A stretch of 64,000 nt of DNA from Anseongella ginsenosidimutans. GTDB lineage: Bacteria; Bacteroidota; Bacteroidia; Sphingobacteriales; Sphingobacteriaceae. The stretch lies in NCBI RefSeq assembly GCF_008033235.1, contig NZ_CP042432.1:3348001-3412000 (forward strand), read 5' to 3'. A model generated the notes under the pieces. It was not told where the DNA came from. It saw only the letters and a list, made by a program, of their open reading frames with translations, and did not search any database. This document shows positions 1-64,000 of this stretch, in pieces (position 1 is the stretch's first letter; each line of letters begins with the position of its first letter). The position numbers and the translations under genes were made by a program.

Positions 1-476
1 CTCCCTACCAGGGCGGCGGATCCATGATCCGTGACGTACATTTTGAAAAAACAACGTATAACGACATTCCCTATAAGTTTGAAGCCGGCACTCCCACCAT
101 TGGCGAAGTGGTCGCCTTTAAGCCGGCTATTGAATTTATAAACGAGCTGGGTAAACCGGCTATTCACGCCCATGAAGACCAACTTTTCCGCCGGGCAATG
201 GAAGGGCTGAAAGCCATACCCGGGGTTCAATTGGTGGGCACGCCTGCCGAGGCCTCCGGCATTGTCTCCTTCCTGCTGGAAAATACGCATCTCTTTGACA
301 CGGGAATGCTGCTGGACGCCCGGGGCATTGCCGTGCGCACGGGCCATCACTGCACCCAGCCGCTAATGGAATTATACGGTATTGAAGGTACCTGCCGCGC
401 TTCCTTCGCCGTTTACAATACGGTCGAAGAAGTCGATTATTTCCTGGAAAGCGTGGAGAAAATAACATCAAGGTGA
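1..476 (+). CDS. sufS: SufS cysteine desulfurase, C-terminal part (5' end outside window)
   Basis: This is the C-terminal ~157 residues of a group II cysteine desulfurase. It is a PLP enzyme that takes sulfur from cysteine as a persulfide for Fe-S cluster assembly in the cytoplasm. The frame is open to the left edge, where PYQGGG precedes the first visible Met at 24, so the true start lies outside the window. The GHHC motif places the persulfide-forming cysteine at codon 351-353. The C-terminal RASFAVYNT segment is typical of SufS. The stop codon overlaps the GTG start of sufE by 4 bp, so the two are probably translationally coupled. SufS-SufE pairing is the normal SUF arrangement. Nothing in the visible part looks degenerate. 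Confidence 0.95.
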   Translation, partial: PYQGGGSMIRDVHFEKTTYNDIPYKFEAGTPTIGEVVAFKPAIEFINELGKPAIHAHEDQLFRRAMEGLKAIPGVQLVGTPAEASGIVSFLLENTHLFDTGMLLDARGIAVRTGHHCTQPLMELYGIEGTCRASFAVYNTVEEVDYFLESVEKITSR

Positions 477-904
477 AACCGGAGATCAACGAAATACAGG
501 AAGAGATCATTGAAGAGTTTTCGCTGCTCGAAAATGATATGGAAAGCACCATTTTCTACATCATGGAAATGGGCAGCAAGCTTCCTCCGCTCGAAGAAAA
601 ATACAAGGTCGAAGAGAATATTGTAAAAGGCTGCCAGTCAAAAGTGTGGCTGGTGAGCGGCTTCGAGAATGGAAAAGTGATCTTTAAAGCTGACAGCAAT
701 ACGGAGATCACCAAAGGCCTTATCAGCATGCTTATCCGTATCTGGAATGAAAGGGCTCCGGAAGAGATCCTTGATTCGGAACTCTACTTTGTAGAACGCA
801 TTGGCATGCGAAAGGTAGTAGGCTCCCAGCGCTCGAACGGCTTTGCTTCCATGATCCGGCAAATGAAACTGTATGCGCTGGCATATAAGAACTTACCTGT
901 TTAA
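473..904 (+). CDS. sufE: SufE sulfur acceptor
   Basis: SufE takes the persulfide sulfur from SufS and passes it to the SufBCD scaffold. The protein is 143 aa, normal for the family, and carries the acceptor cysteine in VKGCQSKVW (Cys54). The start is GTG at 473, chosen because it overlaps the sufS stop (GTGA) and because the family N-terminus begins just there. The next gene follows after 12 bp. The string sufS-sufE-sufT-like is the usual end of the Bacteroidota suf operon, with sufBCD expected to the left of the window. Confidence 0.95.
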   Translation: MKPEINEIQEEIIEEFSLLENDMESTIFYIMEMGSKLPPLEEKYKVEENIVKGCQSKVWLVSGFENGKVIFKADSNTEITKGLISMLIRIWNERAPEEILDSELYFVERIGMRKVVGSQRSNGFASMIRQMKLYALAYKNLPV

Positions 905-916
905 AAGATTTCGAAC

Positions 917-1249
917 ATGGAAGAAGAAAATAAAGAGAAAACGCTGGAGCAGCTTCGGGAAGACGCCATTGAAGCGGTCAAAACCTGTTATGACCCGGAG
1001 ATCCCGGTGAATATCTACGAGTTAGGGCTTATCTACGAACTGAACATCACGCCCGAGCGCAATGCGGAAATAATCATGACGCTTACTTCCCCTTTCTGTC
1101 CTGTTGCAGGCACGCTTCCGGAAGAAGTGCGGCAAAAGGTTCAGGCCGTCGAAGGTATCCGCGAAGCCGCTCTTGACGTTGTTTTTGACCCGCCCTGGGA
1201 TAAGGAGATGATGAGCGAAGAAGCAAAACTGCAGCTGGGCTTCCTGTAA
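917..1249 (+). CDS. MIP18/DUF59 family Fe-S assembly protein (SufT-like)
   Basis: This 110-aa protein is of the MIP18 (DUF59) family. Members such as SufT/YitW help insert or mature Fe-S clusters. The family signature DPEIPVNIYELGLIY is near residue 26, and the conserved cysteine lies in SPFCPVAGTL. It starts 12 bp after sufE and is evidently the last gene of the operon. The same fold occurs in PaaD of the phenylacetate pathway, but the suf context makes a SUF role far more likely. Its exact biochemical step in this phylum is not established by sequence. Confidence 0.88.
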   Translation: MEEENKEKTLEQLREDAIEAVKTCYDPEIPVNIYELGLIYELNITPERNAEIIMTLTSPFCPVAGTLPEEVRQKVQAVEGIREAALDVVFDPPWDKEMMSEEAKLQLGFL

Positions 1250-1277
1250 AATCCCCCCGTATACCGGAACGCCAAAA

Positions 1278-2513
1278 TTACCAGAACGCCAAAATTCCCA
1301 GACCGCCGATAATTCCCATACCGAACAGTACAGCCATATATTTTTTCAGTCTTGGATTCCCCAGGAACAACACAATTCCTCCCTTAAAAGCCAGATTGGA
1401 AAGCGACGCAGTAAGGATCAACCTCCAGGCTAGCTGTACGTCAATTTCCTGAGAGGCCGCCATGCCTGCTGTGGAAAGGGTGATAGCATCCATGTTCGTA
1501 AGACCTGAAAGTACCGCTACCCCGAACAGCCCGCCCTGCCCTACCTCATTCGATGCCCAGGCCGAAACCAATACAATAAGGCCGTACAGCCCGGCAAAGA
1601 TCAATGCATTTTTTATTTCGGCCGGATTATGTTGTTCGGGAAGCTCTCCGCTTTCCTTTCCCCGTCTGAAAAACCAAACCAGCGTCATTGCAGCAAAGAA
1701 AAACAGCTCCATTGCAATGGGCCAGGCCATTTGACTGAAAACACCGGGAGCTACCACCGCAATTTCAATCAGGACCCTGGCGTAAGAAACCACGGTGGCC
1801 GCCAGCAGCACCAGTATGGCAACATGGGTGGCACTGGCCGTACCTGCTGTCTTCCTGGCGTAAGAAACAGTAGTGGCGGTACTGGAAACAAGCCCCCCAA
1901 GCATACCTCCTGCCAGTACCCCCAGTTTTCCACCGAGTAGTTTATAGAGGAAATAACCCACAAGGCTGATTCCTACGATCAGCACAACCATCCACCATAT
2001 TTCCCGGGGGTTCAGTACCTGGTAGGGGCCCATATTCTCATTGGGCAGCACCGGAAGGATCACCAGGGTGATCAGTACAAACTGCATAATGGCCTTCAGA
2101 TCCTTCTCTCCTATCTTATCGACAAAACCATGCAAGGCTGGTTTGAAATGAAGAAGGACGACCACTACCCCGGTAAGCACAACAGCCAGCAGCTGATTTC
2201 CGTATACCAGGTAAGCCCCGATGAGGAACATAAGGATAATGGACATTTCGGTCGTAAGCCCGCCCACTTTCTGCCGCTGCATGGTTCGCTGCCAGTTGGT
2301 TACCACCAAAAGCCCGCCCAGGCAGACCACACCGGCGGTAACCAGCCAGCCTCCAAGTTCTTCCGACAACAACGCTGAAAGGGTCCCGGTAAGCGTGATC
2401 AGCGGAAAGGTCCTGATACCGGCAACCCGTGAATTCACATGCTCCCGCTGGATACCTACCAGCATGCCCAGGGCCAGGGAAAGGCCAAGAATAAGGTAAA
2501 GATTTTCAATCAT
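1278..2513 (-). CDS. MgtC/SapB family membrane protein with DUF4010 domain
   Basis: This 411-aa polytopic inner-membrane protein has an MgtC-like N-terminal half (about residues 1-140, with GMLVGIQREH and the GIRTFPLITLTG stretch). A second hydrophobic DUF4010-type half follows (about 165-405, with GGMLGGLVSSTATTVS). I count roughly a dozen hydrophobic segments. MgtC-type proteins are linked to growth in low magnesium and to membrane-potential homeostasis, but the function of the DUF4010 fusion is not known. It converges on the suf operon with a 28-bp gap. The start is ATG at 2513. The gene stands alone, and no regulator is adjacent. Confidence 0.85.
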   Translation of the reverse strand: MIENLYLILGLSLALGMLVGIQREHVNSRVAGIRTFPLITLTGTLSALLSEELGGWLVTAGVVCLGGLLVVTNWQRTMQRQKVGGLTTEMSIILMFLIGAYLVYGNQLLAVVLTGVVVVLLHFKPALHGFVDKIGEKDLKAIMQFVLITLVILPVLPNENMGPYQVLNPREIWWMVVLIVGISLVGYFLYKLLGGKLGVLAGGMLGGLVSSTATTVSYARKTAGTASATHVAILVLLAATVVSYARVLIEIAVVAPGVFSQMAWPIAMELFFFAAMTLVWFFRRGKESGELPEQHNPAEIKNALIFAGLYGLIVLVSAWASNEVGQGGLFGVAVLSGLTNMDAITLSTAGMAASQEIDVQLAWRLILTASLSNLAFKGGIVLFLGNPRLKKYMAVLFGMGIIGGLGILAFW

Positions 2514-2805
2514 CTCCCATCAAGAACAAATATTAAACCATTAATCCCGGCAGAAGCATTTTTTAAGGAGCTGGCCGCTTTGCCTTCGGGATTTTTTCTA
2601 AATTACTTTAATGAAGTTACATTTACGGTTTGTCTTTTTGATTCCCCTTATCATTTCCGCCGGCAGCCCGGGGACGTATATCTTTACATTGGTAAAGATT
2701 AGCAATTTTAGTAAATTAGTTGCGGCGCCTGGTTCCGCGAATCCCGATCCGGGGCGGCCAATGCCTGCTGGCATCCCGGTTTAATAATCGAAAAAAAAAT
2801 ATTCA
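2514..2805. other. Intergenic region between divergent genes
   Basis: About 290 bp without a gene, A/T-rich at both ends with a G/C-rich patch near 2656-2672. It must hold the promoters of the MgtC-type gene (minus) and the FG-GAP lipoprotein (plus). The only clear structure is the 20-bp palindrome at 2680-2699, listed separately. I see no tRNA or convincing small ORF. Confidence 0.6.
2680..2699. promoter_or_regulatory. 20-bp perfect palindrome, possible operator
   Basis: ATCTTTAC-ATTG-GTAAAGAT: two perfect 8-bp arms around a 4-bp centre, 106 bp upstream of the FG-GAP lipoprotein start and 166 bp from the MgtC-type gene start. Dimeric repressors use palindromes of this size. No regulator gene is next to it, so the binding protein cannot be named. 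It could also be a small hairpin in a 5' UTR. Confidence 0.4.
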
Positions 2806-3975
2806 ATGAATTGGATTATCCTTGCCATAGCCGGCTGCTTCCTCCTGGCAAATCAGCCTCACCCAACTGGCCCGCCTGCTGATGATGTTCCCGCACCGGT
2901 TTTTAAACCCCAGGTTATTGACGACAACGTGGACATTGGCTACGGCCTGGCAATTGGCGACGTAGACGGCGATAAAAAGCCGGACATTGTGTTGGCGGAC
3001 AAAAAAGAGATCGTCTGGTACCGCAACGGTGACTGGGAACGCTTTATCATGGCCAGGGATCTGACTCAGCACGATAATGTTTGTGTGGCCGCCCGGGATA
3101 TTAACGGCGACGGCCTGGTAGAAGTAGCCGTGGGCGCTCAATGGAATCCGGGCGAAACCAGCGATACGGCACAATCGGGCGCTGTCTTTTACCTGGAGCG
3201 GCCCGCAGACCCTACGGGTACATGGATTCCGGTAAAGCTTTACCATGAACCCACCGTCCACCGGATGGGTTGGGTATTGGCGGCGCCTGGCAAATACCAG
3301 CTGATCGTGCTGCCGCTCCACGGCAGGGGAAATACGAACGGCGAAGGTGATGCCGTGCGGGTAATGGCTTACGAACCTCCTGAAAACAAGGACGGCGCCT
3401 GGAACTATAAGATCATCGACCGGTTGCTTCATATGAGCCACAACTTTGAGATCGTTCCCGAAAAAGACCGGGAACTGCTGTATATCGGCGGAAAAGAAGG
3501 GGTCCGCAAACTGAAGTTCGAGGACGGGCAATGGGCAGCCAGCTGGCTGCTTTACGGATCCTCTTTCGGGGAATTGCGGGTGGGGCATGACGCTGACGGC
3601 CAGACTTGGTTAACGGGTATTGAACCCATGCACGGCAATAATTTAACGATTTATCCTGGGCTGGAAAAAAGCCGGAGGAAAGTACTGACAGAAAGTATGG
3701 ACCAGGGCCACGGCCTGGCAGCTGAAGATCTGACCGGGGCCGCCGGCGATGAGATCGTCGCCGGCTGGCGAAATCCCAACAAGGAAGGGAAAGTGGGCAT
3801 TCAGTTATGGCAGCAGGAAAGCGGGGAATGGAAAGCCTACCCCATTGATGACAATACCATGGCCTGTGAAGACCTGAAAGTAGCCGACCTTGACGGGGAC
3901 GGCCGCAAAGATATTATTGCCTCGGGCAGGGCAAGCCATAATCTTATAATTTACTGGAACGGCGCAACGCAATGA
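2806..3975 (+). CDS. FG-GAP/VCBS repeat lipoprotein
   Basis: This 389-aa secreted protein is predicted to be a beta-propeller. The N-terminus is hydrophobic and ends in IAGC (Cys11), a lipobox, so it is probably lipidated. At least three Ca-binding-like Dx[DN]xDG loops are visible: GDVDGDKKPD (about residue 50), RDINGDGLVE (about 98) and ADLDGDGRKD (about 365). These are the FG-GAP/VCBS signature also found in integrin alpha propellers. Such proteins in Bacteroidota are usually surface exposed and of unknown substrate. It converges on the YyaL-type gene with an 18-bp gap. The function is not known. Confidence 0.82.
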   Translation: MNWIILAIAGCFLLANQPHPTGPPADDVPAPVFKPQVIDDNVDIGYGLAIGDVDGDKKPDIVLADKKEIVWYRNGDWERFIMARDLTQHDNVCVAARDINGDGLVEVAVGAQWNPGETSDTAQSGAVFYLERPADPTGTWIPVKLYHEPTVHRMGWVLAAPGKYQLIVLPLHGRGNTNGEGDAVRVMAYEPPENKDGAWNYKIIDRLLHMSHNFEIVPEKDRELLYIGGKEGVRKLKFEDGQWAASWLLYGSSFGELRVGHDADGQTWLTGIEPMHGNNLTIYPGLEKSRRKVLTESMDQGHGLAAEDLTGAAGDEIVAGWRNPNKEGKVGIQLWQQESGEWKAYPIDDNTMACEDLKVADLDGDGRKDIIASGRASHNLIIYWNGATQ

Positions 3976-3993
3976 CGGGAAGCAATTACCGGT

Positions 3994-6150
3994 TTATCCC
4001 TGTGAGCGCATTTGGTCCAGGGCTTTACCCGCTTCGGATACCGGAAGCTGGCAGGTTTTATTCCGGCAAACATAAATCATCGTTTGCCTGGTAAATTTAC
4101 CGTCCAGCAAAGGCAGCGTACCCTTTTCGCCCCCAAGAAGGATCTTATTCGGAATATAGGATTTGTCCAGCTCTTTTCGCTTTCCTATCGCCTCAGGGCC
4201 TGTTATGGCCACTTCATACATTCCGGCTACCTGATGCTGCAGTAAGATGGCCCAATTAGAATAAGCCGAGCCATATCCTTTCATCGGTTCCATTACATTC
4301 CGGAGCATTTGCCGGCTTATCCGGAGGTAACGCGGCTCATCAAAGATCAGCCCCAGGCGATGCAGCACATTCGCCATCGTGGAATTCGAAGAAGGGATGA
4401 CGTTGTCCATCAGCTCGTACTTCCGGTCGATGAGGGGCTCGCCCCGGACAGAAGTGTAAAAGAACATTCCGCTTTCGGCGTTATAAAAATCCTGAAGGGC
4501 CCGCTCCGCCAGGCCGCGGGCCAGCTGCAGCCATTGCTCATCAAAGGTTGCTTCGTAAAGCGCGATAAAGGCGTCCGATACAAAAGCATAGTCATCCAGG
4601 AAACCGCTGATCGCAACCTTACCATCTTTAAAGCTCCTGAACAGCTCATCATCCCCCCGGAACAGGTTACTCTTTAAAAATTGAGCGTTCTTCAATGCCC
4701 TTATCATGAAACGCTCTTCCCCAAATGCCCGGTAAGCGTCCAGGTAACCTTTGAGCATGATGCCGTTCCAGGAAGCCAGGATTTTATCGTCGAGGCCGGG
4801 ACGCACCCGCTGCTGCCTGAGCTGCATCAGCTTTTTCTTTCCCTCCGAAACTATATTTCCCAGCTCCACTGGGGAAATACCGTACTGCCGGGCAATTTCC
4901 CCGTCTGAATGAAGGCGCCTTAATATATTGGTACCTTCCCAGTTACCTTCCCGCGTAATATTATAATACGTACAGAACACCGCTTCGTTTCCGGGTACGC
5001 CATCGTTACCGGTTCCGGTTCTGCCCGCGGTTCCGGATTCGGTTCCAACTCCTGTTCCGGCCTCGGTTCCGGTTTCGACTTCGGTTCCGGGTACTGTTCT
5101 GGTTTTGCCCTGACCGGCCCCCGGCTGCTGATCCAGCCTGGCTTTTTCAATTTCTTCCTTCGTCCAGCAATAAAACTTGCCTTCCACACCTTCACTGTCG
5201 GCGTCCAGGGCGGAATAAAACCCTCCTTCCGGAGATGTCATTTCGCGTTCGATAAATTCAAGTGTTTCATAAACCGTTTGCCTGTAAAGTTCTGACCGTG
5301 AATAAGTAAAACCTTCGGAATACAAACTCACAAGCTGGCCGTTATCGTAGAGCATCTTTTCAAAATGCGGCACGTGCCATTGTGCATCCACTGAATAACG
5401 GGAGAAGCCGCCGCCCAGCTGATCATAGATACCTCCGCGGCACATTTTGTCAAGGGTAAGCTGCAGGATTTTTTCAGCCGAAGCTTCGCCGGAGTGATAA
5501 GCATATCTTAGCAGGAACAGGAAATTATTTGGAAGCGGAAATTTCGGAGCCCGTGCATGGCCGCCTTCCCGGAAATCAAAGTATTGCAGCCAGGGTTCAT
5601 AAATCTCCCGGAGGTCCTGTGAGCTGAACTCCTTTTCTGTTTCAACCAGTAGCACCTGCTCTGACTGCCGGATGCCGGCTGTTAACTTGCCTGCATACGC
5701 TTCCGCTTCGGTCCGTTTCTTCCTGAAAAAATCATCCAGGTTCATGAGGAGGCTCTTCCAGTCTTCCGGGCGGAAATACGTCCCTCCGTAAACCGGCCGC
5801 TGATCGGGCAAAGTAAAGCAATTCAGCGGCCATCCTCCCTGCCCGGTCATCAACTGTACGGCGTTCATGTATACTTGGTCGATATCCGGCCGCTCCTCCC
5901 TGTCTACTTTGACACACACATATCGTTCATTCATGATTTGCGCGATCTCCTCATCCTCGAAACTTTCATGTTCCATGACATGGCACCAATGGCAGGAAGA
6001 ATAGCCAATACTGACCAGCAGAAGCTTATCCTCCCTTTTTGCCTTTTCAAGCGCCTCCGGCCCCCAGGCATACCAATTTACGGGATTATGAGCGTGCTGC
6101 AGCAGGTACGGGCTGCTTTCATTGATTAGTGAATTTGTAAATTTTGCCAT
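3994..6150 (-). CDS. Thioredoxin-domain protein of the YyaL/SPATA20 (DUF255) family
   Basis: This 718-aa protein begins with a thioredoxin-like domain (about residues 1-170) carrying CHWC (Cys53-Cys56), followed by an (alpha/alpha)6-type domain like those of epimerases and glucoamylases. The family is widespread but its activity is unproven. The N-terminus ([17 protein letters not shown]) and SFLDDYAF-like region match the family well. The odd part is a low-complexity Gly/Thr/Glu insert at about residues 347-384, encoded by an imperfect GGTTCCGG-type repeat near 5000-5110. The insert makes the protein longer than usual. The start is ATG at 6150. There is no signal peptide, so it is likely cytoplasmic. 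Confidence 0.88.
5000..5110 (-). repeat. Low-complexity minisatellite inside the YyaL-type gene
   Basis: About 110 bp of imperfect repeats built on GGTTCCGG and related units with a spacing near 12-18 bp. The repeat is in frame and codes for a Gly-Thr-Glu-rich linker between a conserved Lys/Gln-rich helix and the following helical-domain segment. Because the unit length is a multiple of three, copy-number change would keep the frame. The same DNA read in another minus-strand frame gives a Pro-Glu-rich string, but that is only the shadow of the repeat. Confidence 0.75.
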
Positions 6151-6375
6151 GGCGACCCTTTTTTTTGAACTATTCCTACTACAATAACGATTCCAGCAAT
6201 ATATGTTTCGGCTTCTTCATATTATTTTTCTGGTCCAAAACATTTCCGTCCCGGGCCATGTATTATTATTGGCTTTGCTCGCCCGCTTCCCGCCCAGCCG
6301 CCGTTCGGGGGCAAGCATCGCCCTCTTCCGGCGAAAATTCGCGGAGAATTCTGTAACAAATAAAACAACCGTTAT

Positions 6376-7086
6376 ATGACCAACCAAAAAGTAGTTTACA
6401 TTACCGGCGCCAGCAAGGGGATCGGCGAGGGCATTGCCGCTTTCCTGTTAAACAAGGGATATCGTGTCGCTATCAGCAGCCGCAGTATGGAAGCCGCAGC
6501 GAAGACCGCTCAAAAGCTGGGAAACGCGGAAAACGTGCTTCCCCTGCAGTCAGACGTACGCAGTTTCACGGACGAACAAAAGGCGGTAGCTGCCATCCTT
6601 GAGAAATGGGGCCAGCTGGATGTGCTTGTGGCCAATGCAGGCGTAGGGCATTACGCTCCCATCGGCGAACTGAGCCATGAGCAATGGAACGCCATGATCG
6701 ACACCAATCTTACCGGCGTCTTTAACAGCACCAAGGCGGCTTTGGAAGCTATTATCAAAGCAAAAGGATATATCATTACCATTGGAAGCCTGGCAGGAGC
6801 CAACTTCTTCGCCGGCGGAACGGGGTACAATGCCAGCAAGTTTGCAATCGTGGGATACAGCCAGGCCTTAATGCTTGACCTCCGGCAGCAGGATGTTAAA
6901 GTAACGACCATCATGCCGGGGTCGGTCGCTTCCCACTTCAATAACAACGAACCTTCCGAAAAAGACGCCTGGAAAATACAGCCGGAAGATATCGGCGAGT
7001 TGCTTTCCGACCTTTTAGAGATGCATCCCCGCAGCCTTCCGAGTAAGGTGGAGATCCGCCCCAGTAAACCTCCGGTAAAAGCTTAA
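6376..7086 (+). CDS. Short-chain dehydrogenase/reductase (SDR)
   Basis: This 236-aa classical SDR has the NAD(P)-binding motif TGASKGIGEG at residues 10-19, NAG at 87-89, and the catalytic set Ser138, Tyr151 and Lys155 (YNASK). Arg-rich SSRSMEA after beta2 suggests NADP(H) preference. The substrate cannot be told from sequence. The gene ends 8 bp before the PLP enzyme gene and is probably co-transcribed with it. This spacing does not by itself imply a role in methionine metabolism. The 225-bp upstream region must hold its promoter. Confidence 0.9.
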   Translation: MTNQKVVYITGASKGIGEGIAAFLLNKGYRVAISSRSMEAAAKTAQKLGNAENVLPLQSDVRSFTDEQKAVAAILEKWGQLDVLVANAGVGHYAPIGELSHEQWNAMIDTNLTGVFNSTKAALEAIIKAKGYIITIGSLAGANFFAGGTGYNASKFAIVGYSQALMLDLRQQDVKVTTIMPGSVASHFNNNEPSEKDAWKIQPEDIGELLSDLLEMHPRSLPSKVEIRPSKPPVKA

Positions 7087-7094
7087 ATTTAACC

Positions 7095-8210
7095 ATGAAA
7101 ATAGATACGCTTGCTATTCACGCCGGAAGCGATCCTGCGGATGCTTCGGCCGGCCCGGTCATTCCGCCTCTTCAGTTATCCACTACCTTCCGCCGGGATG
7201 AGGAAGGCAACTTTTCCAGCGGCTACATGTATACCCGGCACGGCAATCCTACGCGGACAGCGCTTGAAAAATGCCTGGCGGCACTGGAAGGCGGGGAAGA
7301 CGCCGCTTGCTTTTCTTCCGGCTCAGCAGCTGCCATGGCGGTATTCCAGGCCCTGGAACCCGGTGACCATGTGATTGTCCCCGAGGATATGTATATGGGC
7401 ATTCAGAATATGATCCGCGAAGTAATGACGCGCTGGCAGCTGGAATTTTCCTTTGTAAATTTTGACCGTATAAGGGATTACCTGAAGCCCCGTACCCGGC
7501 TGATCTGGATAGAAACTCCTTCCAATCCGCTGATGAAAGTGACCGATATCCGGGCGGTAACCGCGCTGGCAGCTGAAAAGGGAATTACTACCGTGTGCGA
7601 CAATACCTTTGCCACACCAGTATTCCAGCGTCCCCTGGAGCTGGGAGCCGACCTGGTCATGCATTCGTCTACCAAGTATATGGGCGGGCATAGTGATGTT
7701 TTGGGCGGCGCCATTATCTGCCGTCAGCGCGGTGATTTCTTTGACAGGATCAGGCAGGTGCAAACCCTTGGAGGCGGCGTACTTTCGCCTTTTGACTGTT
7801 ACCTTACCCTAAGGGGTATTAAAACGCTCGCCTGCCGCATGCGGGTTCACGATGCCAACGCCATGCAGCTCGCGGGCTGGCTCGCCGCCCATCCGCAGGT
7901 AGAAAAAGTATTTCACCCCGGACTTCCGCACCATCCCGGGCATGAAACAGCCCGCTCGCAAATGAGCGGCTATGGAGGCATGCTCTCCTTTCTTGTCAGG
8001 GGAGGCCGGGCGGAAGCAATGAAGCTGATAAATAACTGCCGCCTTTTTACCCATGCCACCAGCCTGGGCGGTGTGGAAAGCCTGATAGAACACCGCGCTT
8101 CCCAGGAAGGGCCGGGAAGCCTGTCTCCTGAAAACCTCCTGAGGGTATCCACAGGGATAGAAAACATTGACGATCTTATCGAAGACCTGGAACGGGGCTT
8201 TCATAATTAG
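7095..8210 (+). CDS. Cystathionine gamma-synthase/gamma-lyase family PLP enzyme
   Basis: This 371-aa member of the Cys/Met metabolism PLP family has the signature near residues 185-200 with the PLP lysine at Lys194 (SSTKYMGGHSD). YTRHGNPT (about 46-53) and EALEGG-like helices are also present. The family includes MetB (O-succinylhomoserine + cysteine to cystathionine), MetC and gamma-lyase, which cannot be separated safely by eye. The next gene downstream, behind a riboswitch, is metE. This places the enzyme plausibly in methionine or transsulfuration metabolism. A hairpin at 8239-8264 separates the two transcription units. Confidence 0.88.
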   Translation: MKIDTLAIHAGSDPADASAGPVIPPLQLSTTFRRDEEGNFSSGYMYTRHGNPTRTALEKCLAALEGGEDAACFSSGSAAAMAVFQALEPGDHVIVPEDMYMGIQNMIREVMTRWQLEFSFVNFDRIRDYLKPRTRLIWIETPSNPLMKVTDIRAVTALAAEKGITTVCDNTFATPVFQRPLELGADLVMHSSTKYMGGHSDVLGGAIICRQRGDFFDRIRQVQTLGGGVLSPFDCYLTLRGIKTLACRMRVHDANAMQLAGWLAAHPQVEKVFHPGLPHHPGHETARSQMSGYGGMLSFLVRGGRAEAMKLINNCRLFTHATSLGGVESLIEHRASQEGPGSLSPENLLRVSTGIENIDDLIEDLERGFHN

Positions 8211-8238
8211 GATTTGCCATAATAATGTACCAAATACT

Positions 8239-8264
8239 GGCGGCAATTTCTTATGTTTGCCGCC
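8239..8264 (+). terminator. Hairpin after the cystathionine enzyme gene, probable terminator
   Basis: GGCGGCAA and TTGCCGCC form a perfect 8-bp G/C-rich stem around a 10-nt loop, 28 bp after the stop codon. The following sequence (TGATGTTCTTTTCC) is only moderately T-rich. It most likely ends the SDR-PLP enzyme transcript just before the cobalamin riboswitch begins. Confidence 0.6.
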
Positions 8265-8287
8265 TGATGTTCTTTTCCATATTTTAA

Positions 8288-8490
8288 AGAGTGCGGTTCC
8301 TGTACCCAGGCGGTACAGGATTAAAAAGGAATCGTGTGAAAATCACGAGCTGACGCGCAACCGTAATGAGCATAGGAAGTTTAACTTCCCTGTTCAGTCC
8401 GCCGGGAAAACCAAGACCCGGAACGCCACTGTTCGTACGAACGAATGGGAAGGCAGGCCTGAATGCTCTCAGCCGGGAGACTTACCTACT
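8288..8490 (+). ncRNA. Cobalamin (B12) riboswitch upstream of metE
   Basis: The conserved parts of the adenosylcobalamin-type aptamer appear in order. There is a GCGGTTCC-like 5' element near 8293, GGAATCGTGTGAAAATCACGAG near 8329, then CTGACGCGCAACCGTAA near 8351. GCCACTG follows near 8425 and AGCCGGGAGACTTACC near 8471. Gene order fits, because MetE is the B12-independent methionine synthase and is commonly repressed when B12 is present. The organism therefore senses B12 and probably also has B12-dependent MetH elsewhere. A perfect 8-bp hairpin at 8493-8516 lies directly downstream and is a candidate expression platform. Confidence 0.95.
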
Positions 8491-8492
8491 CT

Positions 8493-8516
8493 TTAGTGTC
8501 ACTGACCGGACACTAA
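8493..8516 (+). promoter_or_regulatory. Hairpin between riboswitch and metE, candidate expression platform
   Basis: TTAGTGTC / GACACTAA form a perfect 8-bp stem around an 8-nt loop right after the aptamer. No U-run follows, so it is not a standard terminator. It lies about 39 bp before the metE start. It may switch with the 3' edge of the aptamer, but which structure forms on ligand binding cannot be read from sequence. Confidence 0.5.
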
Positions 8517-8554
8517 GAACACGCTTTCGCGATATAAAGCTAAAAAACAACATA

Positions 8555-10870
8555 ATGAAAACCCATCTTTTAGGATTCCCCCGCATTGGGGCGGCACGTG
8601 AGATCAAGAAAGCCTGCGAGCAATACTGGCGCGGAAAAATTACGCTTCCGGATCTTGCGGAAGCAGGTAAAAGGCAAAAACGTTACAATTGGCAGCTGCA
8701 GCAGGAAGCCGGGATTGACCTTATTCCCTGCAATGACTTTTCCCTCTACGACCAGGTGCTGGACATGGTGCTTATTACAGGCGCTGTCCCGGAACGTTAT
8801 GGCGCGCTTGAGTCCCTGCCGGAGACGGATCTTTATTTTGCCATGGCCCGCGGATACCAGCAAAACGGACTGGATGTTACCGCCATGGAAATGACCAAAT
8901 GGTTTGACACCAATTACCATTACATTGTACCTGAATTTACCGCGGCTCAGTCATTCCGCCTGCGCCCGCACAAACCCCTGGAGGAATTCCTTGAGGCAAA
9001 GGAACTGGGCATTGCCGCAAAGCCCGTACTGATCGGGCCGGTATCCTTTCTGTTGCTGGGAAAAGAGAAAGAAGGCGGCTTCCACCGGCTCGACCTGCTG
9101 GACAGGCTATTGCCGGTTTATAGCGAACTCCTGCAACGTCTTGCTGAAGCCGGAGCGGATTGGGTGCAGCTGGATGAGCCTTTCCTGGTGACCGCCCTGG
9201 ACCAACACACAAAGAAGGCCTTCCAAACCGCATACACGTATCTGAAAGAGCAGGTGCCGGCGCTGAAACTCCTCCTGGCTACCTATTTCGAAGGCTTGCA
9301 TGAAAACACGAGCCTCGCCTGCTCCCTGGGCATTGACGCCTTGCACATAGACCTGGTGAGAGCCCCCGGGCAATTAAAACAGGTGCTTAACAGGCTTCCG
9401 GCTTCGGTGATCCTTTCCGCCGGCATTGTAGATGGAAGGAATATCTGGAAAAATGACTTTGCCCGTTCTTTAACACTGCTTTCTGAAGCGGAACAGCTAA
9501 AAACGGAAGGCCGGCTCTGGATCGCGCCCTCCTGTTCCCTGCTGCATGTACCCTTCGACCTGGAACTGGAAAGTGATACCCGCACCCTTCCTGAAGCGGT
9601 TAAGAATTGGATCGCGTTTGCTAAACAAAAGGTACGGGAAGTAGCAACCATCGCAAGCCTTGCTTCACGCGGAGATCATGCCGGAAACGACCCTGAACTC
9701 CTTGAAAACAGGCATTGCATAGAAGAGCGCCGTAATTCCTCCCTGATCACTAATCAGCATGTTCAGCAGGCGCTTGCTTCCGTGAGCGTGGAAATGACCA
9801 TCCGTAACCAGCCATTCAGGCAACGGAAACAATTACAGCAGGAGAAACTGAAACTGCCCTTATTTCCCACTACGACTATTGGATCCTTCCCCCAGACTAA
9901 AGAAATCCGGGAACTGCGCAGCCGTCTTAACCAGGGCGCGATAAGCCGGCAGGAATATACCGCGATTATCAGGGCAAAGACCGCGGACCTGATCCGGAAA
10001 CAGGAAGAGATCGGACTTGACGTGCTTGTTCACGGCGAGTTTGAGCGCAATGATATGGTACAATATTTCGGGGAACAACTGGAAGGCTTTGCTTTTACGC
10101 AAAACGGCTGGGTGCAAAGTTACGGTTCCCGGGCAGTAAAACCGCCGCTTATATTCGGAGATGTCAGCCGTCCCCGCCCTATGACAGTAGAGATGGCCGG
10201 CTTTGCCATGCAGCAAACATCCAAACCGGTTAAAGGCATGCTCACCGGGCCTGTTACCATCCTGCAATGGTCATTCGTCAGGGACGATCAGCCCCGGGAA
10301 GAAACTGCCTTCCAGATCGCGCTTGCTATCCGGAAAGAAGTACTGGACCTGGAACGAAGCGGCGTCCCCCTGATCCAGATTGACGAACCAGCCCTTCGCG
10401 AAGGACTGCCGTTAAGAAGAGAACAATGGAAATCCTATCTGGACTGGGCTGTGAACGCTTTCCGGCTTGCCTCCTCTGGAGTGGATGCCAGCACCCAGGT
10501 ACACACGCATATGTGTTATTCTGAATTCAATGATATCATAGAAGCGATCGGGAAAATGGATGCGGATGTAATCACCATAGAAACTTCCCGCTCCCAGATG
10601 GAGCTTCTCGAGGCCTTTGCCGGTTTCGCCTATCCGAATGAAATAGGGCCCGGTATTTATGACATTCATTCTCCACGCATCCCTGCTGAAAAGGAGATGG
10701 AAGCCTTGATGGACAAGGCGCTGGACGTTATACCTGCGGAACAGCTCTGGGTGAATCCTGACTGCGGACTGAAAACCCGGGACTGGCCTGAAACAGAAGC
10801 CGCCTTACGCAATATGGTCTCCGCTGCCAGGAAGCTCAGGGCTCGTTATGCTTCGGTTTCCAGGATGTGA
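8555..10870 (+). CDS. metE: Cobalamin-independent methionine synthase MetE
   Basis: MetE transfers the methyl group from methyltetrahydrofolate (polyglutamyl) to homocysteine in the cytoplasm. The protein is 771 aa if started at ATG 8555 (MKTHLLGFPRIG), the family N-terminus. An in-frame upstream ATG at 8366 lies inside the riboswitch and is rejected. Both barrel halves are present, and the C-terminal zinc site is intact: His652 and Cys654 (THMCYSEF) and Cys737 (PDCGLKTR). Regulation is by the cobalamin riboswitch in the 5' UTR. Its last 25 bp overlap the convergent purL gene. Confidence 0.97.
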   Translation: MKTHLLGFPRIGAAREIKKACEQYWRGKITLPDLAEAGKRQKRYNWQLQQEAGIDLIPCNDFSLYDQVLDMVLITGAVPERYGALESLPETDLYFAMARGYQQNGLDVTAMEMTKWFDTNYHYIVPEFTAAQSFRLRPHKPLEEFLEAKELGIAAKPVLIGPVSFLLLGKEKEGGFHRLDLLDRLLPVYSELLQRLAEAGADWVQLDEPFLVTALDQHTKKAFQTAYTYLKEQVPALKLLLATYFEGLHENTSLACSLGIDALHIDLVRAPGQLKQVLNRLPASVILSAGIVDGRNIWKNDFARSLTLLSEAEQLKTEGRLWIAPSCSLLHVPFDLELESDTRTLPEAVKNWIAFAKQKVREVATIASLASRGDHAGNDPELLENRHCIEERRNSSLITNQHVQQALASVSVEMTIRNQPFRQRKQLQQEKLKLPLFPTTTIGSFPQTKEIRELRSRLNQGAISRQEYTAIIRAKTADLIRKQEEIGLDVLVHGEFERNDMVQYFGEQLEGFAFTQNGWVQSYGSRAVKPPLIFGDVSRPRPMTVEMAGFAMQQTSKPVKGMLTGPVTILQWSFVRDDQPREETAFQIALAIRKEVLDLERSGVPLIQIDEPALREGLPLRREQWKSYLDWAVNAFRLASSGVDASTQVHTHMCYSEFNDIIEAIGKMDADVITIETSRSQMELLEAFAGFAYPNEIGPGIYDIHSPRIPAEKEMEALMDKALDVIPAEQLWVNPDCGLKTRDWPETEAALRNMVSAARKLRARYASVSRM

Positions 10871-13071
10871 TGCAGAGCGTTATCGTAGAGATCTTTTGCT
10901 TCTTCAATCTCCCCGAAGGATTCCCCGTCTATGATCAGGTCGCCGTCGTTCACATTGCCCAGGAGGCTAAACTCCACGTCAAAGTTGGACATGAACTCCA
11001 GGAATTGTTCCTGGAGTTCCGGCTTGACCGATACCACAACGCGGCTCTGGGACTCCCCGAAAAGGAAAGCGTCCTTGCGCACGCTCATGTCCGTGCTGAT
11101 ATCAAAACCAAGGCGGCGCGGCATCGCGGACTCCAGCAGCGTAATGTACAGCCCGCCATCTGAAACGTCGTGGGCGGAATCAACCAGGTTTTCCAGGATC
11201 AGGTTCTTTACCACCTGCTGCACCTCGAATTCCTTTTCCAGGTCGAAAAAGGGAGCCGGGGATTTTTTAATTCCATGCCAGGAATAAAGGTACTGGGATG
11301 AAGCAATATCATTTTTGGATTCCCCCACCAGGTAGATCAGGTCGCCCGGCTGGCAAAAGGCCAGGGAAGTGAAGGTATCCCTGTTATCCAGAATGCCCAG
11401 CATACCAATAACAGGGCTCGGGAATACCGGTCCCTCGTCCGAGGATTGATTGTAAAAGCTTACATTTCCACCGGTAACAGGCGTCTGGAACTTTTCGCAG
11501 GCTTTTGACATACCTTTGATGGCTTCCACAAACTGCCAATAGACTTCCGGATTATAAGGATTGCCAAAATTCAGGCAATTGGTAACGGCAACAGGCTCTC
11601 CACCCGCGCAAACAATATTCCTGGCAGCCTCGGCTACTGCAATGGCGCAGCCTTCCTGCGGATCGGCCCATACGTAACGGGAATTGCAGTCGACGGTCAT
11701 GGCCAGCGCCTTTTCCGTGCCCTTCAATACAGTTACCCCCGCATCGCTGGGAGCATTGGTGGTCATGTTCACGGTGCCGATGGTAGAATCGTACTGGTTG
11801 TAAACCCAGCGTTTAGAGGCAATATTAGGATGCCCGGTCAGGTGGCGAATCACAGCCTTCAGGTCACGGGGTTCCTCTACGTTATCTATTCTGAATGATT
11901 TATTTTCCTGGTAATAAGCGGGTTCCTTGAAGGAGCGCTGGTAAACGGGAGCCCCGCCTCCAAGCACCAGGGATTCAGCCGGAACATTGGCCACCAGTTC
12001 GCCGTGCATAAAATACCGTAAGCGGTCGCCCTCGGTGACTTCGCCGATGATGGCACAGTTGAGATCCCATTTATCGAAGATCTTTTCCACCAACGCTTCT
12101 TTTCCCTTTTCCACAACGATCAGCATCCGTTCCTGCGATTCGGACAGCAGGATCTCCCAGGGAAGCATATTTTCCTGCCGCATGGGAACGCGGTCAAGAT
12201 GAATATCCATCCCGTGTTCGCCCTTGGCCGACATCTCTGAATTGGAACAAATGATACCAGCCGCGCCCATGTCCTGCATCCCTACTACCGCACCTGAAGC
12301 AATCACTTCCAGGGTGGCTTCCAGCAATAGTTTTTCCTGGAAAGGGTCGCCAACCTGTACCGCCGGAAGATCCTTGGCAGATTCTTCTGTAATATCTTTG
12401 GAAGCGAAGGCGGCGCCGTGAATCCCGTCTTTTCCGGTGGCTGATCCCACGATATAAACCGGGTTGCCCGCTCCGAAGGAAGTTGCGGAAGCAGTTTTTC
12501 CATTTTCCACCACCCCTACTGACATGGCATTCACCAATGGGTTCACCGTGAAGCATTCGTCAAAAAACACCTCACCTGCTACCGTAGGGATCCCGAAAGC
12601 GTTACCGTAATCACCGATCCCCTTTACCACTCCCCGCATGAGCCATTGGTTACGGGGAAGCTTTGGATCCCCGAAACGAAGCGAATTCAGCTGGGCGACA
12701 GGCCGGGCTCCCATAGTGAAAATATCGCGGTTGATTCCTCCCACCCCGGTAGCGGCGCCCTGGTAAGGCTCCAGCGCGGAAGGATGGTTGTGCGATTCAA
12801 TTTTGAAAACGCAAGCCAGTCCCTGGCCGATATCCACCATTCCGGCATTTTCTTCACCGGCTTTAGCCAGCATACGCGGCCCGTCTTTCGGCAGCATTTT
12901 CAACCAGGTAATGGAGTTTTTATAGGAGCAGTGTTCGCTCCACATGACCGAGTAGATACTCAGTTCATTAAAATTCGGGGTCCGGCCAAGGATCTCCTTA
13001 ATTTTTTCGAATTCTTCGGGTAAAAGGCCCAGTTTCTGCGCGGTCTCCTGGGTGGTTAACTGATCTTCCAA
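10846..13071 (-). CDS. purL: Phosphoribosylformylglycinamidine synthase subunit PurL
   Basis: This is the small (741-aa) PurL that works with separate PurQ and PurS. It makes formylglycinamidine ribonucleotide from FGAR and ATP in purine synthesis. Recognisable blocks are the N-terminal SVMWSEHCSYKNS, the ATP-site ESHNHPSALEPYQGA region, and the internal second AIRS-like repeat with GGEPVAVTNCLNFGNP. No purQ or purS lies in the window. The best start is TTG at 13071, since no ATG lies in frame nearby upstream. Its 3' end overlaps metE by 25 bp in a convergent manner. The other pur genes here (purM, purC) are separate units. Confidence 0.95.
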   Translation of the reverse strand: MEDQLTTQETAQKLGLLPEEFEKIKEILGRTPNFNELSIYSVMWSEHCSYKNSITWLKMLPKDGPRMLAKAGEENAGMVDIGQGLACVFKIESHNHPSALEPYQGAATGVGGINRDIFTMGARPVAQLNSLRFGDPKLPRNQWLMRGVVKGIGDYGNAFGIPTVAGEVFFDECFTVNPLVNAMSVGVVENGKTASATSFGAGNPVYIVGSATGKDGIHGAAFASKDITEESAKDLPAVQVGDPFQEKLLLEATLEVIASGAVVGMQDMGAAGIICSNSEMSAKGEHGMDIHLDRVPMRQENMLPWEILLSESQERMLIVVEKGKEALVEKIFDKWDLNCAIIGEVTEGDRLRYFMHGELVANVPAESLVLGGGAPVYQRSFKEPAYYQENKSFRIDNVEEPRDLKAVIRHLTGHPNIASKRWVYNQYDSTIGTVNMTTNAPSDAGVTVLKGTEKALAMTVDCNSRYVWADPQEGCAIAVAEAARNIVCAGGEPVAVTNCLNFGNPYNPEVYWQFVEAIKGMSKACEKFQTPVTGGNVSFYNQSSDEGPVFPSPVIGMLGILDNRDTFTSLAFCQPGDLIYLVGESKNDIASSQYLYSWHGIKKSPAPFFDLEKEFEVQQVVKNLILENLVDSAHDVSDGGLYITLLESAMPRRLGFDISTDMSVRKDAFLFGESQSRVVVSVKPELQEQFLEFMSNFDVEFSLLGNVNDGDLIIDGESFGEIEEAKDLYDNALHHILETEA

Positions 13072-13187
13072 CGTGATGGTAAAATTTGTATGCAGGCAAA
13101 TTTAGCAAAATAACACGAGTTAAAAACAGGATGTTTCCGGCCTGTCGGGGATTTTTTATAAATTCGTTCCATTCAAGCAGCTTGAAC

Positions 13188-14327
13188 ATGGACAAACGCG
13201 CTTTTTTAAGAACACTCGGCGGAGGAATAATGCTCTCACCCTTCCTGCCAGGCAGCGGACCGCTGAACGCCTTACCCGCGGATCTTAGCGGAACAGCCTT
13301 GCAGGGCGCAGTTACAGGAAACTCTTCCGAAGCGGCGCAAACGTATCCCCCAGCGATCTTAGGTATTAGCGGGATGCCGGAGAAGATTTTCCCGCCCGCC
13401 CTTAAAAAAGGCGATACCATCGGAGTCATCAGCCCTTCCGCGACCTTATTTGAAGAAATGCCCTTTCAGTTCGCGCGTGAAGTGATACAAGCGCTGGGAT
13501 TTAAGGTGAAAATGGGTGAACATGTAAATGACCGCTACGGACATCTGGCCGGCTCGGATAAAGAACGCGCCGGAGACCTGAACAAGATGTTCGCCGATCC
13601 CGAAGTCAAGGGCATTATCTGCCTTCGCGGTGGCTCCGGCGCCGCCCGCATCCTGCCCCTGGTAGATTACGAATCCATACGGGCGCGTCCCAAAGTATTT
13701 ATGGGCTACAGCGATATCACCGCCCTGCATATGGCCATCTACACGCAAACCGGCCTCGTCACCTTTCACGGCCCCATGGCAAGCAGCGCGTGGCCCGGTT
13801 ACAATGCCGCGCAATTCCGTTCGTTATTCCTTGACGGCGCGCTGCCGGCCTGGAAAAACCCGCAAAGTAAAGGCGATGATCTCATTATCCGGCAAAACCG
13901 GACCCGCACCATTCAAAGCGGACAGGCCAGCGGAGAACTGCTGGGCGGAAACCTTTCGGTACTTACCGGCATAGCTGGTTCAAAGTACTTTCCCGATTTT
14001 TCCGGCAAGATCATGTTCCTGGAAGAAGTCGGCGAACAATTATACCGGGTAGACCGCATGATGAGCCAGCTGCAGTTATGCGGCGCCCTGGAGAACCTGG
14101 CGGGCTTTATTTTCGGCCAGTGTACCGAATGTAACCCCGGCGAAGGCTATGGCTCCCTTACCCTCGACGAAATCCTTGACCATTACATCCGGCCTCTTGA
14201 CATCCCGGCCTATTCCGGCGCCCTGATTGGCCATATAAGCCGGCAATTCATTCTTCCGGTTGGCGGCAGTGTGCGCATGGACGCCGGCCAGGGCTCATTT
14301 ACTTTACTGGAACCTGTTTTCAGCTGA
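13188..14327 (+). CDS. LD-carboxypeptidase (S66 family), exported
   Basis: This 379-aa peptidase of family S66 cleaves the terminal D-Ala from muropeptide tetrapeptides (or similar LD bonds) during peptidoglycan recycling. The nucleophile Ser175 is in GYSDIT, after the RGGSGAARIL turn, and the C-terminal GALIGH carries the catalytic His. The start is ATG 13188 (MDKRAFLRTLGGG). This gives an export signal with a Tat-like KRAFL motif, and a longer in-frame start at 13086 would bury it. Classical LdcA is cytoplasmic, so an exported version suggests action in the periplasm. It is followed by an intrinsic terminator. Confidence 0.88.
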   Translation: MDKRAFLRTLGGGIMLSPFLPGSGPLNALPADLSGTALQGAVTGNSSEAAQTYPPAILGISGMPEKIFPPALKKGDTIGVISPSATLFEEMPFQFAREVIQALGFKVKMGEHVNDRYGHLAGSDKERAGDLNKMFADPEVKGIICLRGGSGAARILPLVDYESIRARPKVFMGYSDITALHMAIYTQTGLVTFHGPMASSAWPGYNAAQFRSLFLDGALPAWKNPQSKGDDLIIRQNRTRTIQSGQASGELLGGNLSVLTGIAGSKYFPDFSGKIMFLEEVGEQLYRVDRMMSQLQLCGALENLAGFIFGQCTECNPGEGYGSLTLDEILDHYIRPLDIPAYSGALIGHISRQFILPVGGSVRMDAGQGSFTLLEPVFS

Positions 14328-14356
14328 CCGTCCATCCGTGACGGTATACCATCCCC

Positions 14357-14377
14357 AGCCATTTGTACTGGCTTTTT
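14357..14377 (+). terminator. Intrinsic terminator after the LD-carboxypeptidase gene
   Basis: AGCCA-(7 nt)-TGGCT followed directly by TTTT(T), 30 bp after the stop codon. The stem is only 5 bp but is followed by a proper U-run. A second weak hairpin (CCGTC/GACGG) lies just upstream. Confidence 0.55.
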
Positions 14378-14455
14378 ACAATCAGGCCGATCACTTTTCT
14401 CATGGTCAAATCGTGTTTTGACACAATGATAGCACGGCCTGCTGACAGCCCTATG

Positions 14456-14878
14456 TCAATACTTTTTCGGTTTTTTTTCTTCCAGCAAGGTAATTAACCG
14501 CTCATTCACCGACACCACGCTTTCCATCAGCCTTAGCATTACCCGGTTAAGTTCTTCATTCGATGTCTGCACGCTGCCGTGAATAGCAAAGGGTGAATTA
14601 CTAACGTTTTCCACGAAATGATTCGGAGAAACAGAAACGATTTGTAAAGGGTCTATGGCCAGGTACTCGGCTACTTTCTGAATAATGTCTACAGTGATCT
14701 TGCTTTCTCCGCGCTCATACTTCGTATAGGCGGCTTCTCCGATTCCCACGTAATCCGCTACTTCCATTGCTTTTTTATCCCGGAGCTTCCGGAACAAGGC
14801 CAGGTTACGACCAATGGTCTTGTTTTCCAAAACGGTAAATCCATCCTGCTCTTCCATATTTTCAAACTTAGTTGTCAC
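14456..14878 (-). CDS. XRE-family helix-turn-helix transcriptional regulator
   Basis: This 140-aa protein has an XRE/Cro HTH at about residues 22-80 (NLALFRKLRDKKAMEVADYV, then the recognition-helix region YTKYERGESKIT). A short C-terminal helical tail follows. The start is GTG 14878, or ATG 14857 giving 133 aa. It is a DNA-binding regulator with no ligand domain. The target is unknown, but the inverted repeat at 14986-15026 just upstream of its own promoter is a natural candidate. A 430-bp gene-free stretch separates it from the divergent signalling operon. Confidence 0.85.
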   Translation of the reverse strand: MTTKFENMEEQDGFTVLENKTIGRNLALFRKLRDKKAMEVADYVGIGEAAYTKYERGESKITVDIIQKVAEYLAIDPLQIVSVSPNHFVENVSNSPFAIHGSVQTSNEELNRVMLRLMESVVSVNERLITLLEEKKPKKY

Positions 14879-14985
14879 GGACTATTATTTTTATAGGTAA
14901 AACTACTGAGAAAAATAGTTTTTGTATAAGAAAAAGGTCAAATTGCCGCCGATTTAAGAAGTATCTCTTCATAATCAAACCTGTA

Positions 14986-15026
14986 TGACAGTTGATCTCC
15001 GGCGGCTCCCGCCGGAGCAGCTGTCA
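14986..15026. promoter_or_regulatory. Strong inverted repeat (hairpin or operator)
   Basis: The inner stem CTCCGGCGG / CCGCCGGAG is a perfect 9 bp around a 3-nt loop. Outer arms TGACAG / CTGTCA add 6 bp after a small internal loop. No T-run follows on either strand, so it is not an ordinary terminator. It lies 108 bp upstream of the XRE gene start and 280 bp upstream of the signalling operon. It could be an operator or part of a small RNA. Confidence 0.55.
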
Positions 15027-15256
15027 GTTATATGAAACAAGAATTACCAATCAATAAATAACCCGGATGATCAATTACTACTAACTTAAATTTATCCGGC
15101 TTGTCCTCCAGATAAGCAGCAAAATCCTAATGCTACAAATGTGGGGCACATTGCCAGTTGCAGGCAGCAGGCATTTTGCCGCTGCCTCGCGGCTGGTTAC
15201 CTGTTAATTCATATATGCTTACAAAGGGCATAATGTGACGCAAACAACGAAAATGG

Positions 15257-15286
15257 TTGCCCGTTCGGCAATCTTTTTTATTTTTG
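15257..15286 (+). promoter_or_regulatory. Bacteroidota-type promoter of the signalling operon
   Basis: TTG at 15257-15259, a 19-bp spacer, then TATTTTTG at 15279-15286, matching the phylum consensus TTTG-N19-TAnnTTTG. The predicted transcript starts near 15293, about 16 nt before the first gene. Confidence 0.7.
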
Positions 15287-15308
15287 TGGAAGCATATAGA
15301 ATAACCTG

Positions 15309-15734
15309 ATGATGAGTTCAAAAAACTATCCGCTTCAGAAACACAAGGATGAGATCTCGCTGGAAGAGGCGGTGGACATTACCACCAACTGGCGGAATTT
15401 TATCGCTCCTTTCAATAAAGAGTGTACAAATTGCGAAGAAGGCTTTCCTGCCTTTGTAGACGGATTTACTATTCCATTAGATGACCTCATTCAATTAAAG
15501 CAGGAAAAAGGCTTTAGTACTGTACGTGTATACCTTGGGAAGGACTACAACACCGAAACCGGGAAGTACGGCAAAAGCCGCCTGGTGCTTGTTGGCGTGG
15601 AGGAGGATGATAATTTAACGATGGGGCCCGGAAAAGATATTATCGGAACGGAACCGGATAACAGCGAGGTTTATGATTTCACCACCGCATGCCCACCCTA
15701 TTGTGATAAAGAAAGCCCGCTAAAACAAAGCTAG
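15309..15734 (+). CDS. Conserved hypothetical cysteine-containing protein
   Basis: I do not recognise this 141-aa protein. It has no signal peptide or membrane segment. Two cysteine pairs stand out: CTNC (about residues 41-44) and CPPYC near the C-terminus, which could bind a metal or form disulfides. The middle part (TVRVYLGKDY, SRLVLVGVEE) looks like a small beta-rich domain. It is first in an operon with a 7TM protein, a histidine kinase and a response regulator. Its stop overlaps the next start by 1 bp, so it is probably coupled to that signalling unit. The start is ATG 15309 or the next codon, ATG 15312. Confidence 0.75.
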   Translation: MMSSKNYPLQKHKDEISLEEAVDITTNWRNFIAPFNKECTNCEEGFPAFVDGFTIPLDDLIQLKQEKGFSTVRVYLGKDYNTETGKYGKSRLVLVGVEEDDNLTMGPGKDIIGTEPDNSEVYDFTTACPPYCDKESPLKQS

Positions 15735-16405
15735 TGCTGCTATCACTTGAACCTGACATATTAAATATTTTCCGCAAAATAAGTCTCTTTGGAGCCTTAA
15801 TTCCATTTTCTATTTCTTTGTTGCGATTCAGGCAGATTCCCCGCCGGTTCAAACTTATTATTGTTTTTACATTAATTTCGACGATCGGAGAATTAACTGC
15901 AACGGTTCTGGTGTTATTACGTACAGGGAATACTTTACCGGGCCTGCATATTTACACGTTAGCAGAAGGTGTGATTCTCCTCCTGTTCTATAGCCAATTG
16001 CTGTTAAAAAAAATCAGGCCGGCGTTTTTCTGGATAACAATAGTTTTCTTTTCTCTTTTCACAATACTGAACTCTATTTTTCTGCAATCTATATTTGAAA
16101 TAAACTCCAATGCAAGAACTGTGGAAGCTCTCCTTATATTGGGGTGCGCGATATTATTCTATTTCCATTTGCTTGAATCGGAAGAAACGGAAAGTATCAA
16201 GAGGTCCTTATTATGGATCAACAACGCAATATTTCTATATTTCTCAGTAAGTTTACTGTTCTTTATTTCCGGTAGTTATGTCTTAACCAACTATCCAATG
16301 AGCGTCAGTAAACTCATCTGGGACATGCACAAGGTGTTCCATCTTATCTTTCAGATCATTTTAGCGCGCGGCATATGGTTACTGGGGAAGAAAGCCGCTT
16401 TTTGA
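15734..16405 (+). CDS. Seven-helix integral membrane protein of unknown function
   Basis: This 223-aa protein is very hydrophobic, with about seven predicted transmembrane segments (roughly 15-33, 40-62, 72-92, 98-115, 127-146, 158-180, 196-215). It has short loops and no large extracellular domain. The start is GTG 15734, overlapping the upstream stop by one base. Its 3' end overlaps the kinase gene by 31 bp. Because the downstream kinase has only one short membrane anchor, this protein is a good candidate for the actual sensor or a partner of the kinase. That is inference from gene coupling only. Confidence 0.78.
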   Translation: MLLSLEPDILNIFRKISLFGALIPFSISLLRFRQIPRRFKLIIVFTLISTIGELTATVLVLLRTGNTLPGLHIYTLAEGVILLLFYSQLLLKKIRPAFFWITIVFFSLFTILNSIFLQSIFEINSNARTVEALLILGCAILFYFHLLESEETESIKRSLLWINNAIFLYFSVSLLFFISGSYVLTNYPMSVSKLIWDMHKVFHLIFQIILARGIWLLGKKAAF

Positions 16406-17172
16406 TCCTTTTTTTAACGGGGACTTTCGCTTTTTGCCTGATAGCGGTAGGCTTTATCCTGTTCTATTTCAAGTCGGTAAAGAAAATATACCAGAAGCAG
16501 CTGCAGCTGGAAAAGAACCGGCTGGAACATCAGCAGGAGCTGCTGAAGAACGCGATCCGGGTGGAAGAACAGGAAAGGCGGCGATTTTCGCGAGATCTTC
16601 ATGACGAGGCGGGAGCTTTACTGGCCGGCATAAAGCTAAAGATGAAGCTGATTCAGCAGGACGCCGGAGATCCCGGCAGAGTGCGGCAGCTTTCACTTGA
16701 AGCGCGGGAAATGCTTGGCACTACCATTCAGAGCGTCCGGAATATTTCGCATAACCTGCTCCCCCCTTCCCTGGAAACTTTCGGGCTGTTCCGCTGCCTG
16801 GAAGGATTTTTCCGGGATCTTCAGGCTTCCGTGGAAACAGACTTTCAGTACGAAACCGACCGGGAGCGCTTGCCGCCCGAAGTGGAACTGGCGATGTACC
16901 GTATTGTGTCCGAACTATGCAACAATACGTTGAAGCACGCAAATGCAGGCAAAATAACCATGCACTTGCAGGTGGAGGGGAATAATTTAAAAGCGGTTTA
17001 CCAGGATAACGGCAAGGGCATGGATACGGGCGCGGCCCGGGATCCCGAAGTCCTTGCTTCCGGGTTAGGGTTTAAGAACATTGAAAGCAGGATTGCGATG
17101 TTAAGCGGAACCATTACTCTTGACTCGGCGCCGGGAAAAGGCATGGATGTACGCATTGAAATATCTTTATGA
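16375..17172 (+). CDS. Sensor histidine kinase, HisKA_3 (NarL-partner) type
   Basis: This 265-aa kinase has a single N-terminal transmembrane helix (about residues 8-32) followed by a short coiled coil. The HisKA_3 dimerisation domain has the phospho-accepting His76 in SRDLHDEAGA. The HATPase domain (about 165-265) carries N-box ELCNNTLKHANA, DNGKGM, and GLGFKNIESR. It lacks any extracellular sensing domain, so input must come from the membrane, perhaps from the 7TM protein encoded just before it. It overlaps the response regulator gene by 4 bp (ATGA), as for a dedicated pair. Confidence 0.92.
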   Translation: MVTGEESRFLILFLTGTFAFCLIAVGFILFYFKSVKKIYQKQLQLEKNRLEHQQELLKNAIRVEEQERRRFSRDLHDEAGALLAGIKLKMKLIQQDAGDPGRVRQLSLEAREMLGTTIQSVRNISHNLLPPSLETFGLFRCLEGFFRDLQASVETDFQYETDRERLPPEVELAMYRIVSELCNNTLKHANAGKITMHLQVEGNNLKAVYQDNGKGMDTGAARDPEVLASGLGFKNIESRIAMLSGTITLDSAPGKGMDVRIEISL

Positions 17173-17825
17173 AGATTAAAATAACAATTGTCGATGATCA
17201 GCTGCTTTTCCGGAAAGGAATGAAGGAGCTACTCAAAAGTTATGAAGAACTGGAAATAATCGGGGAAGCCGGAAACGGGCGTCAGTTCATTGATTCTCTT
17301 AATAATGCCGGAGTACTGCCCCATCTGGTACTCCTTGACCTGAATATGCCGGTGCTGGACGGAATGGAAACCACTAAAATATTGCGGGCTGAATTTCCGG
17401 ATATACGCATTATTGTGCTTTCTGTCCACAAGGAAGAAAGTTATATGGCGCATCTTGTCGAACTGGGCGCCCACGGTTACCTTTTAAAGGACGCCGAGCC
17501 GGAAGAAGTCCGTAAGGCGATCAATAGTGTGTATGAAAATGGCTTTTATATAAATGAAGGTTTGCTCAGGGCCATCCAGAATACCTTGAAAAACCGCGAA
17601 AAGGGTTTTGAAAGTATTCATCCCAGCACATTTACCGCACGTGAACTGGAAGTGCTGGAATTGATCTGCAGGGAATTCACAACGGCCGAAATAGCAGAAA
17701 AACTGTTCATCAGCATAAAAACCGTTAACGGTCATCGGGATAACTTACTCCGGAAAGCACAGGTCCGGAATATGGCCGGATTGGTAGTTTATGCATTGAA
17801 GTATAATATTGTGACCATTTATTGA
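17169..17825 (+). CDS. NarL/LuxR-family response regulator
   Basis: This 218-aa protein has a receiver domain (about 1-122) with Asp9/Asp10, phospho-acceptor Asp57 (LVLLDLNMPVLDG), and a conserved Lys in GYLLKDA. A LuxR-type HTH (about 150-215) contains TARELEVLELICREFTTAEI and SIKTVNGHRDNLLRK. It is a DNA-binding transcription factor activated by the kinase encoded just upstream, with which it overlaps by 4 bp. Targets are not known, and autoregulation of the 15257-15286 promoter is possible. Glutamine synthetase begins 138 bp downstream with its own promoter. Confidence 0.93.
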   Translation: MKIKITIVDDQLLFRKGMKELLKSYEELEIIGEAGNGRQFIDSLNNAGVLPHLVLLDLNMPVLDGMETTKILRAEFPDIRIIVLSVHKEESYMAHLVELGAHGYLLKDAEPEEVRKAINSVYENGFYINEGLLRAIQNTLKNREKGFESIHPSTFTARELEVLELICREFTTAEIAEKLFISIKTVNGHRDNLLRKAQVRNMAGLVVYALKYNIVTIY

Positions 17826-17897
17826 TGCAAAAACAGAAAAATGCTGATAAACCTTTCATATTTTGCAATTTTAGACAGATTTTTTTGGTAATTCGCA

Positions 17898-17926
17898 TTG
17901 GTTTTTGATTTTTTCAGCTATTTTTG
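17898..17926 (+). promoter_or_regulatory. Bacteroidota-type promoter of the glutamine synthetase gene
   Basis: TTG at 17898-17900, an 18-bp spacer, then TATTTTTG at 17919-17926, close to the TTTG-N19-TAnnTTTG consensus. Transcription is predicted near 17933, about 30 nt before the ATG at 17964. Confidence 0.65.
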
Positions 17927-17963
17927 TCTCGATTTTTATAAAAAAAAGAAAAAACAAGCAAAT

Positions 17964-20156
17964 ATGTCCACTTTACGCTTTAAAGCTTTAGAAAGTGTTC
18001 TTGGCAGAACACCGGTAAAGATCACTCCGCCTTCCGACAGAATCTCGGATTATTTCGGCACGAATGTGTTCAATGAAAGCACAATGAAAGAATTTCTTTC
18101 CAAAGAAGCTTTTCAAAGTGTAAAAAATGCAATTGAGCAGGGAACCCCGGTTGAACGGGAAATGGCTGACCAGATTGCTTCAGGCATGAAAGCTTGGGCA
18201 ATGAGCAAGGGCGCCACCCATTATACCCATTGGTTCCAGCCGCTCACCGGCCTTACGGCGGAAAAACACGACACCTTTTTTGAAGCCTCCCCTGACGGTA
18301 CGGGCCTTGAAAAGTTCAGCGGCGAGTCATTGGCCCAGCAGGAACCGGATGCGTCCAGTTTTCCGAGCGGCGGCCTGAGGGTCACCTTTGAAGCCCGCGG
18401 ATATACAGCCTGGGATCCTTCCTCTCCGGCATTTATTATTGAAAGCCAGTCCGGAGGAAGCGCCACGCTTTGTATTCCTACTGTTTTCATTTCCTATACC
18501 GGAGAAGCCCTTGATTATAAGGCGCCCTTACTGAAAGCCATTAGCCGGCTGGACCAGGCCGCGGTGGACGTTTGCCATTATTTCGACAAATCGGTAAGCA
18601 AGGTAAATGCAAGCCTGGGTATTGAGCAGGAATATTTCCTGGTAGATCTTTCGCTCTATAATGCCCGGCCAGACCTGTACCTCACCAACCGGACCCTCTT
18701 TGGTCATATGTCGGCGAAGAACCAGCAGCTGGAAGACCATTATTTTGGCACCATCCCCCGCCGCGTGCAGGCATTTATGAGCGAACTGGAAACTGAAGCG
18801 CTGAAGCTGGGAATTCCCCTGAAGACCCGTCATAACGAGGTAGCTCCTGCGCAGTTCGAATGCGCTCCCCTCTACGAAGAGATCAACCTGGCCATTGACC
18901 ATAACCAGTTGTTGATGGACCTCATGGACAAGATTGCGCTAAGGCATCATTTCAAGGTATTGCTCCATGAAAAGCCCTTTGCCGGCGTTAACGGATCGGG
19001 TAAGCACAATAACTGGTCGCTGATCACCAACAACGGCAAAAATCTGCTTTCCCCCGGTAAGACTCCGAAAAACAACCTGATGTTCCTTACGTTTTTCGTC
19101 AATACCATTAAAGCGGTCCACAAACATGCTGATCTCATGCGGGCTGGAATTGCTTCTGCGGGCAACGATCACCGCCTGGGCGCCAATGAAGCTCCACCGG
19201 CGATCATTTCTATCTTTATCGGCTCCCAGCTGACCGAAGCGCTTGAGGAGATAGAAAGCCACCGGGTAGCTAAGAAAGACAGGAATACTGATACTGTTAA
19301 ACTGAATATCCCCAAGATCCCGCAAATATTATTTGACAATACGGACCGCAACCGGACTTCACCTTTTGCCTTTACCGGTAATAAGTTTGAGTTTCGCGCG
19401 GTAGGTTCCTATGCCAATTGCGCGGCGCCTATGACAATCCTTTCCGCTATTGTGGCGGAGCAACTGGAACTCTTTAAAAAAGACGTTGACAGCCTTATCA
19501 AAAAGAAGGAAAAGAAGGACGTTGCCATCCTGAAAGTAATACGCCAATACATTAAGGAATCCAAGAACATTCTTTTTGAAGGCAACAATTACAGTGAAGA
19601 ATGGCATAAGGAAGCGGAGAAGCGCGGCCTGCCTAACCTTCGCACCACTCCTATTTCCCTGGACGCTTACGTAACGCCGAAGGCGCAGAAATTATTCACG
19701 GATCAGGATATTTTCACAGAAAGGGAACTGCATGCAAGATATGAGATCCTGCTGGAAGCCTTTATCAAGAAGATCCAGATCGAAGGACGGGTGCTTGGCG
19801 ACCTGGCGCAGAACCATATTATCCCAACTGCCCTTACTTACCAGACCAGCCTCGTTAATAATGTCAGAGGCCTGAAAGAAATAGGCCTGGATAAAAAGAC
19901 CTACGAAAGTCAGCTTGACATTATTCAAAAAATATCGGAGCATGTGAACCTGGTGAAGAAGAACGTGGACGCCATGACCGAGGAACGTAAAAAGGCAAAC
20001 AAACTGACCGATACGCGGAAGATGGCCGCTGCATACGATGAAAAGGTAAAGCCTTACTTCGATACTATCCGGTATAATATCGAAAAGCTCGAACGAATGG
20101 TGGACGATTCCGTATGGCCCATGCCGAAATACAGGGAACTGTTATTCATCCGTTAG
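17964..20156 (+). CDS. glnN: Glutamine synthetase type III (GlnN)
   Basis: This 730-aa type III glutamine synthetase makes glutamine from glutamate, ammonia and ATP. Length and motifs fit GSIII: SLGIEQEYFLVD, KTRHNEVAPAQFE, HEKPFAGVNGSGKHNNWS (glutamate/ATP site) and NRTSPFAFTGNKFEFRAVGS. The start is ATG 17964 (MSTLRFKALESVLGR). An in-frame start at 17898 falls in the promoter and was rejected. GSIII forms dodecamers and is the main glutamine synthetase of many Bacteroidota. No PII or ammonium transporter gene is adjacent. It is followed by an intrinsic terminator. Confidence 0.96.
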   Translation: MSTLRFKALESVLGRTPVKITPPSDRISDYFGTNVFNESTMKEFLSKEAFQSVKNAIEQGTPVEREMADQIASGMKAWAMSKGATHYTHWFQPLTGLTAEKHDTFFEASPDGTGLEKFSGESLAQQEPDASSFPSGGLRVTFEARGYTAWDPSSPAFIIESQSGGSATLCIPTVFISYTGEALDYKAPLLKAISRLDQAAVDVCHYFDKSVSKVNASLGIEQEYFLVDLSLYNARPDLYLTNRTLFGHMSAKNQQLEDHYFGTIPRRVQAFMSELETEALKLGIPLKTRHNEVAPAQFECAPLYEEINLAIDHNQLLMDLMDKIALRHHFKVLLHEKPFAGVNGSGKHNNWSLITNNGKNLLSPGKTPKNNLMFLTFFVNTIKAVHKHADLMRAGIASAGNDHRLGANEAPPAIISIFIGSQLTEALEEIESHRVAKKDRNTDTVKLNIPKIPQILFDNTDRNRTSPFAFTGNKFEFRAVGSYANCAAPMTILSAIVAEQLELFKKDVDSLIKKKEKKDVAILKVIRQYIKESKNILFEGNNYSEEWHKEAEKRGLPNLRTTPISLDAYVTPKAQKLFTDQDIFTERELHARYEILLEAFIKKIQIEGRVLGDLAQNHIIPTALTYQTSLVNNVRGLKEIGLDKKTYESQLDIIQKISEHVNLVKKNVDAMTEERKKANKLTDTRKMAAAYDEKVKPYFDTIRYNIEKLERMVDDSVWPMPKYRELLFIR

Positions 20157-20180
20157 TAGGTTATTATACCTGACAAGATA

Positions 20181-20217
20181 AGAACTCCGGGCAGCTAAAA
20201 TTGCTCCGGAGTTTTTA
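20181..20217 (+). terminator. Intrinsic terminator after glnN
   Basis: AACTCCGG at 20183-20190 pairs with CCGGAGTT at 20206-20213 (8 bp), followed by TTT. It lies 27 bp after the stop codon. Confidence 0.8.
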
Positions 20218-20311
20218 TCTTTAGGGATGATGACAACCTGATCACTGCAGCAGGCTTCCTTACCGCATTTACACTTACTCAAACTACCGCCTGAACATAT
20301 GCCCAAATTTG

Positions 20312-20319
20312 TACATTTG
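20312..20319 (+). promoter_or_regulatory. -7 promoter element very close to the purM start
   Basis: TACATTTG matches TAnnTTTG exactly and ends 4 bp before the ATG at 20324. If used, transcription would begin at or next to the start codon, giving a nearly leaderless mRNA. No good TTTG/TTG is found 19 bp upstream, which weakens the call. Confidence 0.4.
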
Positions 20320-20323
20320 CAGC

Positions 20324-21532
20324 ATGAACAATGACCTTCGTTACAGCAGGCGCGGGGTTTCCGCCGCCAAAGAAGACGTGCATGCAGCCATAAAGCACAT
20401 AGATAAAGGCATTTTCCCTAAAGCCTTCTGTAAGATCATTCCCGATATACTGGGCGGAGAGGATGGTTACTGCAATATCATGCATGCCGACGGAGCTGGT
20501 ACGAAATCTTCCCTGGCCTATACCTACTGGAAAGAAACCGGGGATATGAGCGTATGGAAAGGTATTGCCCAGGACGCCATCGTCATGAATACCGATGACC
20601 TGCTTTGCGTGGGCGCTACTGACAACATCCTGCTTTCTTCCACGATAGGGCGGAATAAGAACCTGGTGCCCGGCGAAGTGATTGCGGCCCTGATCAACGG
20701 TACGGAAGAGATCCTTGAAGAACTGCGTTCCTACGGTATCGGCATTTATTCCACCGGCGGCGAAACTGCCGATGTAGGGGACCTGGTAAGGACATTGATC
20801 GTTGATTCTACCGTAAGCTGCCGCATGAAGCGGAAAGAAGTGATCAGCAATGACCGGATAGCGGCAGGCGACGTCATCGTAGGCCTGGCTTCTTTCGGGC
20901 AGGCTCGTTATGAAAGCGAGTATAACGGCGGCATGGGAAGTAATGGCCTTACTTCTGCACGTCATGATGTATTCAATAAGGAAATCGCCCGGAAGTACCC
21001 GGAAAGTTATGACCCGGCGGTCCCTGCTGAACTGGTATTCAGCGGAGGCAAAAAACTAACAGACACCATCAGCATTTCTTTCTATGACAGCGCGGGAAGT
21101 GCCTCCAGGGAAGTGCAGGCAACAGCCGGGAAGCTGGTACTCTCCCCTACCCGCACCTATGCACCGGTCATAAAGAAAATGCTCGAATTATACCGGCCGC
21201 AGATCCACGGCATGGTCCATTGCAGCGGAGGCGCGCAAACGAAAGTGCTGCATTTTATTGAAAACCTGCATGTGGTCAAGGACAATATGTTCCCCTGCCC
21301 TCCGCTGTTCCACCTTATCCAGGAACAATCCGGTACCCCTTGGGAAGAAATGTACAAGGTCTTCAACATGGGGCATCGCATGGAACTCTACGTTCCGGAA
21401 ATAGTGGCCGACGAGCTGGTAGCCATTTCTCAAAGCTTTGGGGTGGATGCACAGGTAATCGGCCGGGTAGCACCTTTCGCTGGCAAAAAAGTCACAATCC
21501 GTTCCGAATTCGGGGAATTCTCTTATGAGTGA
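20324..21532 (+). CDS. purM: Phosphoribosylformylglycinamidine cyclo-ligase (AIR synthase) PurM
   Basis: PurM closes the imidazole ring to give 5-aminoimidazole ribonucleotide, step five of purine synthesis. The protein is 402 aa from ATG 20324 (MNNDLRYSRRGVSAAKEDVH). A TTG 15 bp upstream is a poorer start. Characteristic pieces are HADGAGTKSSLAY near residue 50, NTDDLLCVGA, STGGETADVGDLVRT and FGQARYESEYNGGMGSNGLT. At about 400 aa it is longer than the E. coli enzyme, as is usual in this phylum. It is a single-gene unit between a terminator upstream and the LytS gene downstream. Confidence 0.93.
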   Translation: MNNDLRYSRRGVSAAKEDVHAAIKHIDKGIFPKAFCKIIPDILGGEDGYCNIMHADGAGTKSSLAYTYWKETGDMSVWKGIAQDAIVMNTDDLLCVGATDNILLSSTIGRNKNLVPGEVIAALINGTEEILEELRSYGIGIYSTGGETADVGDLVRTLIVDSTVSCRMKRKEVISNDRIAAGDVIVGLASFGQARYESEYNGGMGSNGLTSARHDVFNKEIARKYPESYDPAVPAELVFSGGKKLTDTISISFYDSAGSASREVQATAGKLVLSPTRTYAPVIKKMLELYRPQIHGMVHCSGGAQTKVLHFIENLHVVKDNMFPCPPLFHLIQEQSGTPWEEMYKVFNMGHRMELYVPEIVADELVAISQSFGVDAQVIGRVAPFAGKKVTIRSEFGEFSYE

Positions 21533-21536
21533 AACC

Positions 21537-21563
21537 TGCGGCGTTCAATAAAAACGCCCCGCA
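21537..21563 (+). terminator. Hairpin after purM, possible terminator
   Basis: TGCGGCGTT / AACGCC(CC)GCA form a stem with a small bulge around CAATAAA, starting 4 bp after the stop codon. The downstream sequence is only weakly T-rich (GTCATTTTAT). Confidence 0.45.
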
Positions 21564-21593
21564 CAAGTCATTTTATTTCCGGGGAAATGGCTC

Positions 21594-21626
21594 CGTCACA
21601 TTTTTGGGGGCCTTCGTCACATTTTT
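21594..21626 (+). promoter_or_regulatory. Direct repeat at 21-bp period, likely LytTR-type operator
   Basis: CGTCACATTTTT occurs at 21594-21605 and again at 21615-21626, a 12-bp perfect direct repeat exactly 21 bp apart (two helical turns). LytTR-family regulators bind such tandem repeats. The site is about 76 bp upstream of a LytS/LytTR gene pair, so autoregulation is the simple reading. Confidence 0.6.
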
Positions 21627-21645
21627 TTCTAAAGCAATTGTCCGG

Positions 21646-21689
21646 GGGTTAACATTGCAGGAGCAAAATGCTAATTTTAATGTTAACCC
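21646..21689 (+). promoter_or_regulatory. Perfect 11-bp inverted repeat just before lytS-type gene
   Basis: GGGTTAACATT (21646-21656) and AATGTTAACCC (21679-21689) are perfect reverse complements separated by 22 bp, centre to centre 33 bp (about three helical turns). The right arm ends 12 bp before the ATG. It could be a cooperative operator or, in RNA, a hairpin that covers the ribosome-binding region. Confidence 0.6.
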
Positions 21690-21701
21690 TAATTAAGTGA
21701 T

Positions 21702-23192
21702 ATGAAATTCCGGAAAGCCGAATTCTGGGCAGCTACGATCTTCCTGGTAATCGCCGTTTACCTGTTTATTGACGGCGCCCAACGCAATATGTCCCATACG
21801 GGCCCCAATTCCTTCATCGGCCATATGGAAGCAAGATTCGCGGAAAAGGGCCTGGCATACGATCACCTGTTGAATTCCCTGTATCCCCAGATCGCTATAT
21901 GCCTTGTCGCCTACCTCGCCTTTATTTTCCTCAACAATTATGTTATACCGCGTTATTACCCGCAAAAGGACTATAACCGGATAGGGCTCCTTACCCTGGG
22001 CGCCTTCGTTCTAACCCTCACTGTCTTTTCCCTGGCCTTTTATTACCAGGATATGCTCTATGAGAGCAACCTTTCCTATTATTTTGTCAGGAATGCCCCT
22101 GTGGTGGCCGGTTTATTCTGCGCCTACTTTTTATACGCCTTCATTAAAAAGATAATAGAATTTTACCTGTTCAACCCGGAGAAACAAAAATCACTGTTCA
22201 GCAGGATATTGCGGGATACGCTACTGGTTCTCGCAGTCTGGTTTCTTGTTTTGGCCTGGATCATGGGTACGAACAGTATGCGTACGCTCGGACCGGTATG
22301 GATCGGGATCTTTCCCTACGCATACGCACTCTACCAGATAAGCCTTTACCGGTTTATTCCAAGGTATGAGAACAGCAGGGAAAAACCGGCTCCGGCTATT
22401 GCACGGGCTGTCCTTTTCGCTGCACTACTGTTCCTTCCTTTTATGCTTATTCTCGCTTCCATGGGAAGTCATCCGGGTTACCTGTTTATTTCCTGGCTTT
22501 TTTCTACGGCGGCGGCCATAGGTATCGCGTACATTGTGTACCAGCAGAATAAGGAACGGATCTTAGAGCTTGTATTTCTTAAAAAGGAGCTGGGCAGGGT
22601 CAATTCCGGCCTGCAATTCCTGCGTTCCCAGATTAACCCGCACTTCCTTTTCAATGCCCTGAATACGCTTTATGGCACTTCCCTGCAGGAAAACGCGGCC
22701 AAAACGGGCGAAGGCATTCAGAAGCTGGGCGATATGATGCGGTTCATGCTGCATGAAAATCACCAGGATACGATCAGCCTGGCAAGGGAAATAGAGTACC
22801 TGGAAGATTATATTCACCTGCAAAAGCTGCGGCTGGCCCAATCGGAAAGTATCCGGATTGAAACAAATATTCATGACGACCTTTGCTTCGGGCATTCCAT
22901 TGCGCCAATGTTGCTCATTCCCTTTGTGGAAAATGCTTTCAAGCATGGGATCAGCCTCCGGAAAAGTTCCTGGATAAAAATTGCGCTCAAATGTGACAAC
23001 CAGCGGCTTTATTTCGATATTTACAATAGCATTCACCGGAAAAACGAGGATGACCCGGAAAGACAGAATAAAGGTATTGGCCTGGAAAACGTAAGGCAGC
23101 GATTAATGCTTATTTACCAGGGGAAGCACGAACTTGTCATCAGGGAAAATGAAAGCGAATATTTTGTTCACCTGACCATTGAACTGAAATGA
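21702..23192 (+). CDS. LytS-type sensor histidine kinase (His_kinase family)
   Basis: This 496-aa membrane kinase has an N-terminal half with about seven hydrophobic helices (12-30, 61-82, 95-117, 127-147, 165-190, 197-215 and 228-275 region). A coiled coil and a His_kinase (PF06580-type) domain follow, with phospho-acceptor His314 in SQINPHFLFNALNTLY. The HATPase_c domain has the N-box VENAFKHGI and GIGLENVRQRL. Kinases of this type pair with LytTR regulators, and the next gene is exactly that, overlapping by 4 bp. The signal is unknown. The upstream region carries two striking repeat elements. Confidence 0.93.
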   Translation: MKFRKAEFWAATIFLVIAVYLFIDGAQRNMSHTGPNSFIGHMEARFAEKGLAYDHLLNSLYPQIAICLVAYLAFIFLNNYVIPRYYPQKDYNRIGLLTLGAFVLTLTVFSLAFYYQDMLYESNLSYYFVRNAPVVAGLFCAYFLYAFIKKIIEFYLFNPEKQKSLFSRILRDTLLVLAVWFLVLAWIMGTNSMRTLGPVWIGIFPYAYALYQISLYRFIPRYENSREKPAPAIARAVLFAALLFLPFMLILASMGSHPGYLFISWLFSTAAAIGIAYIVYQQNKERILELVFLKKELGRVNSGLQFLRSQINPHFLFNALNTLYGTSLQENAAKTGEGIQKLGDMMRFMLHENHQDTISLAREIEYLEDYIHLQKLRLAQSESIRIETNIHDDLCFGHSIAPMLLIPFVENAFKHGISLRKSSWIKIALKCDNQRLYFDIYNSIHRKNEDDPERQNKGIGLENVRQRLMLIYQGKHELVIRENESEYFVHLTIELK

Positions 23193-23872
23193 AGGCGATA
23201 GCTATAGATGATGAACCCCTGGCCCTGGAGGTTATCCGGTCTCATGCCGAAAAGGTTTCTTTTCTCCAACTGGAGGATTGCTTTACCAACGCATTTGAGG
23301 CCCTGGAATTCCTGCATGAGCAGCCCGTTGACCTGATTTTCCTGGATATAAAAATGCCCGATATTTCGGGGCTGGAATTTATGGAAGCCCTCGCCGTAAA
23401 ACCCATGGTGGTCTTTACAACGGCCTATTCCGAGCATGCGGTCAGGAGTTATGAACTGGACGCACTGGATTACCTGTTGAAGCCTTTTTCCATGCCCCGT
23501 TTCCTCAAAGCTTGTAATAAAGCAAAAGAACGGCTGGAGCTGAAAAGCGCCCCTTCCGGTCCGGGTAATCCTGAAGCGGGTTATATTTTCCTGAAATCAG
23601 GTAGTGAAAAGATCAAGGTTCACTTTAAAGATGTCCTTTATATTGAAGCCGCCGGAAATTACATGACGTTTGTACTCACCGGTCAACGGATCCTGTCACG
23701 GCTGACAATGCAGGAGACGCTGGACCTGCTCCCGGAAGAGTTATTTGCCCGAATCCATCGTTCTTATATAGTAGCAAAGGGCAAAGTCGATAAGCTGGAA
23801 CGGCATCAGCTGCACATAAACGGGCAGACGCTTCCGCTTAGCCGGGTTTATGCCGTTAGTGATGAATTTTAG
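23189..23872 (+). CDS. LytTR-family response regulator
   Basis: This 227-aa regulator has a receiver domain (about 1-115) with Asp7-Asp8, phospho-acceptor Asp53 (LIFLDIKMPDISG), the Thr of FTTAYSEHA and Lys in LLKPFS. The C-terminal LytTR DNA-binding domain (about 135-225) has VHFKDVLYIEAAGNYM and RIHRSYIVAKGKV. It overlaps the kinase gene by 4 bp. LytTR proteins bind tandem direct repeats about two turns apart, matching the 21594-21626 element. Downstream it converges on RNase Z. Confidence 0.94.
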   Translation: MKAIAIDDEPLALEVIRSHAEKVSFLQLEDCFTNAFEALEFLHEQPVDLIFLDIKMPDISGLEFMEALAVKPMVVFTTAYSEHAVRSYELDALDYLLKPFSMPRFLKACNKAKERLELKSAPSGPGNPEAGYIFLKSGSEKIKVHFKDVLYIEAAGNYMTFVLTGQRILSRLTMQETLDLLPEELFARIHRSYIVAKGKVDKLERHQLHINGQTLPLSRVYAVSDEF

Positions 23873-23873
23873 T

Positions 23874-23900
23874 TCCCGGCCGGCTGTCTGCTGCCCGGGA
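23874..23900. terminator. Hairpin between convergent lytTR-type and rnz genes
   Basis: TCCCGG / CCGGGA (6 bp) with a 15-nt loop, located in the 34-bp gap between two convergent genes. No long T-run follows on either strand, so this is only a plausible shared terminator. Confidence 0.35.
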
Positions 23901-23906
23901 CTGCGA

Positions 23907-24836
23907 TCAGGAGGAAGCCGGTTCTCCCACCTGGAAAACAGTTCCTTCTTTTGCCAGTTCCGTAGCGGGAAAAACAGCACGGGCCTCCGTTAACAGGGGA
24001 GAAAGCTCGCGGTAGCGTGCGGAAAAATGTCCGATGACCAACTTTTTTACCTTCGCCTCCAGCGCGATTGCGGCTGCCTGGGCAGCGGTGGAATGAAAAG
24101 TTTCATTTGCCCTGTCAAGCATTTCGTTCATGAACGTAGCTTCATGATAAAGCAAGTCAACCGTTTTTATTTGCGAAACAATATCAGGTTTTACCAGCGT
24201 GTCGGCACAATAAGCAAAGGCGCGGGAAGGGCGCGGCGGGATGGTTAACTCCCTGTTCGGAATCAGGATTCCGTTGGGAAGCGTGAAATCAGCCCCTTGT
24301 TTTATATCCGCAATGGCTTGGGTAGGGATCTCATACTCCTGTATCTTCTCCCGGGCGATATTTGGCAGGCGCGCTTTCTCCCGGAACAAAAACCCGGTGC
24401 AGGGAATGCGGTGATTCATGATAATGGTCTCTACGGTGATCTCCGCATTTTCAAAGATCTGCCCGGGCTCGGAAGGATCCACCGGGTAAAACTCCAGAGG
24501 ATATCTTAACCGGGTCTGCGAATGGGTCAGCGTAAGACTGATGATTTCCATCAGTTCGGGCGGACCGTATAAATACAGGGGTTTTACGCGGCCGTTCAAA
24601 TGCAGGGTAGAAAGCAGCCCGGGCAACCCGAAATAATGGTCCCCGTGCATATGGCTGATAAAAATATGGTCAATGCGGGAGGCCTTCAGCCCGTATCGAA
24701 GCAACTGGATCTGGGTAGCTTCGCCGCAATCGATCAGAAATAATTTTTCATTAATATTCAGTAGCTGTGAGCTGGGAAAACGGTTCCTGACCGGTGTGGC
24801 GGAACTGCTTCCCAGTATCGTTAACTGAAATTTCAC
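23907..24836 (-). CDS. rnz: Ribonuclease Z
   Basis: This 309-aa metallo-beta-lactamase-fold endonuclease trims the 3' trailer of tRNA precursors. The zinc-binding signature HMHGDHYFGLPGLL lies near residue 62. The family N-terminus (ILGSSSATPVRNRFPSSQ) and the later HEATF and GHFSARY motifs are all present. The start is GTG 24836. It is followed upstream by a STAS-domain gene only 2 bp away, so the two genes (STAS then rnz) form one transcript, probably continuing from phoH-purC. Nothing unusual is seen. Confidence 0.95.
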   Translation of the reverse strand: MKFQLTILGSSSATPVRNRFPSSQLLNINEKLFLIDCGEATQIQLLRYGLKASRIDHIFISHMHGDHYFGLPGLLSTLHLNGRVKPLYLYGPPELMEIISLTLTHSQTRLRYPLEFYPVDPSEPGQIFENAEITVETIIMNHRIPCTGFLFREKARLPNIAREKIQEYEIPTQAIADIKQGADFTLPNGILIPNRELTIPPRPSRAFAYCADTLVKPDIVSQIKTVDLLYHEATFMNEMLDRANETFHSTAAQAAAIALEAKVKKLVIGHFSARYRELSPLLTEARAVFPATELAKEGTVFQVGEPASS

Positions 24837-24838
24837 CT

Positions 24839-25213
24839 TTAGTCCTTTTTATTTATCTCTCTTTCAAGTTCTTCCATATATACAAAATCTATGGCCTCCT
24901 CTTTTGTGGGAACAATTTTCAGGGACTTGTCAAGCTGTGTGATCCCTATTAATTGTTCAACCGTTGGTTTAAGGCCCGTAAGCACAAAGGATCCGCCGGA
25001 ATTCTGGCAAATGCGATTCGCGGTCAGCAGGCAGCTCAAGCCGGAAGAATCTATATGATCTACGTGGGAAAGATCCAGGATGATATTGCGGAAACCCTCC
25101 GCATTAAAAATAACCAGCTCCGACTTCAGGGCCGGCGACATCAGAGAATTCAGCCTATCCTCTTCAAGCGTAAGCAGAATATATTTTTCGTTCTTGTCAA
25201 CCGAATACTTCAT
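24839..25213 (-). CDS. STAS-domain protein (anti-sigma-factor-antagonist-like)
   Basis: This 124-aa protein has a single STAS domain (about 4-108) like SpoIIAA/RsbV. The segment HVDHIDSSGLSCLL contains the serine that is phosphorylated in classical antagonists (about Ser57). No anti-sigma kinase or sigma factor lies nearby, so the partner is unknown. In Bacteroidota such single STAS proteins are common with unclear function. It lies 11 bp downstream of purC and 2 bp upstream of rnz. Confidence 0.88.
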   Translation of the reverse strand: MKYSVDKNEKYILLTLEEDRLNSLMSPALKSELVIFNAEGFRNIILDLSHVDHIDSSGLSCLLTANRICQNSGGSFVLTGLKPTVEQLIGITQLDKSLKIVPTKEEAIDFVYMEELEREINKKD

Positions 25214-25224
25214 ATACGATAAAA

Positions 25225-26196
25225 TTAAGCAGAATTTTCCGTCCCCCTGCTATTTTCTTCAAAAAACCCCAGGATATTTTCCCTGACACGATCGGTAACA
25301 GAACCCTGGGGAGGCTTTATGAATTTATCGCCGGTCACTTTTTCAAAAAGCTCTATATACCGCTCTGAAATTGATTGTACGATCGCAGGCGTCATTTCCG
25401 GAACCTGCTGTCCTTCCAGGCCCTGGAAACCATTCTCAATAAGCCATTGCCGAACAAATTCTTTGGATAATTGTTTCTGGATTTCGCCCCGGGCCTGCCG
25501 CTCGCCGTAGCCCTCTGCATAAAAATAGCGGGAAGAATCAGGGGTGTGTATTTCATCCATCAGGTAAACCTGATCATTTCTCATGCCGAATTCGTACTTG
25601 GTATCTACCAGGATAAGGCCCTGCCTGGCTGCCATTTCCGTACCCCTTTCAAACAAGGCGTAGGTATAGTTCTCCAACTGGGAATAAAGCGCCCCGGGCA
25701 CCAGCCCCTGCGAGATGATCTCTTCCCTGGAAATATCCTCATCATGACCGGCGGATGCTTTGGTTGTGGGAGTGATAATGGGCCTGGGGAGCGGATCGTT
25801 TTCCTTTAACCCATCGGGCAGCGGAACGCCGCAAAGCTGCCTTTTTCCGTCCCTGTATTCGCGCCAGGCATGTCCTGCAAGGTATCCGCGTATGACCATT
25901 TCCACCGGGAACGGCTCGCACCTGAGCCCGATACTTACGTTAGGATCAGGAACGGCAATTATCCAGTTAGGTACCAGGTCGGCGGTAGCCTTCAGGAACC
26001 TGGCCGCCACCTGGTTCAGCACCTGGCCTTTATAGGGTATGGCCTCCGGAAGGACTACGTCAAAAGCAGAAATGCGGTCACTGGCGACCATGACCAGTAT
26101 GTCCTCATTGATGGTGTAAACGTCACGGACCTTGCCGTGATACAGGGAAGTTTGCCCCGGAAATTCGAAAGAAGTTCTTTTAAGGGTGTTGTTCAT
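25225..26196 (-). CDS. purC: Phosphoribosylaminoimidazolesuccinocarboxamide synthase PurC
   Basis: PurC (SAICAR synthase) joins aspartate to CAIR with ATP in purine synthesis. The protein is 323 aa from ATG 26196 ([14 protein letters not shown]). A TTG four codons earlier would overlap phoH and is less likely. Key pieces are GKVRDVY near residue 20, [26 protein letters not shown] and LVDTKYEFG, with [10 protein letters not shown]. The length corresponds to the longer Bacteroidota/yeast-like form. It follows phoH after 8 bp and precedes the STAS gene by 11 bp, so it shares their transcript. Confidence 0.95.
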
Positions 26197-26204
26197 CGTA
26201 ATTT

Positions 26205-27173
26205 TCAATCATTCTTATTTATATCCCCGTAGGCTTCCAGTATTTTCCTGACGAGTTTATGGCGGACCACATCTTTCCCGGTAAGCCGGATAAATTCAAT
26301 TCCCCGGATATCATTAAGGATCTCCATAGCATGAAGGAGTCCCGATTGCTGCTTCTTTGGCAGGTCAATCTGCGTTACGTCGCCGGTTACAATGAACTTG
26401 GCGGTAGGCCCCATGCGCGTCAGGAACATTTTCAGCTGCAAATCCGTGGCATTTTGTGCTTCGTCCAGGATCACAAAGGCATTATCCAACGTCCTGCCCC
26501 TCATAAACGCAAGCGGGGCAATTTCGATGGTCCTGTTTTCAAGATATACCTTGAGCTTTTCCTGGGGGATCATATCGTCCAGTGCATCATAAAGGGGGCG
26601 AAGATAAGGATCTATTTTTTCTTTGAGATCACCCGGAAGAAAGCCCAGGTTTTCCCCCGCCTCTACGGCGGGCCGGGTCAGTATGATCCGCTTTACCTCC
26701 CTGTTTTTAAGCGCCCGTACTGCCAGCGCTACCGCTGTATAGGTTTTTCCCGTTCCGGCGGGACCTATGGCAAAGAGAATATCATTTTTATATGCTCCTT
26801 CCACCATACGGAGCTGGTTTTCACTCCGCGCCCGCACCATATTCCCGTTCGGCCCGTACACGATCACTTCTCCCAAACCTACTTCCCGGACGGCATCGCT
26901 TCCATTGGCAGAGGGTTCCTTTTCAAGGTTAAGTATCTGCTCAAAATCGCTGGAACTGATACGATTATATTTTTCCAGGTGCTGCAGCAACTGATCGAAT
27001 TTCGTAGTAAACAGCGCGGTTTCCTTTTCGTCACCCAGCACTTTAACCTGGGTTCCCCTGGCTACGATCTTTAATTTCGGAAAACGTTTCTTCAGGATCT
27101 CAAAATGCTCATTATTTGTTCCCCAGAGGATAGCAGGATCGGCCTGCTCTAAGCTTAAATGTATTTCACTCAC
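26205..27173 (-). CDS. phoH: PhoH family ATPase
   Basis: This 322-aa P-loop protein of the PhoH family has Walker A GPAGTGKT at 137-144, Walker B VILDEAQN near 235 and sensor [11 protein letters not shown]. An N-terminal KH-like region (about 20-60) is typical of the PhoH/PhoL class. These ATPases are associated with RNA metabolism and ribosome maturation (near YbeY in many genomes), but the biochemical role is unsettled. The start is GTG 27173. It leads a four-gene minus-strand run phoH-purC-STAS-rnz and has a good promoter at 27230-27259. Confidence 0.93.
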
Positions 27174-27229
27174 AATCTCTTTTTAAAAGTGTTATTTTGC
27201 CTGTAAATTTTGATATTTGCAGGCATTAC

Positions 27230-27259
27230 CAAAAATAAGCAATTATTAACGAATGGCAA
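27230..27259 (-). promoter_or_regulatory. Bacteroidota-type promoter of the phoH-purC-STAS-rnz run
   Basis: On the minus strand TTG (27259-27257), 19 bp, then TATTTTTG (27237-27230), matching the -33/-7 consensus. Transcription is predicted near 27223, about 50 nt before phoH. The -33 part lies inside the first codons of the divergent SAM hydrolase gene. Confidence 0.6.
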
Positions 27260-28038
27260 TTATCACCCTTACTACCGATTTGGGGCACCGCGATTTTTAC
27301 CAAAGTGCCGTTAAGGGGGCGATTCTATCGAAGTTGCCGGACGTAAAGATAGTAGATATTTCTCATCAAATTGCGCCTTTTGATGTGGCGCAGGCTGCTT
27401 ACGTGACAAGAAATGCCTGCCGTTTTTTTCCGCCGGGCAGTATCCATATCCTGGGCGTGGATGCTCACTACCAGGAACGTCCCCGGTACCTGGCTCTTCT
27501 GCATGAAGAACAGTATTTTATCGGGCCTGATAATGGTATATTTTCTCTTTTATTCGATGAAATTCCGGGAAAGATCGTGGAAATCGCTATTCCTCCCGAT
27601 CCCGCTTTTGTACATTTCCCGCTGCTGGACATCCTGGTAAAAGCCGCCACTCACCTGGCCGGAGGAAGATTGCTTGAGGAACTGGGCCGTTCTGTGCAGG
27701 ATATCAACCAGCGGGGCTTCCTTCAGCCGGTATATGAACCGGGGCTGATCCGCGGAAGTGTCATCCATATTGATTCTTTTCAGAACGTAATTACCAATAT
27801 CACCAGGAAGTTATTTGAAGAGGTAGGAAAAGGGCGGCCGTTTGAATTATTCTTCAGTCGGAACGAATCCATTACTGCCATCAGCAGGCATTATAACGAG
27901 GTCCCGGAAGGCGAAAAACTCTGCCTCTTCGGTATCAGCAGCTACCTGGAAATTGCTATCAATAAAGGCAATGCGTCCGGCCTTCTCGGCCTCAGCATAG
28001 GTGACATCATTATTATTCAATTTGACGAGCCTGGTTAA
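27253..28038 (+). CDS. SAM hydroxide adenosyltransferase (DUF62 family)
   Basis: This 261-aa protein of the DUF62/SAM-dependent halogenase family includes fluorinase and chlorinase. Most family members instead split S-adenosylmethionine with hydroxide to adenosine and methionine. The family N-terminus ITLTTDLGHRDFY with the SAM-binding Asp and the central DNGIFS-like segment (GPDNGIFSLL) are present, as is the C-terminal SYLEIAINKGNAS. Nothing indicates halide use. The biological purpose of the hydrolase is not settled. It is divergent from phoH and followed 60 bp later by the PBP gene. Confidence 0.88.
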   Translation: MAIITLTTDLGHRDFYQSAVKGAILSKLPDVKIVDISHQIAPFDVAQAAYVTRNACRFFPPGSIHILGVDAHYQERPRYLALLHEEQYFIGPDNGIFSLLFDEIPGKIVEIAIPPDPAFVHFPLLDILVKAATHLAGGRLLEELGRSVQDINQRGFLQPVYEPGLIRGSVIHIDSFQNVITNITRKLFEEVGKGRPFELFFSRNESITAISRHYNEVPEGEKLCLFGISSYLEIAINKGNASGLLGLSIGDIIIIQFDEPG

Positions 28039-28044
28039 ACAAGG

Positions 28045-28058
28045 TTAACGTACGTTAA
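28045..28058. promoter_or_regulatory. 14-bp perfect palindrome upstream of PBP gene
   Basis: TTAACGTACGTTAA, fully self-complementary, lies 41 bp before the PBP start codon in the promoter region. It may be an operator half-pair or chance, and no regulator is nearby. Confidence 0.3.
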
Positions 28059-28098
28059 AACGGCAAACTTTTTGCGAATACCTTTCGTTTAAAGTGAA

Positions 28099-30369
28099 AT
28101 GAAAAAAAGTACCCAACGACGCTTGCTGGGTTTGTTTATGTACGGTTGCCTCACGGTTATCATCTATTTTTTTGCTCTGCAAGTAAATTTTTTATGGTTG
28201 TTTGGGAACACTCCCGGATTTGACGAGTTGAAGCATCCGCCGCTGGCTACTTCTTCCGAGCTTTATACCGCGGACAGCGTACTTATCGGGAAGTACTACG
28301 AAGAAAACCGTTCGCCGGTTGAATTCAAAGACCTTTCTCCTGTGCTTGTGCAAGCACTCCTGGCTACCGAAGATATCCGGTTTTTCAGTCACAGTGGAAT
28401 AGACGCCGTTTCTATCCTTTCAAGTACCTGGGCTGCGTTGAAGGGCAATCCCCGGGGGGCAAGTACCATTACGCAGCAATTAGCAAAAAACCTCTATAAG
28501 ACCAGGCGCAAAAAAGCCCAGGGGGTGGTCCGTTATATCCCCCTGGTTGGCACGATCGTATTTAAGACCAAGGAATGGCTTACGGCCATCAAGCTGGAAA
28601 TAATCTATTCTAAAGAGGAGATCCTCGCGCTTTACCTGAACACGGTCAGTTTTGGCAATAATGCCTTTGGGATAAAAGTAGCGGCCAGCCAGTACTTCAA
28701 CAAAAGCCCGCGGAACCTGGCGCACCAGGAAGCCGCCCTACTGGTGGGCATATTAAAGGCTACTTCAACGTATGACCCTGTCAGCAACCCGGAAAATGCG
28801 AAAGGAAGACGTGACGTAGTGCTGTCGCAAATGCGCAAATACGACTATATTGATCAGGCCGGATACGAGAAATACGTGGCTATGCCGCTTGGCTTAAGTA
28901 AATCCAATGAAAACGAAGAAGAAGAAAATAGCTATATCCGGGCGGCGGTGAGGCGTTGGCTGGCTGAATGGGCCGAAGAAAACAACATTGACATTTATGC
29001 TGACGGCCTGCGGATCTACACAACCATTGATTCCCGTATGCAGCGTTATGCCGAAGAAGCCGTCAGCGAACAAATGGAAACGCTGCAACGGCGGTTTAAC
29101 CGGCACTGGCAAGGCGAAGTGCCTTGGAGGAACGATGAGGGAGAGCCTATAGAGGGCTACATTGAAGAACAGGCAAGGGCGCTTCCTGAATACAAGCTCC
29201 TGATGGAAAAATTCAATAACAGGGAAGATACGGTAATGGCCGTGCTGGACATCCCGCGGGAGATGACCGTTTTCAGCTGGGAAGGCGATACCACGCTTAC
29301 CATGTCTCCCCTTGATTCGCTGGCCTACTACGCCAGCTTTCTTCATACGGGCGTCATGAGTCTGGAGGCGGCCACCGGACATATTAAAGCCTGGGTGGGA
29401 GGAATAGACTTTGAACGGTTCAAATATGACCATGTAGACCAGGCCCGCCGACAGGCGGGATCAACTTTTAAACCTTTCGTTTACCTTACTGCGCTCGACA
29501 ACGGCTATTCGCCCTGCGATAAGTTCAGGGATAAACCGGTTACGATCAACTACGTGGAAAACGGTGAGGCTAAATCCTGGTCCCCTCAGAACAGCGACTG
29601 GGTGTTTACCGGGTATGATATGTCCTTACGCTGGGCCATGGGAAAGTCCTGCAATTCGGTTACCGCCCAGCTTACGGAAGCCGTCGGCTGGGAAAATGTA
29701 GCGGAATATGCGCACAAAATGGGTATCCAAAGCCCGTTGAAAGCGATTCCTTCGATCGGGCTGGGCACCAATGATGTCAGTCTCTTTGAAATGGTTTCGG
29801 CCTACGCGGTCTTTCTCAACCAGGGCCTGCGAAAAGATCCGGTGCTGGTTACCCATATTACTGACCTGGAAGGAAATGTAATTGCCCGCTTCGGCCCTGA
29901 ACCCAGGCGGGTGCTGGATACGGAAACCGGCTGGCTGATGCTGTATATGCTGCGGGGTGGAATGGAAGAGCCCGGCGGGACTTCCCAGGCTCTGTGGGAA
30001 TACGACCTCTGGCAAAACGGTAACCAGATCGGAGGAAAAACCGGCACCACGTCCAACTATTCAGACGGCTGGTACATAGGGGTTACGAAAGACCTGGTTA
30101 CCGGCGTATGGGTAGGCGCTTCCGACAGGCATGTGCATTTCCGGAACAGCGCTACCGGAGAAGGCTCCAAAACGGCGCTTCCCGTATTCGGAAAATTTAT
30201 GGAAAAAGTATATGATGACAGGTCTACGGGTTATACCTTTGGCAAGTTTCCGGAGCCGGACGTTAAAATAAAGAAAAAGTATAATTGCAGATCTTATGTG
30301 CCGGAACCCGATACAACCGGTTTGGACAGTATGGAATCGGATTCCACAGCGGCGCCGGATTTTTTTTAG
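28099..30369 (+). CDS. Class A penicillin-binding protein 1A (transglycosylase/transpeptidase)
   Basis: This 756-aa bifunctional peptidoglycan synthase has an N-terminal signal anchor (about 8-35). The GT51 glycosyltransferase domain (about 60-235) has the catalytic Glu in LATEDIRFFSHSGID and RGASTITQQLAKN. The transpeptidase domain (about 400-730) has active-site Ser455 in GSTFKPF, the SCN-like KSCNSV and KTGTT. It acts on the outer face of the inner membrane, polymerising lipid II and cross-linking strands. A palindrome sits just upstream. All catalytic motifs are intact. Confidence 0.95.
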   Translation: MKKSTQRRLLGLFMYGCLTVIIYFFALQVNFLWLFGNTPGFDELKHPPLATSSELYTADSVLIGKYYEENRSPVEFKDLSPVLVQALLATEDIRFFSHSGIDAVSILSSTWAALKGNPRGASTITQQLAKNLYKTRRKKAQGVVRYIPLVGTIVFKTKEWLTAIKLEIIYSKEEILALYLNTVSFGNNAFGIKVAASQYFNKSPRNLAHQEAALLVGILKATSTYDPVSNPENAKGRRDVVLSQMRKYDYIDQAGYEKYVAMPLGLSKSNENEEEENSYIRAAVRRWLAEWAEENNIDIYADGLRIYTTIDSRMQRYAEEAVSEQMETLQRRFNRHWQGEVPWRNDEGEPIEGYIEEQARALPEYKLLMEKFNNREDTVMAVLDIPREMTVFSWEGDTTLTMSPLDSLAYYASFLHTGVMSLEAATGHIKAWVGGIDFERFKYDHVDQARRQAGSTFKPFVYLTALDNGYSPCDKFRDKPVTINYVENGEAKSWSPQNSDWVFTGYDMSLRWAMGKSCNSVTAQLTEAVGWENVAEYAHKMGIQSPLKAIPSIGLGTNDVSLFEMVSAYAVFLNQGLRKDPVLVTHITDLEGNVIARFGPEPRRVLDTETGWLMLYMLRGGMEEPGGTSQALWEYDLWQNGNQIGGKTGTTSNYSDGWYIGVTKDLVTGVWVGASDRHVHFRNSATGEGSKTALPVFGKFMEKVYDDRSTGYTFGKFPEPDVKIKKKYNCRSYVPEPDTTGLDSMESDSTAAPDFF

Positions 30370-30448
30370 CGTCTTGCGTTGCGCATAAGGCCATTTTTTC
30401 GTATATATGTTAAACTGTTTATCCATTATAAAGCCAATACTCACGATC

Positions 30449-33400
30449 ATGCGCTCAGAATATTTACATTCCTTCAAAAGGATCACATTACCGGCCGTCA
30501 TGTTGCTGGTTTTGCTTTCCGCATTGCCTGCAACTGCCCAGTATTTCGGGCGCAATCACGTTCAATATGAACGCTTTGATTTTAAGGTATTGGAAACTAA
30601 TCATTTTGATATCTATCATTACCTGGACAACGATACTACTATCAATGATTTCGCCTTAATGAGCGAACGCTGGTATTTCCGGCACCAGGAGATCTTGCGG
30701 GATACCCTGAATGAAAAGAACCCGATCTTTATTTACAAGAATCACTCTGACTTTCAGCAGACCACATTAATGGACCAGAACGTGAGCGTGGGTACCGGCG
30801 GGGTAACCGAGGGCTTTAAGAACAGGGTGTTCATGCCTTATTTTGAATCCAATCTGCAAACCGATCACGTACTGGGACACGAACTGGTTCATGCCTTCCA
30901 GTATAACCTGCTCAAAACCGGGGGAGATTCGCTCAGTCTTTATAATATAGGCAATTTGCCTTTGTGGATGGTGGAAGGGATGGCGGAATACCTTTCCCTT
31001 GGCAGGGTAGACGCCCATACCGCTATGTGGATGAGGGATGCCGTCCTTACTCAGGACTTTCCCAGCCTGCGCGATCTGACCACCACCAACAAATACTTCC
31101 CTTACCGGTATGGCCAGGGTTTCTGGGCCTTTGTGGCGGGGCTTTGGGGGGACGATATTGTAAAACCCTTGTTCCTCACCACGGCGAAATACGGATATGA
31201 AATGGCAGTGGACAGCGTTCTGGGCTATGATGAAAAAGTGGTTTCCAGCATGTGGAAACTCCGTACCACGGATTACTATACGCCTTTTATGAAAGATACC
31301 ATCGCCGCGGTAGGCCAGCGCCTCCTGGCCCCCGACCAGGCCGGGGACATTAATATTTCCCCGATTTTAAGCCCGGACGGAAAATATGTGATCTTTTATT
31401 CGGAACGGAACCTGTTTTCTATTGATCTCTTTCTCGCAGATAAAGCCTCCGGACGCATTTTGCGCACGCTTTCTTCGGCCACTCAGCGGGCCCATGTGGA
31501 CGATTATAATTATATCGAATCGTCGGCTACCTGGTCGCCTGACAGTCGCAAGATCGCTTATCCGGTTTTTAGCAAGGGAGACAATATCATCGTGATCGTT
31601 GATGTCGAGAATGGCCGCGGGCTTCGCGAAATAAAAGTCCCCGGTGTGGAATACTACAATTACCTGGCTTGGTCGCCTGACGGAAATTCCCTTCTTATTT
31701 CCGGGCTGGTGGATACGCATTCAGACCTCTTTTTATATAACCTCGAAACCAATGAGGTGCAACAACTGACCACAGACGCTTATTCAGAGATCCAGCCGGC
31801 CTGGTCGGCGGACGGCAGCAAGGTGGTCTTTGCCACCGACAGAGGCTTCGATACAGACCTTGAAGCCCTGAAATTCGGCAGCTATAAGCTGGCTGTGATG
31901 GATATGGCTTCCGGAAATATCGACGTCCTTAACTTTTTTCCCGGCGCCAATAACCTGAATCCACAATTCTCCCCTGACGGCGAATCCCTGTACTTCCTGT
32001 CAAATGCGGACGGGATGCGGAATATGTACGAATACCGGCTGGGCGGCGGAGAAGTTTTCAAGCTTACCAAGTATTTTACCGGCATCAGCGGTATTACCGA
32101 AAATGCTCCCGCTATGAGCGTTGCCAGAGCAACGGAAGACATCACTTACGTGCTTTTCCGCGGAGGGAATTATTATATTTACAAAGCAATGCTGGATGAC
32201 TTCGAACGCTTCCCGGTAAATCCTGACGAAGTAAACTTTGCTGCTTCCACCCTGCCCCCGGCGGAAAATATGCCGAACAGCATTATCGCCGAAAACCTTC
32301 AAAACCCGGCCATCCCTCCCACGGTAAACATTGACGATTTCCAGAAGAAGCCTTACCGCCCCAAATTCAGTCTCACTACTATCCAGCAATCCGGTATAGG
32401 CGTGGGTGTAGGTAGTTACGGTGGTGGCGGCGGAACCTACACCGGCCTTGCAGGCGGAGTTGCCGCTTTATTTGGCGATGTTCTGAACCGGAACCAGATA
32501 TACAGCGTGCTGTCGGTGAACGGCGAAATTTACGATATCGGCGGGCAGGCCATGTACCTCAACCGCGCCAGCAGGATCAATTATGGTTTCGGGATCGGGC
32601 ACATTCCCTATCTTTCTTCTTTCCTTGGCCTGGGTCAGGACAGCCTTGCCGTAGAGGGAGGGCATATTCCCACAATTACCTACGATATTTATAATTACCG
32701 TACCTTTGTGGACCAGGGTACTTTTTTCAGCGCCTTCCCTATTTCCCAAACACTTAGATGGGAAGCATCCGTATCTTTCTCTCATTATTCCTTCCGGATA
32801 GACCGCATTCGTACGCATTACGAAGATCTTGGCGGAGGCTATATTGGCTACCCGATTTTCCAGGAAAAAGAAAAGCTCCCCTCCCGCCCCGGTTTCAACC
32901 TCTACAGCGCTATGCTTGGTTTTGTAGGTGATAATGCCCAATTCGGCATCACATCTCCTGTACGTGGCCGCCGTTTCCGGTTCTCGGCCGAAAAAATGCT
33001 CGGCGAGCTGGATATGTACAGCCTGACAGCAGACTACCGGAAATATTTTTACCGGAAGCCCTACACCATCGCCTTCCGGGGGATGTACTTCGGCCGCGTC
33101 GGAAAAGACCAGAACAATGACCTTATGTACCCCATCTTCCTGGGAAATGAATACTTTATCCGCGGGTATAATTACAACAGTATGACGCAGTCAATAGAGA
33201 GTACCGCTCCCAACAGCGATGATATCGACATTGACAACTTACTCGGAAATGAACTTGCCGTATTCAATGCGGAATTCAGGTTGCCCCTCACCGGCCCTGA
33301 AAAACTGGCCCAGGTTAAATCCGGCTTCCTGTTCTCCGATCTGATCGTATTTTTTGACGCCGGCAAGGCCTGGAACTATTCTTTTACCAATCCCTATCTC

Positions 33401-33586
33401 AACACGCCCCAGCCTGACCAGGAACACTTCGGATTTGACGATAATCCCGTAGTGACCAGCGCAGGCGTTGCGCTGCGGGTAAATTTATTCGGTTTCGCTA
33501 TTATCGAACCTTACCTCGCCTACCCTTTCCAGCACTACAACCCCCAACCAACCTTCGGACTATACATTTCCGGAGGAGGATTTTAA
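30449..33586 (+). CDS. Outer-membrane protein with HExxH peptidase-like, PD40 propeller and BamA-like barrel regions
   Basis: This 1045-aa exported protein has a signal peptide with cleavage near PATAQ (about residue 30). Three parts are visible. The first is a peptidase-MA-like region with a zinc motif HELVH at His144-His148. Next comes a beta-propeller of TolB/PD40-type repeats (about 290-580; SPDGKYVIFYSE, WSPDSRKIAY, WSPDGNSLLISG, FSPDGESLYFLS). Last is a C-terminal surface-antigen-type barrel (about 660-1045) ending in aromatic-rich strands and GLYISGGGF. The start is ATG 30449, which gives a normal signal peptide, and the longer start at 30407 does not. The function is unknown. The composition suggests a surface protein that could export or display a protease domain. 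Confidence 0.85.
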   Translation: MRSEYLHSFKRITLPAVMLLVLLSALPATAQYFGRNHVQYERFDFKVLETNHFDIYHYLDNDTTINDFALMSERWYFRHQEILRDTLNEKNPIFIYKNHSDFQQTTLMDQNVSVGTGGVTEGFKNRVFMPYFESNLQTDHVLGHELVHAFQYNLLKTGGDSLSLYNIGNLPLWMVEGMAEYLSLGRVDAHTAMWMRDAVLTQDFPSLRDLTTTNKYFPYRYGQGFWAFVAGLWGDDIVKPLFLTTAKYGYEMAVDSVLGYDEKVVSSMWKLRTTDYYTPFMKDTIAAVGQRLLAPDQAGDINISPILSPDGKYVIFYSERNLFSIDLFLADKASGRILRTLSSATQRAHVDDYNYIESSATWSPDSRKIAYPVFSKGDNIIVIVDVENGRGLREIKVPGVEYYNYLAWSPDGNSLLISGLVDTHSDLFLYNLETNEVQQLTTDAYSEIQPAWSADGSKVVFATDRGFDTDLEALKFGSYKLAVMDMASGNIDVLNFFPGANNLNPQFSPDGESLYFLSNADGMRNMYEYRLGGGEVFKLTKYFTGISGITENAPAMSVARATEDITYVLFRGGNYYIYKAMLDDFERFPVNPDEVNFAASTLPPAENMPNSIIAENLQNPAIPPTVNIDDFQKKPYRPKFSLTTIQQSGIGVGVGSYGGGGGTYTGLAGGVAALFGDVLNRNQIYSVLSVNGEIYDIGGQAMYLNRASRINYGFGIGHIPYLSSFLGLGQDSLAVEGGHIPTITYDIYNYRTFVDQGTFFSAFPISQTLRWEASVSFSHYSFRIDRIRTHYEDLGGGYIGYPIFQEKEKLPSRPGFNLYSAMLGFVGDNAQFGITSPVRGRRFRFSAEKMLGELDMYSLTADYRKYFYRKPYTIAFRGMYFGRVGKDQNNDLMYPIFLGNEYFIRGYNYNSMTQSIESTAPNSDDIDIDNLLGNELAVFNAEFRLPLTGPEKLAQVKSGFLFSDLIVFFDAGKAWNYSFTNPYLNTPQPDQEHFGFDDNPVVTSAGVALRVNLFGFAIIEPYLAYPFQHYNPQPTFGLYISGGGF

Positions 33587-33599
33587 AAGCCAATCCCCG

Positions 33600-34023
33600 C
33601 GCCTGCAGCGAGCCATGCGGCAGGTCGCACCCGCGCGCACGCGAGCAAGGCTTTTGCACCATACCGGAAGCTGTTTGCTGCATGGCCACGCAGCGGAGTT
33701 GTGCCTACCCACCCAAGCAAGGCTTTTGCACTGTCGCAATATCTGATGTTGTTTGCGGAAGGGTCATGCGACAGGGTTGACCTGCCCGAAGCGAGCGAGA
33801 TTTTGAACTATATCGGGTATAGCATGCGGGATGGTCAGGCGAAAGGGTTGACCTGCCCGCAGCGAGCGACTTTTGATTTCCGGGCGATTGCGCCAGCAAT
33901 CGGGGCCCCGGAAATCAGCCTGAGCGAGACCGTGCAGGTTAACCCAAGCAGCACGCCGGCTCCCACCCGGCAGCGGCAGGTGCAACCCAAACAGCACGCC
34001 GGCCCCACCCGGCAGGCACAACC
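33600..34023. repeat. Array of ~70-77-bp palindromic repeat units with inverted flanking copies
   Basis: TTTTG anchors four tandem units starting at 33652, 33724, 33801 and 33871. AGCAAGGCTTTTGCAC is repeated exactly at 33644-33659 and 33716-33731. A 25-mer made of GGGTTGACCTGCCCG plus AGCGAGCGA recurs at 33774-33798 and 33845-33869 with one mismatch. Each unit encloses its own hairpin: TGTCGCA/TGCGACA (33732-33738 with 33767-33773), CTATA/TATAG (33808-33812 with 33818-33822), and GATTTCCGGG/CCCGGAAATC (33875-33884 with 33907-33916). The right flank holds inverted CAGGT-AACCC copies and a direct repeat of about 32 bp at 33941-33973 and 33984-34015. I do not recognise the family. Confidence 0.75.
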
Positions 34024-34053
34024 TTGTCGAATGCTTACTTTTTATTACATTTG
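34024..34053 (+). promoter_or_regulatory. Bacteroidota-type promoter of the PafA-like phosphatase
   Basis: TTG at 34024-34026, a 19-bp spacer, then TACATTTG at 34046-34053, matching TTTG-N19-TAnnTTTG. Transcription is predicted near 34060, about 20 nt before the ATG. Confidence 0.72.
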
Positions 34054-34080
34054 GCTCCGAATCATTATAAATTTCGAAAC

Positions 34081-35700
34081 ATGAATATACAGCAACGTTT
34101 ATTGTGCTTTCTTTTTCTTATTTTAAGTATTCCCGCATGGGCTCAGGAAAGACCTAAACTGGTGGTCGGGATTGTGGTGGACCAGATGCGATACGATTAC
34201 CTTTACCGGTATTACGATAAATACTCCGAAAACGGCCTGAAGAAGTTAATGACTGAAGGATTTAACTGCCGGAACAATCATTACAATTATATTCCCACCT
34301 ATACCGGCCCCGGCCACGCTTCTATATATACCGGAACTTCTCCCGCCATCAACGGAATAGCCGGCAATGACTGGTATGACCGGTACAAAGATGATATGAT
34401 GTATTGCGCCGAAGACAAAACGGTATCATCCGTGGGAAGCGATTCCGACGCAGGACAAATGTCACCAAGAAACCTGCTCGCTTCCACTATTACCGACCAG
34501 CTTCGCCTGGCCAGTAATAAACGCTCAAAAGTTGTAGGTGTATCTTTAAAGGATCGCGGCAGCATTCTTCCCGCCGGCCATATGCCCACCGCCGCCTATT
34601 GGTTTGATTCCTCCAACGGCGCGTTTATCAGCAGCACCTATTATATGAATGAGTTGCCAGGATGGGTGAAAAAGTTCAATTCCCGGGATCTTGCAAAAAA
34701 ATACCTCTCCCAAAAATGGAAAACCCTGCTACCCATAGATGAATATATTGAGAGTACGGCCGACGATAAACCTTATGAAAACACACTTTCCGGTGAAGAA
34801 AAGCCTGTTTTCCCGCATAAACTAAAGTATAGTGACACAGATTACGGGATCATAAGGTCTACGCCTTTCGGCAATTCCATCAGCAAAGACTTTGCTATTG
34901 CCGCTATCGAAGGAGAAGACATGGGTGAAGATGAGATCACCGATTTCCTGGCGCTTAGCTTTTCATCCACAGACTACGTGGGACATGGCTTTGGCCCCTA
35001 TTCTGTCGAAGCACAAGACACTTACCTCCGGCTGGACAGGGACATCGCAGAGTTGCTTGAATACCTTGATAAACGGATTGGCAAGGAAAACGTACTGGTA
35101 TTTCTGACAGCCGACCACGGGGCCGCAGATGTGCCCGCCTTTTCGCAGGAAGAAGGCATTCCTGCAGGCGTACTCAATAGCAAAGAAACATTCGATGCAC
35201 TTAAAAATTACCTTAAAGAAAAACTGGGCGATGAAGACTGGGTGCTTCATATCGCCAATTATCAAATTTACCTGGACCGGGAATTGCTCGCGGAGAAAGA
35301 AATTTCTATTAACGAGGTCTTCCGCCTTACCAGGGACTTCCTGCTTTCAAAAGAAGGCATTTATAACGTCGTAAATCTCCAGGATCTGTCTACTGCGAAT
35401 GTCCCTTCCAACTACCTTGACCTGATTCGCAACGGGTATAACCCAAAAAGATCAGGTGACCTCCTGGTCTTATTGGAGCCCAACTGGTTCCAGGGAAGCA
35501 GAAAAGGTACTACTCATGGGTCTATGTTCGCTTACGACACACACATACCGCTGCTTTGGTACGGTTTTAACGTCCCTGCCGGAGAAACTACCCGCAAAAC
35601 TCATATTACTGATATAGCTCCCACAATTGCACAGTTACTGTACATATTAGAACCTAACGGAACTATCGGCGAGCCTATCGGAGAAGTTACCGGGCGTTAA
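34081..35700 (+). CDS. PafA-type alkaline phosphatase, secreted
   Basis: This 539-aa exported phosphatase of the alkaline phosphatase/nucleotide pyrophosphatase superfamily resembles PafA of Elizabethkingia. It carries a signal peptide (MNIQQRLLCFLFLILSIPAW, cleavage after AQ). Metal and catalytic residues are present: Asp in VVDQMRYDYL, nucleophile Thr75 in TYTGPGHASIYTG, SSTDYVGHGFGPYS, and TADHGAADVP. It would hydrolyse phosphate monoesters in the periplasm. The start is ATG 34081, because a longer in-frame start at 34024 overlaps the promoter. Its last 54 bp overlap the convergent Y-polymerase gene. Confidence 0.92.
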   Translation: MNIQQRLLCFLFLILSIPAWAQERPKLVVGIVVDQMRYDYLYRYYDKYSENGLKKLMTEGFNCRNNHYNYIPTYTGPGHASIYTGTSPAINGIAGNDWYDRYKDDMMYCAEDKTVSSVGSDSDAGQMSPRNLLASTITDQLRLASNKRSKVVGVSLKDRGSILPAGHMPTAAYWFDSSNGAFISSTYYMNELPGWVKKFNSRDLAKKYLSQKWKTLLPIDEYIESTADDKPYENTLSGEEKPVFPHKLKYSDTDYGIIRSTPFGNSISKDFAIAAIEGEDMGEDEITDFLALSFSSTDYVGHGFGPYSVEAQDTYLRLDRDIAELLEYLDKRIGKENVLVFLTADHGAADVPAFSQEEGIPAGVLNSKETFDALKNYLKEKLGDEDWVLHIANYQIYLDRELLAEKEISINEVFRLTRDFLLSKEGIYNVVNLQDLSTANVPSNYLDLIRNGYNPKRSGDLLVLLEPNWFQGSRKGTTHGSMFAYDTHIPLLWYGFNVPAGETTRKTHITDIAPTIAQLLYILEPNGTIGEPIGEVTGR

Positions 35701-36756
35701 CATTGCGGGGCCGGCGAATAATTGCATTTGCCGGGCCCGTTGTTCCAGCTCACCGAAACGCAGTCCGATCATCCGGACACTTTTTGATTTGTCATAAAGC
35801 ACGTGAAAAAGATCCTGTGCTTTGGAAGCCAGGTTTTTTCCGATAACTACCGGGGGGACAGGGGCTTTGCGCACTGCAGTAGTTAAATCCGGGTAACCAA
35901 GCTTCACGGATACCAGGGAAGCTGTCATCCCGTTCTTACGGAGGGAATAGCTGAGTTTATCAGCCATGGAATTTAAAATGGAAAGCAGGCGCGACGGATT
36001 ATGGCAGTCCCTGGTAAAGGTAACCTCCGTTGAAACTGAAGCAGGATCCCTATAAGGGACCAGCGCCTGGTGACAGATACCGTTTGCTTCCTGCCAGGCG
36101 ATCGTTCCTCTTTTCCCAAGCAGGCGCTGTATCTTTCCGGGTGACATGGCGGCCAGCTGTCCGATGCTGATAATGCCTTTCTTTTTAAGCAGTTCCCGCA
36201 TTCCTTCGTGAGGAAATGGAAGCTCATCAATGGAGAAGGGCGCCAGGAATTGCTTTTCAGCTCCAGGAAGTATGCACCTTTCCTGTTCAGGGCCCGTATG
36301 CAAGGCCGCCATGGCAGATACAAACTTACTGGACGATAATCCCATGGAAACCGGCATACCTGTTTCACGCACTATCCGTTGTTTTAATTCCCTGGCCCAT
36401 TTCCAGCACTCCGGATAATTCCCTACCGCTGATAGATCGGCAAAAAAACGATCGACAGCCGCCTTTTCAAGCACCGGAACCGCGTCTGCCAGCACACCTG
36501 CGAACTGCTCCGACCGGCGTTGGTAACGCTCCATATCCCCGGGTATGACAATGGCGTGAGGAGCAAGTTTCCGGGCTGCGCCCACTTCCATAGAAGCGTG
36601 TATGCCAAAAGCCCGGCATTCATGGCTGCAGGAAAGTACTTCCTGCTTGTCTTCATCAATAACAATCACCGCTTTCCCTTCCAGCGAAGGATTTTTCAAA
36701 CGCTCGGCTGAAACAAAGAAATTGTCCGGTCGCAAATGCAGGATAGCTCTGTCCAT
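35647..36756 (-). CDS. Y-family DNA polymerase homologue with lost catalytic acidic residues
   Basis: This 369-aa protein has the Y-family fold (palm/fingers 1-165, thumb with HhH 166-235, little finger 245-345). The family N-terminus normally reads D-x-D-x-FF, but here it is HLRPDNFF, so the first metal-binding Asp is Arg9. The second motif, normally S-I-D-E, reads AVDRFFAD, keeping Asp102 but replacing the Glu by Arg103. Two of three metal ligands are therefore lost and polymerase activity is unlikely. The C-terminus keeps a probable beta-clamp motif QMQLF (343-347). This recalls ImuB, an inactive adaptor in mutagenic repair. It is divergent from a LexA-like gene and shares its operator region. 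Confidence 0.85.
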   Translation of the reverse strand: MDRAILHLRPDNFFVSAERLKNPSLEGKAVIVIDEDKQEVLSCSHECRAFGIHASMEVGAARKLAPHAIVIPGDMERYQRRSEQFAGVLADAVPVLEKAAVDRFFADLSAVGNYPECWKWARELKQRIVRETGMPVSMGLSSSKFVSAMAALHTGPEQERCILPGAEKQFLAPFSIDELPFPHEGMRELLKKKGIISIGQLAAMSPGKIQRLLGKRGTIAWQEANGICHQALVPYRDPASVSTEVTFTRDCHNPSRLLSILNSMADKLSYSLRKNGMTASLVSVKLGYPDLTTAVRKAPVPPVVIGKNLASKAQDLFHVLYDKSKSVRMIGLRFGELEQRARQMQLFAGPAMLTPGNFSDRLADSSVRF

Positions 36757-36786
36757 TTCAAATATTTTTTAGAATGTCCGATTTTA

Positions 36787-36828
36787 TTACTAACTTTATT
36801 AGCAAATATACGCTAAATATTTTAGTAA
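36787..36828. promoter_or_regulatory. 42-bp dyad between LexA-like gene and Y-polymerase gene
   Basis: Outer arms TTACTAA (36787-36793) / TTAGTAA (36822-36828) and inner arms TTAGC (36799-36803) / GCTAA (36812-36816) share one centre at 36807.5. The dyad fills most of the 91-bp gap between the divergent genes. The adjacent XRE-S24 repressor is the obvious candidate to bind it and control both genes. Confidence 0.65.
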
Positions 36829-36847
36829 GCAAGTTTTAAAAAAATAT

Positions 36848-37651
36848 ATGGGCAATATAGCAGGCAACCTGAAATACCTCAGGAAAAAGAAAGGGCTTAC
36901 ACAGCAGCAACTGGCTGATACATTAAGTGTTAAGCGCCCGGTAATTGGCGCGTACGAAGAAGGCAGGGCGGAACCAAAGACCGAGTTACTCAGAGAAATA
37001 GCTATTTTTTTTAGTATCACGGTAGATGAACTGGTAAGTAAAGAACTCAGCGACCGCTACTTCGAGCAGAAGAAAAAGCAGGCCGAGCAGGAACAGTTCC
37101 ATGTCGGGAAGCAATTAAAAGTGCTTAGTATTACGGTAGACAGCAATGACCGGGAGAACATCGAGCTGGTCCCCGCAAAAGCCAGCGCAGGGTATCTTAA
37201 CGGGTATGCCGACCCTGAATTCATTTCCGAATTACCCCGCTTTCACCTGCCTATGCTCAAAGGCGGAACCTTCCGCGCTTTTGAGTTGAAAGGCGACTCC
37301 ATGCTGCCTCTGCTGCCGGGAACGATAGTTATAGCTGAATACCTGGATAACTGGAACCAGGCTAAATCCGGCGCCACCTATGTATTGCTCACAAAGAACG
37401 ACGGCGTTGTATATAAGCGCCTGCAGAATAAATTACGGGAGCAAAAAGCATTCCGGCTGATTTCCGACAACAAGGCCTACGATCCTTATTCTGTTCCTGC
37501 CGACGATGTACTTGAAGTATGGAAGGCCAGGGCCTATATCAGCACGGTGTTCCCTGACCCCGGCGAAGAGCCTTCCCTTGAAAAGCTTACCGAAATGGTA
37601 CAACACCTTCAAAAATCAGTTAGCGGCCTGAAAAAAGAAGAAGACAATTAA
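36848..37651 (+). CDS. LexA-like XRE-S24 autoproteolytic repressor
   Basis: This 267-aa protein has an XRE HTH (about 7-62) joined to an S24 peptidase domain (about 115-240). The self-cleavage set is complete: Ala114-Gly115 bond (KASAGYL), catalytic Ser151 (KGDSMLP) and Lys190 (VVYKRL). It should therefore cleave itself in response to RecA filaments, like LexA, UmuD or phage CI repressors, and derepress its targets. The C-terminus ends in a short coiled coil. It is divergent from the inactive Y-polymerase gene with a dyad operator in between. No UmuD is present, so this protein probably acts as the damage switch of this pair. Confidence 0.9.
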   Translation: MGNIAGNLKYLRKKKGLTQQQLADTLSVKRPVIGAYEEGRAEPKTELLREIAIFFSITVDELVSKELSDRYFEQKKKQAEQEQFHVGKQLKVLSITVDSNDRENIELVPAKASAGYLNGYADPEFISELPRFHLPMLKGGTFRAFELKGDSMLPLLPGTIVIAEYLDNWNQAKSGATYVLLTKNDGVVYKRLQNKLREQKAFRLISDNKAYDPYSVPADDVLEVWKARAYISTVFPDPGEEPSLEKLTEMVQHLQKSVSGLKKEEDN

Positions 37652-37689
37652 ACGTCGCCGCGACGGAGCAATCGCCAGTACGGCAATCA

Positions 37690-38883
37690 TTAAAGAAAAA
37701 CCCCAAGCAGGATCCCGGCAATAAAAAGCACAGGGGCCGGTACCCGGGTAAGGCTTAGCAGAACAAAGGTTATCAGGGCCAGGCCTACAGGCAGCCAGCC
37801 TACCGCAATGGGTTCAAACATAATCACGGCGGCAGCCAGCATGAGGCCCACGGCCACTGCGTTTACGCCCATCATCGCATTTTTGATGCGGGTGATTTTT
37901 TTCAGATTTTCCCAGAAAGGAACAATGAAAAGAATCAGTATGAGCCCGGGGAGGTTAATACCTATCATCGCCACCAGGCTTCCTAAAAGCTGTCCGCTGG
38001 TACCCTGGTTTTTAAGCGCCATCCCTCCTACGTAGGAAGTAAAGGAAAAAGTGGGCCCCGGCACGATCTGCTGAAGGGCAAAGCCCGACAGGAAATCCTG
38101 CGAAGTAAGATAGCCCTTCAGCTCGACAAACTCTGTATAAAGAAGCGGAACCAGCACCTGCCCTCCCCCGAAAATAAGGGCGCCGTTACGATAAAAGTTC
38201 TCAAAAAGACGCACGGGGAGAGAGAAGAACGAACTCCTGTTAATAAGCGCACCCATCAGGGCAAACAACACGAGGATCCCGAAAAAAGCTGCTACTTTTT
38301 TCCGGTTAATGTTCAGGATCAGGGTTTCTTCCAGCTCCCGTTCCTCCCTGTTCCTGTGAAGGAGAGATGAAAGCACCCCGCCCCCGATGATCAGCAGGGG
38401 AAAAAGATAAGGGGACTTAAATATGACGGTGGTAAGGGCCGCAACCGCTGCCACAATTATCGAAAAACGGGTTCTGATGACTTTTTGAGCAAGCAGGACG
38501 GCCGCATAGCAGACAAAACCGACGGCCATTGGCTCGATAAACCTAAAAATGCGGGTGAATCCTATTTCGGGTGAAAGCCGGGAAACCAGGATAGCAGCAC
38601 CAGCCATTATAATAGCCGGAGGAAGGAGCCAGATCAGGGAACTCAGCACGGCCAGGCCTGCTCCTCCCCTTTTATAGGCGATCGCCGCCAGGGTCTGCGT
38701 GGATGAAGGGCCGGGAAGTACAGCACATAAGGCATTCAGTTCCAGTAATTCCTCTTCTGTAAGGTATTTTCGGTTTTTTACAAATATCTTGAGCATCATT
38801 GCCAGGTGGGCCTGCGCCCCCCCAAAGGCAGTAAGGGTGAAAAAGAACACATCCCTTAAAAATATTATCTTCCGCTTGCTCAA
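37690..38883 (-). CDS. chrA: Chromate transporter, CHR family
   Basis: This 397-aa membrane protein with two homologous halves, about 10-12 hydrophobic helices in all, is of the CHR family. Conserved pieces are FGGAQAHLAMM in the first half with LCAVLPGPSSTQT, and the second-half counterpart GGGQVLVPLLYTEF with LQQIVPGPTFSF. ChrA proteins export chromate with sulfate-like handling, though many homologues have no tested role. The start is TTG 38883, as no ATG is available nearby. The gap from the TPR gene upstream is 37 bp. No chrB-type regulator is adjacent. Confidence 0.88.
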   Translation of the reverse strand: MSKRKIIFLRDVFFFTLTAFGGAQAHLAMMLKIFVKNRKYLTEEELLELNALCAVLPGPSSTQTLAAIAYKRGGAGLAVLSSLIWLLPPAIIMAGAAILVSRLSPEIGFTRIFRFIEPMAVGFVCYAAVLLAQKVIRTRFSIIVAAVAALTTVIFKSPYLFPLLIIGGGVLSSLLHRNREERELEETLILNINRKKVAAFFGILVLFALMGALINRSSFFSLPVRLFENFYRNGALIFGGGQVLVPLLYTEFVELKGYLTSQDFLSGFALQQIVPGPTFSFTSYVGGMALKNQGTSGQLLGSLVAMIGINLPGLILILFIVPFWENLKKITRIKNAMMGVNAVAVGLMLAAAVIMFEPIAVGWLPVGLALITFVLLSLTRVPAPVLFIAGILLGVFL

Positions 38884-38920
38884 TGAGTAAAAATAAGAGC
38901 CTAATTTAACGAAATGATTT

Positions 38921-39256
38921 TCAATTTTCGCCCTCTTCCTCGTCGCTTATTGCCAGCAAAGCGCCCCGGAGTTCCGACAGGGTATGCTGATTCCTTTGTT
39001 GTTGGGCGAGCGCGATGCCCCTGGCATAAGTCTCTGCCGCATCAGGAATCCGCCCCAGTTGTTCGTACAGTTTTCCAAGGTGATAATAAGTTCCCAGGTA
39101 TTCCTCGTGTTCCTTTATAAGCCCTTCAAAATAAAGAAGCGCATTGGTGGTATCTCCCAGCTTCAGGTATTCTGTTGCAAGGGCGTACTTTAGGAAGGGG
39201 TCCTGAGGCTGCTGTAACAGAAATTCCCTTAACTGCTCCAATCTTGTATTCTTCAT
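38921..39256 (-). CDS. Tetratricopeptide repeat protein
   Basis: This 111-aa protein is made almost only of TPR helices. At least two repeats are visible (about 16-49 with FLKYALATEYLKLGDTTNAL, and 50-83 with YYHLGKLYEQLGRIPDAAET). TPRs are protein-binding scaffolds, so the partner is unknown. It has no signal peptide. It lies 37 bp upstream of chrA on the same strand and is divergent from etfB. Confidence 0.85.
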   Translation of the reverse strand: MKNTRLEQLREFLLQQPQDPFLKYALATEYLKLGDTTNALLYFEGLIKEHEEYLGTYYHLGKLYEQLGRIPDAAETYARGIALAQQQRNQHTLSELRGALLAISDEEEGEN

Positions 39257-39272
39257 TCTTATACCTGTTTCT

Positions 39273-39280
39273 TATATTTG
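39273..39280 (+). promoter_or_regulatory. -7 promoter element upstream of etfB
   Basis: TATATTTG matches TAnnTTTG, 28 bp before the etfB start. A -33 element is not clear. Confidence 0.5.
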
Positions 39281-39307
39281 GGTTTTGGAGTAAACCGTGC
39301 GCGCTAT

Positions 39308-40045
39308 ATGAAAATCCTTGTTTGTATCAGTGTTGTTCCCGATACGACCACAAAAATAACTTTCACCGATAATAATACCGAATTCAATTCTTCCGGAGTG
39401 CAGTTTATTATTAACCCCTATGATGAGATTGCGCTGGCAAGAGCCCTGGAACTTACCGAAGGCGGAAAAGGATCGGTAACGGTTATTCACGTTGGAACAG
39501 CCGCAGCGGAACCTGTTATACGGAAAGCGCTGGCAATGGGAGCCGATGAGGCTATCCGGGTGAACGCGGCCCCCAGGGACGCCTTTTTTGTTTCCAGGCA
39601 AATCGCATCCGTCGCAGGGAAAGAATTGTTTGATATGATCCTTTGCGGACGGGAGTCCATTGATTATAACGGGGGGCAGGTGGGCGCCATGATCGGCGAA
39701 AGACTGAACATTCCTTCTGTTTCCATTGTAAAAAAAATAGACCTGGAAGAGAATAAGGCATTACTTGAAAGAGAAATAGAAGGCGGAAAAGAGATTGTGG
39801 AAACAGCCCTCCCCTTTGTCGCCAGCTGCAGCGAAGGAGTTGCCGAACCCAGAATACCCAGTATGCGGGGCATCATGACTGCCCGTACAAAACCTTTGAA
39901 AACGGTCGAGGCTGAAGATGCACCCCAGCTTCAACGTATCTTGTCTTTCGAGGTCCCTCCTCCCCGTGGCAGCGTAAAAATGATCGATGCGGCGGATGCA
40001 GGAAAGCTGATCGATCTGCTGCACGAAGAAGCAAAAGTAATTTAA
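39308..40045 (+). CDS. etfB: Electron transfer flavoprotein subunit beta (EtfB/FixA family)
   Basis: This 245-aa beta subunit of ETF starts at ATG 39308 (MKILVCISVVPDTT), matching the family N-terminus. An earlier in-frame ATG at 39278 lies at the -7 element and was rejected. The AMP-binding ETF signature region VAEPRIPSMRGIMTARTKPL is present near residue 180. With EtfA it carries electrons from acyl-CoA dehydrogenases to the quinone pool. The genes are 5 bp apart. Confidence 0.94.
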   Translation: MKILVCISVVPDTTTKITFTDNNTEFNSSGVQFIINPYDEIALARALELTEGGKGSVTVIHVGTAAAEPVIRKALAMGADEAIRVNAAPRDAFFVSRQIASVAGKELFDMILCGRESIDYNGGQVGAMIGERLNIPSVSIVKKIDLEENKALLEREIEGGKEIVETALPFVASCSEGVAEPRIPSMRGIMTARTKPLKTVEAEDAPQLQRILSFEVPPPRGSVKMIDAADAGKLIDLLHEEAKVI

Positions 40046-40050
40046 GCCCC

Positions 40051-41016
40051 ATGGCAGTTTTAGCTTATATTGAACATATAGACGGGCAATTTCAAAAGTC
40101 TTCTTTTGAAATAATTTCCTATGCTAAGGAAATCGCCCTGCTGACGGGAACATCCCTGACGGTCGTCTCTATAGGCGGTGTTCGGGACGATAGCCTGCAA
40201 ACGCTGGGAAAATACGGGGCTTCCAAAATACTCAGGGCAACCGGGGAAACCCTGAACGCATTTGACAGCGCAGCTTATGCGGCGGTAATTGCCAATGCTG
40301 CTGCAGCGGAAGATGTCCGTATCCTCATTCTCCCGGGTTCTTTTTCAGGAAAGGGCATTGCCCCCCGCCTGGCTGTGAAACTTAACGCCGCCCTGATCCC
40401 CGATGTAACGGAATTACCAGCGATCAAAGAGACACAGCTGACCGTCAAAAGAAATGCCTTTTCGGGAAAAGCCTTTGCCACCGTAACTACCGGGGCTGAC
40501 AAAATAATCCTGACCCTTTCACCGAATGCGTATAAACTGGTGCCGCGGGAGGAAAAAGCGGAGATACTTGCGTTCGGGGCAGCCGAAGCAAGCGCGCCGG
40601 GCGTCCGGGTAAAGCAAGTGATGCGGGAATCAGGGAAGGTCTCCTTGCCGGGCGCAGAGATCGTGGTTTCCGGCGGGCGCGGGATGAAAGGGCCTGAAAA
40701 CTGGGGAATGCTGGAAGAACTTGCGGAACTGCTTGGTGCGGCAACGGCCTGTTCCAAACCAGTTTCGGATGCCGGATGGAGACCCCATTCCGAACACGTG
40801 GGACAAACCGGCATCACAATTGCACCCAATCTTTACATAGCTATAGGTATATCCGGCGCTATACAGCACCTGGCGGGAGTAAGCTCATCCAGGGTAATTG
40901 CGGTTATTAATAAAGATCCGGAAGCGCCTTTTTTCAAGGCGGCTGATTACGGGATCGCAGGAGATGCCTTCGAGGTAATCCCAAAACTAATTGAAGCCCT
41001 TAAAGAAAGGGGTTGA
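40051..41016 (+). CDS. etfA: Electron transfer flavoprotein subunit alpha
   Basis: This 321-aa alpha subunit of ETF has a C-terminal FAD-binding domain with VSGGRGMKGPENWG, GATACSKPVSDAGW and VGQTGITIAPNLY. The final KDPEAPFFKAADYGIAGD is the standard FAD-binding end. It forms a heterodimer with the etfB product just upstream. It overlaps no other gene, and the next gene begins 19 bp later and is probably co-transcribed. All cofactor motifs are intact. Confidence 0.95.
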   Translation: MAVLAYIEHIDGQFQKSSFEIISYAKEIALLTGTSLTVVSIGGVRDDSLQTLGKYGASKILRATGETLNAFDSAAYAAVIANAAAAEDVRILILPGSFSGKGIAPRLAVKLNAALIPDVTELPAIKETQLTVKRNAFSGKAFATVTTGADKIILTLSPNAYKLVPREEKAEILAFGAAEASAPGVRVKQVMRESGKVSLPGAEIVVSGGRGMKGPENWGMLEELAELLGAATACSKPVSDAGWRPHSEHVGQTGITIAPNLYIAIGISGAIQHLAGVSSSRVIAVINKDPEAPFFKAADYGIAGDAFEVIPKLIEALKERG

Positions 41017-41035
41017 CTTGTCCGATAAGAGAAAA

Positions 41036-41650
41036 ATGAAGAAGATCCGGTTAGATATTGTAGGATTATCCTATAGTCAAACCCAGTCAGGTGCCTACGC
41101 ACTGGTTTTAGGGGAAATGAACGGGCGGCGAAGGCTGCCCATAATCATCGGTGGTTTCGAGGCCCAGGCCATTGCCATCGAGATTGAAAAGATGACCCCT
41201 ACCCGCCCCCTCACTCATGACTTGTTCAAATCCTTTGCTCAGTCCTTCAGCATACAGATCCAGGAAGTGATCATTTATAACCTGGTGGACGGGATTTTCT
41301 ATGCGAAACTAATCTGCATGGGAGGAAGCCGGCAACAAGTTGAAATTGACGCCCGCACTTCGGATGCCATTGCCCTGGCAGTTCGTTTTGACTGCCCCAT
41401 TTACACCTACGAATTCATTCTGGCAACGGCCGGGATTGTTGTAGAAGGAAATGATTTTGTTTTCCTGGGGAAAATGGAAGGACAGGAAGAACCGGCGGAA
41501 GCAGGCGCGTCAACCGGAAGCAAAGCCAATCTTTCCCAGCTGAGTGATGATGAACTTAAAAAACAACTGAAGGAAGCGCTTACTGAAGAAGCCTATGAGC
41601 GCGCCGCGCGCATCCGCGATGAGCTTTCAAAAAGAAGGGGGTCTAACTAA
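41036..41650 (+). CDS. Bifunctional nuclease family protein with C-terminal UVR motif
   Basis: This 204-aa protein has a DUF151 bifunctional-nuclease domain (about 1-135: YALVLGEMNGRRRLPIIIGG, TRPLTHDLF, SDAIALAVRFDCPIY). A UVR (UvrB/C-interaction) motif lies at the C-terminus (about 170-203, EEAYERAARIRDEL). Plant members degrade DNA and RNA, but the bacterial role is unknown. The start is ATG 41036 (MKKIRLDIVGLSYSQ), the family start. It ends in a hairpin shared with convergent citrate synthase. Confidence 0.88.
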   Translation: MKKIRLDIVGLSYSQTQSGAYALVLGEMNGRRRLPIIIGGFEAQAIAIEIEKMTPTRPLTHDLFKSFAQSFSIQIQEVIIYNLVDGIFYAKLICMGGSRQQVEIDARTSDAIALAVRFDCPIYTYEFILATAGIVVEGNDFVFLGKMEGQEEPAEAGASTGSKANLSQLSDDELKKQLKEALTEEAYERAARIRDELSKRRGSN

Positions 41651-41656
41651 CCCCCT
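41636..41656. terminator. Hairpin terminator between convergent genes
   Basis: AGGGGGT / ACCCCCT (7 bp) with a 7-nt loop spans the stop codon of the nuclease gene and the gap to convergent gltA. Its symmetry suits bidirectional use, though T-runs are short. Confidence 0.5.
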
Positions 41657-41675
41657 CTAATATCGCGATCATTGT

Positions 41676-42959
41676 TTATTCTGAAATTTCTTTGAAGTCC
41701 CTGGCGCCGGAACCTACATAAACCTGTCTCGGCCGGCCGATAGGTTCTTTATTCTCCCTCATTTCCTTCCATTGCGCTATCCAGCCCGGAAGCCGGCCAA
41801 GCGCAAACAGAACGGTAAACATTTCCGTTGGGAAGCCCAGGGCACGGTAAATAATCCCGGAGTAGAAGTCCACGTTCGGGTATAATTTCCGGTCTACGAA
41901 ATAACTGTCTTCCAGCGCAGCTTTTTCAAGGCGCTTGGCAATGTCAAGGACGGGGTCATCAATGCCCAGTTTGTCAAGAATATCGTCGCATGCTTTTTTA
42001 ATGATCTTTGCCCGGGGATCAAAATTCTTGTACACCCGGTGGCCAAAGCCCATGAGACGGAAGCTATCCGTTTTGCTTTTTGCCTTTTCAACCCATTTAT
42101 CCACATCGCCGCCGTCCTTGCGGATCACCTCCAGCATTTCAATTACTGCCTGGTTGGCGCCGCCGTGCAGCGGGCCCCATAAAGCGGCAATTCCGGCAGA
42201 CACGGAAGCAAACAAATTCGAATTGGAAGATCCTACGATCCGTACCGTCGAAGTTGAGCAATTCTGCTCATGGTCGGCATGCAGGATAAGAAGCTTATTC
42301 ATTGCATTTACCACTACCGGGTCGATCTCGTACTCTTCGGTCCGGTGACCGAATGTCGTATAGAGAAAGTTCGATACGTAGTCCAGCTTGTTCTTGGGAT
42401 ACATATACGGATGCCCCATCGATTTTTTATAGATCCAGGAAACGATGGTCGGCATTTTGGCCAACAGCTTTATAATCGTCTGGTCCACTTCCTCTTCGTT
42501 CATATCCGGCTCCAGAGACTCCGGATAAAATGTTGAAAGCGAGCATACCAGGGCCGCCAGCTGGCCCATGGGGTGGGATTTGGAAGGATATCCGTCAAAA
42601 AACTTCTTCATATCCTCGTGAATGAGGGTATGATGATTTATTTTATCCTGGAACTGCTGAATTTCCTGCCGGTTGGGAGCCTCCCCGTAGATCAGCAAAT
42701 AGACTACCTCAAGAAAAGAAGATTTTTCGGCTAATTGTTCAATCGGATAGCCGCGATAACGCAGAACTCCTTTTTCTCCGTCAAGAAAAGTGATGGCGCT
42801 CTGGGTAGAACCTGTATTCTTGTATCCCGGATCAATAGTGATCAGCCCGCTCTCCGCTCTTAACTTTGAAATATCAATTGCTTGTTCGTTTTCGCTACCG
42901 GTAATAATGGGAAGAGTAAAAACTTTCTCTCCGACTTTCAATTCTGCATTTTCTGACAT
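41676..42959 (-). CDS. gltA: Citrate synthase
   Basis: This 427-aa type II (hexameric-like) citrate synthase condenses acetyl-CoA and oxaloacetate. Motifs include the catalytic His of NCSTSTVRIVGSSNSN / GPLHGGANQAV and GFGHRVYKNFDPRA, with the C-terminal Asp in YPNVDFYSG. The N-terminal YRGYPIEQLAEKSSFLEVVYLL is classic. It is monocistronic, with a -7 element at 42979-42986. No other TCA gene is nearby. Confidence 0.96.
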   Translation of the reverse strand: MSENAELKVGEKVFTLPIITGSENEQAIDISKLRAESGLITIDPGYKNTGSTQSAITFLDGEKGVLRYRGYPIEQLAEKSSFLEVVYLLIYGEAPNRQEIQQFQDKINHHTLIHEDMKKFFDGYPSKSHPMGQLAALVCSLSTFYPESLEPDMNEEEVDQTIIKLLAKMPTIVSWIYKKSMGHPYMYPKNKLDYVSNFLYTTFGHRTEEYEIDPVVVNAMNKLLILHADHEQNCSTSTVRIVGSSNSNLFASVSAGIAALWGPLHGGANQAVIEMLEVIRKDGGDVDKWVEKAKSKTDSFRLMGFGHRVYKNFDPRAKIIKKACDDILDKLGIDDPVLDIAKRLEKAALEDSYFVDRKLYPNVDFYSGIIYRALGFPTEMFTVLFALGRLPGWIAQWKEMRENKEPIGRPRQVYVGSGARDFKEISE

Positions 42960-42978
42960 AGTTCTTTCTGCTGTGTGC

Positions 42979-42986
42979 CAAATTTA
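42979..42986 (-). promoter_or_regulatory. -7 promoter element of gltA
   Basis: On the minus strand TAAATTTG matches TAnnTTTG, 20 bp before the gltA ATG. No clear -33 element is seen. Confidence 0.5.
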
Positions 42987-43021
42987 TAGTTTTTGCCGTG
43001 ATTTTAAAAGCTAAGACGCCT

Positions 43022-45243
43022 TTAAACGCGGATTTTTTGCGAGTGCTTAGAGATTTCGGCTGAAATTGTAAGGATATTCTTGAAAGTATCGAATAATGAC
43101 TGAAGCAGTGAAAGTTCTTCCTGCGTTTTGCTTGCCTGCTCCCCTGCCCGGACCTCATTCATTCGTTCTTCGGCCAACAGGTGCAGCTTCTGGTCCAGCA
43201 AGCGGAATTCTTCCGGTAATTCGATTGCGATACTTTCAGTTTCTTCTTCTTTCAGATTCGTTCCCGCCTGTTCCAGCAACCCAAGTATTTTCTCAATAAC
43301 AACCGCAAATCCCTTTTGTTCGAATTGTTCCGGTTTGCGATTTAAAAGGACAACAAGTGTGGCAATATGGGAAGAAAGCGTATGATTAAGCACGACAAAG
43401 GAATAGATTTCCGAGGCATTCTTATGCTTGCTTTTCGGTTCCGAAAGCATTCGCTGCAAGGCCGAAGCAATATTAGCTGTACTAACATGTACCTGCTTTC
43501 TTGCCAGCTTGTATTCTGTCCGTATGAGGGGTTCGCCGGCGTATGCACGGGCAACCTGTTTAAAATATTCCCTGTTAGCCTCAAGAATGTCAAGCAGGTA
43601 GGTTTTAAGCTGCAGGTATTCCCAGCTGGGCCATAATACATAGCTGGCAATAAAAGCAATCCCGCCGCCTATGATCGTATCAATTACCCGTTCCCTGACC
43701 ACTTCAAAGTTCCCGGGGTCCAGCAGCTGGAAGAGGATCAGCACATAAGGCGTAATAAAGACTACCGCGAGCCGGTAATTATAATTAATAAAGGTAAAAG
43801 CCAGGAAGATGAAAAGCAGGAGGATGATCAGCAGGATGCTTGTCTGGCTCACAAAGACCAGGATGCCCACCCCGGCAAGCCCGCCCAGAACAGTCCCCAA
43901 AAGACGTTCGTAAATCCTCTTTTTGGTAGAACCAAAGGCGGGCTTCATGATGATGATCACCGTCATCAGTATCCAGTAACTATGGTCTTGCGCCATCATC
44001 AGGGAAACAAGATAACCGCTTACCGCGGCCAGCGTTACTCTCAGGGAATGACGGAATGAGCTGGAGTCAAAAGTCAGATTACTCCTGAATATACCGAAGT
44101 CATAGCGCTGATGAGAGGTAAAGCGGGTCAGTTCCACATCCTTCCCGAGCGGGGAACGCGCTTCCTTCCGGTCGGGATGCGTGTAATGATGAAGCATCCT
44201 TATTTTGCCGGAAATGGCGGCCGCATTTCTCAGGATATTTTTGAGGGCAATGAATTCGTCAATGGTATCGCTGTTGAGCATTTCTTCTTTCAGGTCGTCA
44301 ACTTCATGGCGAACCGCTTCAATTTCCTTCCCCAGGTTTAACCTGGGGTAGGAGCGGGAAGCGCTCAGCACAGCGGCGGCAATATCTTCCAGCTCGTTGG
44401 CCATATGAATAATAAGCTCCCGGTATTGCAGGAGGATACCTGTTTTTTCAAAGCGGGCATGCAGCAGCCGGTAATCAATATGGGAAGCCATTACCTGTTC
44501 AAGCAGATCCACCGATTCAATGAAGATCATCACCAGCGAACGGCTTACGCTATTGCTTCCCTGGATCGCGGAACGTCGTTTAAGCAGTAATTCCCTTACT
44601 TCTTCCTGCTTTTCATTAATTTGTATCTGAATATCTACCAGTTTTCTGAAATTTTTATCAAAATCAGGATTATTCTGGTAAAAGGCCGCCTTTATACGCA
44701 TATATTCAGCCGTTTCAAGCAGGCAGTCCGCCAAACCCTGGCGCGCCGAAAAGTAAGGCCTTATCTGCCAGAGTACGACTGAAAGCAAGAAATACCAAAT
44801 GCCGCCGGCCAGCATAAACCCTGCATATTCAAGCGATTGCGAAAAATCCCTCACCCCTTCTACGGAAAAGACCATCGCCAGCAGGCAGGCGGTGCCGATA
44901 TTGGAAGCCCGCCCCCATAAATAGAAAACATGGAGAACACGAAGCAAAGCAGGATGATGAGTCCGAATAAAAGAAAGGTGGAACTCGTGCAGATCCCGGT
45001 AAGAAACGAAACCAGGAATACGAGAAGCCCGCCTATTAGCATCCCGTTACGCTTCCGCGATAATGTCCCGGGAACATCTGCAATACCCACGCACAGCGCC
45101 CCCAGGGAAGCTGTGATGCCGGGCAGGAACATATCATAGCCGGCCAGTACGGCGGCGGGTACCGTCACCCCGAGGGTCATGCGCAGGCCGTAACTAATAT
45201 GGCGGCTGCTCAGAAAAAGAATTAACCGGCGAAAAATATGCAT
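43022..45243 (-). pseudogene. FUSC/YccS-family inner membrane transporter, frameshifted
   Basis: A FUSC-family protein of about 740 aa is split in two frames. The N-terminal part (from ATG 45243, MHIFRRLILFLSS) has about four helices. The rest (ending at 43022) has the soluble linker, a second helix set (LVSLMMAQDHSYWILMTV) and a coiled C-terminus. The frames meet at the G5 run (C5 at 44912-44916 on the plus strand). One extra G would read FSIYGGRASNIGTACL, the usual family join. FUSC proteins are linked to export of aromatic acids. This is either a real inactivation or a sequence error. Confidence 0.85.
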
Positions 45244-45293
45244 TGCTGAAAAATAGCTACTGTCAGCGAAATCGCCAAAATTATTCGCCAAAT

Positions 45294-45327
45294 AAAAAAA
45301 GCCCGTAAAACATTGGTTCTACGAGCT
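45294..45327 (-). terminator. Terminator at the end of the polysaccharide cluster
   Basis: Read on the minus strand, AGCTCGTA / TACGGGCT form an 8-bp stem with one mismatch and a 12-nt loop, followed by a 7-T run. It lies 38 bp after the ATP-grasp gene and before the FUSC gene. Confidence 0.65.
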
Positions 45328-45364
45328 CTCCCGGTGTAAGGTAATGAAAAAATCCGGCAAGGAC

Positions 45365-46219
45365 TTATACCAGGCCGTTGCAATAGGTGTCCCAATAATA
45401 GGTTAGCAACTCGTCGCCATAAGGTGTAAACCCGTTACCTCCCGAAGGTGTGGGGGTAAACTCGCCAAAGACGGCTCCTTTGTCGGTTGCATAAAAGTCT
45501 ATGCGCACAAATATCCCGTAGGCTTTACTTAACCTTCTTGCTGCGTCAATCATTTCATTCAGGCAGGCAGGAGGCTCCCGGTATCCCTCGTTTGGATAAA
45601 TTACCGTCAGCTCATCCATTTTACTCCAGTTCTCGTCGTAAAAGTCCTGATAACCTTCCTTCGCGCCCAACCGGTTAATAAGCACTATACTCGCTATTTC
45701 CCCATTAAACATCAGAAATTTATAGTCATTGGGAATGCCATATTCGCCGTTTTCATTGCGTACAAATTCCTCAATAAGAAACTCCAAACGTTTATTCCCC
45801 GTTACCGCCTTTTTTAAAAAAATAACGAGGTCCTCCCGCGAGTAGGCCCGCTTGTCAAGCAAATTCACACCATTCTTCATAAGGAAGACCATATTGCAGG
45901 AGTGACCGAAGGTGGGCCGGATCACAAACTCCGGGGGCAGGCTGTCAAAATCAATGGCTTCCACGTCGCGGCCTTTCCAATACAACTCCGCCACCCGGCA
46001 GCCGTGCATTTTTGCAAATTCCCTGGCATTATACTTATTGCTAAGCTTCCGCTGCCAGTTAATACAATCTTTCCAATGTTCAATGGGATCATTGGCATGC
46101 ATAATGGCATCCTTAACCACTTCCACATCGGGGCTGTTCCAAAATAGACTATGCCTGGCTTTTATCCTGGCAGACACATTGTTTTTGGCTTTAAAAGCTT
46201 TTATCAGCGCTTCCAACAT
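45365..46219 (-). CDS. ATP-grasp protein, TupA-like
   Basis: This 284-aa protein resembles the TupA-like ATP-grasp group found in surface-polysaccharide loci. Recognisable parts are the RPTFGHSCNMVFLM lid region (about 95-115), FLIEEFVRNENGEYGIPNDY and DFYATDKGAVFGEFTPTPSGG (metal-binding end, about 245-265). ATP-grasp enzymes join a carboxylate to an amine, and here it may add an amino-acid or peptide group to the polymer. That is inference from family and location. It overlaps the upstream small gene by 29 bp and is the last gene of the cluster. Confidence 0.82.
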   Translation of the reverse strand: MLEALIKAFKAKNNVSARIKARHSLFWNSPDVEVVKDAIMHANDPIEHWKDCINWQRKLSNKYNAREFAKMHGCRVAELYWKGRDVEAIDFDSLPPEFVIRPTFGHSCNMVFLMKNGVNLLDKRAYSREDLVIFLKKAVTGNKRLEFLIEEFVRNENGEYGIPNDYKFLMFNGEIASIVLINRLGAKEGYQDFYDENWSKMDELTVIYPNEGYREPPACLNEMIDAARRLSKAYGIFVRIDFYATDKGAVFGEFTPTPSGGNGFTPYGDELLTYYWDTYCNGLV

Positions 46220-46592
46220 AACTTTTACTTTTTTTCACAAATCCACTTCCCTTGTATAATACCCTTTCCCTCCCCCTGGGTACTTTTAATTCCATCGATT
46301 CGGTGACGAGCCATTCACTGCCATCAAGGCCCAGCATCGAGTAACGGATCTTGCCTTTTCCTTTTGTATATACTTCTTTCAGCAGCCCCAATTCCTTTCC
46401 TGCGTCGCCGGGAAGCATTCTCCGGTACCAGGCGTCACTATCCCGGAAAACCGGAAGCGAAAACGCAGGATGGGCTGTCAGTTCTTCCCCGGTCTGAAGC
46501 GACAGGAGATTAAATGTTTCCGCATCCCGTTCCCAGTGAATGCGAACCACTTCCTTTTCCGCGGAAGCATTTTTATTAATAAGCATTTTCAT
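46191..46592 (-). CDS. Small protein of unknown function in polysaccharide operon
   Basis: I do not recognise this 133-aa protein. It has no signal peptide or membrane helix, is rich in Lys/Arg/Glu, and contains a likely beta-strand region (RIHWERDAETFNLLSL). It overlaps the sugar transferase gene by 17 bp and the ATP-grasp gene by 29 bp, which supports it as real and coupled. Without it a 356-bp gap would remain. Start ATG 46592 or 46586. It might accompany the ATP-grasp enzyme. Confidence 0.65.
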   Translation of the reverse strand: MKMLINKNASAEKEVVRIHWERDAETFNLLSLQTGEELTAHPAFSLPVFRDSDAWYRRMLPGDAGKELGLLKEVYTKGKGKIRYSMLGLDGSEWLVTESMELKVPRGRERVLYKGSGFVKKSKSYVGSADKSF

Positions 46593-47961
46593 CGCCTTTC
46601 AGCATGTTAATAATGGTCATAAAAATGATCTTCACATCCAGCATGGCCGACCAGTTCTCCAGATACCAGATATCATGTTCCACCCTTCGTTCCATTAAAA
46701 CAGAATCTTTCGTTTCTCCTCTGAAGCCATTCACCTGTGCCCAGCCGGTAATGCCTGCCTTTAGAAAATGACGGACCATGTACTGATTGATAATGGAACT
46801 ATATTGTTCGGTAAGCCATAAGGGATGCGGACGCGGTCCTACCACGCTCATATTTCCAAGCAGCACATTAAAGAATTGAGGTAATTCATCCAGGCTGGTC
46901 TTTCTCAGGAAACTTCCAACGGCGGTAATGCGGGAATCCCCCTTGCTTGCCTGTTTGGTATCACCTTCCGGGCCGGTGCGCATACTCCGGAATTTATAGC
47001 ACAGGAAAGGCTTATTGTCCCGCCCGCTCCGGTATTGCTTGAACAATACAGGGCCACGGCTTTCCAATTTGATCAGGATGGCAATAATGGGGAACAGCCA
47101 GCTGAAAATAAATACAATCACCAGTAAGCTGAAAACAATGTCAAAAACCCGCTTTTTAAACCTGTTTTGAATTTCTTCAAGGGGTTCCTTTCGTAAACTG
47201 ATCACGGGAAAATCCCCCATGTAACTCAGGGTAAAGGGAGCTACCAGCGACCCGGTGAAGTCCGGAACAAACTTTAGCCTTACGCATTGATTTTCTGCTT
47301 CCTTAAGCAGGTGGCCGATCTCCGAGATGCGATCAGGGGTCAGGGATACATACACTTCCTTTACCCCCTGGCTGGCAGCGACCCGGATCTGTTCCGTTGC
47401 CGAAGGGAGTACTTTCCCGTTTTCATCCACGTACAGGCTGTTCCCCTCATTCAGAAACCCTTCAAAAGCTACCCTGTCTTCCATCTTTTCGAAATAAGTA
47501 GCCAGCCTTAATCCCATATTATTTCTCCCGAGAATGGCGACCGGCTTCCTGATGTTAAAATATCGCCTGATAACTGATTCGGTCATTACTTCGCCAAAGC
47601 GGCTGATGAGAAACCCAAGTGCGATAAACACGTAGAAGAGTACGAGAAAATGCCGCGAAATATCCACTTGTTTAAAAAAGACGATATAGAAAACGAAAAA
47701 CACCATATGCAGAAGGTAGCTTCGAAGGGTGGCCCGATAGATAAATACAAGCCTTCCTGTTTCACGTCCTGCATAGAGCCGGTTCAGGCCCGCCGATAAA
47801 AACCAAAGGAGGTTAGAAACGACAAGGTGGCTCTCGTAATTTCCAGGCAAGCCCTGTCCTTCCCCCGCCAGCAGGAAAGAGAAATAAAATGCCAGGTTAA
47901 TAATAACCAGGTCAATGGCCCCGAGAATAAAATAAATCAGGTACAGGAAACGAGTTTTCAT
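46576..47961 (-). CDS. Undecaprenyl-phosphate sugar-1-phosphate transferase (WcaJ/ExoY type)
   Basis: This 461-aa polytopic initiating transferase has four N-terminal helices, a CoA-binding-like middle domain and a C-terminal catalytic domain. The catalytic domain has KRVFDIVFSLLVIVF, KFRSMRTG, RKTSLDELPQFFNVLLG and GPRP (about 375-400). It starts the repeat unit by moving a hexose-1-phosphate to the lipid carrier. The start is ATG 47961 (MKTRFLYLIYF), since a start 75 bp earlier would overlap ugd. With Wzx, Wzy and Wzc in the same cluster it defines a Wzy-dependent pathway. Confidence 0.92.
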   Translation of the reverse strand: MKTRFLYLIYFILGAIDLVIINLAFYFSFLLAGEGQGLPGNYESHLVVSNLLWFLSAGLNRLYAGRETGRLVFIYRATLRSYLLHMVFFVFYIVFFKQVDISRHFLVLFYVFIALGFLISRFGEVMTESVIRRYFNIRKPVAILGRNNMGLRLATYFEKMEDRVAFEGFLNEGNSLYVDENGKVLPSATEQIRVAASQGVKEVYVSLTPDRISEIGHLLKEAENQCVRLKFVPDFTGSLVAPFTLSYMGDFPVISLRKEPLEEIQNRFKKRVFDIVFSLLVIVFIFSWLFPIIAILIKLESRGPVLFKQYRSGRDNKPFLCYKFRSMRTGPEGDTKQASKGDSRITAVGSFLRKTSLDELPQFFNVLLGNMSVVGPRPHPLWLTEQYSSIINQYMVRHFLKAGITGWAQVNGFRGETKDSVLMERRVEHDIWYLENWSAMLDVKIIFMTIINMLKGDENAY

Positions 47962-47977
47962 GAATATTTGATTTAAC

Positions 47978-49324
47978 CTAAACTTCGGGTTCCAGTTTTT
48001 CAACCGAAGACATCCTTCCGATACAGTGGTAGGCATATCCTATCTCCTGAAGTTCAGCAGGGTTATAAATATTGCGGCCATCGAAGACCACATGGTTAAG
48101 CATAAGGTCATGCATTTTCTTCCAGTCGGGCAGACGGAACTCAGACCATTCTGTAACCAGCGCCAGGGCATGGGCTCCCTTTACCGCATCCAGGGCGCTG
48201 CTGGCAAACAGCACGTTTTCACTCAGCACGTACCTGGCCTCCGTCATTGCTACGGGGTCGTAAACCTGGACATTGGCCCCGGCCGCCAGCAGTGACTCGA
48301 TCAGCACCAGGGCAGGCGCCTCGCGTATATCATCCGTATTGGGTTTAAAGGCTATCCCCCAGACGGCAATGGTCTTCCCAGCCAGTTCACCCCCGAAATG
48401 CCGTCTGATCTTTGCGAACATTACATGCTTTTGATCGTCATTTACCGCGTCCACAGATTGCAGTATCCGCAGCTCATAATTGTTTTCCCTGGCTGTACCT
48501 ATCAGCGCTTTTACGTCTTTTGGAAAACAGGAACCGCCATAACCAATACCCGGGTAAATAAAACGTGTGCCAATCCGGGGATCGGAACCGATACCTTTTC
48601 GTACGGCATCTACATCGGCTCCCAGCAATTCGCAGAGATTTGCAATGTCGTTCATAAAAGATATTTTGGTAGCCAGCATCGAATTGGCGGCATACTTGGT
48701 CAGTTCAGCTGAGGGAATATCCATGAATAACAAGGGATGTCCGTTAAGGACAAAAGGATGATAGAGCTTTTGAAGAATCTCCCTTGCCCGGTCTGACTCC
48801 GTTCCGATAACAATCCGGTCGGGCCGAAGGAAATCATCGATGGCCGAACCTTCTTTCAGGAATTCAGGGTTAGAAGCAACTTCAAATTCTACGGCTGCAT
48901 CCCGTTGTTCCAACTCAAGCTGAATGGCCGCTTTCACTTTTGCCGAAGTACCGACTGGAACCGTACTCTTGGTCACTACAATCGTATACCCGGTAATACT
49001 TGCTCCTATTTCCCTGGCTACCTGGAGAACATGCCGCAGGTCCGCGCTGCCGTCTTCGCCGGGAGGAGTACCTACGGCGATAAAAATAACGCTGCATTCA
49101 CGAACGGATTCCCGGAGGCTGGTACTGAACTGAAGCCTCCCCCCTTTGTAGTTCCGTTCGACAATCTCATCCAGACCGGGTTCGTAAATAGGGATGATCC
49201 CTTTTTTCAGGCGCTCGATTTTGATTTCATTTACATCAACGCATATCACATCTGCGCCGGTTTCGGCCAAACAGGCTCCCGTTACCAGGCCTACATAGCC
49301 GGTACCAATAACAGCAATCTTCAT
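47978..49324 (-). CDS. ugd: UDP-glucose 6-dehydrogenase
   Basis: This 448-aa enzyme oxidises UDP-glucose twice to UDP-glucuronate with NAD. Motifs: N-terminal GTGYVGLVTGACLA, the catalytic Cys in YGGSCFPKDVKAL (about 255-268), and the ATNSMLATKISFMN-like lysine region YAANSMLATKISF. C-terminal Rossmann: WGIAFKPNTDDIREAP. It supplies uronic acid for the polymer. It is 16 bp upstream of the initiating transferase start. Confidence 0.95.
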   Translation of the reverse strand: MKIAVIGTGYVGLVTGACLAETGADVICVDVNEIKIERLKKGIIPIYEPGLDEIVERNYKGGRLQFSTSLRESVRECSVIFIAVGTPPGEDGSADLRHVLQVAREIGASITGYTIVVTKSTVPVGTSAKVKAAIQLELEQRDAAVEFEVASNPEFLKEGSAIDDFLRPDRIVIGTESDRAREILQKLYHPFVLNGHPLLFMDIPSAELTKYAANSMLATKISFMNDIANLCELLGADVDAVRKGIGSDPRIGTRFIYPGIGYGGSCFPKDVKALIGTARENNYELRILQSVDAVNDDQKHVMFAKIRRHFGGELAGKTIAVWGIAFKPNTDDIREAPALVLIESLLAAGANVQVYDPVAMTEARYVLSENVLFASSALDAVKGAHALALVTEWSEFRLPDWKKMHDLMLNHVVFDGRNIYNPAELQEIGYAYHCIGRMSSVEKLEPEV

Positions 49325-49355
49325 AAATAATTTTATTAAGTTAAAGTATAATCAT

Positions 49356-50245
49356 TCAGGCGCGGTTAGGCAGCTTTCCAAGGCGCACTTTAAATTTTTC
49401 CCAGGCAGTAACAACAGACAAATAATAATGAATGTAGAGAACCGTTAATTTTTGCGGAACAGACAAATCCCGGCCTCTTTTATAAACCATCCTGAAGCTC
49501 CTCAACGGAGGACGCAGGTTATTCAGCAAATAAAGTATAGCCATGGCCTTTCCGGACAGCCGGTACGTGAACAGCGCCTGGCCACCGCCCACCCGTTTCG
49601 CTTTTCTAACCAGCTCCGTGACGGAAGATCTTGCCGGATGGCGGATAATGACCTCGTTTCCGTAGCCGATATCAAAACCGGCGTTTCGTGCCCTGATTCC
49701 CCATTCATAGTCGCCGCCGGACAGCAACTCTTCATTGAACAAACCAACGCTGTCAAATACATACCGGTACGCGAACATATTTGCCGTTACGCCTGTACCG
49801 TCTTTTTTCACATACTGGTACTGGTTAAAGGCATATACTTTTTCATATAGTTCACCCGGTGTGAGTTTAGCGGACTTGTAGATAAGGTCAATTCTGCCGG
49901 CAACCCTGCTGTGAGGATCATTGGCTTCCAGATATTCCACCGCATTTTTTATCCAGTTTTTGTCAGGTATGCAGTCGGAATCGGTGAATCCGAGAATTTC
50001 GCCCCCGGAAAGCAGGATGCCCTTATTTCTGGCGGCATAGGAACCAGGTTTTTTTTCTGTAATGACCTGACAGTTAACTGGTATATTGAAATTTTCCGGA
50101 ACAGCATTCCCGGGTTATTATTGACCACAATGATCTCATATAAATGAGCAGGATAGCTTTGATTTGCAAGCGCTTTGAGGCAAATAGCCAGCCGGTCCCA
50201 ATCATTGTAGACTGGTGTTATTATGGATACAAAAATATTGTTCAT
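49356..50245 (-). pseudogene. Glycosyltransferase family 2, frameshifted
   Basis: A GT2-like enzyme of about 296 aa is split into two frames. The start (ATG 50245, SIITPVYNDWDRLAICLKAL) is normal up to VVNNN, where the frame breaks at the CCCGGG site near 50109-50114. With one more C the reading continues as NPGNAVPENF, then RNKGILLSGGEI and FTDSDCIPDKNW (with the DxD metal motif). It joins the second part down to 49356. The gene sits in the polysaccharide operon 3 bp before the next GT2. Either the enzyme is lost or a base is missing in the assembly. Confidence 0.85.
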
Positions 50246-50248
50246 CTT

Positions 50249-51196
50249 TTAAGAAAGGTTTCGTCTGAGATCCCATTCGCTGGGACTGTTATAAATTCCC
50301 TGTATATAGTACAGAAGCTTTCTTAATGCTATCCTGGAATTTATTTTGATCATGGTATTCCAGGGAACCTCAAGTTGGTTTTGTTTCAGGTATTCTTTTA
50401 CATAGTCGAATATTTCCGGCGAATTTCTTTTTAACTCAAAATAAATGTAGGTATCTATTGTCCGGTTCATATTCGCGGTGAGCTGCTTGGTCAGGATTAA
50501 GTATTCCTTGATCTCCCGCCGGAGGTTGATTCTATTCCTTACAATCTGGATCAGTTTCTTTTTATCAGTACTTTTCGACGTTGAATTCCTGTTATGGTAA
50601 ACCATTGTATAAAATGCTTCGTCAAAAACCACTTCCGAACGGTTCTTAAGCAGACGAAAGAGCAGATCGTATTCCTGGGACGAGGTTAGTCTTTCATTCC
50701 AGCCGTTAACTTCAAGGAGATCTTTTTTTTTCCAAAGATTAGAACTGGTTATCCCCAGATTCGATGTAACCAATCCCTCCCAGGGATCGCTCATAGCGGG
50801 TCTTTTGAGATGAAGCCGCTTCTTACCTTTGATCCATTCCAAAATGTAATTCCCGATTACTATTCCGGCCATGGAATTCGTTGCCAGATCAAGCTGGCGG
50901 GATAGTTTCTCAGGATGCAGCTCGTCATCTGCGTCTAGGAACTGGATCCATTCTCCCCTGGCAGCAGACAACCCTTTATTCCTGGCAGCAGGCGCTCCTC
51001 GCTTATATTCGTGAAAGACCCGGATCTTTTCTGGAAATCGTTCTTTATAATGGTTTAATAGATGAATGGTCCCGTCCGACGACCGGTTGTCAACCAAGAG
51101 CAACTCGTAGTGCTGATATTTCTGATTCAGGACACTATCTACCGCTCTTTTTATGGTGGATACGCAATTATAGCAGGGAATTATAATTGAGATCAT
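50249..51196 (-). CDS. Glycosyltransferase family 2
   Basis: This 315-aa GT-A-fold enzyme has an intact family 2 signature: SIIIPCYNCVSTIKRAVDSV, ELLLVDNRSSDGT, RGAPAARNKGL and WIQFLDADDELHP with the DxD metal site at about 90. Its C-terminus is rich in basic helices for membrane or lipid contact. It adds one sugar to the repeat unit, but donor and acceptor cannot be told. It lies 2 bp from the pyruvyl transferase gene upstream and 3 bp from the frameshifted GT2. Confidence 0.9.
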   Translation of the reverse strand: MISIIIPCYNCVSTIKRAVDSVLNQKYQHYELLLVDNRSSDGTIHLLNHYKERFPEKIRVFHEYKRGAPAARNKGLSAARGEWIQFLDADDELHPEKLSRQLDLATNSMAGIVIGNYILEWIKGKKRLHLKRPAMSDPWEGLVTSNLGITSSNLWKKKDLLEVNGWNERLTSSQEYDLLFRLLKNRSEVVFDEAFYTMVYHNRNSTSKSTDKKKLIQIVRNRINLRREIKEYLILTKQLTANMNRTIDTYIYFELKRNSPEIFDYVKEYLKQNQLEVPWNTMIKINSRIALRKLLYYIQGIYNSPSEWDLRRNLS

Positions 51197-51198
51197 TG

Positions 51199-52326
51199 TT
51201 ATTTATTTATGACCTTAAATACTGCTTCCCACATTTCCAAGGACCGTTCTTTTTGTATGTTGCTGGATAGCGCCAGTTTTTGTGAGATCGCCTTGTTAGT
51301 ATCCGGGTCAGCTATTTTGTGGATCAGTTTTTTCGTATGCGTGTGATCTCCGAGATCACGAATAAGGCCTTCTTCATATTCATACTCGCTTAGCAGCATT
51401 TCATATTTATGCGACCAACTTGTAACAAGGCAGGGGACTGCCTGAGACAGAGCGCTCACCGTTCCATGGAATCTTGAGCAAATAATAAAATAGGCACTCG
51501 CAATCATTCCTTTAATCATCACCGGGTTTTCGTTGGTAATAATGGCCAGCGGCTTTTCCAGTTCCCGGTTCACCTTTTCGGCTATCTCCGCATCATGGTT
51601 TCCTTCATGGATTAAAAAATAAGGGTGCAGGCCCAACGCGGAAACCTCACGAGCGGCCGTCAAAAGAAAGTCAAAATAGGCGTTCTGATTATTGTCATCG
51701 GCCTGTTCAATCATTTTATAATTAGGAATAATGGCCACCCGATGCTTTTCGGGATTAAATCCGGTCGGCAAATTGCCTTTTATGAGATTTGTAAAATCCG
51801 GTGCAAGCAAAAATTGAGCAGCCGGGGAAACATCCCTCAGGTATTCATAAGACTGCTGCTCCCTGGCAAAAACAAGATCTGCATGGAAGAGGATCTTGTT
51901 CATTATTTCCCTTAACCCCGGCTCTTTAAAAGGCCCGAAGGCCTGGGGTAGCAAAATGATCTTTTTACCTTGCTTTTTCCATTTGATAATGTTGGAACCA
52001 AGCCTCCTTTCCGCGTAGGGAGCGCCCCACTGATCGCCAAATGCAAAACCTGACCCATCCATTACAATACCAATCTCTTTGTCCAGGATATATCCCATTC
52101 GCCGGCGCAGCGGTTTGGGCAGATACTGTCCCAGTTTGGAATACCTGCGGCCGTTTAGCTTAACGTAGATATTATGCTGTTTCAGCTTTTTCACGGGAGA
52201 ACGCGCGCCCCGGTCCATTACAAAAATGGCATCCGGTACCTTGTCCGCGATTTGCTCCATAATCGCATGGAGCATCAATTCCGCTCCTTTGTTGACAAAT
52301 TCAACGCCTCTTAACTCTATTATCAT
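51199..52326 (-). CDS. Polysaccharide pyruvyl transferase family protein
   Basis: This 375-aa enzyme transfers pyruvate from phosphoenolpyruvate to form ketals on polymer sugars (family of CsaB/PssM). Family parts: the N-terminal RGVEFVNKGAELMLHAI, IVMDGSGFAFGDQWG, LLPQAFGPFKEPG and the C-terminal CSRFHGTVSALSQAVP with the key His. Pyruvylation would give the polymer a negative charge. It lies between the flippase and the GT2, 21 bp after the flippase stop. Confidence 0.88.
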   Translation of the reverse strand: MIIELRGVEFVNKGAELMLHAIMEQIADKVPDAIFVMDRGARSPVKKLKQHNIYVKLNGRRYSKLGQYLPKPLRRRMGYILDKEIGIVMDGSGFAFGDQWGAPYAERRLGSNIIKWKKQGKKIILLPQAFGPFKEPGLREIMNKILFHADLVFAREQQSYEYLRDVSPAAQFLLAPDFTNLIKGNLPTGFNPEKHRVAIIPNYKMIEQADDNNQNAYFDFLLTAAREVSALGLHPYFLIHEGNHDAEIAEKVNRELEKPLAIITNENPVMIKGMIASAYFIICSRFHGTVSALSQAVPCLVTSWSHKYEMLLSEYEYEEGLIRDLGDHTHTKKLIHKIADPDTNKAISQKLALSSNIQKERSLEMWEAVFKVINK

Positions 52327-52347
52327 AAGTTGTTCGCATTTAATTTT

Positions 52348-53781
52348 TTAAGCCGGTATGATCTTTTTTATAAGCAACTTCAGTTCGGCTCCCATGAAAG
52401 CCCATATTGTTAGAAAATAACTCAGGAACAGAAATATACCGGCAAACAGGAAATGGAGCCCGGCGAAGCTGGCTGTATAGGCTGCCATGAAGGCAACCAG
52501 CGAGGCTGCAATAGGCGGCCTCAGGGACGAATAGAGTTCGCTATAGCTTATTTTTACATTAATAAGTTTTCTGAATACATATTGTGCGATTATCAGGGTA
52601 ATGAGCTTATTGATCAGCACTGCCCACGCGGCCCCGAGGACTCCATAAAACCAAATACCTGCTATCAACACCGGGATATATATCGCCGCCTTTAGTGCCT
52701 GGAGTTTCATTTCCAGGCCGGGCCGGCCCAAACCGCGGAGCAAGGCCGTGTTGCCGCTTACCATCATATTGAACATTACCGCAATAGACAGAATTTGCAG
52801 CGGAGCGATGGCGTCCTGCCATTTATCGCCAAAGAAGTTCAGCAAAAAAGGACCTCCCAGGACGCAAAAGAAGATCATTACCGGAAAAACAACCATGCAA
52901 TTGAACTGAACTATAGTGAGGTAGTACTTCTTCAGCATCGCATAATCATGTTGATTTTTTCCGTAGAACGGATAAACCGCCCGGTCAACGACCGCCATAA
53001 TCCTGCTTCTGAAAGTGTCCGTGAGTACAAATGCCAGCGTATAAACTCCGAGCGCCGCAGAACTCAACAGTTTACCAATAAGCAAGTAGTCGATGTTGTT
53101 ATATATATAACTTAGCATGTTGGAGCCGGTAGTATATACTCCAAACCCAAGAATATCTTTAAAAGCCTGTTTGTTCCACATTAATTTGGGCAACCAGCCT
53201 GTCGCCTTAAAATAGAAGGGGATCGCGATCAGCACAGGAGCTACTGAATTTAACACAAGTGACCAGATTCCTGCTCCGAGAAAAGCCAGCAATAGAGCCA
53301 GGCATCCGGAACACAGGCGCGACATGCTGTCGATCATCGCGATCCGCTTGAAGTTCATCTGCCTGATGAGCTGTGACCGGTTGACCAGGTTCACAGAGCC
53401 AAATAAAATCCCAAGGCTGAGTACCGGTATAATACTGATCAATTGGGGTTCATTGTAAAAGGAAGCGGCGAGCGGCCCGGCTCCTAAGCACATGATCAGG
53501 AAAAGAATGACTGAAAAAACCAGCCCGGTCCAAAACGCGGTATGATAATGTATAGATCTAAGGTCCTTTTCGCTGCGCTGAACCAATGCGGCTCCTACGC
53601 CTAACTCATTGATTACCTGGATAAATCCCGTGACAACTGTTGCCATGCCAACCAAACCAAATTGTTCGGGAAACAGCAATTTGGCCAGTACGAGCTTTAC
53701 GATAAAAGAAAACGATTGATTTACGGCAAGTTGGACCCCATTCCAGAATATCCCAAAGGCTACAAGTTTTTTATCGGACAT
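52348..53781 (-). CDS. wzx: Oligosaccharide flippase (Wzx/MOP superfamily)
   Basis: This 477-aa membrane protein has about 12-14 hydrophobic helices and the Wzx/RfbX-like N-terminus (KLVAFGIFWNGVQLAVNQSFSFI...). It would flip the lipid-linked repeat unit across the inner membrane for Wzy polymerisation. The N-terminal Gln-rich ERSEKDLRSI stretch is typical of the WzxC group. It lies 38 bp after the nitroreductase-like gene and 21 bp before the pyruvyl transferase gene. Confidence 0.9.
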   Translation of the reverse strand: MSDKKLVAFGIFWNGVQLAVNQSFSFIVKLVLAKLLFPEQFGLVGMATVVTGFIQVINELGVGAALVQRSEKDLRSIHYHTAFWTGLVFSVILFLIMCLGAGPLAASFYNEPQLISIIPVLSLGILFGSVNLVNRSQLIRQMNFKRIAMIDSMSRLCSGCLALLLAFLGAGIWSLVLNSVAPVLIAIPFYFKATGWLPKLMWNKQAFKDILGFGVYTTGSNMLSYIYNNIDYLLIGKLLSSAALGVYTLAFVLTDTFRSRIMAVVDRAVYPFYGKNQHDYAMLKKYYLTIVQFNCMVVFPVMIFFCVLGGPFLLNFFGDKWQDAIAPLQILSIAVMFNMMVSGNTALLRGLGRPGLEMKLQALKAAIYIPVLIAGIWFYGVLGAAWAVLINKLITLIIAQYVFRKLINVKISYSELYSSLRPPIAASLVAFMAAYTASFAGLHFLFAGIFLFLSYFLTIWAFMGAELKLLIKKIIPA

Positions 53782-53819
53782 ACGTATTGAGCAATTCTGA
53801 CAAGCAGACCTCGTATTAA

Positions 53820-54878
53820 CTAATTATAATTTCTAATTTGATCCAGGCTTCTTTTCTCAGAAAAAGCTACCATTCCGTCCGGGTCCGGGTAGCCTAGCCC
53901 AAGACACATAATTGGCCGCTGCCAAGGTCCCAGGTTCAGCGTTTTTTGCATTAGTTCTTCTTTCTCTTCAATATCCGGCCAGTTAATCGGACAGCTGCTT
54001 AACCCCAGCGTTTCCAGCGCAAGCATAAATGTCATTGATGCGAGCGCGCCGTCTATATAAATTACATGGCGGTCACGTTCCGACGCATAGGCATCCAGGT
54101 TGCCGACAACCACAGCAAAGACCGGGAGGGAATGCCCGTACCCTTTGGTACCCATGGGAATATCTGCCAGCTTCCTGACCAATTGATGGTCATCAAAAAT
54201 CCTGAATTCGAACGGCTGCCTGTTACAGGCGCTGGGCGACTGACTGGCGGCGAGTACGGCTTTATCGATCAATTCTCTTGGTACGGGCTTTGGCAGGAAC
54301 CAGCGCACCGATCTTCGTTGCCGGGTAAGCTTATAGAACTCCTCGAAATCCACCCGGGAATATTCACCGGGCACCCGGCAGTAAGGAATGGACCTTCCCT
54401 GAGAAGAAATCGTATCGTTCCCGTTAACAAGCATCTTAAACTTCTTTCGCTGTTCTGCTATCAGCGGCGTATCGGAAACTACGTTGAAGTATTCGCTCAG
54501 CACGTCCTTAAACCATTTATTCTGGGAACCGGCATCCTTTTCGCTGTCGCAGTTCTTCCATATGTTACTAAAGCTATCAAGCGTCTCATGTATATAGCTG
54601 GTAGCAAACTGCGCTTTGCGCGGGCGCATTAACAACCCTTTCTCAATCCGGTGAGTATTCCGGACTAATAAAAAATAGTTAGCCTTCTGCTTTTTGGCTT
54701 CCCTGAAATGTTTGGATTTCCCCGCAAGTACTGCCTGGTGTTCTCTTGAAAAAGCCGGAGAGATTAAACAATAGTAAAGGTTGGACAGCCGTCTGGACCG
54801 GCAAAAAAATCCGGGAAGGTAATCCTGGGCCAATCGCTTTTTGAAGGCTTTCACTTTATTTATGATCTTTTTTACCAT
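53820..54878 (-). CDS. Nitroreductase-family protein in polysaccharide cluster
   Basis: This 352-aa protein has a C-terminal nitroreductase/FMN domain (about 200-350). The domain contains RQRRSVRWF, SQSPSACNRQPFEF, GNLDAYASERDR, and ALASMTFMLALETLGLSSCPIN. A basic N-terminal part of unknown function (about 1-195) is unusual. Family members beside pyruvyl transferases are common in Bacteroidota polysaccharide clusters, but their reaction is not known. The start is ATG 54878 (MVKKIINKVKAFKK), while a longer start in the A/T-rich promoter is rejected. It begins a new minus transcript, because a plus-strand gene lies upstream. Confidence 0.82.
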   Translation of the reverse strand: MVKKIINKVKAFKKRLAQDYLPGFFCRSRRLSNLYYCLISPAFSREHQAVLAGKSKHFREAKKQKANYFLLVRNTHRIEKGLLMRPRKAQFATSYIHETLDSFSNIWKNCDSEKDAGSQNKWFKDVLSEYFNVVSDTPLIAEQRKKFKMLVNGNDTISSQGRSIPYCRVPGEYSRVDFEEFYKLTRQRRSVRWFLPKPVPRELIDKAVLAASQSPSACNRQPFEFRIFDDHQLVRKLADIPMGTKGYGHSLPVFAVVVGNLDAYASERDRHVIYIDGALASMTFMLALETLGLSSCPINWPDIEEKEELMQKTLNLGPWQRPIMCLGLGYPDPDGMVAFSEKRSLDQIRNYN

Positions 54879-55108
54879 TATTTTTTCGATTTGACAGGGA
54901 AATTCCAGGGGGTAGATGAAAAAAATTTTAAAAAAATTTTTTGTCAAAGTTATGTTACAATACACTTAAATTCCTCGTAAATTAAACCGGCAAAAAAACG
55001 CCGAAAGGTTATATAAATCAGGACAACACTTTAAGATTGTTGCCGTTATATTCACAATGCTTAAACAGCAAAAACCAAATTAAATTCTAAATCGTAATCA
55101 AAAGAAAC
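54879..55108. other. A/T-rich intergenic region with divergent promoters
   Basis: About 230 bp, strongly A/T-rich, with long A and T runs near 54929-54944 and a small CGGC/GCCG hairpin near 54991-55003. It must drive the minus-strand flippase run and the plus-strand glycosidase lipoprotein. No TAnnTTTG match with good spacing was found. Confidence 0.55.
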
Positions 55109-56155
55109 ATGAAGGTTAAAATCTTAATCTCCAACTGCGTCCTGGCCGCAGCACTATTTTTCACTTTTTCATCTTGTTCCGAAGATGTTGTTCCTGAAGA
55201 CCTTTCGGTTGCCGCGGAAGACAACCTGGTTCCCGAAACGAAAAGCGCCTCGGGATATCGTTTTGGCGTAGCCGGAACCGCCCTGGGCTCGCCGGCATAT
55301 TACAATGTTCCCTACACAGAACAGATGGCTTTACTTAAACGTATGGGGATGAATGTATATAAGTTCCAGATCCAAACAATGTCGGATGGCAAAACAACCG
55401 TTCCCTGGAGATTTAATCCATTTGTAAAAGCCGCAAAGGAAGCAGGCATCACCTTGCTGCCGATGCTTTATCATAAGAATCTTGATTTTTCAGTAAGCAA
55501 TACCGAATCATATATGAGAGGCCTAAAGGTGGGAAAAAATTTCGCCCGGCAATACAAGGACATCTTCACTTATTATGAACTTGGAAATGAACTGAATCTG
55601 AAGTGTCTGATACCTGGCTCAGCCGGTAAAACTCCCCGCAGTTACAACATCAAAAGATTTAAAACAATCGCAGCGTACCTGAAAGGAATGAACAACGGTA
55701 TTAAATCCCAGGATCCTGATGCCAAAACAATGATCAATTCCACCTGGCTGCATTACGGTTACCTCAAGATGCTTGAAGACCACGGAATCGACTTTGATAT
55801 TATAGCTTACCATTGGTATTCTGAAATGGATGAGGTTGCCAAGAGAGATTTTGGTATAGATGATATAATCCAAAAACTTGCAAAAGAGTTTGATAAACCA
55901 ATCTGGTTTACTGAAATCGGTCAACGATATGAGCCGGTCGCCGATATCGAAGAAAAACAATATGAATTCATCAGCCAGTTCGTTGCCAGGTGCAAAAATC
56001 ATCCTCAGGTAAAAACGGCCATTGTATTCCAGCTTTTTGATCAACCCAATAAAGACCACATCCTGGAGAGCAATTACGGTATCCTGAAATGGATGAGCCC
56101 TTACACCCAGTATGCTTATAAGTTAACAGCAAAAAAACTTATAGAGAGCAACTAA
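55109..56155 (+). CDS. Lipoprotein TIM-barrel glycoside hydrolase (clan A-like)
   Basis: This 348-aa exported protein has a lipobox SSC at Cys23 after a hydrophobic signal. The barrel has clan A signs: the acid/base Glu in YELGNELNL (about 155) and the nucleophile Glu in IWFTEIGQ (about 267). It is paralogous to the minus-strand protein at 57375-58487 (shared LPMLYHKNLD / LPMIYDRCRY, YELGNE, and AYHWYSEM / AWHVYPEM). It stands on the opposite strand inside the polysaccharide cluster. Like PslG or PelA-type hydrolases it may trim or release the polymer, but the substrate is unknown. Confidence 0.8.
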   Translation: MKVKILISNCVLAAALFFTFSSCSEDVVPEDLSVAAEDNLVPETKSASGYRFGVAGTALGSPAYYNVPYTEQMALLKRMGMNVYKFQIQTMSDGKTTVPWRFNPFVKAAKEAGITLLPMLYHKNLDFSVSNTESYMRGLKVGKNFARQYKDIFTYYELGNELNLKCLIPGSAGKTPRSYNIKRFKTIAAYLKGMNNGIKSQDPDAKTMINSTWLHYGYLKMLEDHGIDFDIIAYHWYSEMDEVAKRDFGIDDIIQKLAKEFDKPIWFTEIGQRYEPVADIEEKQYEFISQFVARCKNHPQVKTAIVFQLFDQPNKDHILESNYGILKWMSPYTQYAYKLTAKKLIESN

Positions 56156-56161
56156 TACCGT

Positions 56162-57367
56162 TCACGTGGCAAGCGTATAAGCTGGCCCTGAATTTAAGTC
56201 AGTATACGTATCAAGGTATTCCTGATCATGGTGTTCCGGGGAAAATCGGCTGGCATGTTTTCTGCAAAACTCGCCCTTAGCCGATATTTCCCCTTTATTT
56301 AATAAAATATGTTCAATAAGCTTGCTCAGTTCACCCTCACGCGGAGCGAAAGACCAGGTACACAGAGGATGATGAAGTTCTTCAAGCCCCCCTGAGCGGG
56401 CAATGCACACTGGTACGGAGTGAGACAATGATTCGATGACAATTCTGCCAAAGGGTTCACTCCATAGCGATGGTACTATTAACACGTCAATCTGCCTGTA
56501 GAATCCGTCTGATTCTACAAATCCGGGAAATTCAACCTTGATCCCGTCTAGTTTGTCTCGCAGGCTACGGACAAACGTTTCATCTCCCTTGCCCGCGAAA
56601 ACCAATTTAAAGCCGGATCGAAACTCCTCTTTTATATTTGCAAGCTCTTTTGCGAGGTACTCCGCTCCTTTAGCTTTTGAGACCCTGCCTATAAATCCAA
56701 ATATGACTTCTTCTCCCCCGGTATTTTTAGCGGGGATTTCCGGCGGCATCTCAACCACGTCATATATCACCTGGGTTCGCTGCCGGCGCATGGGCAAATA
56801 GGCAGCATGTTTCTCTAAAATAAAATTGCTTACACCCACATAACAATCAGGATATCCGGCGAAATTCTTCTTGATACCGTGCGTTATCTTACACTGCCAG
56901 CATAAATCGGTACATTTTCGCTCATTGTGATAAAGGGTCGTTCTGTGACACAGCATATAGTAATCCCGGAACGTATGGACCAGAGGCAATTGCTGCTTTT
57001 TCACGATCGCCCAGATAAAAGGTGAAAAGCCCTGGATATTATTGGTATGCACGACATCAGGTTTGATCCTTTTCAAAAGACCGGAAATCAGGAAATAATT
57101 CAAGGGGTTACAGGAATCAAGAAGATGCCATATACTTTTCAGCCAGCCAGGACTTTTCGAATTGCTGTAAGTAGAAAATACGTTTCTTTGCTTTATTCGG
57201 ATGACGGCCACTCCATGAAGGCGTGCTACAGAAGTACTGCTGCCGCTTGTAATTACAAAAACCCTATTCCCCTGTTTAGCTAACCTTTCAGCCATAAGCT
57301 GAACACATACTTCCGCTCCCCCGACCTGCTTTGGGTAATAAAATGTATTAAAGATCAATATATTCAT
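56162..57367 (-). CDS. Glycosyltransferase family 4
   Basis: This 401-aa GT-B enzyme has the N-terminal FYYPKQVGGAEVCVQLMAERL, GFIGRVSKAKGAEYLAKEL (about 215) and PSLWSEPFGRIVIESLSHSVPVCIARSGG (family E-x7-E, about 310-335). It transfers a sugar from an activated nucleotide donor to the growing repeat unit. It converges on the plus-strand lipoprotein glycosidase (6 bp gap) and lies 7 bp after the upstream minus-strand glycosidase gene. Specificity cannot be inferred. Confidence 0.9.
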   Translation of the reverse strand: MNILIFNTFYYPKQVGGAEVCVQLMAERLAKQGNRVFVITSGSSTSVARLHGVAVIRIKQRNVFSTYSNSKSPGWLKSIWHLLDSCNPLNYFLISGLLKRIKPDVVHTNNIQGFSPFIWAIVKKQQLPLVHTFRDYYMLCHRTTLYHNERKCTDLCWQCKITHGIKKNFAGYPDCYVGVSNFILEKHAAYLPMRRQRTQVIYDVVEMPPEIPAKNTGGEEVIFGFIGRVSKAKGAEYLAKELANIKEEFRSGFKLVFAGKGDETFVRSLRDKLDGIKVEFPGFVESDGFYRQIDVLIVPSLWSEPFGRIVIESLSHSVPVCIARSGGLEELHHPLCTWSFAPREGELSKLIEHILLNKGEISAKGEFCRKHASRFSPEHHDQEYLDTYTDLNSGPAYTLAT

Positions 57368-57374
57368 TGGAGTA

Positions 57375-58487
57375 TTAATCGGTAAATTCTATTAAATCAA
57401 GTGCTGCCTTTCTATAAGACCAGTTTTGATACCTGTCCGGCATCGCTTTCCAAGCTTTGAAAGCAGCTTTATCGTCTTTTCCCGGGTAGCCGTTGAATTT
57501 TACAAAACCAAAGTGTTCTTCTTCATAATTTGCATGTTCCAACCCTCCGCGTTCGGGATTATCTAATAATTCATGATAAATGACTGCTTTTACGTTTGGA
57601 TCTGCCAGGCACCCGGATGTGAAGGCTTTACGCCATTTATACGACCTTTCCTCATTTTGAGCGGCGGTGAGATCTTTCCGCGCGCGGCTGTTTGTTTCCG
57701 TGTACCAAATCGGGCGTTTATAGCGGTCATACAAATACGCGTGAATATTTTCAATTCCAAACCTGGATTTGTATAAAGGAAGCATTTCCGGGTACACATG
57801 CCAGGCGCATATATCAATCGTGGGAGCAGCAGCGAACATCCTGTCCATCCAAAAAACCGGCAGGAATCCGGCTGTATTCACCATGCTTTTAGCGTCAGGC
57901 ATTACCGATTTCAATCCTTCCTCCATACCTTTGATATATTGCTCGGCTCTGATCACCCGCTGCATATCATAATTTTTTTCCGAACGGCCATCACCCGATA
58001 CGCGAAGCTTATCAAACAATTCCATCTCGTTACCTAACTCGAAATAACTAAGGTATTTGCCGTACAGCCGCGCAAAACCTGCCATTTGAGTAAATCCTTC
58101 CTGGTAGGCATCGCGGGGGGCCGCGTCGTAACGGCACCGGTCATAGATCATTGGCAAAACGGTAATTCCATTCTCCCTGCACTTGGCAAGCATTTCAAGG
58201 AACATCGTATGGTTTCTGCTTTTCCCCGCCGGATTGGTATAAACATCCATGCGGTAAACAGTCAATCTCATGTCTTTTAACATCCTTATTTGCGTGTCGT
58301 AGTTAATTCCCCGTACAGTGGAAGAATTTGCGTTATAAGCGACTGCACTCAAAGGATGTCCGCTGATTCCCAATCTAAAACCGGTGTCCGTTGTGTCCGC
58401 CGAAATTTTATGACTTTTTTCCCCGGCGGCAGAAAGGTGCAGGGTGGCAAGAAGCAGGAAAACAACGGCAATGATTCTATCACTCAT
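57375..58487 (-). CDS. Secreted TIM-barrel glycoside hydrolase, paralogue of the lipoprotein
   Basis: This 370-aa exported protein (signal MSDRIIAVVFLLLATLHLSA, cleaved after AAG) is paralogous to the lipoprotein at 55109. Catalytic signs are the FELGNEMEL acid/base Glu (about 155) and WYTETN nucleophile Glu (about 258). The AWHVYPEM motif is shared. It lacks the lipobox, so it is probably free in the periplasm or secreted. It sits between two GT4 genes on the same strand (7 and 11 bp gaps), so it belongs to the biosynthetic operon. Confidence 0.82.
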   Translation of the reverse strand: MSDRIIAVVFLLLATLHLSAAGEKSHKISADTTDTGFRLGISGHPLSAVAYNANSSTVRGINYDTQIRMLKDMRLTVYRMDVYTNPAGKSRNHTMFLEMLAKCRENGITVLPMIYDRCRYDAAPRDAYQEGFTQMAGFARLYGKYLSYFELGNEMELFDKLRVSGDGRSEKNYDMQRVIRAEQYIKGMEEGLKSVMPDAKSMVNTAGFLPVFWMDRMFAAAPTIDICAWHVYPEMLPLYKSRFGIENIHAYLYDRYKRPIWYTETNSRARKDLTAAQNEERSYKWRKAFTSGCLADPNVKAVIYHELLDNPERGGLEHANYEEEHFGFVKFNGYPGKDDKAAFKAWKAMPDRYQNWSYRKAALDLIEFTD

Positions 58488-58498
58488 TTGCTTTCTTT

Positions 58499-59536
58499 TT
58501 ACTGCATAAGGTGCCGGTAAATGGCAGAAGCAGCATTATTCCAATCAAATAACTTTATACGCTGAAAGCCCTTATTCACCAGGATGTCCCTTTGGGTTTG
58601 TGACTCAAGCAACTGCAATAGCCCTTCATAGATCGAATCAACGCTTCCGGGAGATACCTTGATGGCCGCATCTCCGGCTATTTCATCCAGGGCAGTTGTA
58701 TTGGATGTTAATACCGGTGTTCCGCAGGCCATCGCTTCCAGAACCGGCAGGCCGAAGCCCTCGAAAAGCGAAGGAAATAAAAAACCGGACGCGCCTGAAT
58801 AAAGCGCCGGCAAATCCTCCTCCTCCACGTATCCTAATAGTTTGATGGAATCCGACCTGTTTATCTGGAAACTACGGAAATTGTCATTGCTTCCTCCTGC
58901 TATAGCCAGGCTATAACCATTGGGGTTCTTCTCCGTATACTTGTTCCACGCGGTCACCAGGCGCGCAAAGTTCTTCCGCGGATCAAGGGAACCAAGCGCC
59001 AGCAAATAGCGGGCAGTTAGTCCGTATTTTGCCCGGACCTGTTTAATACGAACGCTGTCTGCCGGCTTGAATCGTTTCGGGTCAATCCCATTGTAAACAA
59101 CTTTTACTTTTTCAGGAGCTAAATTCAAATGCTGGCAAATAACTTTCCTGGAATATTCGGAGACTGTAATAATTGTCTTGGCGCGGCTTACAATCCTGGG
59201 AATCAACATCTTTCTCCATTGTACATACGAACTTGAGAACCACTCAGGATGAACAAAGACTCCCCCGTCATGCAGTGTTATCCCATGGTTGTCCGCGTAC
59301 ACCGGTCCGGTATTGGTAGGAGACCACAATACAGCACTTTCTTTCTGTTTAAGGGGAAGCAACACCTGCTCCCAAAAATGATGGCCCACCTTATGGGAGG
59401 AAAAAGGTACTGACGGACTAAGTATCCGGTATGCGTACCCTCCTTCATCAAACCCGGCCAATATCTCCCGGGCATAACGTTGTACCCCGGTTAAGCGCTG
59501 ATGCAGAAAATGGCCGTTTACGTTAAGTTGATTCAT
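58499..59536 (-). CDS. Glycosyltransferase family 4
   Basis: This 345-aa GT-B enzyme has an N-terminal LTGVQRYAREIL, LALGSLDPRKNFARLVTAW (about 185) and LFPSLFEGFGLPVLEAMACGTPVL (about 265-290), with the E-x7-E pair. It resembles mannosyltransferase-like WbdA/MtfB-type members, but that is only a similarity of type. It lies 8 bp after the sulfotransferase stop and 11 bp before the glycosidase. Confidence 0.9.
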   Translation of the reverse strand: MNQLNVNGHFLHQRLTGVQRYAREILAGFDEGGYAYRILSPSVPFSSHKVGHHFWEQVLLPLKQKESAVLWSPTNTGPVYADNHGITLHDGGVFVHPEWFSSSYVQWRKMLIPRIVSRAKTIITVSEYSRKVICQHLNLAPEKVKVVYNGIDPKRFKPADSVRIKQVRAKYGLTARYLLALGSLDPRKNFARLVTAWNKYTEKNPNGYSLAIAGGSNDNFRSFQINRSDSIKLLGYVEEEDLPALYSGASGFLFPSLFEGFGLPVLEAMACGTPVLTSNTTALDEIAGDAAIKVSPGSVDSIYEGLLQLLESQTQRDILVNKGFQRIKLFDWNNAASAIYRHLMQ

Positions 59537-59544
59537 GAGCTATG

Positions 59545-60453
59545 TCAGTTTTTCCACGCGCTTAAATCCCGTCCGATTAGTTGTTCGGTTTTCCCGATAT
59601 CTTCCCTGAACCAGGCAACCAGCATATCCCTGGTATCCTTATTTAGGGTCAGCCCTCCCTCTCGTACATTTATAGACCGGAATTTCTGCATCATGGAATG
59701 AGTAACCGAAGGATCAACCACCTTATTGATATAGACCTTATAGCCGGCAACCCAGTTTACCATTCTCGCCAGGGCCCTGCTTCTGGAAAGGCCAGACATA
59801 TTATCCCTGCCGGGCTCGCGATCGAATTCAAAATCAGAAAGATCTGCAAAGTCGGCAGCTGATTTCAACACATCATTAAAGCCTGTCTTCAGATCATCAA
59901 AAAGAAAGAATTGTATTTTGTCCCTGCCAAAACAATCCAGGTAGCGTAATATCTGATCGCTGTAAAGCCCCATCTTCCTGAGATGCCAGGAAAATTCCCA
60001 TCCTTTTAGCTGGCGCTCGTCTTCCAGAGCGAGGGCTTGCTCAAAGGAAACACTTTCCCGGCCATCTCGTAGCAGATGTTTGTAATGTGACCATGCTCTG
60101 TCCACCGGGTTACGGAGTATAATAATGATTCTTGCGTCGGGATTATCTGTCCTTATACGGCTTGCAGCGGTATTGCTGTAGAAATAAGAAACCGAACCAT
60201 CAATTATAAAACGATGCTTGTCTTTGATCCGGTAAAGCGACCGGTATTTATGTAAGGAATTCGTCCATACCGTTGCTTTATCTCCCGGCCCAGTCCCCGG
60301 CTGCACAATATCCTGGCCTTTTCCCGGATTGCTGTAATAGTTTGGCTCCTTAACGATTGGAGAACAAATTTCGGGATGACGGCTCAGCGCCTGGTATAAG
60401 GTGGTGGTTCCGGCTTTGGCGGCGCCTACTAAAAAAATATTTCCCAGTTTCAT
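59545..60453 (-). CDS. PAPS-dependent sulfotransferase
   Basis: This 302-aa sulfotransferase of the heparan-sulfate/NDST-like type has the 5'-phosphosulfate loop VGAAKAGTTTLYQAL (about 9-23) and the 3'-phosphate motif IIIILRNPVDRAWSHYKH (about 109-125). The structural fit is good through FEFDREPGR. It would transfer sulfate from PAPS to a sugar of the polymer, giving a sulfated exopolysaccharide. PAPS synthesis genes are not in the window. It lies between two GT4 genes with very short gaps (8 and 3 bp). Confidence 0.9.
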   Translation of the reverse strand: MKLGNIFLVGAAKAGTTTLYQALSRHPEICSPIVKEPNYYSNPGKGQDIVQPGTGPGDKATVWTNSLHKYRSLYRIKDKHRFIIDGSVSYFYSNTAASRIRTDNPDARIIIILRNPVDRAWSHYKHLLRDGRESVSFEQALALEDERQLKGWEFSWHLRKMGLYSDQILRYLDCFGRDKIQFFLFDDLKTGFNDVLKSAADFADLSDFEFDREPGRDNMSGLSRSRALARMVNWVAGYKVYINKVVDPSVTHSMMQKFRSINVREGGLTLNKDTRDMLVAWFREDIGKTEQLIGRDLSAWKN

Positions 60454-60456
60454 TTG

Positions 60457-61599
60457 TTAAACGTATTGTACTTTGTCTGCCACTTCCAGGTTGTACTTTT
60501 CAAGAACAAACTTCCGGATCCTGTCAACAAAGTTCTTTTCGTCAAAGGATTCCGCGTGGGCGCGGATAAAAGCAGGAGTAAATGTTAATTCCTCGAAAAC
60601 TTCCATGGCACTCTTTAAAGCCTCGACGGTTTGTTCAGGAAAAAAGACAGCTGTCGCCTTTGAGGCATCGCCTGCGGCAGGTATCATGGTATCCATCACT
60701 CCGCCTTTTCCGTATGCTATTACGGGACGGCCTGCTGCATTCGCTTCAAGAGGGGTTATCCCATAGTCTTCCAGTTGAGGAAATATTAGTGCCTTACAAC
60801 CGGCAAACACTTCAGCGAGCTGCCTGGACGACAAACCACTCAGAAAACGAATGTTACTGCCGGCTATTTTCTTCAGCTGTTTTTCCATGGTCCCCTTTCC
60901 AACGATGACCAGTTCCTTATCCGGCATTTCATTAAATGCTTCTATGACAAGGTCAACTTTCTTATACGGCTCAAACCTGGAGACTACCAGGTAATAGTTT
61001 CCCGGCTTATCGGTTACGTGGAAATTCCGGCATTTAACCGGTGGATTGATCACGAAAATATCATTAGAGGGTTTGTAAGCTTCTTTTATCCTCGGCACAA
61101 CTACTTGCGCATTGGTAAGAAACCATTTTGTTTTGGAAGCCGCACGCATATCAATTTCCCGCAGAATGCCTGTTACCAGCTGGTACAACGTTCTTTTTAT
61201 AAAGTTCGATCCAATCATTTTTTCATAGGAATCCGGACTCCATGCAAGGCGGAAAGGGGTATGACAGTACGTGATAATCAGCGTTCCGGGGTCTGTTTTT
61301 ATATACTTGGCGCAATGAGTCGTAGATTGAAGTACCACATCATATCCTTTTAAATGTAATTGTTTCATCGCCAGTACTCCAAAAGGAAAAAAAAATCTTT
61401 TCACCTTATCTTCGTCCTTCAGGTACCGTCCAAACCAACTGGTTTTAATGTTACAGGAAGAAAATTCCGGGTAGGTTGCCCGGGCGTTGTAACTAAGAGT
61501 ATAAATCGGAGCATCAGGAAAAGCAGCATGGAAAGCCAGAGCTACTTGTTCGGCGCCTCCTCTTCTTACAATATCATCGTGGACAAGCGCTATTTTCAT
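60457..61599 (-). CDS. Glycosyltransferase family 4 (WbaZ-like)
   Basis: This 380-aa GT-B enzyme has an N-terminal VHDDIVRRGGAEQVALAF, YLVVSRFEPYKKVDLVIEAF (about 200) and IFPQLEDYGITPLEANAAGRPVIAYGKGG (about 285-310), the donor-binding E-x7-E pair. WbaZ-type enzymes transfer mannose or related sugars, but this is only a family similarity. It overlaps the polymerase gene by 26 bp and lies 3 bp from the sulfotransferase gene. It is fully intact. Confidence 0.9.
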   Translation of the reverse strand: MKIALVHDDIVRRGGAEQVALAFHAAFPDAPIYTLSYNARATYPEFSSCNIKTSWFGRYLKDEDKVKRFFFPFGVLAMKQLHLKGYDVVLQSTTHCAKYIKTDPGTLIITYCHTPFRLAWSPDSYEKMIGSNFIKRTLYQLVTGILREIDMRAASKTKWFLTNAQVVVPRIKEAYKPSNDIFVINPPVKCRNFHVTDKPGNYYLVVSRFEPYKKVDLVIEAFNEMPDKELVIVGKGTMEKQLKKIAGSNIRFLSGLSSRQLAEVFAGCKALIFPQLEDYGITPLEANAAGRPVIAYGKGGVMDTMIPAAGDASKATAVFFPEQTVEALKSAMEVFEELTFTPAFIRAHAESFDEKNFVDRIRKFVLEKYNLEVADKVQYV

Positions 61600-62881
61600 T
61601 GAATGTATTATTTACAGAGAGGGTGTAGGATTCTTTTACTGTTTCCAGGACATATCCTATACTTAAATAGATCCAGAGAGAAGGGTAGGCAAACTCAGGC
61701 ACGGTCCCCATCATGATCATGTATACCGCTACTAATCCCGACCAATAACAAATACGTAAATCCCCGGGTATGATATAACGTTTGAAATTTTTAAAGACGA
61801 ACCAGGTAAAGATCAAAAATCCGATAAGTCCTGTATTCAGGAATAATGTTGAGAAGAAGTCAGTTGACCGGATGTACCCGAATCCGATTCCAAAAAGCTG
61901 ATGGAAATAATCCAGGGTGGCCCAATAGGAAATATGGGTCTGAAAATGATTTCCCCTGTCACGGGACGAGATTGCATCTTCGCTAAACTTATCAGCAAAT
62001 ACAAAATCATAAATACCTTTGAACAGGCTGCTGAACGGCTCCAGCTGCAGGGCAACTCCGATGGCTACCATGGCAAAGCCCGCTGCAATGATGATCTTGT
62101 ATTGACGTTTATACAAAAACCAGAATGTCAGGAAAGCAAAAATGGTAAAATAGGAAGTCGTCGAGAATGTCAGCAGCAAACATAGCAATAACAACCAGAT
62201 ATCAAACCGGCGCTTCAGGGCGACCGCTAAGATCCAATACGGCATTACGGTGAATGTGAACATAGATGGCTCACCCGTATAGCCCTTCAGCCGCAGTAAA
62301 GTAATTCCGCCCAGGTTCACCGTTTGGAAAAGAGAAGCAGACCGCTCATTGTGCCCCAGGGTTCTGTTCGACATAAAATCACCGTTATGCCCGGTAAACA
62401 TATAATAAACAAATTCATACAGAGCGTAGAAACATAAAAGACGCAAGCCCCAATATGCGTACTCCAGTGTGGTCTGATCAGCAAAATATTTAACCAGGAT
62501 ATAAATAAGGAAGCCTACTATCAGGTAAAGCGTTTGTGTAATATGGGACAACCGGTAAAACGTATCGAGGTAATCTGCCCGGTTGATCAGTACGAGGTCC
62601 TCAGAAAGTTTCAGGCCGGAAACAAGGTTTGCCAACTGTGAACAAAAGCTCAGCGCAAGTATAATAGCGAAGAAAGCAAACAGCTCCTTTAAAATTAAGA
62701 ACTTTACGTCTCCGAGCGGCAGAATGAGAATTATGCCGAAAAGAATGCTGCTTAGTACCGTAGCTATGGTAGTTCCCTGTATTGACGGAATTAACAGGAA
62801 AGACGTTAAAGGGAAAAACAGCATGATGATGTTCAGAAACTTCGGGACGAAGGGATACTCTCTACACATAGCTATTTCCAT
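61574..62881 (-). CDS. O-antigen-ligase/Wzy-like polysaccharide polymerase
   Basis: This protein of about 435 aa has about 11 hydrophobic helices and a long periplasmic loop (about 265-310), with the family block FLTFSTTSYFTIFAFLTFWFLY. It fits Wzy polymerase or O-antigen ligase, which cannot be separated here. Context with Wzx and Wzc favours Wzy. Start is uncertain: ATG 62881, 62869 or 62917. All overlap or abut the Wzc stop at 62862. Its 3' end overlaps the GT4 gene by 26 bp. Confidence 0.82.
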   Translation of the reverse strand: MEIAMCREYPFVPKFLNIIMLFFPLTSFLLIPSIQGTTIATVLSSILFGIILILPLGDVKFLILKELFAFFAIILALSFCSQLANLVSGLKLSEDLVLINRADYLDTFYRLSHITQTLYLIVGFLIYILVKYFADQTTLEYAYWGLRLLCFYALYEFVYYMFTGHNGDFMSNRTLGHNERSASLFQTVNLGGITLLRLKGYTGEPSMFTFTVMPYWILAVALKRRFDIWLLLLCLLLTFSTTSYFTIFAFLTFWFLYKRQYKIIIAAGFAMVAIGVALQLEPFSSLFKGIYDFVFADKFSEDAISSRDRGNHFQTHISYWATLDYFHQLFGIGFGYIRSTDFFSTLFLNTGLIGFLIFTWFVFKNFKRYIIPGDLRICYWSGLVAVYMIMMGTVPEFAYPSLWIYLSIGYVLETVKESYTLSVNNTFNENSACPR

Positions 62882-64000
62882 ATCCGATGTATCCTGCCCG
62901 GGCGAGGTTAATGTCATTCACCACCAGGTAAAGATTACGGATTTTTGTCTTCCTTTTCAGTTCGTTCACGATCTCAATCTGCGATTTGTTCGTGTAGTTA
63001 TGCCTTGCCACGTACATGGTGATGTCCGCAAACTTTTCAATGATCAGCGCGTCGGAAACAAGGCCAACTGGCGGACTGTCAATAATAACATAGTCGAAAC
63101 GGCTGCGGAGGTAAGCGATCAGTTTGCCAAGTTTTTCACTCAGCAATAATTCCGAAGGATTCAAAGGCACCGGGCCTGAACTGACGATGAAACAGTTTTC
63201 GTTGAACAGGCTGGGTTTAATAATGCTTTGTACGTCGAGATCTTCATTAATATAATCAGTATAACCATGGTGATCATATTCAATCCCCATCATTCCGGAC
63301 AATTTGGGTTTCCTCAGATCAAGTTCTATGAAGACTACTTTTTTTCCGGCCAGCGCCAGCGAACTTCCAAGATTCCAGGTAAGGAACGTCTTCCCTTCTC
63401 CATGCGTACTGGAGGTAACCATAATTACATTGGAAGCGTTAAAATTAAGCACGAACTGCAAGTTGGTCCGGAGGCTGCGGAAGCTTTCGGCGATAAGCGA
63501 ATTGGATGCTTCGTGGATCACCAGGTTTGAAGAACCTGTATTACGCCCAATCTTGCCAATGATGGAAATATCGGTATACTTTTCTATGTCGAACTCGGAT
63601 TTTATCCTGGAATGCAGGAAATCTTTGGAATTGACATAGGTAAGCGGAACAATCAGGCCCATGACAAATGCCATGAAATAAATGATCCGCTTGGGGGCTT
63701 TACCGGCCAGCTGGTACTTTTCGCATTATCGATGATTCTTGACCCCGGCATATTTGAATTTTTTGCAATAGCCGCCTCTTCCCACCGCTGTAGCAGGTAC
63801 ATGTACAACTGCTGCTTGAGGTTCTGCTGACGGGCATAGTCAAGAAAAACACGTTCTTTACCCGGCACTTGCTGTATCTTGCTGTTAAATGCTGCATTCT
63901 CGCTGCCAAGTTCCCGGGTACTGAGCTGCAGTTCCTTTTTATAAGAAGTTATATTCTGAAGCAAGTTCGAACGAACTCCCTGGATCTGCTGATCCAGGTT
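62862..64000 (-). pseudogene. wzc: Wzc-type polysaccharide co-polymerase/tyrosine kinase, frameshifted, N-terminus outside window
   Basis: This is the C-terminal part of a Wzc-like BY-kinase. It continues open to the right edge. Visible parts are the coiled-coil periplasmic segment (63964-63730), the second TM helix (IIYFMAFVMGLIVPLTY), Walker A SSTHGEGKTFLTWN, Walker A' VFIELDLRKPKLS and Walker B YVIIDSPPVG. A Tyr-rich end (RAGYIGYGNSYV) fits a phosphotyrosine tail. The frame breaks at the C5 run (G5 on the plus strand, 63693-63697). One more C reads WPVKPPKRIIYFMAF, the usual join. It controls chain length with Wzy. Confidence 0.88.

Follow-up and report, generated by a model that had tools for sequence, protein, structure and literature searches.

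The question of what a Y-family DNA polymerase homologue does once it has lost its catalytic residues is raised by a gene of Anseongella ginsenosidimutans that lies back-to-back with the gene of a LexA-like SOS regulator. We analyzed this gene within a 64,000-nucleotide stretch of the genome (contig NZ_CP042432.1, positions 3,348,001 to 3,412,000; called the window below, with coordinates counted from its first letter). The open reading frame occupies positions 35647-36756 on the minus strand and codes for a protein of 369 amino acids, which we term iPolY and which was assigned via the ORF, Pfam domains, alignment, tree and structure model as a dead Y-family protein derived from the Bacteroid PolY2 group. 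The gene stands alone, with no operon partner, and a search of the open-licence literature yielded no published work on iPolY itself. Its 3' end overlaps a convergent gene for an alkaline-phosphatase-like protein by 54 bases (35647-35700), and the same arrangement is seen at the orthologue from a second Anseongella species described below.

Pfam searches with iPolY returned matches to the IMS (E=2.4e-35) and IMS_C (E=7.4e-17) domains, and the sequence comparison with solved DinB and Dpo4 chains gave a best E-value of 8.6e-37; by domains and structure matches, the protein has the palm-fingers-thumb-little finger fold. An AF2 model built from 11 sequences reached a pLDDT of 83.5 and was used instead of an earlier run with six sequences (pLDDT 64.7); scans of viral contigs yielded only active relatives, which were used for alignment depth. 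The model shows a Y-family core that matches MsDpo4 (4dez) at 2.1 Å over 230 residues, whereas a high overall rmsd to full-length chains leaves the little finger without a firm placement. The original prediction that the rest of the Y-family fold is intact holds for the fold as such, but not for its function, as further polymerase residues are lost.

The catalytic positions of iPolY were located by aligning it with E. coli DinB, whose metal ligands are D8, D103 and E104. The HLRPDNFF motif (residues 7-14, codons at 36715-36738, minus strand) aligns with HVDMDCFF of DinB and places Arg9 at the position of the first catalytic Asp, while AVDRFF aligns with SLDEAY, so that Asp102 is retained and the catalytic Glu is replaced by Arg103 (codons of V101-D102-R103 at 36448-36456, minus strand). 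The reading frame and both substitutions at metal-ligand positions, as originally proposed, are thus reproduced exactly. The second Asp of HLRPDNFF (D11) is present in iPolY and is a Glu in the orthologue, which otherwise shows the same set of R9, D102 and R103 in place of three acidic ligands. In the Bacteroid PolY2 group, the D/D/E motif is intact in each of the 67 relatives that could be read. DinB and Dpo4 become inactive when these acidic ligands are lost. A sequencing error at the arginine codons was rejected because several base changes would be needed per codon (CGA for R9 and CGT for R103 in the window gene, compared to GAY and GAR in the relatives) and because an independent species carries both arginines, with R103 encoded by a different codon (CGC).

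The losses extend to other parts of the polymerase. The lysine of the KP motif (K155), which contacts the triphosphate in active relatives, is replaced by Gly in both Anseongella proteins (codons of G155-P156 at 36289-36294, minus strand), the fingers tyrosine Y45 is replaced by His or Ala, and the fingers arginine R48 is missing in just one of them (Arg/Glu), leaving the set of triphosphate contacts incomplete. Moreover, the thumb-hairpin glycine G183 is a His in both species, and other expected DNA contacts that are near-invariant in active PolY2 proteins are replaced in both, such as K239 by Ala or Gly and R287 by Gly. The protein ends 22 amino acids after the clamp motif, and the tail at the site of the RecA-NT motif (AMDxIRNRFGxxxVxRA in active PolY2) is degenerate (35647-35715, minus strand). 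The predicted β-clamp-binding motif QMQLF itself is present at residues 343-347 as claimed before (codons at 35716-35730, minus strand); it occupies the QxxLF position of the relatives, is also found in the orthologue, and lies in a part of the model with low confidence (residues 342-369). Judged from these residues, the Y-family homologue iPolY is catalytically dead but has kept its clamp motif. The loss of polymerase parts goes beyond the two residues noted at first, and the observation is stronger than originally reported.

The descent of iPolY was analyzed with a maximum-likelihood tree of 70 sequences, in which the two Anseongella proteins form the sister group of an active PolY2 encoded by a different genus within the family (genome G080; support values of 100/96). 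Their stem branch measures 3.05 changes per site and is followed by tips of ordinary length. The tree placement is less sure because the stem branch is so long, but synteny agrees with it independently: the PolY2 of G080 is intact and occupies the same locus, divergent from the same S24 regulator gene with a CTAA-N5-TTAG site between them and with no DnaE2 adjacent. By tree and synteny, iPolY descends from the active Bacteroidetes PolY2 group, although it has neither the intact active site nor the RecA-NT motif of that group. A recent duplication of the genome's own PolY2 operon was rejected as its origin, since the PolY2 copies of the genus branch elsewhere in the tree and the same-locus protein of G080 is the sister. 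An ImuB left over from a broken cassette was rejected as well, with the imuB gene of the genome being separate and iPolY grouping with PolY2.

A GTDB scan with short peptide patterns, which distant orthologues would escape, gave one species-level match. This orthologue is encoded in a metagenome-assembled genome labelled Anseongella ginsenosidimutans (L008; the same protein occurs in G001) and shares 67% identity with iPolY; its host is a second Anseongella species related to the one of the window. R9, R103, QMQLF, the neighbouring genes and the operators described below are all kept. No additional orthologue was found in 400 genomes of the family or in 395 genomes of the phylum, and in a search of the class with a mixed alignment as query, the best 29 other loci of 231 matches were all active. 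A widespread family was rejected on these grounds, and the suggestion of a repair adaptor across Bacteroidota did not survive the phylum search, as orthologues were found in the genus Anseongella only.

The pair of inactive proteins allowed estimates of selection, which refer to this one species pair only. The pN/pS value was 0.295, compared to 0.308 for the active PolY2 proteins of these two species; at a pS of 0.69, synonymous sites are near saturation, and the derived dN/dS of about 0.12 is a rough value because dS is close to saturation. Identity between the two inactive proteins was 0.55 in the fingers, 0.64 in the palm, 0.76 in the thumb and 0.73 in the little finger, resulting in a difference of -0.143 between fingers plus palm and thumb plus little finger. 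The same difference averaged +0.090 in 1729 pairs of active relatives, which are not mutually independent, with a minimum of -0.079 and none of the 1729 as low as -0.143. The fingers region is relaxed, and the two proteins share 78 derived residues almost never found in active relatives, 42 of which are located in the thumb and the linker/little finger. These patterns indicate that iPolY is under purifying selection and that the focus of constraint has shifted away from palm and fingers towards thumb and little finger. The earlier statement that the changes are not random decay is borne out by the intact ORF in two species, the pN/pS value, the shared derived residues and the kept operators.

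The divergent gene at 36848-37651 on the plus strand codes for a protein of 267 amino acids with HTH_3 and Peptidase_S24 domains, identified by Pfam and by its residues as a LexA-like SOS regulator; the cleavage residues are present as Ala-Gly (ASAGY), Ser (GDSM) and Lys (VYKR). A non-canonical LexA of Bacteroidetes is known to control the SOS response via CTAA-N5-TTAG sites located upstream of genes for error-prone polymerases (PMC8565304). Two such palindromes, operator 1 (CTAACTTTATTAG, 36790-36802) and operator 2 (CTAAATATTTTAG, 36813-36825), lie within the 91-bp gap between iPolY and the S24 gene. They are the only two exact matches in the 64-kb window, where 0.86 were expected by chance, and a block of about 44 bp holding both is nearly unchanged in the second species. 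The divergent gene, previously taken as a hint of damage control, can thus be assigned as a regulator of the Bacteroidetes SOS type. Genome-wide, there are 24 CTAA-N5-TTAG sites, including further ones just before imuA, recN and genes for a radical-SAM (SplB-like) protein, an exonuclease/GIY-YIG protein and a DNA-alkylation-repair protein, while sites inside transposase genes or elsewhere are probably due to chance. The regulator was found in 136 of 138 near-complete family genomes with one match each. The operators in its promoter and the adjacent regulator, whose cleavage residues are intact, strongly suggest that iPolY is induced in the SOS response. The usual neighbour divergent from the S24 regulator in the family is a protein of 113-133 amino acids with a VTDRNRS motif and no Pfam match, which shares the SOS site; it is missing from both Anseongella genomes and located downstream of PolY2 in G080.

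Four Y-family proteins are encoded in the genome, namely DinB, an active PolY2, ImuB and iPolY. The gene of the active PolY2 precedes that of a 980-aa DnaE-type polymerase near 3.00 Mb, and an imuA-imuB-dnaE2 cassette is located at 3.85 Mb, apart from iPolY; the ImuB of this cassette carries a QEAFW motif and a RecA-NT-like stretch. The claim that no imuA or dnaE2 lies nearby is therefore correct for the locus but not for the genome, where imuA-imuB-dnaE2 and PolY2-DnaE2 occur elsewhere. The DnaE2B type has been described from genomes without ImuA and ImuB (PMC12926913), and the presence of both imuA-imuB-dnaE2 (3.85 Mb) and PolY2-DnaE2 (3.00 Mb) in one genome is an apparent exception, with the type being assigned by context only. 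Beside the PolY2-DnaE operon there is another S24 regulator gene (L009, 3609-4511, near 3.004 Mb), in which a frameshift within a run of C divides the helix-turn-helix; its orthologue (L073, 4877-5671) is intact, and the frameshift could be genuine or an artefact of sequencing. Two IMG/VR contigs of viral class (L107, 3001-7105 and L108, 2151-7123) likewise encode an active PolY2 with a DnaE-type polymerase behind it, and the latter contig also carries an S24 regulator gene, suggesting that the PolY2-DnaE module can be mobile.

From the observed residues, selection, descent, operators and regulator, we infer SOS induction at this locus, clamp binding and an occupancy role, and tentatively favour iPolY as an SOS-induced, non-catalytic accessory protein which occupies the clamp and sets the access of translesion polymerases. 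In this scenario, an active Bacteroidetes PolY2 gene would first have become established next to that of the SOS regulator. A single burst of accelerated change in the Anseongella lineage would then have deprived the protein of its metal binding, its dNTP binding and the tail that docks on RecA, after which the pseudo-polymerase would have been held by selection for other properties. Upon DNA damage, cleavage of the LexA-like S24 regulator would release the two CTAA-N5-TTAG operators, and iPolY would be induced along with imuA-imuB-dnaE2 and other SOS genes. It would then dock on the β-clamp via QMQLF, with thumb and little finger as its working surface. While occupying the clamp, it would either restrict or queue the access of DinB, PolY2 and DnaE2 as active translesion polymerases, or keep the clamp ready for a partner. 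Clamp occupancy appears the most likely role because iPolY can neither synthesise DNA nor, apparently, bind RecA or ImuA; a role through the latter two proteins is unlikely judging from the degenerate tail. Possible, if more doubtful, is the wider proposal of a stand-alone pseudo-polymerase at the promoter of an SOS regulator, which works on the clamp without RecA, ImuA or a linked polymerase and represents a dedicated inducible regulator of polymerase choice derived from a translesion polymerase.

The 42 derived residues of thumb and linker/little finger could just as well point to an interface for a new partner as to simple occupancy. As a mutasome adaptor, iPolY would use these surfaces to bridge a DnaE2, either from the imu cassette or the PolY2-linked one, to the clamp, as proposed for ImuB or Streptomyces DinB2. 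Such a role is consistent with the presence of both DnaE2-type polymerases in the genome, the SOS operator common to iPolY and imuA, the concentration of new conserved residues in exactly these domains, and the inactive PolY-DnaE2 pairs proposed for other phyla (PMC12926913). However, iPolY does not adjoin dnaE2 in either species, it lacks ImuB-C, its RecA-NT is degenerate although ImuB and the inactive PolYs described in the literature share this motif (PMC6511836, PMC12926913), and the imu cassette already has an ImuB of its own with QEAFW and a RecA-NT-like stretch. We rate the adaptor as less likely than clamp occupancy. We consider it improbable that iPolY is a non-catalytic binder of primer-template DNA that shields DNA ends at lesions or keeps them available to other repair enzymes, assisted by clamp binding: the Y-family fold with thumb and little finger is kept and the arginines replacing acidic ligands could bind DNA phosphates, but both species carry substitutions at the expected DNA contacts G183, K239 and R287.

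The very long stem branch, the many lost conserved residues and the relaxed fingers region might also be expected of a duplicate that is decaying into a pseudogene. This is very improbable considering that the ORF is intact in two species at synonymous saturation with a pN/pS close to that of active PolY2, and that 67% identity, 78 shared derived residues and the operators are conserved. Finally, Asp102 remains, together with Asp11 in one species, and might serve a rearranged metal site in a polymerase that is still active. With two of three ligands being arginines and with the KP lysine and the fingers Tyr gone in both species and the fingers Arg in one, this hardly seems credible, and ordinary polymerase work is excluded as far as these residues can tell. 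Among these readings, we therefore retain clamp occupancy as the preferred one.

Inactive Y-family groups have so far been read as RecA- or ImuA-linked parts of mutasomes. With its clamp motif kept and both RecA-NT and the linked polymerase gone, iPolY separates clamp binding from mutasome assembly, and G080, where the sister polymerase at this locus is intact, makes a before/after comparison possible. If iPolY throttles translesion synthesis, it would represent an induced brake on mutagenesis whose gene lies back-to-back with that of the SOS repressor; on present data iPolY is known from one genus with two species.

The known inactive Y-family proteins are ImuB, scDinB2, gbDinB2 and a DnaE2X-linked group; members of the named groups contain RecA-NT and occur together with DnaE2 and/or ImuB-C (PMC6511836, PMC12926913). 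Isolated inactive members such as iPolY are to be expected, because proteins without catalytic residues were reported to be dispersed or to form diffuse groups (PMC12926913). The closest known proteins are those of Bacteroid PolY2 (PMC6511836, PMC12926913), which are active, often associated with DnaE2 and often encoded divergently from an S24 regulator. They represent the direct parent group by tree and share 34-40% identity, the domain order and the position of the clamp motif with iPolY, whereas D/D/E, the fingers YEAR motif, KP, the thumb hairpin and RecA-NT, all kept in PolY2, are lost or degraded in iPolY. ImuB, to which iPolY had been likened, also combines a catalytically dead core with a clamp motif and SOS regulation (predicted from the operators in the case of iPolY), but is of other descent, and iPolY contains neither RecA-NT nor ImuB-C and has no imuA or dnaE2 neighbour; the comparison does not hold, given the origin from PolY2 and the separate imuA-imuB-dnaE2 cassette of the genome. 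The scDinB2 and gbDinB2 proteins of the DnaE2B-iPolY-RecA type (PMC12926913) are likewise dead Y-family members outside ImuB and nearer to the PolY core, but they keep RecA-NT and associate with DnaE2B, whereas iPolY lacks both features and stands alone at the SOS regulator. The regulator itself resembles the Bacteroidetes LexA-like S24 proteins (PMC8565304) in its HTH_3 and S24 domains, its Ala-Gly, Ser and Lys residues and the CTAA-N5-TTAG sites before error-prone polymerase genes; in most of the family its divergent gene codes for a small uncharacterised protein, whereas a Y-family protein takes this place in Anseongella. By its residues, descent and gene context, iPolY is placed outside the named inactive Y-family groups, plausibly as an accessory factor.
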